A stretch of 46,478 nucleotides of DNA from an uncultured Lachnospiraceae bacterium (GTDB taxonomy: Bacteria; Bacillota; Clostridia; Lachnospirales; Lachnospiraceae). The position numbers were made by a program, and so were the translations under genes. Location of the stretch: positions 1-46,478 of the forward strand of contig CACWLA010000028.1 of the NCBI GenBank assembly GCA_902761665.1, given 5' to 3'. The notes beneath the pieces were generated by a model, which was not told the DNA's origin, did not search any database, and was given only the letters and a program-made list of their open reading frames with translations. Position 1 is the first letter of the stretch; the number at the start of each line of letters is the position of its first letter. Below are positions 1 through 46,478 of the stretch, in pieces.

Positions 1-878
1 GAGGAACCGAGGCCGGCCTCGTTCGAGAAAATACCGCGCTTGAAGCCCATCTTGATTGCCGTACCCACGGCGCCGCCGGCTGCTGCGCGCGCCGAGAACG
101 CGAATTTGAAGATCGCGCCGAAGATCTGTCCTAACAGATCGAGATGCGTAAACAGGATGACGAGTGAGCCGAGAATGTAGATGATCGACATGAACGGAAC
201 GAGCTTTTCGGTCACGCTCGCGATGCGCTTGATGCCGCCGATGATGACGAGCGCCGCAAGGATGAGGAGCACCGCACCGGTCGCCCAGCGGGGGATGCTG
301 AAAGCCGCCTGCATGTTGCCGGCGATCGTATTTGCCTGCGCGAGGTTCCCGATGCCGAAGGAGGCGAGGACCGCAAAGCAGGAAAAGAGGACCGCAAGTA
401 CCCGGCCGACTGTCTTCATGCCTTTCTTTGCACCGAAGCCGTCGGCCAGATAATACATGGCGCCGCCTGCCCAGTCGCCGTTTTTATCGCGGCGGCGGTA
501 GAAAATGCCGAGGACATTCTCGGAGTAGTTTGTCATCATGCCGAAGAAGGCGGAGAGCCACATCCAGAAGACCGCCCCGGGACCGCCGACCGCGATCGCG
601 CCGGCAACGCCCGCGATGTTGCCGGTGCCGACAGTCGCCGCCAGCGCCGTGCAGAGGGCCTGGAACTGCGAGATCGTTCCCTTCTCATCGGTATGAGACC
701 TGACTTTTTTAGTAAAAATACTCCCGATCGTGCTCTTCATCCAGTGTCCGAAGTGTGTGATCTGGAAAAATTTCGTAAGGACCGTCATCAGGACGCCCGT
801 GCCAAGCAGGATCGCGATGCCGAACCAGCCCCAGATGAAATCGTTCAGTTCGCCTGCAATGAAGTCCAGAATTTTCAT
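1..878 (-). CDS. Sodium:alanine/glycine symporter (AGCS family), 3' end outside the window
   Basis: Inner-membrane symporter expected to import alanine or glycine with Na+. About 292 N-terminal residues are visible; the rest lies beyond position 1. My translation begins MKILDFIAGELNDFIWGWFG and contains the family signature GTGNIAGVAGAIAVGGPG followed by AVFWMW, then several hydrophobic helices and the conserved NEAGLGS near the window edge. The ATG at 876-878 follows a strong AGGGGG ribosome site. A glycine riboswitch occupies the leader, so glycine is the likely physiological substrate (inference from regulation). A sigma-A-like promoter lies at 1131-1159. Family assignment is firm; the exact amino acid carried is not. 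Confidence 0.93.
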   Translation of the reverse strand, partial: MKILDFIAGELNDFIWGWFGIAILLGTGVLMTVLTKFFQITHFGHWMKSTIGSIFTKKVRSHTDEKGTISQFQALCTALAATVGTGNIAGVAGAIAVGGPGAVFWMWLSAFFGMMTNYSENVLGIFYRRRDKNGDWAGGAMYYLADGFGAKKGMKTVGRVLAVLFSCFAVLASFGIGNLAQANTIAGNMQAAFSIPRWATGAVLLILAALVIIGGIKRIASVTEKLVPFMSIIYILGSLVILFTHLDLLGQIFGAIFKFAFSARAAAGGAVGTAIKMGFKRGIFSNEAGLGS

Positions 879-920
879 GTTTCCCCCTTCGGCCGTCCGG
901 ACGGACCGGGAACGCAAAGG

Positions 921-945
921 CGGAAGCTGCCTTCCGGCGCTTCCG
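921..945 (-). promoter_or_regulatory. Hairpin in the symporter leader, candidate riboswitch expression platform
   Basis: CGGAAGC/GCTTCCG stem extended by GCC/GGC around a GGAA loop with one bulged A, about 10 bp in all, between the glycine aptamer and the start codon. The downstream minus-strand sequence (CCTTTGCG) is only mildly U-rich. It may therefore act as a weak terminator or a structure alternating with the aptamer; the mechanism is inferred. Confidence 0.45.
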
Positions 946-992
946 TCTTCCTCAAACAAATATAACATCTGATCGGTCCATCCGGACCGTCT

Positions 993-1105
993 TTCTGTCC
1001 TTTTGCCTGAGAGATTCGTCTTCCGACTTGCACCTTCGGCACCCCACTTAAGGAGTTCTCCAGAAATCCGTCCGCTGCCGGTTTCTCACGATCCCGGCAG
1101 TTTCA
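993..1105 (-). ncRNA. Glycine riboswitch, single aptamer with an adjoining stem
   Basis: Read on the minus strand, the leader holds the conserved glycine-aptamer blocks in order: CTGGAGA, then GCCGAAGGTGCAA, then CTCTCAGGCAAAAGGACAG (plus-strand 995-1064). On its 5' side is a separate 7-bp hairpin (CTGCCGG/CCGGCAG, 1075-1100), where a tandem riboswitch would carry its first aptamer. That fits the singlet type with a degenerate partner. Downstream is a strong hairpin at 921-945 and a CCGTCC/GGACGG palindrome just before the ribosome site, either of which could be the expression platform. It should control the symporter gene ending at 878. Confidence 0.92.
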
Positions 1106-1130
1106 TACGGTCTGTATTGAATTTTGTGCC

Positions 1131-1159
1131 ATTATAACGCCGGAGGAAGCGTCCCGCAA
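1131..1159 (-). promoter_or_regulatory. Promoter of the glycine-riboswitch/symporter transcript
   Basis: On the minus strand TTGCGG (1154-1159) and TATAAT (1131-1136) are separated by exactly 17 bp. Transcription would start near 1124, just upstream of the riboswitch. Confidence 0.8.
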
Positions 1160-1248
1160 GAGTGATTTTTGCATTTTCAGCAGAATATTTCTCTGCAGAA
1201 GAAATATTGTGTCAAAATATTCAACGAACGGGAAACTCGGATTTTATC

Positions 1249-1277
1249 TTGCGCAACCGGCGTTTTAATGCTATAAT
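1249..1277 (+). promoter_or_regulatory. Promoter of the small membrane protein gene at 1336
   Basis: TTGCGC (1249-1254) and TATAAT (1272-1277) with a 17-bp spacer. It is divergent from the symporter promoter and about 55 bp upstream of the ribosome site GAAGGAG at 1321. Confidence 0.8.
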
Positions 1278-1335
1278 TCCCCTTACGTTGAGAAGGCAAG
1301 CAGCCGCTTCGCCTTCCCGAGAAGGAGTATCATTC

Positions 1336-1845
1336 ATGTCGACAGCATTCTTGATCGCAGCAAATACATGGACCGTTTTCGGCATCGTCATGGGCGTTGT
1401 CGCCGTCGTCCTGGCCGTCCTCTACTTCATGGGCAAGAAGATGCAGAAGAAGCAGGCCGAAGCCCAGGAACAGATCGATTCCAGCAAGCAGGTCGCTTCC
1501 ATTCTTGTCATTGACAAGAAGAAACTGAAGCCAAAGGATTCCGGACTGCCCGAAGTTGCCCTGAGCCAGCTTCCCTGGTATGCCAAAGCCCAGAAGCTCC
1601 CCATCGTCAAAGCCAAGATCGGTCCGCAGATCATGTCCCTGATGTGCGATGCCGAAGTCTTCGAGATCATCCCCGTGAAGAAGGAATGCAAGGTCGCCCT
1701 GAGCGGCATCTACATTGCCGAACTGAAAGCCGTCCGCGGCGGCAAGGTCCCGGAAAAGCCGGCTAAGGTCGGCGCCCTGAAGCGCATTCGGAACAACCTG
1801 ATGGCGAAGATCAAAAAGACCGAAGCACCCAAGAAAAAGAAATAA
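1336..1845 (+). CDS. Small single-pass membrane protein of unknown function
   Basis: 169 residues. ATG 1336 is preferred because GAAGGAG lies eight bases upstream, although the frame stays open further 5'. Residues about 13-33 form one membrane helix, followed by a Lys/Gln-rich stretch (MGKKMQKKQAEAQEQ) and a compact cytoplasmic domain (SILVIDKKKLKPKDSGLPE... LPWYAKAQKLPIVKAKIGPQ). It ends in a strongly basic tail with KKKK. The layout of a short N-terminal helix followed by a charged region recalls YajC, but I see no real YajC sequence match. Monocistronic: it has its own promoter and is closed by the perfect terminator at 1863. I do not recognise the family and assign no function. Confidence 0.85.
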   Translation: MSTAFLIAANTWTVFGIVMGVVAVVLAVLYFMGKKMQKKQAEAQEQIDSSKQVASILVIDKKKLKPKDSGLPEVALSQLPWYAKAQKLPIVKAKIGPQIMSLMCDAEVFEIIPVKKECKVALSGIYIAELKAVRGGKVPEKPAKVGALKRIRNNLMAKIKKTEAPKKKK

Positions 1846-1862
1846 GCATCTCAGCGTGCATG

Positions 1863-1894
1863 AAAAACGCCGCCCCTGCCGGGGCGGCGTTTTT
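1863..1894. terminator. Bidirectional intrinsic terminator between convergent genes
   Basis: A perfect 14-bp inverted repeat, AAAAACGCCGCCCC / GGGGCGGCGTTTTT, around a TGCC loop. It has T-runs in both directions, between the membrane protein gene (+) and ddl (-). Confidence 0.95.
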
Positions 1895-1905
1895 GTGTAG
1901 TTTTC

Positions 1906-2967
1906 TCACCTGCTGAAAGCCGCTTCGATCAGTTTGTCAAGCAGGGACGGAAGCGGAAGTCCGGCTTCCTTCCAGAGCATCGGATACATGCTGATGGAGG
2001 TAAATCCCGGAAGGGTGTTCACTTCGTTGAAGACGACCCGGTTCGTACCGTTTTCGAGGAAGAAATCGACGCGGGCAAGGCCGTATCCGCCCACCGTTTC
2101 AAAGATCTTCACTGCGTCGCGGCGGATCTCCTCTTCCTTGCCTTCGGGGAAGACCGGGTGCGTATCGGTCTCGGAATCCGGGTTGGAATACTTGGCATCA
2201 AAATCGTAGAATTCGGCAGCCGCGCGGATCTCGCCGACGCCGGAGGCCTTCGGGCCTTCAATTGTCGACAGCACGGCGCATTCGACTTCGCGGCCGACGA
2301 TGGCTTCCTCCACCATCACGCGGGTCCCTTCGGATGCCGCTTCCAGCAGGGCTTCGAAGAGGCCTTCCCGCCGGTCCACGCGGGAAACGCCCTGGCTGGA
2401 ACCGCCGTCGGTCGGCTTGACGAAGACCGGATAGCCGAAGGCTGCTTCAACCTTTTCCTGCGCATGCGCTTCGCCCTCTTTCAGTTCTTTCAGGGTGAAA
2501 TCGACGTGGCGCGCCTGGGCGATGCCGAGCCCGTCCACCAGTGCCTTCGCGTAAAGCTTGTCCATGCAGACAGCAGATGCCGCGACGCCGCAGCCCACGT
2601 ACGGGATCTTCGCAAGTTCAAAAAGCCCCTGGATGGTCCCGTCTTCGCCGAAGCGGCCGTGCAGCACCGGGAAAGCAACGTCCACGCGCACCTTGCGCAC
2701 CGTTCCGTCCGCTGCGGTAATGAGAAGGCTCTTCTCTTCCGCATCAGGCAGGAGCACGGCCGTCTCAAGACTCAGTCTCCAGCTGCCGTCCCGCAGGGAC
2801 GATTCGTCGCGGACCAGCAGCCAGCGGCCGCTCTTCGTGATCCCCACCGGGATGACGTCGTATTTCTTGCGGTCCAGGCCGCCGATGACGGTCGCCGCGG
2901 AAAGACAGGAAATATCGTGTTCGGATGACATGCCGCCGAAGAAGACGGCTACAGTCATTTTTGCCAT
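1906..2967 (-). CDS. ddl: D-alanine--D-alanine ligase
   Basis: ATP-grasp enzyme joining two D-alanines for peptidoglycan precursors in the cytoplasm. The 353-residue product starts MAKMTVAVFFGGMSSEHDIS, where FFGGxSSEHDIS is the N-terminal Ddl signature. It carries the ATP-grasp segment VFVKPTDGGSSQGVSRV, the acidic VECAVL strand and the C-terminal metal/substrate motif VVFNEVNTLPGFTSISMYP. The ATG at 2965-2967 is chosen because GAGGTG lies just upstream; a longer in-frame extension to 3057 would run across the promoter. Length is normal for Ddl. It is divergent from the ABC operon and shares a 222-bp intergenic region with it. Confidence 0.96.
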   Translation of the reverse strand: MAKMTVAVFFGGMSSEHDISCLSAATVIGGLDRKKYDVIPVGITKSGRWLLVRDESSLRDGSWRLSLETAVLLPDAEEKSLLITAADGTVRKVRVDVAFPVLHGRFGEDGTIQGLFELAKIPYVGCGVAASAVCMDKLYAKALVDGLGIAQARHVDFTLKELKEGEAHAQEKVEAAFGYPVFVKPTDGGSSQGVSRVDRREGLFEALLEAASEGTRVMVEEAIVGREVECAVLSTIEGPKASGVGEIRAAAEFYDFDAKYSNPDSETDTHPVFPEGKEEEIRRDAVKIFETVGGYGLARVDFFLENGTNRVVFNEVNTLPGFTSISMYPMLWKEAGLPLPSLLDKLIEAAFSR

Positions 2968-3001
2968 AAACAGCACCTCTGTGATCTCTTTTATTCGATA
3001 A

Positions 3002-3030
3002 AATATAGCACAGTTCGCACAGCACTGCAA
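3002..3030 (-). promoter_or_regulatory. ddl promoter
   Basis: On the minus strand TTGCAG (3025-3030) and TATATT (3002-3007), spacer 17 bp, ending about 35 bp before the ddl start codon. Confidence 0.7.
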
Positions 3031-3134
3031 GCCGCAGGAAAGCGCGGGACCGCGCAAAAACTGCCAAGTTCCGGCAAAAAAGTGCCCTGCGGCGGAGGAT
3101 GCACGCGTTTCCTGCTCTTTTCCGGAGAGAAAAG

Positions 3135-3163
3135 TTGCAATGCAGCATTATTTGCATTATAAT
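3135..3163 (+). promoter_or_regulatory. Promoter of the ABC exporter operon
   Basis: TTGCAA (3135-3140) and TATAAT (3158-3163), spacer 17 bp, upstream of the AGGAGG ribosome site at about 3180. Confidence 0.85.
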
Positions 3164-3189
3164 GAGTAAAAATATGCGCAGGAGGCACC

Positions 3190-3870
3190 ATGCTTACCGT
3201 CAGCGGCCTGACCTTTTCCTACAACCGCAAACCGCTCCTCGAAGCCCTGAGTTTTCAGGCTGCCCCGGGGGAATGCGTGGTGCTGGCGGGACCGAACGGC
3301 AGCGGCAAATCGACCGCTTTAAGCCTTCTTGCCGGTGTCCTGAAACCGGACGCGGGAAGCATCCGGACCGAAGGCCGCATCGGCTACGTTCCGCAGGGCA
3401 CCGCCCTTTTCGAGGACATGACCGTGGCTGACAACCTGGCCTTCTTTGCGGATCTCGCCGGCGCAAAACTGCCGAAGGAATTCGCTTTCGGCGTCGGCCG
3501 CTTCCTGAAGAAGAAGGTCGCCTCCCTTTCCGGCGGCACAAAAAAGCGCGTCAGCATCGTCTGCGCCCTGCTCGGCGATCCGGTGAACCTCCTTTTCGAC
3601 GAACCCTGCGCCGGCCTGGATGTCCAGTACCGGGACGAACTGGCCGAACTGATCCTGCGTCTGAAGCAGGAAGGACGTTCGGTCTGCTACGTCGGACACG
3701 AGACCTCCGAATTCGCCTCATTTTACGACCGCATGGTCTTCCTCGGAAACGGGAAGCCGCAGGTCTTTGAAAAAGCCGATCTTTCCGGCACGTCCGGAAA
3801 TATCATAGAAGAAAACACGAAACTGGACAGCGCCTACCGCGCTCTGTGCGCTGCCTGTCCGAAGTCATGA
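3190..3870 (+). CDS. ABC transporter ATP-binding protein
   Basis: 226-residue nucleotide-binding subunit of an ABC exporter. It has a Walker A motif GPNGSGKS (34-41), Q-loop Gln69 in GYVPQG, a signature LSGGT (113-117), Walker B NLLFDE (133-138) and a switch His170 in YVGHE. At 226 residues it is slightly short and has only a short C-terminal tail. AGGAGG precedes the ATG. It is first in a four-gene operon with an anchored extracytoplasmic protein and two ABC-2-type membrane subunits, which it most likely energises. The substrate cannot be read from the sequence. Confidence 0.95.
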   Translation: MLTVSGLTFSYNRKPLLEALSFQAAPGECVVLAGPNGSGKSTALSLLAGVLKPDAGSIRTEGRIGYVPQGTALFEDMTVADNLAFFADLAGAKLPKEFAFGVGRFLKKKVASLSGGTKKRVSIVCALLGDPVNLLFDEPCAGLDVQYRDELAELILRLKQEGRSVCYVGHETSEFASFYDRMVFLGNGKPQVFEKADLSGTSGNIIEENTKLDSAYRALCAACPKS

Positions 3871-3884
3871 AGAAGGAGAAAGAC

Positions 3885-5474
3885 ATGAACGAGAACGAAA
3901 CCCCTAACGTGACCGCGGATCCCGTCACTCCCGATCCCGCGCCGCAGGGAGCGCCCGCCTACCAGCCGATTCCCGAAGAACCGGTTCCGCAGAAGAAGGG
4001 CTTCCCGAAGTGGATCCTGCTCATTGCCATTCTGGCCGTTGTCGGCGTCGCCGCATTCTTCGGCATCAAGGCTCTTGCCGGCGGCAGCCCGCTCACGAGA
4101 GCCATGGCCGGTGTCAAGAAGTCCTTTGAAGCGCTGGAAAAGAACGAATACGCCTCCCTGGCGAAGAATGTCAGCGAATCCGGCAGCATGACCATCAGCG
4201 TCGACCTGTCCAAGCTCGCCGACATGATCCATGCCGAGGTCCCGGCAAAGATCGAACTGACCACTTATGCCAACGTAAAGGACTCCAAGGCTGCGCTCGA
4301 GATCGACGCCCAGATGAAGAACAAGTCCATCCTGCACGGTACATTGACCGCCTCTGACGAAGAGCTTGCCGTCGCCTGTGAACAGATCCTGGGCAAGAAG
4401 AACTACAGCCTGAGTTTCAAGGATCTCAGCAAGAACCTGCCGAAGTCGATCTTCGATCCCGATTCCGACACCGATTATGCCCTTCCCGAAGAACTCTATG
4501 AATGGCTGGTCGGCCTGAAGAACGGTCCCATCGAGCCGATGAAGGAGATCGCCAAGGAAGCGAAGCCGATCCTCGAAGAGGCAGCCAAACTTCTGAAGAC
4601 CAGCGTCGAGAAGAACGCTGAGATCACGAAGGACAGCGAGTCCATCTCCATCGGCGATGCCGATGTCAAGACAAACACCGTCACCGTGAAGCTGAACGGC
4701 GAACAGGCCGCGAAGATCATGACCGACCTTCTCAAATGGGCAAAGGCCAACAAGGATCTGAAGAATCTGATCACCAAGTTCACGACCACCTACGGTCCGA
4801 TCCTTGAGATGGAAGACGAAGATATTGCCGACTTCCTCGACGAATTCTACGATTCCATCGACGAAGCGCTGGAAGAAATGGAAGACGTGGAGAAAGACGA
4901 CGTCAACCTGACTGCCGTGTTCTACCTGAACAAGTCCAACGGACAGCTGGTCAAGGCTGAGATCACAAGCAAGGATGATTCCGGCAAGACCACCTACACC
5001 CTGGAGGGCGGCCCTGACTGGAAGGATCTTGCGTACTGCTCCGTCAGCATGAAAGATCCGTACAGCAAGATGAACATGACCTATACGGTTGAAGAAAACA
5101 CCAAGAGCCAGTACACTGCGAAGGTCAAGGTCAAGGAAGACAATGACACCACCATGAGCATGACCTACTCCTGGGACAAGTCGACCGGCGATCTGCGCAT
5201 CACCAGCAGCGAAGCCGAACTCAAGCTGACCGGCACCATGACCCAGAAGGGCAAGGTGACCACGATCGAGCTGAAGAAGCTGGAAGTCGGCCGCTTTGTC
5301 TCCGTCAAGGATCTGGGCACCACCATCACGCTGAATGAAAGCGCGAAGCTGCCGACCGTCTCCAAGCCGACCGAAGTTCTGAAACTGAGCGAGGATGACA
5401 TCGAAGCGCTGATCGAGGACGTTCAGGATGCCGTCCAGGGACTGATGGAAAAGGTCCAGGACGCGATGTATTGA
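3885..5474 (+). CDS. Large membrane-anchored extracytoplasmic protein, unknown family
   Basis: 529 residues. ATG 3885 follows GAAGGAG; the frame also stays open slightly upstream and overlaps the ATPase gene. Residues 1-38 are an acidic, proline-rich cytoplasmic tail (PDPAPQGAPAYQPIPEEPVP). A single helix lies at about 43-62 after KKGFPK, and the rest is a large Lys/Glu-rich outer domain with repeated beta-strand-like segments (for example TMSMTYSWDKSTGDLRITSS) and acidic helices (DIADFLDEFYDSIDEALEEM). No Cys lipobox and no catalytic motif were seen. It sits between the ATPase and the membrane subunits of the exporter, so a partner or periplasm-side accessory role is inferred. I do not recognise a named family with confidence. 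Confidence 0.85.
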   Translation: MNENETPNVTADPVTPDPAPQGAPAYQPIPEEPVPQKKGFPKWILLIAILAVVGVAAFFGIKALAGGSPLTRAMAGVKKSFEALEKNEYASLAKNVSESGSMTISVDLSKLADMIHAEVPAKIELTTYANVKDSKAALEIDAQMKNKSILHGTLTASDEELAVACEQILGKKNYSLSFKDLSKNLPKSIFDPDSDTDYALPEELYEWLVGLKNGPIEPMKEIAKEAKPILEEAAKLLKTSVEKNAEITKDSESISIGDADVKTNTVTVKLNGEQAAKIMTDLLKWAKANKDLKNLITKFTTTYGPILEMEDEDIADFLDEFYDSIDEALEEMEDVEKDDVNLTAVFYLNKSNGQLVKAEITSKDDSGKTTYTLEGGPDWKDLAYCSVSMKDPYSKMNMTYTVEENTKSQYTAKVKVKEDNDTTMSMTYSWDKSTGDLRITSSEAELKLTGTMTQKGKVTTIELKKLEVGRFVSVKDLGTTITLNESAKLPTVSKPTEVLKLSEDDIEALIEDVQDAVQGLMEKVQDAMY

Positions 5475-5483
5475 TCAGATGAC

Positions 5484-5501
5484 GGACCGGGTCTCCGGTC
5501 C
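5484..5501 (+). promoter_or_regulatory. Stem-loop between the anchored protein and the permease genes
   Basis: GGACCGG/CCGGTCC, 7 bp around GTCT, in the 53-bp gap. There is no T-run after it, so it is not a standard terminator. It could stabilise or process the upstream message so that the anchored protein is made in excess over the permeases (inference). Confidence 0.4.
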
Positions 5502-5527
5502 GGTCTCAGTTTGAAAGGATCATCAAC

Positions 5528-6730
5528 ATGCTCCGTAGAGACGGAATATTATTCAGGCGCGGGGTGATCCCCGCGCTTGTTTTATCCATTCTGTTGGCAG
5601 CCGCTGCGGCGGGGGCCGGCTTTTCCGTGCTGAAAAGCGCCGGCGAAGGTGCCGCGCGCGCGGAGCTCGTGGTGGTCGACGAGGAGAATTCGCTCTACAG
5701 CCGCATTGCGGTCAGTACCGTAGAGGGGCAGAGTTACATTCAGAGCATCTTGTCCGTCGATACCGAGCGCAGAGAGGAAAGGGCGCTTAAGCGGCTGGAG
5801 GCCGGCGAATGCGCCGCGGTGATCGTTCTTCCCAAGGGATTCGTGAACGATATCTCGGTTGGTCATGAAGCAAAAGGACGGATCATCCTGTCCGAAGCCG
5901 CAGCCGCCTCCGCCGACATCGTAGCCTCGGTCGCGCTTTTCGGCGAGCGGCTTCTTGCCGCCGGGCAGTACGGCGTTTTCGCAGGGCAGGAGCTGATCTG
6001 GAAATACGGCCTCGGCGCGGATTTCGAGCAGAAATACCTTTTGAAAAGCAATACGGGGCTGCTTGACGCAGCGCTCTCGCTCTTCGACGAAGCGTTCACC
6101 GTGGAAGCCCTGCCCTACGACGGGACCTCTCTCCCGCTCGCGGGATATTACGCCTCCGCCTGGCTGGTGCTCTTCTTCATGCTCTGCGGCCTCTTCTTCA
6201 CGGGGCTGTATCTGACCGACAACAAGCCGGCCATGCTGACGAGGCTCTACGCCCTCGGCGTAAAGCCTTTCGGCTTTTTCCTGGGCAAATGGCTGCTGCC
6301 GCTCTGCTTCCGGCTGCTGCTCGGCGCGGGGATCCTCTTCGAGCTCTCACGCTTCATGCCGCTCACGCTCAGCCCGCTTTCGCTGCTGCTGTTCCTGCTC
6401 GGAACGGCGTTCATCAGCCATTTCGTTTCTGCGGTCTGCGTGATCACGGCCGACCGGAGCGCGGGCTTCGGGATCGTCACGGCGCTCGCCGCCGCGGGAC
6501 TATTTCTGATGGGCGGGCTCGTCCCGCGCAGCATGCTCGGCCGCACGCTGGTCGGCATCGGGCGCTTTACGCCTTCCGGCCTCGCTGCTTCGTTCTTCGC
6601 GCCGCTTTTCGGCGGGAAAGCCGACTGGCTCTGCGTTGGGCTCGCACTTCTTCTTGCCGCCGCCCTGCAGCTTTGGACGCTGCGTGCACTCTCCCTGCGG
6701 CCGATCCGGGAAGGAGGTGACGAACAGTGA
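5528..6730 (+). CDS. ABC-2 type exporter membrane subunit
   Basis: 400 residues. There is an N-terminal helix (PALVLSILLAAAAAGAGF), then a roughly 150-residue soluble extracytoplasmic domain beginning ELVVVDEENSLYSRI with the AAVIVLPKGFVNDI segment typical of ABC-2/YhgE-like subunits. About five further helices follow, including LLAAALQLWTLRAL at the end. The late GGLVPRSMLG...GIGRFTPSGLA segment matches the ABC2_membrane pattern. GAAAGGA precedes the ATG. Its stop overlaps the GTG of the next gene by 4 bases, so the two subunits are probably translated together as a heterodimer energised by the ATPase at 3190. Confidence 0.88.
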   Translation: MLRRDGILFRRGVIPALVLSILLAAAAAGAGFSVLKSAGEGAARAELVVVDEENSLYSRIAVSTVEGQSYIQSILSVDTERREERALKRLEAGECAAVIVLPKGFVNDISVGHEAKGRIILSEAAAASADIVASVALFGERLLAAGQYGVFAGQELIWKYGLGADFEQKYLLKSNTGLLDAALSLFDEAFTVEALPYDGTSLPLAGYYASAWLVLFFMLCGLFFTGLYLTDNKPAMLTRLYALGVKPFGFFLGKWLLPLCFRLLLGAGILFELSRFMPLTLSPLSLLLFLLGTAFISHFVSAVCVITADRSAGFGIVTALAAAGLFLMGGLVPRSMLGRTLVGIGRFTPSGLAASFFAPLFGGKADWLCVGLALLLAAALQLWTLRALSLRPIREGGDEQ

Positions 6731-7713
6731 CTTCTCTCCGCTTCGCTGTCAAACGGCTTTTCGTAACGCCCTGGTTCACGCTTTTCTGGCTCCTGATCCT
6801 CGTCATTCCCGTCATGGCGCAGCGCGCTGCTGCCGATGTGGCCGTGCCGGCTCCGGGTTATGCGATTGAAGGCAGCGCCGACGAAGATGCCGTGCGGATA
6901 GCCGCCTATCTGGAGGAAGCCGGTTTCCGGCGTTTCGCTTCACGGGAGGCGCTCCGCGAGGCCGTCGATCAAAGAGAAGCTGACGCAGGCGTGGTCATTC
7001 CGGGAAATATTTCCTCAAAACTCCGAGAAACTGGTATTGGGAACTGCCTTCTCTTCATAAAATCCCCTAATTCTTTCCTGCCGGATCTGTGGCAGGAGCA
7101 TGCTTCGGCCGCTCTCTTCGGCGTTTACGCACCGTATGTCATGGCAGATGCTCTGGACGGCGCCGCACTCAGTGATGAGGAGATCTTCGCCGCCTATTAC
7201 GACCGCTTCGATGCCGGGAAGCTGTTCAGTTTCGACATCAGCAGTGCGAAAGGGCATGTGGAGCCGCTGACCGAACGGCAGGACCGTTTCTTCCTCGGTG
7301 CGCTCTCACTTCTCCTCTTTGCCGCGGCTTTCTATGCAGCCGCCGAACCGCTTACGGATGAGACCCGCGCCCTTTCCGCCCGCAGCGGCAGGAAAGCAGC
7401 GCTCGCGCATTTCTTCCTGCCCGGCGCCGCGGTGCGTTATCTGCTGCTGTGGCTTGCGGGAGCCGGCGCCGCGCTCCTTTGCGGAAGGCCGACAATGCTG
7501 CCTGCGCTCGCGCTTTACGTCCTGCTTCTCGCCGTATTCGGCCTTGCGCTGAAAGCGATTCCCGGAAGCAGCTGGCAGGGCATGCTCTGTCTCTTCCTCC
7601 TGCTCATCTCGCTCGCCCTCTGCCCGGTCTACGCCGACCTCTCCCTGGCTCTTCCGGCCGTTTCCGTGATCCGCCGTTTCCTCCCGCCTTACTGGCTGTG
7701 GATGATGGTTTAA
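6727..7713 (+). CDS. Second, divergent ABC-2 type membrane subunit
   Basis: 328 residues. It starts at GTG 6727 after an ideal AAGGAGGTGA site (6711-6720), overlapping the previous stop (GTGA). The layout mirrors its neighbour: N-terminal helix (WFTLFWLLILVIPVMA), an outer domain with a DAGVVIPGNIS segment, then about five helices ending PPYWLWMMV. Sequence conservation with ABC-2 permeases is weaker than for the gene at 5528, so the call rests on topology and operon position. A hairpin terminator follows at 7727. Confidence 0.75.
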   Translation: MTSLRFAVKRLFVTPWFTLFWLLILVIPVMAQRAAADVAVPAPGYAIEGSADEDAVRIAAYLEEAGFRRFASREALREAVDQREADAGVVIPGNISSKLRETGIGNCLLFIKSPNSFLPDLWQEHASAALFGVYAPYVMADALDGAALSDEEIFAAYYDRFDAGKLFSFDISSAKGHVEPLTERQDRFFLGALSLLLFAAAFYAAAEPLTDETRALSARSGRKAALAHFFLPGAAVRYLLLWLAGAGAALLCGRPTMLPALALYVLLLAVFGLALKAIPGSSWQGMLCLFLLLISLALCPVYADLSLALPAVSVIRRFLPPYWLWMMV

Positions 7714-7726
7714 GCCTCCGCAGACG

Positions 7727-7767
7727 ATGAACGGGTGCTTCCTGACTGCAGGAAAGCACCCGTTCAT
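7727..7767 (+). terminator. Terminator of the ABC exporter operon
   Basis: A long stem, ATGAACGGGTGCTTCCTG (7727-7744) against CAGGAAAGCACCCGTTCAT (7749-7767), with a one-base bulge and an ACTG loop. It is followed by ATTTTGTTC, with a modest U-run. Confidence 0.75.
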
Positions 7768-7908
7768 ATTTTGTTCATATTTTTCGCTAAAAACAATTAC
7801 ATTATCCACACACAACCAACACAGGCATCCTGTATCCTTCTAGGCAGATAAGAGTTTTTTCATAATCTGAGCTGAGATTCAGCTCCCTCCTTCTTCATTA
7901 ATACTTTT

Positions 7909-7946
7909 GGGCGGCATGCTGCTGGGACATGCCGCCCTCCCTTTTT
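7909..7946 (+). terminator. Second terminator-like hairpin after the ABC operon
   Basis: GGGCGGCATG (7909-7918) pairs with CATGCCGCCC (7928-7937) and is followed by TCCCTTTTT. No protein gene lies directly upstream, so it is either a backup terminator or the end of an unannotated short transcript. Confidence 0.7.
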
Positions 7947-8059
7947 ATTCGCAAAAAAACATCTGCCCTGCGTTCCGTACGGCAGATGTCCTTGCTCAAC
8001 TTCATCAGGTGTATGAGCAGTGCGCCCCGCTCCGTCCGGCAGCTGCCTGCACAGGCACG

Positions 8060-8245
8060 GCATAAGAACGCCCGGCTGACGGCACATGCGGCGGATAGAG
8101 CAGGCTCCGGAAAAAAACCGCGCATTCCTCTGCGCGGTTTTTACTGAGGTTCAGCGAAAATGCATCCGGCATTTTCGCGGTTTACGAGGCTGCCGGAAAG
8201 CCTGCGAGAAACCGCCGCATTCGTGCCCGTCCCGGGCGGGCGTCT
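8060..8245 (-). repeat. Dispersed intergenic repeat, copy A
   Basis: Read on the minus strand, this stretch shares long blocks, in the same order, with plus-strand 30715-30925: GGCACGAATGCGGC, CCGGCAGCCTCGT, GATGCATT, a hairpin with AACCGCG arms, and CCGCATGTGCCG. The two copies are therefore inverted relative to each other about 22 kb apart. Both are intergenic and each carries a terminator-like hairpin at the same internal place. No transposase is present. Confidence 0.75.
8113..8142. terminator. Bidirectional terminator inside dispersed repeat copy A
   Basis: AAAAACCGCGCA (8113-8124) and TGCGCGGTTTTT (8131-8142) form a 12-bp stem with T-runs both ways. It lies downstream of the TSUP gene (minus strand) and could terminate it. 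Confidence 0.85.
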
Positions 8246-8282
8246 GCCGGGCATGGGCTGCGCAGCTGCTGGACGGAGCAGA

Positions 8283-9008
8283 TCATATGTTGTTCAATAT
8301 CGTGATCACACCGGAGATGAAGACCATGAGGTAGACCATCTTGCGCAGCAGGTCGGGCTTCATCTTACCGGCCAGCAGCAGACCGACCCGTTCCCCGATC
8401 AGTATGGCTGCGATCGCCGCTGCCGATGCGGGAAGAAGGTCCGCCGTGATGATGCCGTTTGCCGCCCTGGTCACGTTGTTGACGACCGCCGCGATCAGAA
8501 AGAGCAGCTGCAGGTTCGTCGAATATTCCTCGCGCGTTTCGTATTTTTCCAGGTACAGGAGCGACATGAGCGGCCCGCCGATCCCGAAAAGCGCTGAGGA
8601 ACAGCCGGACACCACCGGACAGACGAACGTCGTCACGGGTGTTACGCGCAGGCGCGCCTTGTGAGACCAGATCAGGTAATACAGGCCGACGATGACAAGG
8701 AAGGCACCGAACAGGATCGCCATCACGCGCGTATTGATCTTCTGTACGAACTGGAGCGTCACCACGCTGACGATCAGATAAGGGATCGATGTCAGGATGA
8801 CGTATTTCGGCCGCAGTTTGTCACGAAATTTCCAGATCAGGAATGCAGACAGGAAGCCGCCGGAAATGGATGTCACCGCAGCAGCGTGCGGGATCGACAT
8901 CAGATGCGGCAGCACCACCATCATGACCAGGCCGCTGCCAAAACCGGCGACCGTCTGTACGACGCCGCCCGCAAACGTGATCAAAACCAAAGGGATCCAG
9001 AACTCCAT
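8283..9008 (-). CDS. TSUP (TauE/SafE) family membrane permease
   Basis: 241 residues if started at the ATG at 9006-9008 (MEFWIPLVLI), which has AGGAG at a proper distance; an in-frame ATG 30 bases upstream is poorly placed. Family features are the N-terminal FAGGVVQTVAGFGSGLVMM repeat and its counterpart VSGCSSALFGIGGPLMSL, with about eight helices. TSUP proteins export or import small anions such as sulfite, sulfoacetate or related organosulfonates; the substrate here is unknown. It is divergent from the ClC gene, with overlapping -10 boxes at 9059-9068. Confidence 0.92.
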   Translation of the reverse strand: MEFWIPLVLITFAGGVVQTVAGFGSGLVMMVVLPHLMSIPHAAAVTSISGGFLSAFLIWKFRDKLRPKYVILTSIPYLIVSVVTLQFVQKINTRVMAILFGAFLVIVGLYYLIWSHKARLRVTPVTTFVCPVVSGCSSALFGIGGPLMSLLYLEKYETREEYSTNLQLLFLIAAVVNNVTRAANGIITADLLPASAAAIAAILIGERVGLLLAGKMKPDLLRKMVYLMVFISGVITILNNI

Positions 9009-9037
9009 TTCCATCTCCTGAAGAAAAGAGCGAAGCA

Positions 9038-9068
9038 TTGACAGCCGCCCGCCATTTGATTATATAAT
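9038..9068 (+). promoter_or_regulatory. Promoter of the ClC gene
   Basis: Consensus TTGACA (9038-9043) is followed after 17 bp by TATATAAT (TATATA 9061-9066, or TATAAT 9063-9068 with a 19-bp spacer). Its -10 overlaps the -10 of the divergent TSUP promoter. Confidence 0.8.
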
Positions 9069-9087
9069 AGTATTCAGCTGCAGGCAA
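9059..9087 (-). promoter_or_regulatory. Promoter of the TSUP gene
   Basis: On the minus strand TTGCCT (9082-9087) and TATAAT (9059-9064), spacer 17 bp. It overlaps the plus-strand promoter face to face, so the two cannot be occupied together. Confidence 0.75.
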
Positions 9088-9149
9088 GGGGGAATCTCTC
9101 TGTTCCGCCCCCTCCTTGCAGTAAATATTTCCCGATCCGCACGCAAGAA

Positions 9150-10442
9150 ATGAACAACAACACAAAAGACAAGAAATATTCCCTGAAAAACAATCCCGTA
9201 GCCCACAGCATCCGCTATCTGGTCAAGTGGTCCCTTTTTGCCTGTGCCGCAGGCGCTGCCGGCGGACTGACCGGCGGACTGTTCGCGAAAGCGATCGGCT
9301 TCGTCACCTCCGTCCGTACGGATAAGCCCTGGATCCTGTACCTCCTGCCCCTCATCGGCGCGGTCATTGCCCTCCTTTACATGGGACTCCGCGAGGAAAA
9401 GAACCGCGGGACAAACATGATCCTGACCGCAGTCTCGGAAGGCAACGACGTCACCGTTCCGACCGGACCGCTCATCTTCGTCACCACGGTCCTCTCCCAT
9501 CTCGGTGGCGCTTCCGTCGGCCGGGAAGGCGCCGCCCTGCAGCTCGGGGGCTGGCTCGGCCGCCGCTTCGGCGAACTTCTGCGCTTTAACGACGACGACC
9601 GCCGCATTGCCGTCATGAGCGGCATGAGTGCCGTGTTCGCCGCACTCTTCGGCACGCCTGTTGCCGCCGCCATCTTCTCCATCGAAGTCATCCGCATCGG
9701 CGTCTTCCACTACGTTGCCCTCATCCCCTGCGTCTTCTCCGCCTTCATCGGCTCCGGCATTGCGAAACGCCTCGGTGTGGAACCGGAACTGTTTCCGATC
9801 GAACAGATCCCGTGGGCAGGTCTTGAAAACCTCCTCAAGGCTGCCGTTCTCGGCCTTCTCTGCGCCCTGCTCTCGATCCTGCTCGTCTTCACTTTCCACA
9901 AAGCCTCTGAGCTTTCCCGGAAACTCATTCCGAACGCGGTCCTGCGCGCTGCCGCCTGCGGCGCTCTGATCACCGGCCTTACGCTCCTTCTCGGCACTGC
10001 GGATTACAGCGGCGCCGGCACGGGCCTAATCGAAAAAGCCATGGCCGGAGAAGCCGGAGCCTTTGCCTTCCTGCTGAAACTCATCTTCACGGCGCTTGCC
10101 CTGGCCGGCGGCTTTAAGGGCGGTGAGATCGTTCCGACGCTCAGCATCGGTGCCTGTTTCGGTGCGCTATTCGGCAGCATTGCGGGGCTGCCCGTTCCCT
10201 TTGCCGCCGCGCTCGGCATGATCGCACTCTTTGCCGGCGCCACGAACTGCCCCATCGCCTCCCTCATGATCGCCATGGAAATGTTTAACGGCCGCGGCCT
10301 CCCGTTCTTCGCGATCACGGTCACCGTTTCCTTCGTCCTCTCGGGCTATTACAGCCTTTACGGCAGCCAGCGCTTCGCCTTCTCGAAGACCGGGATCAAG
10401 GTGGAGGAGATGCAGAAGCAAAAGCAGAATCAGCAAAACTGA
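9150..10442 (+). CDS. ClC-family chloride channel or H+/Cl- antiporter
   Basis: 430 residues with many helices. Signature segments are SHLGGASVGREGAALQLG (116-133), containing the gating Glu126 in GREGA, and the later GGFKGGEIVPTLSIGACFG, equivalent to the anion-binding GxFxP region. Length and topology match bacterial ClC proteins without a CBS domain. The external Glu argues for a transporter-type ClC, but the anion (Cl-, F-, nitrate) cannot be decided. The ATG at 9150 has almost no Shine-Dalgarno sequence. Its leader carries a GCAAGG/CCTTGC hairpin (9084-9119), which may affect expression. A terminator follows at 10472. Confidence 0.93.
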   Translation: MNNNTKDKKYSLKNNPVAHSIRYLVKWSLFACAAGAAGGLTGGLFAKAIGFVTSVRTDKPWILYLLPLIGAVIALLYMGLREEKNRGTNMILTAVSEGNDVTVPTGPLIFVTTVLSHLGGASVGREGAALQLGGWLGRRFGELLRFNDDDRRIAVMSGMSAVFAALFGTPVAAAIFSIEVIRIGVFHYVALIPCVFSAFIGSGIAKRLGVEPELFPIEQIPWAGLENLLKAAVLGLLCALLSILLVFTFHKASELSRKLIPNAVLRAAACGALITGLTLLLGTADYSGAGTGLIEKAMAGEAGAFAFLLKLIFTALALAGGFKGGEIVPTLSIGACFGALFGSIAGLPVPFAAALGMIALFAGATNCPIASLMIAMEMFNGRGLPFFAITVTVSFVLSGYYSLYGSQRFAFSKTGIKVEEMQKQKQNQQN

Positions 10443-10471
10443 AGTCCATGACCGGCAGAACCGCCGTCATG

Positions 10472-10505
10472 AAAAAAGCGCAGACCTCACGGCCTGCGCT
10501 TTTTT
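10472..10505. terminator. Bidirectional terminator between ClC and AEC genes
   Basis: AAAAAAGCGCAG (10472-10483) and CTGCGCTTTTTT (10494-10505) form a 12-bp stem with T-runs on both strands. The flanking genes are convergent. Confidence 0.93.
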
Positions 10506-10523
10506 CGCGTCATCAGCGGCGCG

Positions 10524-11429
10524 TCAGAACAAAAGAGTACACAGAAGGGTCACCGCGACCATGCTGTAAAGCAGATTGGCGGATACCCCGAAGGCGACCT
10601 CGCTGCCTTCAAATCCCTGCGTGAGCGCCATGGCCGGCGATGCACTCGGGATCGGCGAGAACAGGACGAGGATCATCGTGCTCCGGATCTCCCCGAAAGG
10701 GATGACCCGGAACCAGACCAGCAGCGCTGCGCTTATCGTAATGACAAGGCGCACGGCCAGCGCCGTGATATTGGTCTTCGGCAGTTGTTTCGGAAATTCA
10801 AACAGCAGGCCGAGGGCCAGCAGGGACACCGCCGCGTTGGCATTCGCAATGGGTCTGATCGCCGTGATCACGACGTCCGGGATCGAAATGCGGAGAAGGC
10901 ACAGCAGCATCATGGCGAGGCTCGTCATGGCAGCGATATTGCTGAGAAAGCCCTTGCCGATCTCCTTTAGGCTGACTTTGTGTTCTCCGGCAGTCAGGAG
11001 CCCGATCATCAGCGGCGTAATGAAGAAGAAGCTGAAGGTAATGGGCAGGTTGAACATGACGAGCGATGCGATCTCATGTTCCGTCGCGAACATCTGCAGG
11101 ACCGGCAGCGCGAAGCCCGTCGTATTGAAGCAGGGAATGCAGTACTGCAGGATAAAGACCGTCTCCTTCGGCTTCTTGCGGCTCAGGATCACCGCTGCCG
11201 CGATCAGGACCGCGTTGACGCCCATCCCCCAGAGCAGCGCGCCGACCAGCTCACCCGACAGGACCTTGCCGTTCAGGTTGCAGATATACACGAAGGGAAG
11301 CAGGATGCGTATCGCCACCTTTGACAGCACTTTCGCCGTCGATGCCGGGAAAGTCCCCGTCTTCTTCATCAGATAGCCGATCATGATGATCAGCATGATC
11401 CCTGCCGTTTTGATCAGTACCGTCAGCAT
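10524..11429 (-). CDS. AEC (auxin efflux carrier) family transporter
   Basis: 301 residues, about ten helices in two halves. It starts MLTVLIKTAGIMLIIMIGYLMKKTGTFP and has STAKVLSKVAIRILLPFVYICNLNG, the N-terminal AEC pattern. Bacterial AEC members move organic anions such as malate or malonate; the substrate is unknown. It has a strong private promoter (11483-11511) and is transcribed alone, ending at the shared terminator at 10472. Two further AEC genes lie at 26497 and 27453, but this one is clearly more divergent from them than they are from each other. Confidence 0.9.
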   Translation of the reverse strand: MLTVLIKTAGIMLIIMIGYLMKKTGTFPASTAKVLSKVAIRILLPFVYICNLNGKVLSGELVGALLWGMGVNAVLIAAAVILSRKKPKETVFILQYCIPCFNTTGFALPVLQMFATEHEIASLVMFNLPITFSFFFITPLMIGLLTAGEHKVSLKEIGKGFLSNIAAMTSLAMMLLCLLRISIPDVVITAIRPIANANAAVSLLALGLLFEFPKQLPKTNITALAVRLVITISAALLVWFRVIPFGEIRSTMILVLFSPIPSASPAMALTQGFEGSEVAFGVSANLLYSMVAVTLLCTLLF

Positions 11430-11482
11430 ACATAACCTCGGTTCCCGTGCAGCCCCTCCGGGCTGCGGACATTTACGCTCCG

Positions 11483-11511
11483 AGTATAGAACCGTCGGGG
11501 CAAAATGTCAA
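11483..11511 (-). promoter_or_regulatory. Promoter of the AEC gene at 10524
   Basis: On the minus strand a TTGACA box (11506-11511) and TATACT (11483-11488), spacer 17 bp. Confidence 0.85.
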
Positions 11512-11539
11512 AGAACTTGGCCCCCTTTCGCCATATTCA

Positions 11540-11568
11540 TTTACTTCTGCCGCTTTCTCGGCTATAAT
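11540..11568 (+). promoter_or_regulatory. Promoter of the dihydrolipoyl dehydrogenase gene
   Basis: TTTACT (11540-11545) and TATAAT (11563-11568), spacer 17 bp, about 50 bp before the start codon. No glycine aptamer blocks are present in this short leader. Confidence 0.75.
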
Positions 11569-11617
11569 GGACGAAGAAACAGATCACATGCCGCTCTCGG
11601 CATGAAAAGAGGTAAAA

Positions 11618-12982
11618 ATGGAACAGTATGACATCCTGGTCATCGGCGCGGGGCCGGGCGGCTATTCGCTCGCCATCGCCGCAGCCAAGCGCGGCCTGAA
11701 GGTCGCGGTATTTGAAAAAGAACACGTCGGCGGCACCTGCCTGAACGTCGGCTGCATCCCGACCAAGTTCTTCGTGGACAAGGCAAATGCGCTGGAAAAA
11801 GCCCGCGCGCTTACGGCGCAGAGCATCTTCGACCGTGTGCCCGGTTTTGATTTCGCGAAGATCGTGGAAGGCAAGGACGAAGTCGTCGGCAAGCTTACCG
11901 GCGGCGTCAGTTTCCTGCTGAAAAAGACCGGCTGCGAAGTCGTGAGCGGCGAGGCCGTCCTGAAACCCGACCGGGTCGTGGAATGCGCCGGCAGGGTATT
12001 TCAGGGAAAGAACGTCATCATTGCGACCGGTTCCGATACCCTCGTCATCCCCATCCCGGGGCATGAGTTCTGCATTGATTCCACCCGCGCGCTCAGCCTG
12101 CCGGCCGTCCCGAAAAGCATGGTCGTCATGGGCGGCGGCGTGATCGGCCTTGAGCTTGCCTGCGCCTTTGCTGCGTTCGGGACAAAAGTCACGATCGTCG
12201 AAATGCTGCCCGAGATCATGGGCCGTGAGGAAAAGACCGCCGTCAGAATGGTCACCCGGAACATGGAAGCCATGGGCATCACGATCAGGACCGGTGCAAG
12301 GATGCTGCGCGTGGAAAAGGACGGCGAACTGCTGAAGGCCGTTTATGAGAAAGACGGTGCCGAAGAAACGGTTACCTGCGAGCAGGTCCTGATGGCTGTC
12401 GGAAGAAAAGCCGTTCTGCCCGGGATCGATGCGGAGGCGCTGGGACTCGCGCTTGACGCGAAGAGATGCGTCAAAGTGGACGAACGGCAGCGCACGAACC
12501 TGCCCGGGGTCTACGCCGTCGGCGACGCTGCGGGCGGCCTGCAGCTCGCCCACGCTGCCTATGCGGAGGCTGAAGCCGCGCTTGCCGACATCCTCGGTGA
12601 AGCGCATGAGAGCGCGCCCATCCCGGCCTGCACCTACACCATCCCCTGCTTTGCCAGGGTCGGCCTGACGCTGAAGGAAGCCCGCGCCGCCGGATACGCT
12701 CCCGCCCTCGGTACCTTTGATTACAGTGCCAACGGCATGGCGCTTGCCGAAGGCGCCGCCGGCTGCGTGTTCGTGGTCGCGGACAAAGCCTCCGGCCGGA
12801 CCCTCGGCGTCACCGTGGTCGGCCCCGACGCTGCCGAACTCATCGCCCTCGGCGCAAAAGCCGTCGCTGACGGCCTGACCACCGCCGACTGGGAAAAGAT
12901 GGTCGTCGCCCACCCCTCGCTCACGGAATCCCTCCGCGAAGCTGCCCTCGACTGCTTCCGGAGATCGGTACATAAGGGCTGA
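11618..12982 (+). CDS. lpdA: Dihydrolipoyl dehydrogenase
   Basis: FAD flavoprotein that reoxidises dihydrolipoyl groups and reduces NAD+; it is the L-protein of glycine cleavage and E3 of 2-oxoacid dehydrogenases. 454 residues. FAD-binding GAGPGG (10-15), redox disulfide GGTCLNVGCIPTK (Cys41, Cys46), NAD-binding GGGVIGLE, second FAD segment YAVGDAAGG, and C-terminal active-site His432/Glu437 in AHPSLTE. There is no N-terminal lipoyl domain. AAGAGG precedes the ATG. It is the only L-protein candidate in the window, but it stands alone, 24 kb from the gcv operon and without its riboswitch, so it may serve several complexes. Confidence 0.95.
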   Translation: MEQYDILVIGAGPGGYSLAIAAAKRGLKVAVFEKEHVGGTCLNVGCIPTKFFVDKANALEKARALTAQSIFDRVPGFDFAKIVEGKDEVVGKLTGGVSFLLKKTGCEVVSGEAVLKPDRVVECAGRVFQGKNVIIATGSDTLVIPIPGHEFCIDSTRALSLPAVPKSMVVMGGGVIGLELACAFAAFGTKVTIVEMLPEIMGREEKTAVRMVTRNMEAMGITIRTGARMLRVEKDGELLKAVYEKDGAEETVTCEQVLMAVGRKAVLPGIDAEALGLALDAKRCVKVDERQRTNLPGVYAVGDAAGGLQLAHAAYAEAEAALADILGEAHESAPIPACTYTIPCFARVGLTLKEARAAGYAPALGTFDYSANGMALAEGAAGCVFVVADKASGRTLGVTVVGPDAAELIALGAKAVADGLTTADWEKMVVAHPSLTESLREAALDCFRRSVHKG

Positions 12983-13033
12983 ACCGCCTCCGGATCCGTC
13001 GTAATCCCGCAAGCCAGGAAAAGAATAAGCAAA

Positions 13034-13077
13034 ACGCAAACCCGCCGGCCGCATGAAAGCAGCCGGCGGGTTTGCGT
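13034..13077. terminator. Bidirectional terminator after lpdA and the GH13 gene
   Basis: A 16-bp inverted repeat (ACGCAAACCCGCCGGC, 13034-13049, and its complement 13062-13077) between convergent genes. Terminal T-runs are short (TTTGCGTT). Confidence 0.85.
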
Positions 13078-13123
13078 TATCGTTTCAGAAATCGTTGTTT
13101 ATCTGTCAGATAATAACCCTTTT

Positions 13124-15109
13124 TCACCACACGTATATTTCCGCGCTCTGCGGCAGCAGGTTCAGGTCCACCGTCCCCATGGGCGTCGGAACGTTCTTAC
13201 GCCCCAGACTGCAGGCAAGCGTGCTTGAATGCAGCACCCGCGTGACGGCGTGCGGCGCCGCACCGGTGACGTCCGACAGATCGACGCGCAGGCGGGCGGG
13301 TTCCGTCCCGGTATGGATCACGACGAGTGACGCGTCCTTCCCCAGGAAACGCCCGTAGACCGCAAGATCCTCGTCCATGATCACCGGAACGAGAGAGCCG
13401 GCCGTGAACATCGGAATGTTCTTGTGCAGGCGCACCGCGTTCAGGTAGAAATCCTGCAGGACCGTATCCTCCTTCCCCCAGGGGTAAGGCCGGCGGTTGT
13501 CCGGATCGGTAAACCCGCAGAGGCCGGCTTCGTCGCCGTAGTAGATCCCGGGCGCGCCGGGCAGGGTCATCTGCATCACGACGGCTGCCCGAAGAACAGC
13601 TTTCGAAACGCCTTTCTCCGCCTCGCCGGAGCCGAGCGGCCCAAGGCGTCCGGCCGTGTGGTTCGTACGCGACAGAAAACGAGAGTGGTCGTGGTTGTCC
13701 AGTTCGTTCAGCGCAGTCAGGAGCGATTGCTGCGGGAGCCTTGCCGAAGCCTTGCTGTAGCGCTCCCAGAAAAGCGCGCCGTCGCCCTCTTCCTCCGGAT
13801 CGTAGCCGTTGCTGTGCTTATCCATGCCGGTGAGAAAGAGGCTCACGGGATCCATGAAGGCGTCATAGTTCATGACGCTGTCCCACTCGTCGCCGGCCAG
13901 CCAGGACGAAGCGTCCCCGTAATGCTCAGCCAGGATGAGTGCGTCCGGCCTTGCCGCGCGTACGCGCTGCCGGAATTCCTTCCAGAAAGCGTGGTTCGCT
14001 TCCGGACTGTGCGCGGCGTCCGCTGCGACGTCCAGACGCCATCCATCCGCGTTAAACGGCGGGCTGACCCATTTTTCGGCAATGCGGAAGATCTCCTCCC
14101 GCAGTTCCGCCGAACCGTCCAGGTTCAGCTTCGGCAGCGTTTCGTTGTTCCACCAGCTCTCGTATTCGTGATACCCCAGATAGCGGAAAAACCGGGACGA
14201 TCTGCACTCAGAGTCCCACCAGGCTCCCACTTCACCGGTATATTTTCGGTATAACCCGTAACGATCCATCCACTTATGGAAATCGCCGCAGTGATTGAAC
14301 ACGCCGTCCAGCACCACGCGCATGCCGCGGGCATGAGCCCCCGCGATGAGTTTCGCGAGCAGGGCGTCCGAAGCCTCGAGGTTTTCCTTCGACGTCGTGC
14401 GGATACCGTAGCGGTCCGCGCCCTCCGCATCCTTCACGATCACCCCCAGATGAGGATCCACGTGCTCGTAGTCCTGGGTATTGTATTTATGGCTCGAAGG
14501 CGATACGAAGATCGGGTTCATGTAGATGACATCGGTCCCGAGCCCCTTAAGGTAATCCAGGTGATCGATGATGCCCTGCAGGTCTCCGCCGTAGAAGCAG
14601 TTGAAATCACCGGCCGTGACAGGCTCGTCCCAGGCCGCATGCCGGCAGGGAGCGCCCGTTGAGTCCGTGTATTCCCTGTCCGCCGGATCGTTCGACGGAT
14701 CGCCGTTCGCGAAGCGGTCCGGAAAGATCTGATACCAGACGGCGCCGCGCGCCCAGTCCGGTACGGCAAAATGCGGCAGCACGGTGAAAGGCTGCACCTC
14801 CGCCGCCATCTGCGACAGGCCGTTCCTGCCGTAATACCACACGGTCCCGTCCTCTGCGGCCGTGATGAAATAATACTCTGCCTTGTCCCGGACGCCCTCT
14901 GCTTCGGCCTCCCAGAAAACGTAAACGCCCTCTTCCTCTGCCGGTTTCATCTCGCGCACCGATGCCTCGCCGTCCGCCGTAAGATGCAGAGAGACAGTGG
15001 TTTCCAGGCCCTTCAGGACCCGGAAGCGTACCGTAAACGGTTCGCCTTCGCGGGGTTCCGCGGGCGTGCGGAAATTCACTGTCTCATCGCTGAAATACTG
15101 CAGGGTCAT
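13124..15109 (-). CDS. Neopullulanase/cyclomaltodextrinase-like alpha-glycosidase (GH13)
   Basis: 661 residues. An N-terminal beta domain of about 110 residues (likely CBM34) precedes the catalytic barrel, which begins WARGAVWYQIFPDRFANGD. GH13 regions: I DGVFNH (268-273), II GWRLDVAAD with nucleophile Asp360, III Glu395 in ILAEHYGD, IV NHD (472-474). The layout and YQIFPDRF motif point to the cyclomaltodextrinase/neopullulanase/maltogenic-amylase subgroup, which cleaves maltodextrins inside the cell; no signal peptide is present. It lies 42 bp after ftsH on the same strand, with no clear promoter of its own, so it is probably read through from the ftsH operon. This is an odd place for a sugar enzyme. 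Confidence 0.93.
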   Translation of the reverse strand: MTLQYFSDETVNFRTPAEPREGEPFTVRFRVLKGLETTVSLHLTADGEASVREMKPAEEEGVYVFWEAEAEGVRDKAEYYFITAAEDGTVWYYGRNGLSQMAAEVQPFTVLPHFAVPDWARGAVWYQIFPDRFANGDPSNDPADREYTDSTGAPCRHAAWDEPVTAGDFNCFYGGDLQGIIDHLDYLKGLGTDVIYMNPIFVSPSSHKYNTQDYEHVDPHLGVIVKDAEGADRYGIRTTSKENLEASDALLAKLIAGAHARGMRVVLDGVFNHCGDFHKWMDRYGLYRKYTGEVGAWWDSECRSSRFFRYLGYHEYESWWNNETLPKLNLDGSAELREEIFRIAEKWVSPPFNADGWRLDVAADAAHSPEANHAFWKEFRQRVRAARPDALILAEHYGDASSWLAGDEWDSVMNYDAFMDPVSLFLTGMDKHSNGYDPEEEGDGALFWERYSKASARLPQQSLLTALNELDNHDHSRFLSRTNHTAGRLGPLGSGEAEKGVSKAVLRAAVVMQMTLPGAPGIYYGDEAGLCGFTDPDNRRPYPWGKEDTVLQDFYLNAVRLHKNIPMFTAGSLVPVIMDEDLAVYGRFLGKDASLVVIHTGTEPARLRVDLSDVTGAAPHAVTRVLHSSTLACSLGRKNVPTPMGTVDLNLLPQSAEIYVW

Positions 15110-15151
15110 CTGAGGACAAACCTCTTCCTGTAAAATGGTTTATTGATGGTG

Positions 15152-17020
15152 TTATGAAATCGTCTTCGGGGTGGTGTCCATGGCTTCGCTGAAGATGGCT
15201 TCAAATTCGAACTGGTCGAGTTTTTCCTTCTCGATCAGCGCTTCCGCGACCGCCTTCATTGCCGGAAGATGTTCCTCCAGGATCGCCTTGGCCTTCCTGT
15301 AGCAGTCTCCCACGATGCCGCGGATCTCGTTGTCGATCAGGGAAGCGGTCTGCTCGCCGTATTCACGGGTGTGGCCGTAGTCGCGGCCGATGAAGACCTC
15401 GCCCTCTCCGCCGTAGTCGATCATGCCGATGGAATCGCTCATGCCGTACTTCATGACCATGGCCTTTGCGCGCGCCGTCGCGTTCTTGATGTCCTGGCTG
15501 GCACCGGTCGTGATGTCGCCGAAGGTCAGTTCCTCCGCGATGCGGCCGCCCAGATCCACCATGATCTGCTCAAGGATCTCCGTCTTCGTATTGAACATCT
15601 CATCCTTTTCCGGCAGCGGCATGGTATAGCCGGCGGCGCCGACGCCCGTCGGGATCACGGAGATCGTATGCACCGGGCCGACATGCGGCAGCACCTGGAA
15701 CAGGATCGCGTGGCCGGATTCGTGGTAAGCCGTAATGCGTTTTTCCTTATCGGAAATGACGTGGCTCTTCTTCTCGCCGCCGATGCCGACCTTGATGAAG
15801 GCGCGGTCCAGATCGGACTGGATGAGATACTGGCGGTTCTCCTTGGCAGCGATGATGGCCGCCTCGTTCAGGAGGTTCTCCAGGTCTGCGCCGGAAAAGC
15901 CTGCCGTCGTCTGTGCAACGCGCTTAAGGTCAATGTCGTCGCCCAGCGGCTTGTTGCGGGCATGCACCTTCAGGATGGCTTCACGGGCTTTGACGTCAGG
16001 CCGCGAGACGCCGATCTTCCGGTCGAAACGGCCGGGCCTGAGGATCGCCGGGTCAAGAATGTCCACACGGTTCGTTGCCGCCATCACGATGATGCCGGAG
16101 TTTACGCCGAAGCCGTCCATTTCCACGAGCAGCTGGTTCAGTGTCTGCTCCCTCTCGTCGTGGCTGCCGCCGAGGCCTGCGCCGCGCTGGCGCGCCACGG
16201 CGTCGATCTCATCGATGAAGACGATGCACGGCGCGTTTTTCTTTGCTTCCGCAAAGAGGTCACGGACGCGGCTCGCGCCGACGCCGACGAACATCTCCAC
16301 GAAGTCGGAACCGGAAATGCTGAAGAAAGGCACGTGCGCCTCGCCGGCGATGGCCTTCGCCAGCAGCGTCTTGCCGGTACCGGGCGGGCCGACGAGCAGG
16401 ATGCCCTTCGGGATCCGCGCGCCGAGGTCAGTGTATTTCTTCGGATCCTTCAGGAAATCGACGATCTCCTCCAGATCCTCCTTTTCCTCCTGCAGGCCGG
16501 CCACGTCCTTGAAGGTCGTCTTGCTGCCCTTCACGAGCGTCGCCCGGCTCTTGCCGAAGTCCATCATCTTCGCGTTCGCGCCGCCTCCGCCGTTCGCGCG
16601 GACCAGCATGATGACTACGAAGGCCAGCACGCCGACCGTCAGCACGATCGAGATGATCGTCCACACGTCCGTCTTCGACTGCACGTCGGTCATCGTCCAT
16701 TTGAGCTTTGCGCCCTTGCTCTGGTACTGCATGAGCGTTTTCTGGACTTCGCCGGTATCGCCGGTAAAGAAATAGTAATTGGTCTTGTCGTTGTCGATAT
16801 TGAAATAGACCGTTCCGGTCGGCACGTCGGTGTTCTGTTTGATGGTCACGGCCGTCACGGTATTTTTCTCCAGTTGGTCGATGAACTCGCTCAGATACAC
16901 CTCCTTGGTGTTCCGGTTTCCGCCCAGCGCAATGGCATAAAACACGATCGACAGCACCAGAAGCAGCAGGATCATGATCCCGGGGCTTCGGCGCTGCATC
17001 TGCGGCTGGTTCTGGCTCAT
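15152..17020 (-). CDS. ftsH: ATP-dependent zinc metalloprotease FtsH
   Basis: Membrane AAA+ protease for quality control and regulated proteolysis. 622 residues: helices at about 14-33 and 119-141 flank a roughly 85-residue outer domain, followed by Walker A GPPGTGKT (211-218), Walker B IVFIDEID (267-274 region), the SRH segment [20 protein letters not shown], and the zinc site HESGH (433-437). AAGGAG lies six bases before the ATG. It follows hpt by 14 bp, in the tilS-hpt-ftsH order well known from Bacillus. Length is typical and nothing is missing. Confidence 0.98.
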
Positions 17021-17034
17021 AAAAAACTCCTTAA

Positions 17035-17571
17035 TTATTCTTCGTCAAAGATCACGTAGCCGATGTAGTTCAGGTTGCGGTAGTACTGGTCGTAATCCAG
17101 ACCGTAGCCGACCACGAACTTGTCCTCGATGGTAAAGCCGCAGTAGTCCACCACGACCTCCGGATGCACCCGGCGCGACGGCTTGTCAAGCAGGGTCGCG
17201 AGCTTCAGGGAAGCCGGTTTGCGGCGGGCCAGGATATCCTGCAGGTACCACAGCGTATTGCCGGAGTCGATGATGTCTTCGATGATGATCACGTGGCGGC
17301 CTTCGATCGGTTCGTCAAGGTCCTTGTTCATGCGGACCGCGCCGCTGGATACCGTACCGCTGCCGTAGCTCGAACAGCTCATGTAGTCAAAGGTCACGGG
17401 GACCGTCAGATATTTTGACAGTTCGCACATGAACGGCACGCTGCCCTTCAGAATGCAGATGAGATGGAGCTGCTTTCCCTCATAGTCCCGGTTGATCTGC
17501 GCGGCGACCTCACGGATGCGCGCTTCGACTTCCTCACTGCTGATCAGAACGCCCAGATGATGTTTTTTCAT
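17035..17571 (-). CDS. hpt: Hypoxanthine phosphoribosyltransferase
   Basis: Purine-salvage enzyme converting hypoxanthine or guanine plus PRPP to IMP or GMP. 178 residues. The PRPP-binding loop [13 protein letters not shown] (95-107) and the N-terminal LKGSVPFM segment (41-48) are diagnostic. A GGGGGAG site lies just before the ATG, inside the end of tilS; the two genes overlap by 38 bases. The tilS-hpt-ftsH cluster is conserved in Bacillota. Confidence 0.97.
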
Positions 17572-18964
17572 GATCTCCCCCGTATCTTATCTCAATGATC
17601 GTTTTGGTTTTATCCGTTATTTTCGCCGCTTCGGAAATGCGGTATCCGACGATCCACAGGACGTGGCTGCCGTCTGCGGCAAGCGGGACTTTGTCCCTCC
17701 TGCCGGACGGGACTTTTTCATTGACAAAAAAGTCCTGCAGGCTCTGCCTGCCTCCGCCCGGAAGCGTCAGATAATCGCCTTTCCGTCTCGTGCGGAAGCA
17801 CAGCGTTCCGTTAATTGTATCATAATCCAGCCGTTTCGTATACTGCTTTTTCGGGATCTCCGGGTTTTTTCCTGCCGGAAATACCCGGGTCTCAAAGCGG
17901 TCTGAAAGGTCGGCCGGGGCATTTTCTTCCGTTTCGGCGCCCTCTTTGCGGACGGGTCCGGCAGCAAGGCGCAGCCCGGTCTGTTCGAGGAGGACCGTGC
18001 GGCCGCCGGGAAGGCGGATCTTTCTTCCGCTCTGACCGGACAGCAGGTCTTCCAGCGCTGCGTAATGCACTTCGCCGACGTCCTTAAGGCCGCCGCTTTC
18101 CGCAAGCCATAAGGCGAAGACGCGCTGCCGGAGGACCGGATCTTCCCTCCGGAGAGTTTCTGCGTCAAGGCTTCCGTCCGGACGGCGGAGATTTTCCAGG
18201 GCTTCCCGGGCCAGGCGGTCCAGAAAGTCCTCCTGCGCCGCCAGTTTTGCAGCAAGTGCTGCAGCATGCCGCGCCGCTCCCGGCCACAGATCCTCCAGTA
18301 CCGGCAGGACTTCCGTCCGCAGGCGGCTCCGGCTGTTTTCTCCGGAGGCGTTGGTCGAATCTTCGCACCAGCCCGTTCCCTGCGCCGTCACGTAGGCTTC
18401 GATCTCTTCGCGGGATGCCTTAAGCAGCGGACGGATGAGCGTGAAGCCGCGCTCATCTTCCCGCAGCGGCCGCATGCCGGCAAATCCGGCCGGTCCCGTT
18501 CCGCGGGCGAGTCCCATCAGCAGCGTTTCCGCCTGATCGTTCAGATGGTGGGCGGCGGCAACTTTCGCGCCTTTCGCCTTCGCCTCTTCGGCAAAGATCT
18601 CCAGGCGGCGCCGCCTTCCGGCTTCCTCAAGGCTCTCCCCGCTTTCCGCGGCGGCCTTCGGAATGTCCTCATGCCTCACGGTCAGCGGAACGCCGAGGCG
18701 TTCGCAGAGTTCCCGGCAGAAGGCTTCGTCACGCGCCGCTTCCTCGCCGCGGATCCCGTGATTGACGTGCAGGGCGGAAACGCCGGCGAGTCCCAGCTGC
18801 CCCGCAAGCTTCGTCAAAAGCAGCAGCAGGCAGACGGAATCACAGCCCCCGGAAAGCGCGCAGATGACGCGCTCGCCCGGAGCGAGCAGGGCATTTTTAC
18901 GGATATATTCCGCCGTCCTTCGTTCCATCAGGCTTTGCCGCTCCCGTTTTCGGGTCCCGAGCAC
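17534..18964 (-). CDS. tilS: tRNA(Ile)-lysidine synthetase
   Basis: Modifies C34 of tRNA-Ile(CAU) to lysidine, allowing AUA decoding; essential in most bacteria. The PP-loop ATP motif SGGCDS (38-43 from the first ATG) is followed by VSALHVNHGIRGEEAARDEAFC and the AAAHHLNDQAETLLMGLARGTG segment, all typical. The C-terminal part (GDYLTLPGGGRQSLQDFFVNEKVP) matches the TilS C domain. The start is uncertain: ATG 18964 is given, but ATG 18928 (MERRTAEYIRKN) agrees better with the usual N-terminus. Neither has a strong ribosome site. The 3' end overlaps hpt by 38 bases. Confidence 0.96.
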   Translation of the reverse strand: MLGTRKRERQSLMERRTAEYIRKNALLAPGERVICALSGGCDSVCLLLLLTKLAGQLGLAGVSALHVNHGIRGEEAARDEAFCRELCERLGVPLTVRHEDIPKAAAESGESLEEAGRRRRLEIFAEEAKAKGAKVAAAHHLNDQAETLLMGLARGTGPAGFAGMRPLREDERGFTLIRPLLKASREEIEAYVTAQGTGWCEDSTNASGENSRSRLRTEVLPVLEDLWPGAARHAAALAAKLAAQEDFLDRLAREALENLRRPDGSLDAETLRREDPVLRQRVFALWLAESGGLKDVGEVHYAALEDLLSGQSGRKIRLPGGRTVLLEQTGLRLAAGPVRKEGAETEENAPADLSDRFETRVFPAGKNPEIPKKQYTKRLDYDTINGTLCFRTRRKGDYLTLPGGGRQSLQDFFVNEKVPSGRRDKVPLAADGSHVLWIVGYRISEAAKITDKTKTIIEIRYGGDHEKTSSGRSDQQ

Positions 18965-18986
18965 ATCTTCGCCCGGTCTTTCCCTT

Positions 18987-19352
18987 TTATTCGCTCGGTT
19001 TCACGATGACGTCGCCCGGAAAGACGAGTCCCAGTTTTTCCCTGGCCACCTGCTCGATGTACTTCAGGGTCTGCCGGAGGCGGGTCTCCAGGTCCAGTTT
19101 CTCAGCGACGCTCTCTTCGATCTCCAGTTCAGCGACCAGCTCGCTCTCACGGGCCAGGTACGACGCCTCCTTCTGCTTCAGGGAGCGGATGTAGATGCCC
19201 ATGCCCACGATGAGGAAGACGGCAACGACCGCCAGCGCGATGACCGAAGCCTTGCGCTGCCGGCGTTCCTTCCTGGCTTTCTTCGCCCTGGCCTCCCGCT
19301 CGATGCGGGCGCCCGTCATGCGGTCTTCAAAATGCTGTTCTCCGTTGTTCAT
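18987..19352 (-). CDS. divIC: Septum formation initiator protein (DivIC/FtsB)
   Basis: 121 residues. A basic cytoplasmic N-terminus (REARAKKARKERRQRK) is followed by one helix (about 36-54), a coiled coil (about 57-95, charged heptads), and the family-typical end YIEQVAREKLGLVFPGDVIV. Forms the FtsL-DivIB-DivIC division subcomplex at the septum. Located 10 bp after rqcP, as in Bacillus, though without the sporulation genes that lie there in B. subtilis. Confidence 0.94.
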   Translation of the reverse strand: MNNGEQHFEDRMTGARIEREARAKKARKERRQRKASVIALAVVAVFLIVGMGIYIRSLKQKEASYLARESELVAELEIEESVAEKLDLETRLRQTLKYIEQVAREKLGLVFPGDVIVKPSE

Positions 19353-19362
19353 GGCCTTGCCC

Positions 19363-19602
19363 CTACAGATATTCGAACAGGCCGTCGGCCTCTTCCTTGC
19401 GGACCGTCTCCTGCACGCTCAGGACCCGCACTTTTACGGCGCGGTTGCCGAAGCCGATCTCCAGCACGTCGCCCTCTTTCACCTCATATGAGGCCTTCAC
19501 CGGCCGTCCGTTCGCCGTGACCCGTCCCGCGTCGCAGGCTTCGTTGGCCACGGTGCGCCGCTTGATGAGCCGCGAGACCTTCAGATATTTGTCCAATCTC
19601 AT
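19363..19602 (-). CDS. rqcP: S4-domain RNA-binding protein RqcP (YabO)
   Basis: 79 residues, essentially a single S4 fold: MRLDKYLKVSRLIKRRTVANEAC, then AGRVTANGRPVKASYEVKEGD. RqcP works with RqcH on stalled 50S subunits, helping to add C-terminal alanine tails during ribosome rescue. It could instead be called an HslR-like heat-shock S4 protein, but position next to divIC favours RqcP. GGAGG precedes the ATG. It lies 27 bp after mazG. Confidence 0.93.
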   Translation of the reverse strand: MRLDKYLKVSRLIKRRTVANEACDAGRVTANGRPVKASYEVKEGDVLEIGFGNRAVKVRVLSVQETVRKEEADGLFEYL

Positions 19603-19629
19603 CGGTTTTTCCTCCGAATCGCCGTTTCC

Positions 19630-20037
19630 TTATTTCTTCAGCCTTCCGGCTTTTTCCTCAGCCTTCACCCGTTTCCAGATGTCCAACGCCTCCTCGGGCG
19701 TTTCCGCCTTTTCGTCGCCGAAAACGTGCGGATGGCGGCGGATCATCTTCCGCGCGCAGCTCGTAATGACGCTGTCAAAATCGAAATATCCATCCGCCTC
19801 AGCCATGTCGGCGTAGAGCAGGAGCTGCAGGAGCACGTCGCCGAGTTCCTCGCATAGGTTGTCCATGTCACCGTGATCGACGGCTTCCTGGACTTCCTGC
19901 GCCTCATCGAGGATGAAGGGCTTCAGGCTCACGTAATCGAGGGAGCGGTCCCAGGGACATCCGCCTTCGCCGCGCAGCTCATGGATGATCTCCCTGAGCT
20001 CGGCCAGGCCGTACTTTTCCTTCAGTTCCCGCTTCAT
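19630..20037 (-). CDS. mazG: MazG-type nucleoside triphosphate pyrophosphohydrolase, single domain
   Basis: House-cleaning enzyme that hydrolyses (often aberrant) NTPs to NMPs and PPi. 135 residues: CPWDRSLDYVSLKPF, then the metal-binding helices LDEAQEVQEAV and CEELGDVLLQ (Glu63, Glu64, Asp67), then RRHPHVFGD. This is about half the length of two-domain MazG and lacks the tetrapyrrole-methylase domain fused to it in Bacillus YabN. The start codon overlaps the clpX stop (ATGA). Confidence 0.94.
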   Translation of the reverse strand: MKRELKEKYGLAELREIIHELRGEGGCPWDRSLDYVSLKPFILDEAQEVQEAVDHGDMDNLCEELGDVLLQLLLYADMAEADGYFDFDSVITSCARKMIRRHPHVFGDEKAETPEEALDIWKRVKAEEKAGRLKK

Positions 20038-21563
20038 CTCGTCTCTCCCGCCGGCAGGGCGCTCTCCCCGGCCGCATCCGGCAGCGCGAGCTGTCCCCGC
20101 AGCTCGATCTTCGGTCCGCCCTTCTTTTCCAGGTAGTCCCGGGTGATGGTCACGCGGCCGATGTTGTCGTCCTTCGGGATCTCATACATGATGTCGAGCA
20201 TGTATTCTTCCAGAATGGCCCTGAGCCCGCGGGCGCCGGTCTTCTTTTCCATGGCCTTCTCGGCGATCAGTTCGAGCGCGCCTTCTTCAAAACGCAGGTC
20301 CACCTCGTCCATGGCGAGGAGCTTCACGTACTGCTTCAGGATGGCGTTCTTCGGTTCCTTCAGGATCCGCACCAGGTAGTCGCGGGAAAGGCTCTCGAGC
20401 GTCACGAGGACGGGCAGGCGGCCGAGGAATTCCGGGATCATCCCGAATTTCCGGAGGTCTTCCATGCTCGCCTTCATGAGAATGTTGTCATCGTCCGTGC
20501 TTCCCTCGCCGATCTTCAGTTCGCCGGAGAAGCCGATGCCGGCGCTCTTGTTCAGCCGTTCGCGGATGATGTTTTCCATCTCGGGGAAGGCGCCGCCGCA
20601 GATGAAGAGGATGTTGCTCGTGTCGATCATCGTCGTGGGTACCATCGGGTTCTTACTGGTCGCGCCGATCGGGATCTCCATCTTCGTGCCCTCGAGCATC
20701 TTCAGGAGTTCCTGCTGCACCGATTCGCCGGAAACGTCGCGGCTCGTCATGTTCTGCTTCTTCGCGATCTTGTCGATCTCATCGATGTAGACGATGCCGT
20801 GTTCCGCGCGGTCGACGTCGTTGTCCGAGGCCATGAGCAGCTTCGAAAGCACGCTCTCGATGTCGTCGCCGATGTAGCCGGCTTCGGTGAGGCTTGTCGC
20901 GTCCGCGATCGCGAGCGGCACCTTCAAAAGGCCCGCAAGAGTCTTCACGAGGTAGGTCTTGCCGGAGCCCGTCGGTCCGATCATCAGCATGTTCGATTTC
21001 TCGATCTCGATGCCGTCCTTCTTCTCGCAGAACACGCGCTTGTAATGATTGTATACGGCCACGGACATGGCTTTTTTGGCCCGTTCCTGGCCGACCACGT
21101 ATTCGTCCAGCATGCCCTTGATGCGGTGCGGGCGCGGGATGTCCTTCATGGTCAGTTTTTCGGCTTCCTTCTCGGCTTCGGTCTTCCGCTTCTTCACGGT
21201 CTTGCCCTGGGCTTCGGGGCCGTCGGGCGTGATGCGGCCGAGCTGGATGCGTCCGATGGGGATCTTCGGCAGGCTGTTGATGTCGAGCCCGCTTTGATTA
21301 AAACTGTCAAAGGACTTCTGCATGCAGTCCGTGCAGATGTTGAAGCCGCCGGGCAGCTGCATCATGCCGCTCGTCTGGCTCTCCGGACGGTGGCACATGC
21401 TGCAGTAGCGCTCGCTGCGGCGTCCTCCGCCGCCGGGGCTCTGCTGCTTCCCGCCTTTTCCGTCTCCGCCGGAGGGTTTTCCGCCCTCTTCTTCCACGGC
21501 GTCCAGGATGTCGGTATCCACGTCGTCGTCCGTACGTTTATCGTTGTCAAATTCACTCATCAT
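20034..21563 (-). CDS. clpX: ATP-dependent protease ATPase subunit ClpX, extended form
   Basis: AAA+ unfoldase that feeds substrates to ClpP. 509 residues from the ATG at 21563, chosen because GAGGAG lies eight bases upstream. Zinc-binding domain cysteines 54, 57, 77, 80 (CSMC...CTDC); Walker A GPTGSGKT (196-203); pore loop GYIGDD (229-234); Walker B VYIDEID; ClpP-binding IGF (343-345). Usual ClpX is about 410-430 residues. Here there is a 50-residue acidic/Gly-rich N-terminal extension before the zinc domain and a longer charged linker ([15 protein letters not shown]). No clpP is in the window. The 5' end overlaps uvrA by 11 bases. Confidence 0.96.
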
Positions 21564-24354
21564 CTTGCTTCTCCTCACAGAGATATGTCCGTTCCAGCGT
21601 CTTTTTGATGTACTGACCGGTGTAGGAACTTTCGACCGCCGCCACCTCCTCGGGCGTTCCCTGCGCGAGCAGGGTGCCGCCGGCGTCGCCGCCTTCGGGG
21701 CCGAGGTCGATGATCCAGTCAGCGCACTTGATCACGTCCAGATTATGTTCAATGACCACCACCGTATTGCCGCCGGAGGCCAGTTTCTTCAGGATCTCCG
21801 TCAGCTTGTGGACGTCCGCGAAATGCAGGCCGGTGGTCGGTTCGTCCAGGATGTACAGAGTCCGGCCGGTCTCCCGGCGGGACAGTTCGGTCGCCAGCTT
21901 GATGCGCTGCGCTTCGCCGCCCGAAAGGGTGGTCGAGGGCTGGCCGAGCCGGATGTAGCCAAGCCCGACCTCGTACAGCATTTTGATCTTCTGGCGGATG
22001 GCCGGCACGTGCTCGAAGAAGGGCAGCGCCTCTTCCACGGTCATGTCCAGGACCTCCGCAATGTTCTTCCCCTTATAGCGCACCTCCAGAGTCTCGCGGT
22101 TGTAGCGTTTGCCGCCGCAGACCTCGCAGGGTACGTAGACGTCAGCCAGGAAATGCATCTCGATCTTAATGATGCCGTCGCCCGAGCAGGCTTCGCAGCG
22201 CCCGCCCCTCACGTTGAAGCTGAAGCGCCCCTTCTGGTAGCCTCTTGCCTTTGCGTCGGCCGTCTGCGCGAAGAGGTCGCGGATCAGGTCGAAGGCGCCG
22301 GTATAGGTCGCCGGGTTCGAGCGGGGCGTGCCGTCGCACTTGCCGGCTTCGATCTTCGTGCGGTACAGCATCCGCGACGCGTTCTTGTACAGGATCTCGT
22401 TGACGAGCGAGCTCTTGCCCGAACCGGAAACACCGGTCACGCAGGTGAAAACGCCTGTCGGGAAGGCCACGTCGATGTGCTTTAAGTTATGCTCCGCCGC
22501 GCCGCGGACGGTGATCCAGCCGGTCGGCTGTTTCCTGACCTTCGGCACCGGGATGCGCTTCCTGCCGGAAAGATAATCGCCGGTGACCGATCGCGGACAG
22601 TTGATCAGGTCCTGTGCGGTGCCGACCGCCACGACCTCGCCGCCGTGTTCGCCGGCACCGGGACCGATGTCGATGATCGTATCCGCGGCCCACATGGTCT
22701 CTTCATCGTGTTCGACCACGAGCACGCTGTTGCCGAGGTCGCGCAGATGCTTTAAGGTCGCAAGGAGCTTGGCGTTGTCCCGCTGGTGCAGGCCGATGGA
22801 CGGCTCGTCCAGGATGTAGGAGACACCGACGAGGCCGCTGCCCACCTGCGTCGCAAGGCGGATGCGCTGGCTCTCGCCGCCGGAAAGGGTCCCGGCTGCC
22901 CGCGTAAGGCTCAGGTAATCGAGGCCGACGTCCACGAGGAAGCCGAGTCTCGCGTTTACCTCGCGGAGGATGGGCGTCGCGATCGTCTGCTCGTTCGGCG
23001 TGAAGCGCACAGCTGCCAGATCTTTCTTGATCTCACCCACGGGCTGGTTCGTCAGATCGTAGATATTCTTGCCGCCGACCGTGACCGCCAGGGAAGTTTT
23101 CTTAAGCCGCATCCCTTTACACGTCTCGCACGGTGCAAATCTCATATAATTTTCGTATTCAGCCTTGAAGGTCGCGCTGCTTTCGCGGTAGCGCCGCTCC
23201 AGGTTCGCAATCAGGCCTTCGAACTTCACGTCGTAGACGCCGGTTCCGCGCTGGCTCTTGTAATGCACCGGAACGGTATCCGGAAAACCGTCAAACACGA
23301 AGCGCTGCTGAAAGACCGGGTCGAGATCCTTAAAAGGAACGTTCATGTCGATATGGTAGAAGTCCGCGAGCGCCTTGTTTACCGCATAGCCGAAACTGTC
23401 CTTCTTGTTTGAATTGATCCAGCCCGGCGCGAGGATGCAGCCCTCGCTGAAGCTCTTCTCTTCGTCAACGATCAGTTCCTTCGCGAACTTCATCGTATAG
23501 CCGAGGCCTAGGCAGTCAGGGCAGGCGCCGAAAGGATTGTTGAAGGAAAAGCTCCGCGGCTCGATCTCCTCCATGCTGATGCCGCAGTCGGGACAGGCGA
23601 AATGCTCGCTGAAGGTCAGGACCTCTCCCTCGATGTCCGCCGAGACCAGGCCGTCCGCAAGGCCGAGCGCCGTCTCCAGCGAATCCGTCATGCGGGTGCC
23701 GATGCCCGGCCGCACCGCGATGCGGTCCACGACGATCTCAATATTGTGCTTGATGTTCTTGTCAAGGACGATCTCCTCGTCAAGGTCCCTGACCTCGCCG
23801 TCCACGCGCGCCCGCACGAATCCGCGGCGCTTCGCATCCTCCAGGAGTTTCTCGTGGCGGCCTTTCTTGCCGCGCACGACCGGCGCGAGGATCTGGATGC
23901 GCGTCCGTTCGGGATAACGCATCAGCTGTTCGACCATCTCGTCGACGGTCTGCCTGCGGATCTCGCGGCCGCAGTTCGGGCAGTGGGGGATGCCCACCCG
24001 CGCATACAGAAGGCGCAGGTAATCGTAGATCTCCGTCACGGTCCCCACGGTCGAGCGCGGGTTCCGGTTCGTCGACTTCTGGTCAATGGAAATGGCCGGC
24101 GAAAGGCCGGTGATGGACTCGACGTCCGGCTTGTCCATCTGTCCCAGGAACTGTCTCGCGTAGGAGGAAAGCGACTCCATGTAGCGCCGCTGCCCTTCCG
24201 CGTAAATGGTCTCGAAGGCAAGCGAGGACTTGCCCGAACCGGAGAGACCCGTCAGCACCACCAGTTCGTTCCGCGGAATGTCCACGTTCAGATGCTTTAA
24301 GTTGTTCTCCGCTGCGCCGCGGACCTTGATATACTGTTTCGGCATTCTTTCCAC
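21553..24354 (-). CDS. uvrA: Excinuclease ABC subunit A
   Basis: DNA damage sensor of nucleotide excision repair. 933 residues with two ABC ATPase modules: Walker A GLSGSGKS near 36-43 and [15 protein letters not shown] in the second half, signatures [10 protein letters not shown] and [10 protein letters not shown], and zinc fingers ([10 protein letters not shown]..., [10 protein letters not shown]). The start is GTG at 24354 with GAGGAG nine bases upstream; the first ATG is only three codons in. It follows uvrB by 4 bp and overlaps clpX by 11, so it is tightly coupled. Confidence 0.98.
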
Positions 24355-24358
24355 GGCG

Positions 24359-26356
<1,998 letters not shown>

Positions 26357-26407
26357 GCTGCAATGTCTCTCCTCTTCGTGAAAATTCCCCCACTTTCACA
26401 AAATATC

Positions 26408-26436
26408 ATTATAACATAAAGAACCACCGGTGGCAA
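26408..26436 (-). promoter_or_regulatory. Promoter of the uvrB-uvrA-clpX-mazG-rqcP-divIC-tilS-hpt-ftsH run
   Basis: On the minus strand TTGCCA (26431-26436) and TATAAT (26408-26413), spacer 17 bp. No SOS-type LexA box (GAACN4GTTC-like) is evident next to it. A CCACCGGTGG palindrome overlaps the -35. Confidence 0.85.
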
Positions 26437-26496
26437 GAAAGCCGCCGGCGGGGAAATCTTAAGAGTTTATGAACCCCTTTTACCGGGGACGGAAGG

Positions 26497-27456
26497 TCAC
26501 ACGGTCGGCAGGGCGCCGAGAAGTTTCAGCAGCAGGGCGTAAAACAGCGGCAGCGTGAGCAGGGAAAGCGCCGTGGAGATGAGCGCCATGGAGGCGCCCG
26601 GTCTTGCATCCTTCCCGTACTGCGGCGGATAGATGACCGGGTTCAGCCCCAGGGGCAGCGCGTGCACGAAGAGCGCGAAGATCAGGATCCGGTCGTCTGC
26701 ACCTGACAGGTACGCGAGGCCGACCAGCAGCACCGGAAACACGATCATCCGCAGCAGGACCGTCAGGTACGAGCGTTTGTCCGTGACCAGATCCTTCACG
26801 GCAAAGCCGCTGATCGTAACGCCCGTGAGCAGCATCGCCAGCGGGCTGAAGATCTTCGCTCCGGCAGCAATGGCGTCGGACAGGAACACGGGCATGATCT
26901 TTCCGAAGCCGAGAAGCCCCAAAGCGACCCCCGCCGCGATGGAGACCATCGACGGATTCAGCAGGCGCTTCCACTGCGCCTTCGGGCCGTCTCCGCTCGG
27001 GGTGAGGAGCGAGACGCCTATCGTATAGCAGCCCATGGTCACGGGCAGCACGAAGAGCATGTAGTGGTAGAGGATCTCCGGTCCGAAAACGGCCTGCACC
27101 AGGGCGGCGCCGAAGAAGCCGGTATTCGGATAGATCAGTTCATAGCGGTAGAGGTCCCGTTCGTATCCGCTTTTCGCAAAGAGCCCGGAAAGAGGCCGCG
27201 AAATGATGATCAGGACCATTTCCAGCGCCGCGGACAGCAGCATGGCCTGGTAGTTCATCCGGATGGATCCCCAGGTGCAGTTATGGATGAAGGCGTTCAG
27301 GATCATCGCGGGGATGAACAGATAACTCTCCAGTTTTGACAGAACAAGTGCCGCGCCGTCGGGCAGCACCTTCAGCCTGCCGAGGACGAAGCCCGCTGCG
27401 ATGAACAGCAGCATGTAGAGGATCGGGGTCGCGAGCCCGTTGAAGACCGTGATCAT
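26497..27456 (-). CDS. AEC family transporter (second of a tandem pair)
   Basis: 319 residues, about ten helices. MITVFNGLATPILYMLLFIAAGFVLGRLKVLPDGAALVLSKLES matches its neighbour's N-terminus almost throughout, and the tails share VIYPPQYGKDARPGASMALIS. Its ATG overlaps the stop of the upstream copy (ATGA), so the two are translated together. They are probably a duplicated organic-anion carrier pair; whether they form a heteromer is unknown. Confidence 0.9.
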   Translation of the reverse strand: MITVFNGLATPILYMLLFIAAGFVLGRLKVLPDGAALVLSKLESYLFIPAMILNAFIHNCTWGSIRMNYQAMLLSAALEMVLIIISRPLSGLFAKSGYERDLYRYELIYPNTGFFGAALVQAVFGPEILYHYMLFVLPVTMGCYTIGVSLLTPSGDGPKAQWKRLLNPSMVSIAAGVALGLLGFGKIMPVFLSDAIAAGAKIFSPLAMLLTGVTISGFAVKDLVTDKRSYLTVLLRMIVFPVLLVGLAYLSGADDRILIFALFVHALPLGLNPVIYPPQYGKDARPGASMALISTALSLLTLPLFYALLLKLLGALPTV

Positions 27457-28409
27457 GGCGTCACCCCCAGAAGACCCGTCAGCACGACGTAAAAGACGGG
27501 AACGGTGACCAGGCAGAGCAGGCAGGAGACGAGCGCCATGGAGGCGCCGGGCCGGGCATCCTTACCGTAGCGCGGCGGATAGATCACCGGGAAGAGGCCG
27601 AGCGGCATCGCGTGCAGAAAGAGGACGTAGAGCATCAGGCGGTCGTCGGCGCCGGCAAGATACGCAATGCCGAGCATCACCGGCGGGATCAGGACCATGC
27701 GGATCAGGCAGATGGACCAGGATCTTTTCTCCAGGAACATGTCCTTCAGGGCGAAGCCGCCGATCGTCAGACCGGTCAGCAGCATAGCTAACGGACTGAA
27801 CATGTTCGTACAGGCGGTAAGCGCATCGGACAGAAACTGCGGCATGACCTTCTCAAAGCCGGCAAGCCCGAGAGCCGCGCCGAGGAGCGTCGCGGCGATC
27901 GAAGGGTTGAGCAGGTTTTTCAGTTTCGAACCGGTCCCTTCCTCCTGCGGCGTCAGCAGCGGCACGCCGTAGAGGTAGCAGCCGACGCTCATGGGCAGGG
28001 CAAAGAGGATGAAATAGTACAGTGCTTCGGAGCCGAAAAGGGCCTGCACCAGGGCAAAGCCCATGAAGCCCCAGCTGGTATAGATCAGCTGATAGCGGTA
28101 CAGGTTCCGGTAATAGCCTTCCTTCACGAAGAGTTTCGACAGCGGTCCGGCCGCGAGAATGAGCAGGACCTGCAGCCCGAGGCACAGGAGCATCGGACCG
28201 GCATAGCTGCGGACCGATTCGACCGTGCAGTGCCGGATGAAGGAATTCAGGATGATGCCGGGGATGATGAAATCGCTTTCCAGGCGCGATAAGACCGCCG
28301 CCGCGTTATCCGGCAGCACTTTCATCCTGCGCAGGACGAAACCCGCCGCGATGAACAGAAACATGTACAGCAGCGGGTTCAGGAGATTTTTGAAAACGTC
28401 AAACATCAT
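27453..28409 (-). CDS. AEC family transporter (first of a tandem pair)
   Basis: 318 residues, about ten helices. The start is ATGATG at 28404-28409 after GGCGGAGAG. It shares blocks such as LYMFLFIAAGFVLRRMKVLPD, FSPLAMLLTGLTIGGFA and YPPRYGKDARPGASMAL with the gene at 26497. It lies 36 bp after the DUF3810-like gene on the same strand. Substrate unknown. Confidence 0.9.
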   Translation of the reverse strand: MMFDVFKNLLNPLLYMFLFIAAGFVLRRMKVLPDNAAAVLSRLESDFIIPGIILNSFIRHCTVESVRSYAGPMLLCLGLQVLLILAAGPLSKLFVKEGYYRNLYRYQLIYTSWGFMGFALVQALFGSEALYYFILFALPMSVGCYLYGVPLLTPQEEGTGSKLKNLLNPSIAATLLGAALGLAGFEKVMPQFLSDALTACTNMFSPLAMLLTGLTIGGFALKDMFLEKRSWSICLIRMVLIPPVMLGIAYLAGADDRLMLYVLFLHAMPLGLFPVIYPPRYGKDARPGASMALVSCLLCLVTVPVFYVVLTGLLGVTP

Positions 28410-28445
28410 TTACTCTCCGCCGCACCGTGCGGGCGCGGCTGCCGG

Positions 28446-29606
28446 TCATTTGCCCCGGTACCAGGCGATCATCAGGTCGACGACCCGCCCGTAACTCTTC
28501 ACGCCGTCCTCGACGCCGTGGAATTCCAGGGTACTGTTGTTGATATGGTCCGAGACTTTGGCGACCTTGCCCTTATAGTGACTCCAGTATTCGGTATTGA
28601 CGTCCAGGTCGTGGCTCGCCTTCGGGTCGAGGCCTTTCCGCGCCAGGACGAAGCGGTCGTAGTCTGCACTGTAGAGGGCATTCGTCGCATAAATGTAGCC
28701 GAGGAGATATCCGCTGTAGGCAAAGGTCGGGTCGCCTGATTCCAGGCAGGCGAGGAAGCCGATGAAATTGGCCTCATCCTCCCGCTCGAAGCCCGCCGCG
28801 TGGCCGAGCTCATGGCAGACGGTGTGCGGCTTGCCGTAGTCCGGTGCGTTGTCGTTGTACTGGCTCTCGCCGGTGAAGGGCGAGTAGATGCCGGTGAAAT
28901 TGGCATGGGACATGAATTCGGACCAGAGGATCGCCTTGGGACGCGGATAGTACACGTCCAGGAAGTCATAGGTCTCCGCGAGCTTCTTCATGGCCGCGAC
29001 CGAATCCTTCGCAAGGCTGTCGGAAACGGCGCAGCAGCCGTCCTCATCCCGCTCCACGAGATCCGCATAACGGTTGACGCCGGCAACCATCTCCCTGCAG
29101 AGCGCTTCCAGTTCGTCCACGGTGCCGCCGGCGGTCGAAAGCCCCGTCTTATCCGCGAAGGTATAACGCGAGAAATTGACGCCGCTCCCGACGGTGGACA
29201 TGAGGAATAAGATCCCGCCGACAAGTACGGCGTCCCGCAGCCAGGCATAGAACCAGAGCCGCTTCGCCGTGCCCTTAAACAGGCGCGTGATGTCCCGGAT
29301 CAGGAAGAAGACGGCCGCGAGGATCGCGAGGTAGATCACGATCTCGTTGACGGAGAAGGGAAAGAGCGAGGTGAAGCGCCCCATGGAACCCTGCCAGAGC
29401 GGCTGCACGCGCAGCGCGAACCACTCGGAGAAATCCTTGTGGCTCTCCGAGTATTTCAGCAGGGCAAATGCTGCCGCCCCGGGGATCAGGGCGAGCAGGA
29501 ATCGGAGCACGAGAACACGCACGGGCATCGGCTTTTCCGGGGTCTTCCGCGTATTTTTCTTACTGCTCTCCGTTTTCTTCGGTTTTGTTTTCTTCTTTTC
29601 GGTCAT
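28446..29606 (-). CDS. DUF3810-like membrane protein with an HExxH motif
   Basis: 386 residues. A Lys-rich N-terminus (KKKTKPKKTESSKKNTRK) is followed by three helices (about 30-50, 85-103, 124-140) and a large outer domain containing HELGHAAGFEREDEANF: HELGH at 265-269 with Glu276/Glu278 seven and nine residues on, as in gluzincin-type zinc proteases. The match to DUF3810 is from memory; protease activity is inferred only from the motif. The first ATG overlaps hslO by 47 bases. A later ATG at 29528 (MPVRVLVLRF) would avoid the overlap but has no better ribosome site. Confidence 0.82.
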   Translation of the reverse strand: MTEKKKTKPKKTESSKKNTRKTPEKPMPVRVLVLRFLLALIPGAAAFALLKYSESHKDFSEWFALRVQPLWQGSMGRFTSLFPFSVNEIVIYLAILAAVFFLIRDITRLFKGTAKRLWFYAWLRDAVLVGGILFLMSTVGSGVNFSRYTFADKTGLSTAGGTVDELEALCREMVAGVNRYADLVERDEDGCCAVSDSLAKDSVAAMKKLAETYDFLDVYYPRPKAILWSEFMSHANFTGIYSPFTGESQYNDNAPDYGKPHTVCHELGHAAGFEREDEANFIGFLACLESGDPTFAYSGYLLGYIYATNALYSADYDRFVLARKGLDPKASHDLDVNTEYWSHYKGKVAKVSDHINNSTLEFHGVEDGVKSYGRVVDLMIAWYRGK

Positions 29607-30510
29607 CTTTTCCGGCTCTGTGGAATTTCTTATAGAGCGTCTTCATTTCCTCGCGGTCAAAGGTGTAGGCGGTGCCGCAGTAGTCGCACCTGACCTCGAC
29701 TTCCTTCTGGGAGACCATGAGGTCCAGCATGTCATATTTGTTGAGCCCCGCAAGGGCAAGGGCGATCTTTTCCCGGCTGCAGTCGCAGCAAAAGCGGACC
29801 GGTTTCTTCTCCAGTTCTTCATAGCCGAAATGCACGAGGATGTCTTCGAGGATCTCCTCTGGCGTTTCGTTTTCATCCAGCATGGAGGTGATGGGCGGCA
29901 GGGCAAGAACGATGTTTTCGAGATCCTCCGCGAGTTCGTCGGAAGCGTCCGGCATGAGCTGCAGCATGAAGCCGCCGGCCTGCCGCACGGTGTTGTCCTT
30001 ATTCATCAGGACGCCGAGGGCCATCACGGTGGGCGTCTGTTCGGAGACGGCGTAGTAGTAGGTGAGGTCTTCGGCGATCTCACCGCTCACGAGCTGCGTC
30101 GTCCCCACATAGGGTTCCTTCAGGCCGATGTCCTTCACGACCGTGAGTTCGCCTTTTCCGACGATGCCCTTTACGTTCAGTTTGCCGTTTGACGAATGGG
30201 CGATCGCCTGGGGCTCGGCGGCGTAGGCCTTGACGTTTCCTTCGGTATCCGCGACGGCGGTGAGCATCTGCACGGGGCCGTCGCCCTTGACCGTCAGCGT
30301 GATCTTTCCCGCGGCCTCCTTCATCTGGACGCCCATCATGGCGGCGCCGGTCATGAGCCGTCCGAGGGCGGCGGTGACGACCGGGCTCTGGTCATGGCGC
30401 ACTCTTGCTTCCTCTGCCATCGCGCGCGTCGTGGCCGCGTAGGCGCGGATGTGTCCGCCCGCGGCGATCGCGCTTACGACGTAATCTTCTCTGTTCGTAT
30501 GTTCAGACAT
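29560..30510 (-). CDS. hslO: Redox-regulated chaperone Hsp33
   Basis: Holdase activated by oxidation and heat in the cytoplasm. 316 residues from the ATG at 30508-30510, which has AAAGGA upstream. The C-terminal zinc/redox switch is present: CxC (Cys242, Cys244) and CxxC (Cys275, Cys278), in FCCDCSREK and RCDYCGT. A charged tail (KDDRKEENKTEENGEQ) follows, longer than in most Hsp33 and overlapping the next gene. The upstream side is the repeat-filled interval; no clear promoter was identified there. Confidence 0.97.
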   Translation of the reverse strand: MSEHTNREDYVVSAIAAGGHIRAYAATTRAMAEEARVRHDQSPVVTAALGRLMTGAAMMGVQMKEAAGKITLTVKGDGPVQMLTAVADTEGNVKAYAAEPQAIAHSSNGKLNVKGIVGKGELTVVKDIGLKEPYVGTTQLVSGEIAEDLTYYYAVSEQTPTVMALGVLMNKDNTVRQAGGFMLQLMPDASDELAEDLENIVLALPPITSMLDENETPEEILEDILVHFGYEELEKKPVRFCCDCSREKIALALAGLNKYDMLDLMVSQKEVEVRCDYCGTAYTFDREEMKTLYKKFHRAGKDDRKEENKTEENGEQ

Positions 30511-30540
30511 ATTTGTTCCTTTCTTCAACTAATCTCATGC

Positions 30541-30720
30541 CCGCTGAGGGCTCCCCGGAAGGCCGGCTGCCCGTACGGATCCTGCTTCCGCCCGCACCGG
30601 GCTTCTTCGCCCGCTGAAGGCTCCCCGGCAGGCCGGCTGCTCTCTCAGATCCTGCTTTCGCCCGCACCGGGCTTCTTTGCCCGCTGAGGGCTCCCCGGCA
30701 GGCCGGCTGCCCGTACGGAG
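30541..30720 (+). repeat. 70-bp tandem repeat, about 2.5 copies
   Basis: Unit 1 is 30541-30610, unit 2 is 30611-30680 and the partial unit 3 starts at 30681. Each unit begins CCGCTGAGGGCTCCCCGG (AAGG in unit 2), continues GGCCGGCTGC, and ends CCCGCACCGGGCTTCTTC/TGC. Units 1 and 3 share CCGTACGG where unit 2 has TCTCTCAG. The unit contains GCCCG/CGGGC self-complementarity. Confidence 0.92.
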
Positions 30721-30925
30721 CGGCACGAAATGCGGCATTATCCGCTTCCGCTCCGGCAGCCTCGTGAGTCGCAGGAATGCCTGATGCATTCCCGCTCCGC
30801 ACTCGGCGAAAACCGCGGACAGGGAAACCGCGGTTTTCGTCCGGCTTCAGCGGATCCTTCCGCATGTGCCGCTGACCGTTCGGTCAGAGGCCTGCCGGAA
30901 AGTCCCTCAGCCGGGCATTCGTCAG
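30715..30925 (+). repeat. Dispersed intergenic repeat, copy B
   Basis: Same ordered blocks as the minus strand of 8060-8245: GGCACGAAATGCGGC, CCGGCAGCCTCGT, GATGCATT, the AACCGCGG hairpin, and CCGCATGTGCCG, with CAGCCGGGCATTC near the end. It directly abuts the 70-bp tandem repeat, whose third unit grades into it (CCGTACGGAGCGGCACG). Confidence 0.75.
30807..30839. terminator. Terminator hairpin inside dispersed repeat copy B
   Basis: CGAAAACCGCGG (30807-30818) and CCGCGGTTTTCG (30828-30839), 12-bp stem with a short T-run. It can end nudC transcription on the minus strand. Confidence 0.75.
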
Positions 30926-30946
30926 GGGCGAAATGTTGGGTGTTTT

Positions 30947-31774
30947 TTATCTCAGTTCCTGCCCGCGGCGGAACATTTCCTGCATTTCCGCCGTGAGGCT
31001 GGCCTCGCCGCTCCGGTCAGGCATGTCCTCACGTCTGATCCAGTGGCCTTCTTTCAGTTCGGTCGGGTCTACGTGAACGGTCTCGTCGTCTCCGTCCAGT
31101 TCGCAGTAAAAGCCGAAGAGCAGCGTATCGGTAAATGACCAGGGCTGGCTCTTGTAGAAGCGCAAGTTCTTCACCCTGAGCCCTGTCTCTTCGAAGACCT
31201 CGCGGTGTACGCACTCTTCGATCGTCTCGCCGATCTCCGCGAAGCCTGCGATGCAGGCCATGCCCTTGCTCGGCCGGTCGGAGTAGGTCGTCACCAGGAT
31301 CTTGTCCTCATGCAGGACCGCGACGATGACCGCCGGGTTCAGGCGCGGATAATTGATCCTGCCGCATTTCGGGCAGACGAAGGCACGTTCCCAGGTGCTC
31401 GGCTCAAGTTTCGTTCCGCAGGCGCCGCAGAAGTTCTGCGTATGCATCCAGCGGACGAGCTGAAAGCCGGTAACTGCCGCGAAGGCCAGGTAGCGCGGTT
31501 TCTTCGCGCGGAATTCCGCCTGCTTCGCGTAGGAAAAGCCCTCCATTTCGACGCCTTCTTCGCCGAAAAAGTAGGCGATGCCGTCGATCAGGAAGCCGAA
31601 GCGCAGCGGCATGTCACCGACCTCGGCGACCGTCGGAAAGCGGAAGCCGTCTTCGGTCTCCCGGATCAGAACGGCTTTTTCGTCCTTCGTGATGAGGACG
31701 GCGTCGTCCGGCCGGGCCTCTCTTCTGTGGGCGAATGCGTTATCGTAAACATGCGGTGCGATATCCTGGATCAT
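30947..31774 (-). CDS. nudC: NAD+ diphosphatase (NudC-type Nudix hydrolase)
   Basis: Splits NAD(H) to NMN(H) and AMP; in some bacteria it also removes NAD caps from RNA. 275 residues: zinc ribbon CGAC...CPKC (Cys116, 119, 134, 137), Nudix box GFAEIGETIEECVHREVFEETG (177-198) and the NudC hallmark SQPW (209-212), here SQPWSFTDTL. GCAGGAGATG precedes the ATG. It is monocistronic and divergent from the DIP1984 gene. Confidence 0.96.
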   Translation of the reverse strand: MIQDIAPHVYDNAFAHRREARPDDAVLITKDEKAVLIRETEDGFRFPTVAEVGDMPLRFGFLIDGIAYFFGEEGVEMEGFSYAKQAEFRAKKPRYLAFAAVTGFQLVRWMHTQNFCGACGTKLEPSTWERAFVCPKCGRINYPRLNPAVIVAVLHEDKILVTTYSDRPSKGMACIAGFAEIGETIEECVHREVFEETGLRVKNLRFYKSQPWSFTDTLLFGFYCELDGDDETVHVDPTELKEGHWIRREDMPDRSGEASLTAEMQEMFRRGQELR

Positions 31775-31804
31775 GCTGCATCTCCTGCGTTTCAGTTTGC
31801 TTCG

Positions 31805-31833
31805 ATGGTAATCCGCAGGGGAGAAAAAGTCAA
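31805..31833 (-). promoter_or_regulatory. nudC promoter
   Basis: On the minus strand TTGACT (31828-31833) and TACCAT (31805-31810), spacer 17 bp; the -10 is poor. Confidence 0.55.
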
Positions 31834-31915
31834 GTTGCTCTTCCTTTTTGACGCCTTCCGCGCTATACTGAAGGCACGAAAAATGACCGCCCGCGGGCGG
31901 ATGACGGAGGATGAT

Positions 31916-32371
31916 ATGAAACTTGCGAATGCCTTATCGGAACGGGCCGACGTGCAGAAGCGCCTGCAGCAGCTGGCCGTACGGATGAACAATAACGCGA
32001 AGGTCCAGGAAGGCCAGAAACCGGCCGAGGATCCTGCCGTTCTCCTGAAGGAGCTGGAGGCGCTCTGCAGCCGCCAGGAAACGCTCGTCGCGGCGATCAA
32101 CCTGACCAACAGCCGCACGCTTTCGGACGGCGTTACCATGACGGAAATGCTCGCACGGCGCGACGCGCTGAAGCTGAAGCTCTCCGTGCTGCGGAGCTTC
32201 CTTGACAATGCCAGCGCTACGGTGGACCGTTACTCGCGCAGCGAGATCGTGATCCAGAGCACAGTCTCCGTCGCAAAGCTCCAGAAGCAGGTCGACGGAC
32301 TTTCCAAGGAACTGCGCGAACTCGACGAAAAGATCCAGGAACTCAACTGGACCACCGACCTGATCGAATGA
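31916..32371 (+). CDS. DIP1984 family protein
   Basis: 151 residues, largely alpha-helical and probably a coiled-coil bundle. Family blocks I recognise are the N-terminal MKLANALSERADVQKRLQQL, then MNNNAKVQEGQKPAEDP, RRDALKLKLSVLR, and the closing ELRELDEKIQELNWTTDLI. ATG 31916 follows GGAGGATGAT; the frame is open far upstream, but only antisense to nudC. Function is not established for this family (sometimes labelled septicolysin by similarity). A TATACT box lies 40-50 bp upstream with a weak -35. Confidence 0.93.
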   Translation: MKLANALSERADVQKRLQQLAVRMNNNAKVQEGQKPAEDPAVLLKELEALCSRQETLVAAINLTNSRTLSDGVTMTEMLARRDALKLKLSVLRSFLDNASATVDRYSRSEIVIQSTVSVAKLQKQVDGLSKELRELDEKIQELNWTTDLIE

Positions 32372-32671
32372 TTTACAGTGAGTAACCGCCGGAGCGGGCG
32401 TGATCTCAGCGGTTGAGAATGAGCCGCACCTGGGAGAAACGCGGGGCGCGTTTCAAATCTTACCGTGACGCCCAGCACTTTTACAGGCGCACGATTCATC
32501 GCGCACGTTTACTACCGTATCGCCGGCCGGCGGCGAGGGAGGGACCGGGGACAATAAGCTGATTGCGGAAGTCAGTTCCGTATTAAATCATCTTAAACAA
32601 AGGAATAACGTAACCGTCCGGTCCTGTCGGGATCAGAACTGTCACGTTATTCCTGTATTATTCGCAAAACT
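32372..32671. other. Intergenic interval with a terminator-like hairpin
   Basis: 300 bp. The left 200 bp is GC-rich and holds only a doubtful 47-codon plus-strand frame (32419-32562, very Arg-rich). The right part turns sharply AT-rich and contains the hairpin at 32601-32654. No promoter or RNA gene was recognised. Confidence 0.6.
32601..32654 (-). terminator. Terminator-like hairpin after the lipoprotein gene
   Basis: An 11-bp stem AGGAATAACGT/ACGTTATTCCT encloses a roughly 32-base GC-rich interior. On the minus strand it is followed by TTGTTTAAG. It ends the AT-rich gene group. Confidence 0.6.
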
Positions 32672-33127
32672 CTATATATTCACATGTACAAAGTACAGGA
32701 TCTGTTTTGCCATATCGACGTAATAGACATCATAATATCCATATTCGAACGTCTCATATCCGGGTTTTATATAAATATAGCAGTAATCCCCTTCTTTTAC
32801 CTGTGTCAAATAATCAAAATCATATTGTTCATGATACTCCTCGTATTGAACCCAGCCTTCAAAATTTTCGAAATAACCCCTGATTACTTCAACGTCGGAT
32901 TCCGTAACCATTTTAAACTTTGAATGGGTCTCAAACTCTTTGATCGTTGTTTCATTGTAGAAATATTTACAATAATCCGTATAATCCTGAAATCCTCTTC
33001 CATAATGACATTCTTTTGTCTCATATCTCGGCATGCCTATCATTTTGGTCTCTATGCCGCATCCGCTCAGCATCAGGACCAGCCCGATAACCAAACAAAG
33101 GCAGTTCACTCTTTTCATATTCATCAT
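32672..33127 (-). CDS. Small putative lipoprotein
   Basis: 151 residues. The N-terminus MMNMKRVNCLCLVIGLVLMLSGCGIE is a lipoprotein signal with lipobox LSGC, so the mature protein would be lipid-anchored outside the membrane. The mature part is rich in Tyr, Phe and acidic residues (YFENFEGWVQYEEYHEQYDFDYL). No known domain. GAGGATC lies seven bases before the first of three nearby ATGs. Its AT-rich composition and codon use differ from the GC-rich neighbours. It follows two AT-rich membrane protein genes on the same strand. Confidence 0.82.
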   Translation of the reverse strand: MMNMKRVNCLCLVIGLVLMLSGCGIETKMIGMPRYETKECHYGRGFQDYTDYCKYFYNETTIKEFETHSKFKMVTESDVEVIRGYFENFEGWVQYEEYHEQYDFDYLTQVKEGDYCYIYIKPGYETFEYGYYDVYYVDMAKQILYFVHVNI

Positions 33128-33198
33128 GCATGATCCTCGTTTGTTTTATTCCCGATACTCCAGGATGTCACCCGGCTGGGTCAGGCTCTCTTTGCAGA

Positions 33199-33852
33199 TT
33201 AAGAATTGATCATTTCTTCATAATCCATTTCCAGCACGACTTTGCTGTTGGGCAGATATCTGATCCAAACGTAATCGCCTTCTCTGAACCAATATGTACT
33301 AATGATCAAATATCGCTCGCCTTCTATGGTCAGATAAGCGCCGTTATATTCAATAAGCCTGTCCATTACTTCGCGATACGGTGTCCATGGTGCGTCCGGC
33401 GTAAACGGCATCGTCGATGCAGCTGTCAGCATCCTTCCGGGTTTAAAACGTACAGGCGCCTGCAGGGATTGCATCAAATAAGGCTCATAACGATACCCAT
33501 TCAATTTATTTAACTGAACAATCGATTCAATATAGCCCTTTTTCTTTTTCGCATCTAATAAAGTCTCTTTATGCAAAGCAAATCCCAAGGTTCTGAGCTC
33601 TGACAGCCCGCTATGGAAAACACAAATGATTGCCGCTAAAAAGGAAAAAAATATATACGGCCAAAATCCCTCCGGGTCATTATGCTCTCCCCTTATAAGT
33701 CCCAAAACAAGCGCAAACACCGTAACGACAAAAAAGAATATACCTGCATATAAGGACATTATGGGTCTGTCATAATGGACCGTCTTATAATCCTGTATGC
33801 TGAATTCAATTTTGGTTTTCATTGCAGAACCGTCCCTGCGACATTCGTTCAC
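33199..33852 (-). CDS. Two-helix membrane protein of unknown function
   Basis: 217 residues from a GTG at 33852 that overlaps the upstream stop (GTGA), or 207 from the ATG at 33822 (MKTKIEFSIQDYKTVHYDRP); the choice is open. Two helices (MSLYAGIFFFVVTVFALVLGL and PYIFFSFLAAIICVF) precede a roughly 130-residue cytoplasmic domain with LTIEGERYLIISTYWFREGDYVWIRYLPNSK, which looks beta-rich. Not recognised. AT-rich composition shared with the genes on either side. Confidence 0.8.
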   Translation of the reverse strand: MNECRRDGSAMKTKIEFSIQDYKTVHYDRPIMSLYAGIFFFVVTVFALVLGLIRGEHNDPEGFWPYIFFSFLAAIICVFHSGLSELRTLGFALHKETLLDAKKKKGYIESIVQLNKLNGYRYEPYLMQSLQAPVRFKPGRMLTAASTMPFTPDAPWTPYREVMDRLIEYNGAYLTIEGERYLIISTYWFREGDYVWIRYLPNSKVVLEMDYEEMINS

Positions 33853-34427
33853 TTTTTCTGTTTACGCTCATTTTTCATTACATAATAATCACGTTCAAAC
33901 AATAGCGCCTGTTTTTTGGGAAGCGTGGTGATCAGATATCTGTATAGTTCCTCATCAAAAGCAACTTTTATGCGACTCGCAGATGGCTGCCACAGATTGA
34001 TTTGATATCTATATTTCTCATCAAACGGCTCGATCGACAGAAAAATAAAATAAATAACAGATCCGATGTTTCCTCTGTTCAGGAACGAATGACAATATGA
34101 TCCAATACCACATCCTTGGCAATTGTCATATGAGAGCGAAAAACTCTTTTGGAATGGTACGGAAACCAATACGGAATCGCTTGAAAATACACCCCACGAA
34201 TATAGTTGATTCTTAATTTTCCAAAGATAATACGCCCAAACCAAACTACAACTGACACACATAAAGAACACGAAAAAAGTGGCAAAGCTTCTTTCTACCT
34301 TAAGGAGTGAAACACCAAACGGCAGTGGAAGGACACAGAAACACGGCGCGACAACAGCGGCAAAAGCCGTAATCTTTGAGCCAAGGTATCGCCTTATTGT
34401 TGGCCTTTTTCCTTCCTCATTGTTCAC
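33849..34427 (-). CDS. Two-helix membrane protein with a Cys-rich segment, unknown function
   Basis: 192 residues. GTG start at 34427 with AGAGGT seven bases upstream. Helices at about 19-42 and 46-68, then a cytoplasmic domain starting LYSWGVFSSDSVLVSVPFQ, a DNCQGCGIGSYC segment (Cys103, 106, 112), and a basic tail ending ERKQKK. The arrangement of two helices then a beta-rich domain resembles bacterial PH-like membrane proteins and the gene at 33199, but I cannot name a family. It overlaps the next gene by four bases if that starts at GTG. Confidence 0.8.
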   Translation of the reverse strand: MNNEEGKRPTIRRYLGSKITAFAAVVAPCFCVLPLPFGVSLLKVERSFATFFVFFMCVSCSLVWAYYLWKIKNQLYSWGVFSSDSVLVSVPFQKSFSLSYDNCQGCGIGSYCHSFLNRGNIGSVIYFIFLSIEPFDEKYRYQINLWQPSASRIKVAFDEELYRYLITTLPKKQALLFERDYYVMKNERKQKK

Positions 34428-34482
34428 AATTAATACCTCTCATATGTTTCTTTTTTCGGTGTTTCATAGCATTCTTAGAACG

Positions 34483-35178
34483 TCAGCTTTTTTTATACTT
34501 CATCCACGCAATCAGTATCGCGATGGCGCCGCTCGGGATGATCATGAAGCTGGTGGAGCCGGTGAGGCTCGGGACCAGCATGAACAGGATGCTCATGACA
34601 AGCAGCGGCCAGACGGCCGTGCCGATGTTCTTCCGGTAATATTTGTACGCCATGGCGCCGAAAAGAGCCGGAACGACCTGGTCGAAGGCGGGCTGGAGCG
34701 CCGGATTCTGCAGGATAGGCTGCAGGGGGATCAGCAGGGCAACGCCGGCCGCAAGTACCAGAATGGTGACAAGCGACGAGGTCGCGATCGACAGGGTGGA
34801 AATGATCTCGTTCTCCGCCGTGCCGGTCTTCGCGCCGACGATGTCCCTCGCGTTCATGGCGCAGGGGATCTTCATGTTGATGAGGTTCCCGGTGATGAAG
34901 GCGAGGTAGGTGCCGCCCGCGCCGAGCATGGGCGTGTAGACCAGAAACTCCGCGATGCAGCTCACGAAATAGACGATGCCGATCGAAAGGAAGCCTCGGC
35001 CGACCGCCTTAAAATCAGGCATCGCACCGAGGAAAGCCCCCATGACGAAAGGGACTCCGGTCAGCAGGATCAGGGTAATGATACAGACGACGCGGCCGAT
35101 GACGTGCGTGCGGTCATTGTACGCCTCGAAGTTTTTCGCTTTCTCTTCTTCCGTAAGGATGATCTTCTTCTCTTCCAT
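34483..35178 (-). CDS. Multi-pass membrane protein, partner of the DUF5058-like gene
   Basis: 231 residues. A short charged N-terminus (EEKKIILTEEEKAKNFEAYND) precedes about six helices. The segment GAGGTYLAFITGNLINMKIPCAMNA and the conserved-looking DIVGAKTGTAENEIISTL loop suggest a transport or channel function (inference). AAGGAGG precedes the ATG. It lies 12 bp after the DUF5058-like gene, so the two are co-expressed and may form one complex. Confidence 0.8.
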   Translation of the reverse strand: MEEKKIILTEEEKAKNFEAYNDRTHVIGRVVCIITLILLTGVPFVMGAFLGAMPDFKAVGRGFLSIGIVYFVSCIAEFLVYTPMLGAGGTYLAFITGNLINMKIPCAMNARDIVGAKTGTAENEIISTLSIATSSLVTILVLAAGVALLIPLQPILQNPALQPAFDQVVPALFGAMAYKYYRKNIGTAVWPLLVMSILFMLVPSLTGSTSFMIIPSGAIAILIAWMKYKKS

Positions 35179-35190
35179 CTTCTTACCTCC

Positions 35191-35937
35191 TTACAGCGCG
35201 GCCGCGATCGCCGCGGCAGCCATGCCGGCCAGCATGCTGGCGGCAAGGGCAAAGCCTTCGACCCATTCGGCTTTTTTCTTTTCTTCGATCCAGATGAAGA
35301 GCGCCATCACGACCGCGGAGACCGCGGCGACGAGCAGCGGGATCCAGCTGCCGCTGAAGGTGAAAAGTCCCTTCTCGGAAACGAAGCTGCCGATGTAGCT
35401 GCCGATGTAAGCAGAGACGAGGCCGATGAACATGGCGGTCATGGCAGCGTCGCCGAAGCCGCCGGCCTTAGCCGTCTTCGCGCCGCCCGCGCTCAGCTTT
35501 TTCAGGTACTTTTTGTTGAAGAATACGGAAAAGACCATGCCCCACATGATGCAGACGGCCATGAGGAAGGCGATGGTGACGAAGGCGCGGGGCGTCATTT
35601 CCGAGACAGAAAGGCCGGACAGCCCCGCCGCTTCCGCCGCGGCTTCGGCCACCTGCGTCTCATAGTGCAGGGCGCCGATGACGGAAAGGCGCAGCCAGGG
35701 CAGGGGCGTGCCGAGGGCGCCGGAAAGCGCGATGACGCCCAGCAATATGCCGAGGCTCGGCAGGACGGAGAAGGTGGCGCTGGCTGTGATGGTGCGCTTC
35801 ATTTTTGTCTTATCCATGCCGATGGCGATACCGGCGCGCCAGGCGCGGACCATGAAAAAGACCGAGACCCCGGCGACAAATAAGACGATGGCGCCGCAGA
35901 TCAGATACATGGTGGGACTGTTCAGTGTTTTCAGCAT
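35191..35937 (-). CDS. DUF5058-like multi-pass membrane protein
   Basis: 248 residues, about seven helices. The N-terminus MLKTLNSPTMYLICGAIVLF followed by VSVFFMVRAWRAGIAIGMDKTKMKRT matches my memory of DUF5058 proteins, as does the TASATFSVLPSLGILLGVIALSG block. Function unknown; the pairing with a second integral membrane protein suggests a two-subunit transporter. It has GAAAGGAGG before the ATG and a strong private promoter (35967-35995). Confidence 0.78.
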   Translation of the reverse strand: MLKTLNSPTMYLICGAIVLFVAGVSVFFMVRAWRAGIAIGMDKTKMKRTITASATFSVLPSLGILLGVIALSGALGTPLPWLRLSVIGALHYETQVAEAAAEAAGLSGLSVSEMTPRAFVTIAFLMAVCIMWGMVFSVFFNKKYLKKLSAGGAKTAKAGGFGDAAMTAMFIGLVSAYIGSYIGSFVSEKGLFTFSGSWIPLLVAAVSAVVMALFIWIEEKKKAEWVEGFALAASMLAGMAAAAIAAAL

Positions 35938-35966
35938 CGGGGATCCTCCTTTCGGATGATAAGGCG

Positions 35967-35995
35967 ATTATAGCGCAGGAAGAAGGCGCGGTCAA
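35967..35995 (-). promoter_or_regulatory. Promoter of the DUF5058-like pair
   Basis: On the minus strand TTGACC (35990-35995) and TATAAT (35967-35972), spacer 17 bp. Confidence 0.85.
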
Positions 35996-36025
35996 ATCTT
36001 CTTGCGCACTCATAAGAATAAAGCA

Positions 36026-36053
36026 GCACCCCGGAGACTCTGTTCCGGGGTGC
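36026..36053 (-). terminator. Terminator of the glycine cleavage operon
   Basis: GCACCCCGGA (36026-36035) and TCCGGGGTGC (36044-36053), 10-bp stem, followed on the minus strand by TGCTTTATTCTT. Located just after gcvPB. Confidence 0.75.
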
Positions 36054-36068
36054 GTCGTTTTGCCGCTT

Positions 36069-37475
36069 TTATTCTTCCTTCTTCCACCGCAGGACGGGAT
36101 TCCGCGCTGCCCTGACTTCGTCGGGCCGTCCGATCGCAGCGTGGTGCGGGGCGGTCTTCATGGTCTCGGGATCTTCGAAGCCCTGCTTGTACAGCTTGCG
36201 GAAGATCTCCGCGGCTTCGTCGAGCGTGGCCTTGCTCTCCGTCTCGGTCGGCTCGAGCATCAGCGCTTCGTGCACGATGAGCGGGAAGTACATTGTCGGC
36301 GGATGCATGCCGTAGTCGATCAGCGACTTGGCAACGTCCAGGGCAGAGACGCCGGTCTCCTTCTTGTACTTATCGAGCGTGAGCACGAATTCGTGCATGC
36401 AGATGCGGTCGAAGGCGGGCTCGAAGGTGCCTTTGATCTTCTCCATCAGGTAGTTCGCGTTCAGGACCGCGTTCTCGGCGGCTTCCGGAATGCCTTCCCG
36501 GCCGAGGGTCAGGATATAGGTGAGCGCTTTCACGACCACGAGGAAGTTGCCGGCAAAGCTTCTGACCTGCAGGCGGCCGGGGCCGTCCATGGTCACGGAG
36601 CAGGGCAGGAAGTCCGCAAGGAAGGCCTTGCAGCCGACCGCGCCGGCGCCGGGTCCGCCGCCGCCGTGAGGCGTCGCGAAGGTCTTGTGGAGGTTAAGGT
36701 GCACGCAGTCGAAGCCCATGTCGCCTGGCCTGACCACGCCCATGACCGCGTTCAGGTTCGCACCGTCATAGTAGCACAGGCCGCCTGCCTCGTGCACGAG
36801 TCTGGTAATCTCGAGAATGTTGCTGTCGAAGAGGCCGACGGTGTTCGGATTGGTCAGCATGAGGCCTGCCACGTCCGGGCCGAGCGCCGCCTTCAGGGCG
36901 TCCAGATCGACCAGGCCGTCGGGGCCGGAAGCGATGTTGACCACGTCAAAGCCGCACATGGCCGCCGTCGCGGGATTGGTCCCGTGCGCGGAATCCGGCA
37001 CGATGATCTTGCGTCTTGCTTCGTCGCCGCGGGACTTGTGATACTGCTTGATCAGCAGCACGCCGGTGAATTCGCCGTGCGCGCCGGCCGCGGGTTCAAA
37101 GGTCATGTCGTCCATGCCCGTGATCTCGCAGAGGAGTTCCTTCGCGGTCTCCAGCACCTTGCGGCAGCCGGCGGTATCGCGTGCGTCCGCAAGCGGGTGG
37201 ACGTGCGTGAATCCTTCAAGTGCCGCCGTCTCCTCGTCGATGCGCGGGTTGTATTTCATGGTGCAGGAGCCGAGCGGATAGAAGCCGCAGTTGACGCCGT
37301 GCACCTGCTTCACGAGTTCGGTGTAGTGGCGGGAAACTTCGGTCTCGGAAAGTTCCGGCAGGGCAGGCTTTTCCGCGCGCTTCATGGACGCAGGAAGGTC
37401 GAAAGCCGGAACGTCAAGCGCCGGCAGAAGATCCGAGCGGTGGCCGGGCATGCTTTTTTCAAAGATCAGTTTCAT
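36069..37475 (-). CDS. gcvPB: Glycine dehydrogenase (decarboxylating) subunit 2
   Basis: PLP-carrying half of the split P-protein; with GcvPA it decarboxylates glycine and passes the aminomethyl group to the lipoyl arm of GcvH. 468 residues. N-terminal NCGFYPLGSCTMKYNPRI and the PLP lysine Lys264 in HLNLHKTFATPHGGGGPG are diagnostic. AAAGGAGG precedes the ATG, which overlaps the gcvPA stop (ATGA). Last gene of the operon. Confidence 0.98.
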   Translation of the reverse strand: MKLIFEKSMPGHRSDLLPALDVPAFDLPASMKRAEKPALPELSETEVSRHYTELVKQVHGVNCGFYPLGSCTMKYNPRIDEETAALEGFTHVHPLADARDTAGCRKVLETAKELLCEITGMDDMTFEPAAGAHGEFTGVLLIKQYHKSRGDEARRKIIVPDSAHGTNPATAAMCGFDVVNIASGPDGLVDLDALKAALGPDVAGLMLTNPNTVGLFDSNILEITRLVHEAGGLCYYDGANLNAVMGVVRPGDMGFDCVHLNLHKTFATPHGGGGPGAGAVGCKAFLADFLPCSVTMDGPGRLQVRSFAGNFLVVVKALTYILTLGREGIPEAAENAVLNANYLMEKIKGTFEPAFDRICMHEFVLTLDKYKKETGVSALDVAKSLIDYGMHPPTMYFPLIVHEALMLEPTETESKATLDEAAEIFRKLYKQGFEDPETMKTAPHHAAIGRPDEVRAARNPVLRWKKEE

Positions 37476-38788
37476 GCGAGCGCCTCCTTTACGATGTCCG
37501 CGACTTCATCCAGTGCTGCCTTCGATGCCTTCTCGGTCACGCACCAGAGGATGCTTTCGCCGTCAGGAAGCAGCAAGCCGCCCAGAATGCCCTCGTCGGA
37601 AAGCGCGCCGAGGATCTCCCGGCAGTTCTCCTGACGGGTCACGAATTCATGGAAGAATCTGCCGGAGTACTCCAGCCGGCAGCCGGCTTCGACGAGTTTT
37701 GACGCCAGATAATGCGCCTTCGCCATGCACTGGCGGGCGACTTCGGCCATACCGTCCGGGCCCATCGTCGCCATGTACAGACCTGCCGTCAGGGCGCAGA
37801 GCGCTTCGTTCGAGCAGATGTTGGAACTGGCCTTTTCCCGGCGGATGTGCTGTTCGCGGGCCTGCAGGGAAAGGACGTAGGCTTTGCCGCCGCGGCTGTC
37901 GACAGTCTCGCCGACGATGCGGCCGGGCAGGCGCCGCATGTGCTTCTGCGTGGTCGCCATGAAGCCGAGATAAGGGCCGCCGAAGCCAAGGGGAAGTCCC
38001 AGCGGCTGGCCTTCGCCGACCGCGACGTCCGCCCCCAGTTCGCCCGGGGTCTTCATCACGGCAAGTGCGATCGGATTGCAGCTCATGACCGCCATCGCAC
38101 CGGCCTCGTGGACCGCAGCGATGATCTCTTCCGCGTCCTCAAAGAGGCCGTAGAAGTTCGGCTGTTGGAAGATCACCCCGGCGGTATCGGCCGCGAGCAT
38201 TTCCTTCAGAGCGGCAAGGTCTGTCTTCCCGTCCTTCGCCGGCACGACCTTCAGTTCGGCATTCGCGCCGTAGCAGTAGGTCCTGACCGTATTGATGACG
38301 TCCGGATGGACGGTTTCGGAGATCAGGGTGACGCTCCGCTTCCGGTCGCGGCACATCGCAGCCGCCTCCGCCGCCGCGCTCGCGCCGTCGTAGACCGAAG
38401 CGTTCGACACGTCCATCCCGGTCAGTTCGCAGATCATGGTCTGGTACTCGAAAATGGACTGCAGCACGCCCTGGCTCATTTCCGCCTGATACGGCGTGTA
38501 GGCCGTCAGGAATTCTTCCTTCGCGGGGATGTAGCGGACGATGGAAGGGATGTAGTGGTCGTAGGCACCGGCGCCGCGCAGGATCGTCTTGTAGTTCCTG
38601 TTCAGCTTTGCCATTCCCTCGAGCTTCGCCCGCACTTCCATCTCACTGAGGCCTTCCGGCAGGTTCAGAGGCCGGTCAAGCAGCACGCTTTCCGGAACGT
38701 CCTTATAGAGTTCCCGGACGTTTTCCATGCCGAGGGCTTCCAGCATCTCCCGCCTTTCCGCTTCGGAAGAGGGGATGTAGTGACCCAT
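37472..38788 (-). CDS. gcvPA: Glycine dehydrogenase (decarboxylating) subunit 1
   Basis: Other half of the split P-protein, PLP fold type I without the catalytic lysine. 438 residues: MGHYIPSSEAERREMLEALG, then AYTPYQAEMSQGVLQSIFEYQTM, and GFGGPYLGFMATTQKHMRRLPGRIVG, all typical GcvPA blocks. The start is one base after the gcvH stop, with GGAGG inside the end of gcvH. Confidence 0.98.
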   Translation of the reverse strand: MGHYIPSSEAERREMLEALGMENVRELYKDVPESVLLDRPLNLPEGLSEMEVRAKLEGMAKLNRNYKTILRGAGAYDHYIPSIVRYIPAKEEFLTAYTPYQAEMSQGVLQSIFEYQTMICELTGMDVSNASVYDGASAAAEAAAMCRDRKRSVTLISETVHPDVINTVRTYCYGANAELKVVPAKDGKTDLAALKEMLAADTAGVIFQQPNFYGLFEDAEEIIAAVHEAGAMAVMSCNPIALAVMKTPGELGADVAVGEGQPLGLPLGFGGPYLGFMATTQKHMRRLPGRIVGETVDSRGGKAYVLSLQAREQHIRREKASSNICSNEALCALTAGLYMATMGPDGMAEVARQCMAKAHYLASKLVEAGCRLEYSGRFFHEFVTRQENCREILGALSDEGILGGLLLPDGESILWCVTEKASKAALDEVADIVKEALA

Positions 38789-38789
38789 C

Positions 38790-39167
38790 TCATGCCTCCG
38801 TTTCGCAAAGGTCCGCGTAGGCCGCGGCGCTCAGGAGTTCTTCGGTATCCGTCACCTGCTCCACCTTGATGATCCAGTTGGCGTAGGGATCGTCGTTCAG
38901 CAGTTCCGGGGAATCCAGAAGTTCTTCGTTGATCTCTGCCACGATGCCGGTGACCGGGCTGAGCAGGTCGGACACGGCCTTCACGGATTCAACGTCGCCG
39001 AAGGCTTCGCCCGCAGTCACTTCGTCGCCGACTTCGGGCAGGTTGATGAACACGACGTCACCGAGCTCGTGCTGGGCAAAGTCGGTGATGCCGATAATGG
39101 CGATCTCGTCTTCCATGTTCAGCCATTCATGGTCCTTGGAATACTGTAACTGTGCAGGGTAATTCAT
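38790..39167 (-). CDS. gcvH: Glycine cleavage system H protein
   Basis: Lipoyl carrier that shuttles the aminomethyl group between P-, T- and L-proteins. 125 residues from the ATG at 39165-39167, chosen because ACAGGAGG lies just upstream. YSKDHEWLNME near the N-terminus and the lipoylated Lys63 in DVESVKAVSDLLSPV are classical. It lies 59 bp after the GcvT-SHMT fusion and one base before gcvPA. No lipoate ligase or lipoyl synthase gene is in the window. Confidence 0.98.
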   Translation of the reverse strand: MNYPAQLQYSKDHEWLNMEDEIAIIGITDFAQHELGDVVFINLPEVGDEVTAGEAFGDVESVKAVSDLLSPVTGIVAEINEELLDSPELLNDDPYANWIIKVEQVTDTEELLSAAAYADLCETEA

Positions 39168-39226
39168 GATTTTTCCTCCTGTAGGCAAATGAATTTTGGT
39201 CTTGTATCGTTATGAATGAGGGATAG

Positions 39227-41872
39227 TTATCTCAGCATGCCGGCAAGGCGGTCAAGCGCTTCGCCGAGTTCTTCGTCACTGAAGCAGTAGCGCATGGCAG
39301 TGTAACCGCCGCGGAGCGCGGCAGCGTCCTCTCCGACTTCCTTTCCGTTCAGGATGCAGTCCGCGATGAGGTCGGCGACCTTATCGAATTCCGCAGGACC
39401 GAAGCCGAAGCGAGTCATCTCGGAAACGCCCATGCGGAGCGCGCCGGAGGCCGTGAAGCCTTCCTCGTCGGGCGTCGCCTGGTAGTTCACGATGATGTTG
39501 TTCCGCTCCAGCCGCTCCGCGACCTCTGCGCCTTTGCCGTAGCCGACGCTTACGATCACCTGGTGGGTCTCGGTGTAATCCATGGCCGGGTCGCCTTCGA
39601 CCGTGAGGCCACGTTCCGCGAGTGCTTTCGCAAAATGCTTCGCGTTCGAAACGACTGCCTTCTGGTACTCATCCTTGAAGGTGTTCATCTCATAAGCCGC
39701 CATGAGCTGGCCGAGCTGCGTGCCGAGGTGGTGGTTGGAAACGCTGCCCGGGAAGACGCGCCGCTGGATGGTCTCCCACAGCTCGTACTTCAGATCGTCT
39801 TCGTCCCAGTTCGTGCCGATCACGCCGCGCTGCGGGCCGAAGAAGGTCTTGTGCGTCGAGCCGGTCACGATCTCAGCGCCTTCCTTGAAGGGTTCCTGGA
39901 AGTGCGGGCCGATGAGGCCGAGCACATGTGCCATGTCGTACATGATCGTGGTTTTGATGCCCTGTTCGTCCACGAACTTCCGGATCGCAGCCACGGGCTC
40001 TTTGTAAAGCACCATGCTCTTGCCGAAGATGATGAGTTCCGGTTTGTACTCGGCGATGACCTTCTTGGTCTCCTCGACGTCGATCTTATAGATGTTGTCG
40101 GGGCAGACCGGGAAATTGACGATCGCATTCTGCTCGGTCACGGGATCCACGGCGATGTAGTCGTGCAGCGCGCCCATGGGCTGCGCCGAAAGATGCCCGC
40201 CCTTGATGATGTGGTTGTTCAGAACATAGCCGAGGCGTTTGGGCGTCACCTTGCGGTTCAGGCGGTTCTTGAAATCCATGAGGGCTGAGAAGACTGCCGT
40301 GTTGGCCATCTGGCCGCTGGTGACGCGCGTCTCCGCCTCTTTCGCGCCGAGGTAATACTTCATTTCCTCCACCAGCTGCTGCTCGACCCAGTCGATGAAC
40401 TTCGTACCCTGGTAGTAGAAGATGTCCTTGTCGTAGAAGGATTTTACGGTCTTGTGTTCGGCATAGCGGCCGCTCGGATCCGACGAGGACAGGAGCCTTA
40501 CGGCGCGGCTCGGCGTGTTCTCCGAAGGGATCAGGTTGATGCAGCGGCGCTGGCGCCACTCGTGGTTGTCCGCAGCCTTCCCGATGAGGCGGACGGCCTT
40601 CTCGAGGCGGCTCCCCTCTTCCGGCGCGTGCTCTGCGAGCGTGTAGCCGTAAATGATCGGGCGCGCAAAAGGCGGCGCCATGGTGTCGAGGTGGCGTTCC
40701 GCAATGACGGCACGGATACGCTTTCCGCGAATGTCCACTTCCACTTCGTCGTCCGGACGGATGTCGCTGTCGACGTAAGCCATGCCGATCGCACGCTTCA
40801 TGACCTCTTCCGTGATCACGGATTCGAGGCCTTCGCCCTCTGCCTTATAGAAAGGCACCATGGTCCCGCTGGTGACCCAGCCGACCTGCCTGTCGCCCTT
40901 ATAGAGAGGCATGCCTGCACGCATGACGCCGCGGTCAAGGAGCGCGATGCACTGGATGCGGCGCGGCAGAGCTGCATTGTCGCTGTCATCTCGGTTCATG
41001 ATCCGCTGGTAGGCTTCGTACTGTCTTGCCAGCGCGGCGCGCCCGATGTATTCGCCCTTCTGCGGCGCGAAGCTCACGGCAAAGCGGGCAACCGGCGCGG
41101 AATAGATGGGCATCGGGACGCCTTCAGGATCCTTTCCCATCTCATGGCCGTAGAGCGGAAGTCCGGCTTCGAGGCGCAGCGTATCGCGGGCGCCGAGGCC
41201 TGCGGGGCGGGCGCCGAGTTCGCAGAGGCGGTTCCACAGCCAGGCGCCGTCTTCGGTCCTTACGAAGACTTCGTAGCCGAGCGGTTCGCCGGTGTAGCCG
41301 GTCTTCGCGATCTTTGCCTCGCGGCCTTCCAGCAGCACGGTATTCACGTAGTTCTTCATCGGCTCCGTGACCGGTACGCCGCCCGAGAGCGTCATCAGCA
41401 TGTCCTTGCTTGCCGGCCCCTGGACCGCGATACAGGCCCAGTCCTTCGAAATGTTCGTGATCGTGCAGTCATAGCCGCCGATGTGTTTGGTCAGATGTGC
41501 CAGATCCTTGTCGATGTTCGCGGCATTCACCACGAGCCACAGACGGTCCTCCTCAAAACGGTAGAGGTAGGCGTCGTCCACGGCGCTGCCGTCTTCGTCC
41601 GGCAGGATGCAGTACATCGCCCGGCCGGGCAGCAGGCCTTCGACGTTCGCACTCACGACGTGCTGCAGGAAGCGCACGCGGTCCTGCCCCTCCACCAGCA
41701 GGCGCCCCATGTGCGAGACGTCAAACAGGCTGCATTTGCTGCGGGTGTACAGATGCTCGGCCACGATACCCGTCGGGTACTGCACCGGCATCTCCCAGCC
41801 GCCGAAGTCCACCATCGTGGCGCCTGCCGCCACATGGATGTCATAAAGCTGTGTCCGTTTCAGTTCACTCAT
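39227..41872 (-). CDS. Fusion of aminomethyltransferase (GcvT) and a serine hydroxymethyltransferase-like domain
   Basis: 881 residues in one uninterrupted frame. Residues 1 to about 410 are a complete GcvT: VDFGGWEMPVQYP, FDVSHMG, the catalytic-Asp region AVDDAYLYRF (Asp99/100), GLGARDTLRLEAGLPLYGHE, and a C-terminal barrel with GWVTSG. It releases NH3 from aminomethyl-GcvH and makes 5,10-methylene-THF. Residues about 420-881 are a complete SHMT-like PLP enzyme: INLIPSENTPSRAVR, GRYAEHK, YYQGTKFIDWVE, Asp646 and His649 in YDMAHVLGL, and PLP lysine Lys675 in TGSTHKTFFGPQRG. GSTHK in place of bacterial TTTTHK resembles archaeal-type SHMT as I remember it. SHMT would consume methylene-THF plus glycine to give serine and THF. 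Start ATG after AAGGGAGGG. First gene of the operon, behind the tandem riboswitch. Confidence 0.94.
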   Translation of the reverse strand: MSELKRTQLYDIHVAAGATMVDFGGWEMPVQYPTGIVAEHLYTRSKCSLFDVSHMGRLLVEGQDRVRFLQHVVSANVEGLLPGRAMYCILPDEDGSAVDDAYLYRFEEDRLWLVVNAANIDKDLAHLTKHIGGYDCTITNISKDWACIAVQGPASKDMLMTLSGGVPVTEPMKNYVNTVLLEGREAKIAKTGYTGEPLGYEVFVRTEDGAWLWNRLCELGARPAGLGARDTLRLEAGLPLYGHEMGKDPEGVPMPIYSAPVARFAVSFAPQKGEYIGRAALARQYEAYQRIMNRDDSDNAALPRRIQCIALLDRGVMRAGMPLYKGDRQVGWVTSGTMVPFYKAEGEGLESVITEEVMKRAIGMAYVDSDIRPDDEVEVDIRGKRIRAVIAERHLDTMAPPFARPIIYGYTLAEHAPEEGSRLEKAVRLIGKAADNHEWRQRRCINLIPSENTPSRAVRLLSSSDPSGRYAEHKTVKSFYDKDIFYYQGTKFIDWVEQQLVEEMKYYLGAKEAETRVTSGQMANTAVFSALMDFKNRLNRKVTPKRLGYVLNNHIIKGGHLSAQPMGALHDYIAVDPVTEQNAIVNFPVCPDNIYKIDVEETKKVIAEYKPELIIFGKSMVLYKEPVAAIRKFVDEQGIKTTIMYDMAHVLGLIGPHFQEPFKEGAEIVTGSTHKTFFGPQRGVIGTNWDEDDLKYELWETIQRRVFPGSVSNHHLGTQLGQLMAAYEMNTFKDEYQKAVVSNAKHFAKALAERGLTVEGDPAMDYTETHQVIVSVGYGKGAEVAERLERNNIIVNYQATPDEEGFTASGALRMGVSEMTRFGFGPAEFDKVADLIADCILNGKEVGEDAAALRGGYTAMRYCFSDEELGEALDRLAGMLR

Positions 41873-41888
41873 TCGGACCCTCCCTTAA

Positions 41889-41909
41889 TTCGAACGCTAC
41901 GGGCGTTCA
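41889..41909 (-). promoter_or_regulatory. Small hairpin before the gcvT-SHMT ribosome site
   Basis: GAACGC/GCGTTC, 6 bp around CCGTA, lying between the riboswitch terminator and the AAGGGAGGG site. It may modulate initiation; weak evidence. Confidence 0.35.
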
Positions 41910-41926
41910 TTATCTGCGAAAAACGT

Positions 41927-41961
41927 AAAAAGAAGGCACGAAGACCAAAGGTCTTCATGCC
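41927..41961 (-). terminator. Riboswitch-controlled intrinsic terminator before the gcv operon
   Basis: On the minus strand GGCATGAAGACC pairs with GGTCTTCGTGCC (12 bp, one G-U) around a TTT loop, followed by TTCTTTTT. It sits immediately after aptamer II, where the expression platform of a glycine ON switch is expected. Glycine binding should disfavour it (inference from known glycine riboswitches). Confidence 0.85.
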
Positions 41962-42115
41962 TCCGTTTCAAGCCTGAGAGATTCCCCTTGCGGGTTGCAC
42001 CTTCGGCGTGCATGGCTGCACTTTTCGGAGTTTCGTCCCGATCCGATCCTTTTGCCTGAGAGTTTTTATCCCCTTCGGCGGCGCACGAAAAAAGCGCTCT
42101 CTCCCGAACCGTTCA
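41962..42115 (-). ncRNA. Tandem (two-aptamer) glycine riboswitch
   Basis: Two sets of the aptamer blocks occur in order on the minus strand. Aptamer I: GGGAGAGAGCG, GCCGCCGAAGGGG, CTCTCAGGCAAAAGG (about 42110-42040). Aptamer II: GGGACGAAACTCCG, CACGCCGAAGGTGCAA, TCTCTCAGGCTTGAAACGGA (about 42039-41962). The short linker between them is typical of the cooperative tandem class. It precedes a terminator and then the GcvT-SHMT gene. Confidence 0.95.
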
Positions 42116-42143
42116 ACCGACTTTTTCGAATTTTGCTGAAATC

Positions 42144-42173
42144 AGTCTATCACCCTCCGCAGCGCTTTGTCAA
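42144..42173 (-). promoter_or_regulatory. Promoter of the glycine cleavage operon
   Basis: On the minus strand consensus TTGACA (42168-42173) and TAGACT (42144-42149), spacer 18 bp, just upstream of the tandem riboswitch and inside the gap after the C26 hydrolase gene. Confidence 0.7.
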
Positions 42174-42208
42174 CGGCAAAAAGCGGGCGGAAGCGGATTT
42201 CCTCCGTC

Positions 42209-42952
42209 TCAGCCAAGGTGCGCCTTCGCGGCATTCACGAGCGCACGGAAGAGGGCCTGCTCCTCGTCATTGTTCACCATCCCTTCGGGATGCCACTGGA
42301 CGCAGAGGAGGAAACGTTCGCCGGGCACTTCCATCGCTTCGATGCACTGATCATCCTTCGCGCATCCGGTAATGATCCAGCCGGGCGCCGCCGTCCTTAC
42401 TGCCTGATGGTGGAAGGAATTGGTCCGGACGCGCGTGCTGCCCATGATCTCCGCGATGCGGCTGCCAGGCACGAGATCCACGTCGTGGGACGGGATGTTC
42501 CGTTGGTACATGCTGAGACGGTGTTCCGCGTAGCCTTCGGACTTCAGATCCTGGATGTCCTTGCCCCCGCGGACCGCGTTCAGAAGCTGCATGCCGCGGC
42601 AGATGCCGAGGACCGGCAGGTCCGTCTCATCCAGCACGAAATTCGTCAGCACGGCCTCCGCCTGATCGCGGCGGAAATCGATGGGGCCGACACCGCTGAT
42701 GATGCGCTCGCCGAAGAGCGCCGGGTCGATGTCCGCCCCGCCGGAAAGGATCACCCCGTCCAGGCGGCCGACGGCTTCCTTCATGAGTTCCGGATCCTCA
42801 AAGGAAGGCAGGATCACGGGAATGCCGCCCGCGCGCTCCACGGCGTTCGTGTAGGCTTCGCCGAGGAAATGGAACTGCTGCGGCAGCAGGGTGAAATTGG
42901 CAGACTTTTCCAGACACTTGATGGAGCAACTGATGCCGATAAGCGGTTTCAT
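42209..42952 (-). CDS. Peptidase C26 / gamma-glutamyl-GABA hydrolase-like class I glutamine amidotransferase
   Basis: 247 residues. The catalytic triad is visible: nucleophile Cys118 in LGICRGMQLLN, and His221/Glu223 in VQWHPEG. N-terminal PLIGISCSI and LSGGADIDPALFGE are typical of the PuuD/YvdE group, which hydrolyses gamma-glutamyl amides. The true substrate is unknown; no puu genes are nearby. AGGAGA precedes the ATG. It lies between the methyltransferase gene and the gcv operon on the same strand, with no obvious terminator before the gcv promoter. Confidence 0.92.
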   Translation of the reverse strand: MKPLIGISCSIKCLEKSANFTLLPQQFHFLGEAYTNAVERAGGIPVILPSFEDPELMKEAVGRLDGVILSGGADIDPALFGERIISGVGPIDFRRDQAEAVLTNFVLDETDLPVLGICRGMQLLNAVRGGKDIQDLKSEGYAEHRLSMYQRNIPSHDVDLVPGSRIAEIMGSTRVRTNSFHHQAVRTAAPGWIITGCAKDDQCIEAMEVPGERFLLCVQWHPEGMVNNDEEQALFRALVNAAKAHLG

Positions 42953-42989
42953 GGTGAATTTCTCCTTTGAAATAAATTATTGTTGCCGT

Positions 42990-44216
42990 TTATACGACCT
43001 GAAACAGGAAAAATTTCAGATAATCCGTCTCCGGGACGCCCCAGAGGATGGGATGGTCCGGTGACTGTTTCCGGCCTTCGATCTGCCGGAGCGAGACGCC
43101 TGCCTCGGCTGCTGCTTCCGCAAGCATCGCCTTGAAATGATCTTCGTCTGCAAAGTGGCTGCAGCTGCAGGTCGCGAGGTATCCGCCCCGCGGGAGCAGG
43201 TGCATGGCCCGCTTGTTGATCTCCTTGTAGCCGCGCAGGGCGTTATTTACCGTCTTCCGGCTCTTCGTAAAGGCCGGCGGGTCGAGGATGATGAAGTCGT
43301 AGGGGCTCCCCTCTTCCTCCAGTTTCGGCAGCAGGTCGAACACGTCCGCGACGATGAAATCCATGCGGTCTTCGAGGCCGTTCAGCCGCGCGTTTTCCTT
43401 CGCCATTTCGATTGCGGAAGCGGAGACGTCGACCGCCGTCGCACTCACGGCGCCGCCCATGACCGCGTTCATCGCAAAGCTCCCGGTATGGGTAAAACAG
43501 TCCAGCACCCGGTGGCCTCTCGCAAGCCGCGCGACCTCCAGGCGGTTGTATTTCTGGTCAAGGAAGAAGCCGGTCTTCTGGCCGTTCTCGACGTCGACCT
43601 TATAGCGGACGCCATTCTCGACGATCTCGGTGACCGCACTATCCGGAGCGCCTTCCCCGGGCAGGACGTACCAGCCCTTGTTTTCCGGGAGGCCTTCCAG
43701 CGCCCTGATCGCGACGTCGTTCCGCTCGAAGATGCCGCTTATCTTCTGTCCGTCCTCCCTGAGGACCTGCACCAGCAGCGGGAAGATCAGGTCCTTCCGT
43801 TTCTCCATCCCGAGGCTCAGCGTCTGCGTCACCAGGATCTCCCCGTAGCGGTCCACGGTAAGTCCCGGGAACTGATCCGCTTCGCCGAAGATGATCCGGC
43901 AGGCGGATATGTCGTCCCGCATCACGGTCTTCCGGTAGTTCCAGGCATAGGAAAGCCGCCTTCTCCAGAAGGCTTCGTCAAACGTATCGTTGGTATTCCG
44001 CGAAATCAGGCGGATCCGGATCTTCGAACTTTCGCTGAGAAATCCGGTGCCGAGGTATTTTCCCTTCACGCTCACCACGTCTACGAGGCCGCCGTTTTCC
44101 GGCTCGCCTTCCATGCCGAGCAGTTCCGCGTCATAGACCCAGGGATGCCCGCCCGCAAGCGCCGCCTCTGCTTTTTTCGTGACCGTGATCTTCGGGTATG
44201 CCCGTTCCGTCTTCAT
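42990..44216 (-). CDS. Class I rRNA methyltransferase (RlmI-like)
   Basis: 408 residues. An N-terminal PUA-type domain (KAEAALAGGHPWVYDAEL..., VDVVSVKGKYLGTGFLS) is followed by an EEHEP-like segment and a Rossmann SAM domain: VLDCFTHTGSFAMNA, ATAVDVSASAIEMAKENARLNG and the DPPAF catalytic-loop motif. Matches E. coli RlmI, which makes m5C1962 in 23S rRNA; target specificity is inferred. It lies 37 bp upstream of the C26 gene and 24 bp after the M20 peptidase, so the three may be co-transcribed. Confidence 0.93.
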   Translation of the reverse strand: MKTERAYPKITVTKKAEAALAGGHPWVYDAELLGMEGEPENGGLVDVVSVKGKYLGTGFLSESSKIRIRLISRNTNDTFDEAFWRRRLSYAWNYRKTVMRDDISACRIIFGEADQFPGLTVDRYGEILVTQTLSLGMEKRKDLIFPLLVQVLREDGQKISGIFERNDVAIRALEGLPENKGWYVLPGEGAPDSAVTEIVENGVRYKVDVENGQKTGFFLDQKYNRLEVARLARGHRVLDCFTHTGSFAMNAVMGGAVSATAVDVSASAIEMAKENARLNGLEDRMDFIVADVFDLLPKLEEEGSPYDFIILDPPAFTKSRKTVNNALRGYKEINKRAMHLLPRGGYLATCSCSHFADEDHFKAMLAEAAAEAGVSLRQIEGRKQSPDHPILWGVPETDYLKFFLFQVV

Positions 44217-44240
44217 CTGTTCTTCGCTTCCTTTGCCTTG

Positions 44241-45371
44241 TCATTCAAAGTGCGGCAGCACCATCTTAAAGCCGATCTGAAGCCCCTTCGCAAGTGAAGG
44301 GATCTCGAGCCATTCTTCGCGCGTATGCTCGCCGTCGCCCACGTACAGGCCGAAGGTCACCGAAGGGATGCCCATCGACAGCGGGATGTTGGAATCCGTG
44401 GAACCTGGCCGTTTCCAGATCTCGCCTTCCGGGCCGACGGCCTCGCGGATCGCTTCCTCGGCGCGCGCATGGAGCCTTTCCAGGGCTTCCCTGTCGATCT
44501 CACCGCCGCAGGGGCGTTCGCCGACGCACTCGAGGGAAAATTCCGCCCGATCGCTCCGGACGCTTTCCAGCGCCTCTTCGAACTGGCGGCGCATCTGCGC
44601 GAGGTGCTCCCGGTCGTTCGAGCGGTATTCATAAAGCATTTCCGCATTTTGTGCGATCGTATTGACTGAAGTTCCGCCGGAAATGGTGCCCACGTTGAAG
44701 GTCGTGTGAACGCCTTCCTTCTTCGGCACCTCCTGCCCGTTCAGTTTCATGATGAGGCGCGACAGCTCCACGATCGCGTTCGGGTTGCCGAAGGCCGCAT
44801 AGCTGTGGCCGCCCACGGTCTTCGCCGTTACGCGCCAGCGTTCGGAGCCCACCGCCTGCGTCACGATGCCGAAGTTGTAAGGGCCGTCAAAGGAAACATG
44901 TTCCTTCGTACGGGGGCCGAAATCCTTCATGATCTGCCGGATGCCCTTCAGGTTCCCGAGACCTTCTTCGCAGCTGTTCAGCACGAAGATCACCGGATCC
45001 TTCGGCACGAGCTTATTCTCCTTGATGTACCGCAGCAGCATCAGGATGCCGACCACGTTCGCGGTATCGTCGCCCACGCCCGGCGCCCTGAGGATATCGC
45101 CGTCCTGCACCACGGGCAGGGGCGTTACGTCCGGAAAGACGACGTCGGTATGCGCCGTATAGATCGTGATTCCTTCCGCGTCCGGTGCGGCAAAGGGCAC
45201 GATCACGTTCTTGGCTTCGTCAGCATAGGCATTTTCGATCCCGATGTTTTCCAGCCAGTTCAGCAGGAACATCACCCTGCGGTCCTCGATATGTGACGGC
45301 GCGGGGATCGCTGCCAGCGTCTTCAGGAGAGCCAGCTGGTCATCCGCGTGTTCTTCGATCCACTTATTCAT
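44241..45371 (-). CDS. M20 family metallopeptidase
   Basis: 376 residues from the ATG at 45369-45371, which has AAGGGAG upstream; an in-frame ATG 18 bases earlier is less well placed. Two-metal site: His74/Asp76 in YTAHTDVV, Asp101/102 in GVGDDTANVVG, Glu135/Glu136 in NSCEEGLGN, Asp162 in SFDGP. A dimerisation-type insert follows (HSYAAFGNPNAIVELSRLI). Probably a cytoplasmic di- or tripeptidase of the PepT/PepV type; aminoacylase activity cannot be excluded. Has its own promoter. Confidence 0.94.
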   Translation of the reverse strand: MNKWIEEHADDQLALLKTLAAIPAPSHIEDRRVMFLLNWLENIGIENAYADEAKNVIVPFAAPDAEGITIYTAHTDVVFPDVTPLPVVQDGDILRAPGVGDDTANVVGILMLLRYIKENKLVPKDPVIFVLNSCEEGLGNLKGIRQIMKDFGPRTKEHVSFDGPYNFGIVTQAVGSERWRVTAKTVGGHSYAAFGNPNAIVELSRLIMKLNGQEVPKKEGVHTTFNVGTISGGTSVNTIAQNAEMLYEYRSNDREHLAQMRRQFEEALESVRSDRAEFSLECVGERPCGGEIDREALERLHARAEEAIREAVGPEGEIWKRPGSTDSNIPLSMGIPSVTFGLYVGDGEHTREEWLEIPSLAKGLQIGFKMVLPHFE

Positions 45372-45407
45372 AGTATCTCCCTTCCGCATCCCGGTGGTTT
45401 CGTCTGT

Positions 45408-45436
45408 ATCTTACCGCAGGGCAGGCAAAATGACAA
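45408..45436 (-). promoter_or_regulatory. Promoter of the M20 peptidase gene
   Basis: On the minus strand TTGTCA (45431-45436) and TAAGAT (45408-45413), spacer 17 bp. Confidence 0.7.
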
Positions 45437-45509
45437 CCGATTTGACGCCCGGAAGCCTTTCTCTTTCCTTTTTTTTGGTTTTTCCTGTTCCCATTTCAGC
45501 AAAATAATG

Positions 45510-45515
45510 TATAAT
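45510..45515 (+). promoter_or_regulatory. -10 element of the transketolase operon
   Basis: TATAAT about 50 bp before the tktN start codon in an AT-rich stretch. No good -35 at 16-18 bp (best GTTCCC), so it may need an activator. Confidence 0.55.
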
Positions 45516-45564
45516 ACATACAGCAATAATGCTTCTTGCAGAAGAGAAACAAGGAGAACGAAAT

Positions 45565-46407
45565 ATGCAGGAAAAAGAAAGCAAACAGGTCAAAGCCCTG
45601 GCGACGCGCATCCGTCTGGGCATCCTGGACGCCATCCACTCCGTGGGCTCCGGCCACATCGGCGGTTCCTTAAGCATCGCCGACGTGCTGGCCGTGCTGT
45701 ACGGACGGGAAATGCGCTACTATCCGCAGGATCCGAAGTGGGAAGGCCGCGACCGTCTGGTCACCTCCAAAGGCCACTGCGGCCCGGCCGTTTACGCGAC
45801 CCTGGCTGTCAAGGGCTTCTTCCCCTATGAAGAACTGCTGACCATGAACAAGCCCGGCACCCGCCTGCCGAGCCACACCGACCGCAATAAGACCCCCGGC
45901 ATCGACATGACCACCGGTTCCCTCGGACAGGGCACGTCCCTTGCCGCCGGCATGGCGCTCGGAGAAAAGCTGAAAGGCTCCGACTGCCGCGTGTTCTGCA
46001 TCGTCGGCGACGGCGAAGCGCAGGAAGGACAGTGCTGGGAAGCCTTTGAGTTTGCCGCAGCAAAGAAACTCTCCAACCTCGTGGTGCTGCTCGACTGGAA
46101 CAAGCGCCAGCTGGACGGCTATCTTGACGACTGCCTGCCCATGGGCGACTTTGTCGCCAAGTTCCGGGCTTTCGGCTTTGACACCGTGAAGGTGAACGGC
46201 AACGACGTGGACGAACTGGCTGAAGCCCTCGCCCACACCCGCAAGGGCGGCGACAGGCCTTATGCCATCGTCATGGACACTGTCAAGGGCGCCGGCATCC
46301 CCGAGGTCGAACAGCTCCCGATGAACCACAGCATTGCCGTCGACGACGCGCAGTATGCCAAATGGACCGCCGATCTCAAGGCGCAGCTTAATGAACTGGA
46401 GGGTTGA
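45565..46407 (+). CDS. Transketolase, N-terminal (TPP-binding) subunit
   Basis: Half of a split transketolase of the non-oxidative pentose phosphate pathway. 280 residues from ATG 45565, which has AAGGAG at the right spacing. IHSVGSGHIGGSLSIADVLAVLY, SKGHCGPAVYATLA, TGSLGQGTSLAAGMA and the TPP/Mg motif GDGEAQEGQCWEA ending in DWNKRQLDG (GDGE 148-151, Asn179) are all standard. The C-terminal subunit starts 3 bp after the stop. Confidence 0.96.
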   Translation: MQEKESKQVKALATRIRLGILDAIHSVGSGHIGGSLSIADVLAVLYGREMRYYPQDPKWEGRDRLVTSKGHCGPAVYATLAVKGFFPYEELLTMNKPGTRLPSHTDRNKTPGIDMTTGSLGQGTSLAAGMALGEKLKGSDCRVFCIVGDGEAQEGQCWEAFEFAAAKKLSNLVVLLDWNKRQLDGYLDDCLPMGDFVAKFRAFGFDTVKVNGNDVDELAEALAHTRKGGDRPYAIVMDTVKGAGIPEVEQLPMNHSIAVDDAQYAKWTADLKAQLNELEG

Positions 46408-46410
46408 GCC

Positions 46411-46478
46411 ATGCTGAACATCGTATACAACGGAGAAATGGATCCCCGCCAGGGCAAGGCCGTGACCGGCAAAGTCAT
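46411..46478 (+). CDS. Transketolase, C-terminal subunit, 3' end outside the window
   Basis: Only 22 codons are visible (MLNIVYNGEMDPRQGKAVTG...). The call rests on position: it begins 3 bp after the N-terminal transketolase subunit, with GGAGGG just before the ATG, as in other split transketolase operons. The visible residues alone are not diagnostic. Confidence 0.75.
   Translation, partial: MLNIVYNGEMDPRQGKAVTGKV

Follow-up and report, generated by a model that had tools for sequence, protein, structure and literature searches.

A GcvT–SHMT fusion protein at the head of a glycine cleavage operon in a Lachnospiraceae bacterium

The fused gene, its operon and its leader

The window, by which we mean the whole stretch of DNA analysed (46,478 nucleotides; contig CACWLA010000028.1 of an uncultured Lachnospiraceae bacterium), encodes on its minus strand a single protein of 881 residues in which a GcvT half continues into an SHMT half. 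The genes gcvH, gcvPA and gcvPB follow downstream on the same strand, so that the gene heads a glycine cleavage operon, as an earlier note on this DNA had proposed. That note had also placed the frame correctly at 39227-41872; the strand, which it did not give, is minus. The features are listed below in their order along the minus strand.

42144..42173, minus strand: promoter-like site, TTGACA - 18 - TAGACT (10/12 consensus matches; a pattern match only)
42034..42116, minus strand: glycine riboswitch aptamer 1 (RF00504, 62.7 bits; gathering score 32)
41961..42030, minus strand: glycine riboswitch aptamer 2 (RF00504, 36.6 bits; gathering score 32)
41932..41964, minus strand: terminator-like hairpin, 15 pairs and then a T run, sharing bases with the 3' strand of P1 of aptamer 2
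39227..41872, minus strand: fused gcvT-SHMT gene, 881 aa, one open frame (PF01571, PF08669 and PF00464 all above cut-off)
40661..41872, minus strand: GcvT half, about residues 1-404 (NCBIfam gcvT equivalog TIGR00528, 269.8 bits; cut-off 235.85)
40589..40660, minus strand: linker, about residues 405-428, limits estimated (lowest mean conservation)
39230..40588, minus strand: SHMT half, about residues 429-881 (PF00464, 145.8 bits; best solved match 4uqv)
38790..39167, minus strand: gcvH, 125 aa (PF01597, 4.6e-40; TIGR00527 above cut-off)
37472..38788, minus strand: gcvPA, 438 aa (NF001696, 570.7 bits; cut-off 364)
36069..37475, minus strand: gcvPB, 468 aa (NF003346, 677.4 bits; cut-off 441)

By scanning the 501-base region for hairpins followed by a T run we found 3 sites, compared to a mean of 0.6 in shuffled sequences. 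When P1 was forced in the window's leader, an 11-pair hairpin was left that is set back from the T run, with a folding energy of -69.9 kcal/mol versus -76.3 kcal/mol for the free fold. This layout suggests a glycine-ON switch. At least one glycine aptamer was found upstream of the fusion or its operon in all 15 sequences tested of 81 (the window and 14 loci), and two aptamers were found in 6 of the 15. Aptamers lie upstream in L039 although no gcv genes adjoin the fusion there, and that of L046 sits about 1.7 kb upstream, an opposite-strand ORF lying between. In the terminator scan 10 of 14 leaders showed a hairpin followed by a T run, and L005, L020, L030 and L032 showed none by the same scan. 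The automatic search for P1 returned implausible helices in several leaders, including that of the window, and the overlap of P1 with the terminator is therefore taken from the window only. At the left edge of the window, a sodium:alanine symporter gene has another glycine aptamer ahead of it (1073-985).

Across the 80 best loci described below, gcvH lies within the stretch in 67, downstream of the fusion in 65 and upstream of it in L078 and L081. Among the 13 loci without gcvH, L004, L063 and L071 stop at or just past the fusion, and in the ten with further sequence (L031, L039, L040, L042, L047, L049, L050, L051, L056 and L080) no gcv genes were found beside the fusion; we count these ten against the reading favoured below. 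GcvPB was found in 47 of 50 fusion-bearing genomes, and the loci of the three misses (L010, L034 and L035) themselves show pieces of gcvH, gcvPA or gcvPB reaching the contig end. Using tblastn, we detected lpd-like genes in 41 and lplA-like genes in 25 of 83 stretches (L114 duplicates L078); the window's own lpd-like gene is 26 kb from the fusion. Between its fusion and gcvH, L077 carries the L-serine ammonia-lyase beta and alpha genes, both above NCBIfam cut-offs. By tblastn the alpha gene turned up in 1 of the 83 stretches, a rarity that also counts against the favoured reading.

Domains, conservation and spread of the fusion

The fusion starts with an ATG at 41872 and stops at 39227, and neither a stop nor a frameshift separates its domains. 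In Pfam, GCV_T covers residues 9-248 (8.1e-76), GCV_T_C residues 358-394 (4.8e-12; profile positions 40-77 of 80 only) and SHMT (PF00464) residues 433-836 (1.8e-42; 145.8 bits versus a cut-off of 27). All three are above cut-off, in line with the earlier description of two complete enzymes with kept catalytic residues in one chain. As a GcvT (T-protein) of the glycine cleavage system, the first half is full-length, scores above NCBIfam and Pfam cut-offs and shares an operon with gcvH, gcvPA and gcvPB; the solved chains listed for ordinary GcvT have 364-401 residues, whereas the fusion adds a C-terminal SHMT. The soxA model matches this GcvT-like domain at 117.4 bits (cut-off 1164).

The second half shares PF00464 and 23 constant positions (with one X) with SHMT (glyA), of which 4uqv and 4bhd are the closest. 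It differs in being joined to GcvT, in scoring below the cut-off of the NCBIfam bacterial SHMT subfamily (PRK00011; 270.3 versus 335 bits) and in having 36.7% identity to 4uqv, the nearest solved SHMT. Among solved structures 4uqv/4bhd match with E values of about 1e-58 and the next SHMTs with about 1e-33, and identity to standalone clostridial SHMTs is about 26-33%. A fluorothreonine transaldolase model matches this half distantly (150.8 bits, cut-off 650). 4uqv/4bhd are the SHMT of Methanocaldococcus jannaschii, an archaeal enzyme, and the archaeal likeness previously proposed for the SHMT half is supported.

The fusion is a widespread family, more than a single case. A scan of species genomes identified 560 stretches encoding a relative of it, of which the best 80 were kept, and the remaining 480 may include plain GcvT. 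The full-length fused frame is present in 77 of the best 80 of these 560 stretches, and the other three (L004, L063 and L080) are cut by contig ends. The loci nearest to the window's fusion are L002 (98%) and L003 (91%), both titled Lachnospiraceae. One of the 77 lies in a complete genome, that of Oscillibacter valericigenes Sjm18-20 (AP012044.1; L030). Beyond the 80, plasmid pMM35_01 of Vescimonas fastidiosa MM35 (NZ_AP023416.1) carries the fusion at 71.7% identity.

An alignment of 78 fused proteins (the window's and 77 others) has 254 invariant columns; conservation is lowest in the linker region (mean 0.53 over residues 401-420, 0.65 over residues 421-440). The 32 positions that we checked, 9 in GcvT and 23 in SHMT, are constant in 78/78, with the exception of one X at H674. 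The residues named earlier (D99/D100 in GcvT; D646, H649 and K675 in SHMT) are present and identical in all 78 proteins, as is R813. By the roles known from E. coli SHMT, K675, D646, H649 and R813 are presumably the PLP lysine, the aspartate, the histidine and the carboxylate arginine; the nine listed GcvT positions, D99/D100 among them, presumably cover the catalytic aspartate region and folate-site residues. Judging by pN/pS values of 0.015-0.25 in eight pairs, both halves are under purifying selection. Between the window and L002 or L003 the values are 0.038/0.070 for the SHMT half and 0.117/0.178 for the GcvT half, so constraint is stronger on the SHMT half. We infer that the fused protein has both GcvT and SHMT activity.

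A query with the SHMT half (E 1e-40) found a fused-size frame in 6 of the 391 class genomes and in 2 of the 398 phylum genomes searched, with the window in both counts; these samples are spread evenly over class and phylum and need not mirror common genera. The 'Calditrichales' locus L078, which would point to a second phylum, was not counted as such because it has nearly the same coordinates as a match in G553, a member of the window's class. Two other loci bear other-phylum labels, given here as labelled only: L068 'Coriobacteriales' and L005 Bacteroidota.

Other SHMT and GcvT genes in fusion-bearing genomes

The window's genome is a draft of 2.13 Mb in 55 contigs and is 94.27% complete. It contains a single match each to SHMT and to GCV_T, in both cases the fusion ORF, and the profile match search found neither a separate glyA, whose presence the earlier note had asked about, nor a separate gcvT in this draft. 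We surveyed 16 genomes of the genus, 12 of them at least 90% complete. In 10 of these 12, including the window's, a fused-size frame (883-961 aa) is the only SHMT above cut-off. Of the other two, G307 has an SHMT match of equal strength in a broken-looking 653-aa frame with a TAG near the contig start, and G300 has an ordinary glyA only (read in L127). Among the four less complete genomes, G303 has a fused-size frame and G304 a fragment, and no SHMT match was found in G308 and G313. In 21 genomes from other genera of the family an ordinary SHMT is present in 19, no SHMT was found in G318 and G329, and a fused-size SHMT frame is present in none. It is unlikely that missing data alone hide a glyA in ten near-complete genomes, and to judge by gene content the fusion stands in for glyA in the window's genus.

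The wider survey covered 50 fusion-bearing genomes (from 50 of the 80 loci, completeness unstated), at least four of which are shared with the genus survey. Here an ordinary SHMT accompanies the fusion in 20 of 50 genomes (in G406 as two pieces), which we count against the favoured reading; in the other 30, SHMT matches besides the fusion reach at most 32.4 bits or are absent. A second GCV_T match above cut-off was found in 9 of the 50.

Proposed function, alternatives and origin

The reading that we favour, with a probability of roughly 0.68, is that the fusion is a bifunctional enzyme, induced by glycine, that carries out two steps of the known glycine-serine-pyruvate pathway in one chain. 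When glycine is abundant, the riboswitch would permit transcription of the operon, and GcvPA/PB would load lipoyl-GcvH from glycine. The GcvT half would then convert the aminomethyl group on lipoyl-GcvH to 5,10-methylene-THF and NH3, and the tethered SHMT half would combine this one-carbon unit with a second glycine, yielding serine and free THF. The net conversion would be 2 glycine to serine, CO2, NH3 and NADH, and the serine could enter biosynthesis or, where a serine dehydratase exists, be converted to pyruvate. Direct hand-over of methylene-THF between the halves is possible, and folate channelling is plausible.

The earlier note had left the direction open between 2 glycine to serine and the reverse. 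The former is supported indirectly, by the glycine aptamers upstream in 15/15 sequences and the serine dehydratase genes of L077, and we infer it to be the main direction. A reverse or mixed flow is also possible, since both serC and Fhs were found in the window's genome and the enzyme therefore probably works both ways. Likewise, as the only SHMT found there, the fusion probably also runs from serine to glycine when needed. The presence of serC further means that serine need not derive from glycine, a point that we count against the favoured reading. With the only SHMT found under an ON switch, its level would also be low when glycine is scarce, which leaves glycine synthesis in that state unexplained. 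The glycine-poor state might be covered by glycine uptake or by a threonine-aldolase-like gene, found at 855-1892 in L125, which scores 99.9 bits to PF01212 but falls far short of the NCBIfam L-threonine aldolase model (37.2 bits, cut-off 312).

The main flow may instead be the opposite one, in which the SHMT half has a housekeeping role (serine and THF to glycine and methylene-THF) and the glycine so released is broken down by the cleavage system, giving a second methylene-THF. Here the intermediate shared by the two halves would be glycine rather than folate, and serine would give two one-carbon units. We consider this unlikely, if well worth stating. It is consistent with serC in 14 of the 16 genus genomes as well as in the window's, with the fusion being the only SHMT found in the latter, with the FTHFS, FolD and cyclodeaminase-type genes upstream of the fusion in L056, and with a phosphoglycerate-dehydrogenase-like gene between fusion and gcvH in L075. 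The last, however, scores under the NCBIfam PGDH cut-off (209.5 versus 454 bits), and the glycine riboswitches ahead of the gene and the L077 serine dehydratase genes suggest a glycine-driven pathway.

It is more improbable still that the SHMT half has another reaction (as an aldolase, a transaldolase or with another acceptor) or a structural or regulatory role. Its score below the NCBIfam SHMT cut-off, its distant match to fluorothreonine transaldolase and its low identities to the nearest solved SHMT and to standalone clostridial SHMTs would fit such a role, but the constancy of 23/23 checked SHMT positions in 78 rows (save one X), the purifying selection on this half and the 10 of 12 near-complete genus genomes with no SHMT above cut-off beyond the fused-size frame all argue for an SHMT. 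As to an artefact of assembly or annotation joining two genes, the draft state of the window's genome would permit one, but the recurrence of the full-length frame, with the complete genome AP012044.1 and plasmid NZ_AP023416.1 among its carriers, rules it out for practical purposes.

A quick tree with 57 rows places the 21 fused SHMT halves in a single group (SH-aLRT 100), to which none of the 35 standalone clostridial SHMTs belongs. The standalone clostridial L119 and L121-L123 fall, together with 4uqv, on the fused group's side of the midpoint root; branches in this tree are long, and 4uqv is its single archaeal row. Since 4uqv is the best match of the SHMT half outside the fusions, an archaeal origin of this half is likely. 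Among the class and phylum samples (391 and 398 genomes), no close standalone relative was found at E 1e-40, only ordinary-size SHMTs with 33-36% identity; beyond class and phylum the search covered plasmids only. The standalone GcvT of L018 was considered as an ancestor of the fused GcvT and rejected, as it branches among the 78 fused GcvT halves (quick tree, no bootstrap, one outgroup). The most economical interpretation is that the two genes fused once and that the fusion then spread, reaching the window's genus among others. A more far-reaching proposal, which we put forward only tentatively, is that of a single-chain glycine-to-serine synthase, formed by a single joining of GcvT to an archaeal-like SHMT and since spread across Bacillota, which hands over methylene-THF and which in one genus replaced the ordinary SHMT and so brought all serine-glycine exchange under a glycine riboswitch.

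The glycine-serine-pyruvate pathway of C. acidurici is established, and there a two-aptamer glycine riboswitch precedes gcv, with glyA at another locus (PMC3519856). The likeness extends to the gcv genes, SHMT, serine dehydratase and the riboswitch; the difference is that in C. acidurici glyA, gcv and the dehydratase are encoded separately, each at its own locus. In Actinomycetota, glyA and serine dehydratase are enriched under tandem glycine riboswitches, and gcvT/glyA/serine dehydratase operons combine the same enzymes with the same type of switch, but as separate genes and in another phylum (PMC12452182). In proteins such as sarcosine oxidase alpha (soxA) a GcvT-like domain is likewise fused to an enzyme that feeds it; there, however, the partner is an amine oxidase rather than SHMT, and SHMT remains a separate gene. 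On several plasmids glyA adjoins sarcosine oxidase genes. No description of a GcvT-SHMT fusion was found in the open-licence literature searched, in agreement with the earlier note. The joining of successive pathway enzymes is already a known phenomenon, and what is new here is the covalent joining of GcvT and SHMT.

Methylene-THF is where GcvT and SHMT meet, in glycine metabolism as well as in engineered formate-assimilation (reductive glycine) pathways. A natural fusion of the two offers a direct test case for one-carbon channelling between them and a possible part for engineered reductive glycine pathways. Current annotation hides its function: the Vescimonas plasmid protein WP_212821284.1, from the sole carrier with gene annotation that we examined, is named GcvT only, and name-based reconstruction could therefore judge such genomes to lack SHMT. 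Since an ordinary glyA was hardly found in the window's genus, the SHMT role of the fused half can be put to the test there. The window's bacterium is related to gut species.

Transporter and dehydrogenase-like genes in the window

At the window edge, a glycine aptamer (Rfam RF00504; 985-1073, minus strand, 61.1 bits) is directly followed by a Na_Ala_symp transporter gene (3-968, minus strand) that is incomplete there, and whose product is probably a glycine transporter controlled by its own switch. Further genes lie near the gcv operon or may serve it:

34486-35937, minus strand: DUF5058 membrane protein gene and a second ORF, after gcvPB
11618-12982, plus strand: dihydrolipoamide-dehydrogenase-like ORF, 454 aa, about 36% identical to lpd of the related stretch L078

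The second ORF is membrane-protein-like and has no Pfam match; the DUF5058 gene is present at the same place in the relative L002. The dihydrolipoamide-dehydrogenase-like ORF, 26 kb distant from the gcv operon, might be the source of the L-protein.

Gene content around the fusion in relatives

In the relative L077, L-serine ammonia-lyase beta and alpha genes (5938-7466), each above its NCBIfam cut-off, lie between the fused gene and gcvH, and from its gene content this single operon is predicted to encode the glycine-to-pyruvate enzymes. Immediately 3' of the fusion in L018 is a standalone GcvT gene (9790-11082), which a quick tree places inside the fused GcvT halves, suggesting that it is perhaps a truncated copy. 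No gcv genes adjoin the fused gene in ten stretches (L031, L039, L040, L042, L047, L049, L050, L051, L056 and L080). L039 nevertheless retains the glycine riboswitch, and in the genomes of L039, L040 and L051 gcvPB is found at another locus.

Departures within the genus and a doubtful label

One genome of the window's genus (G300, contig C107, stretch L127) has an ordinary glyA without the fusion, and its SHMT branch is very long in the tree (1.9). In another genome, G307, the fusion-type SHMT match (contig C86, 610-1824, close to the contig start) lies in a 653-aa frame with one internal TAG, which may reflect decay or an assembly error.

The record of L078 (JAJGRE010000001.1) is titled 'Calditrichales bacterium MX18-03'. 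Since it seems to be one genome with G553, a member of the window's class, this organism name is probably wrong.
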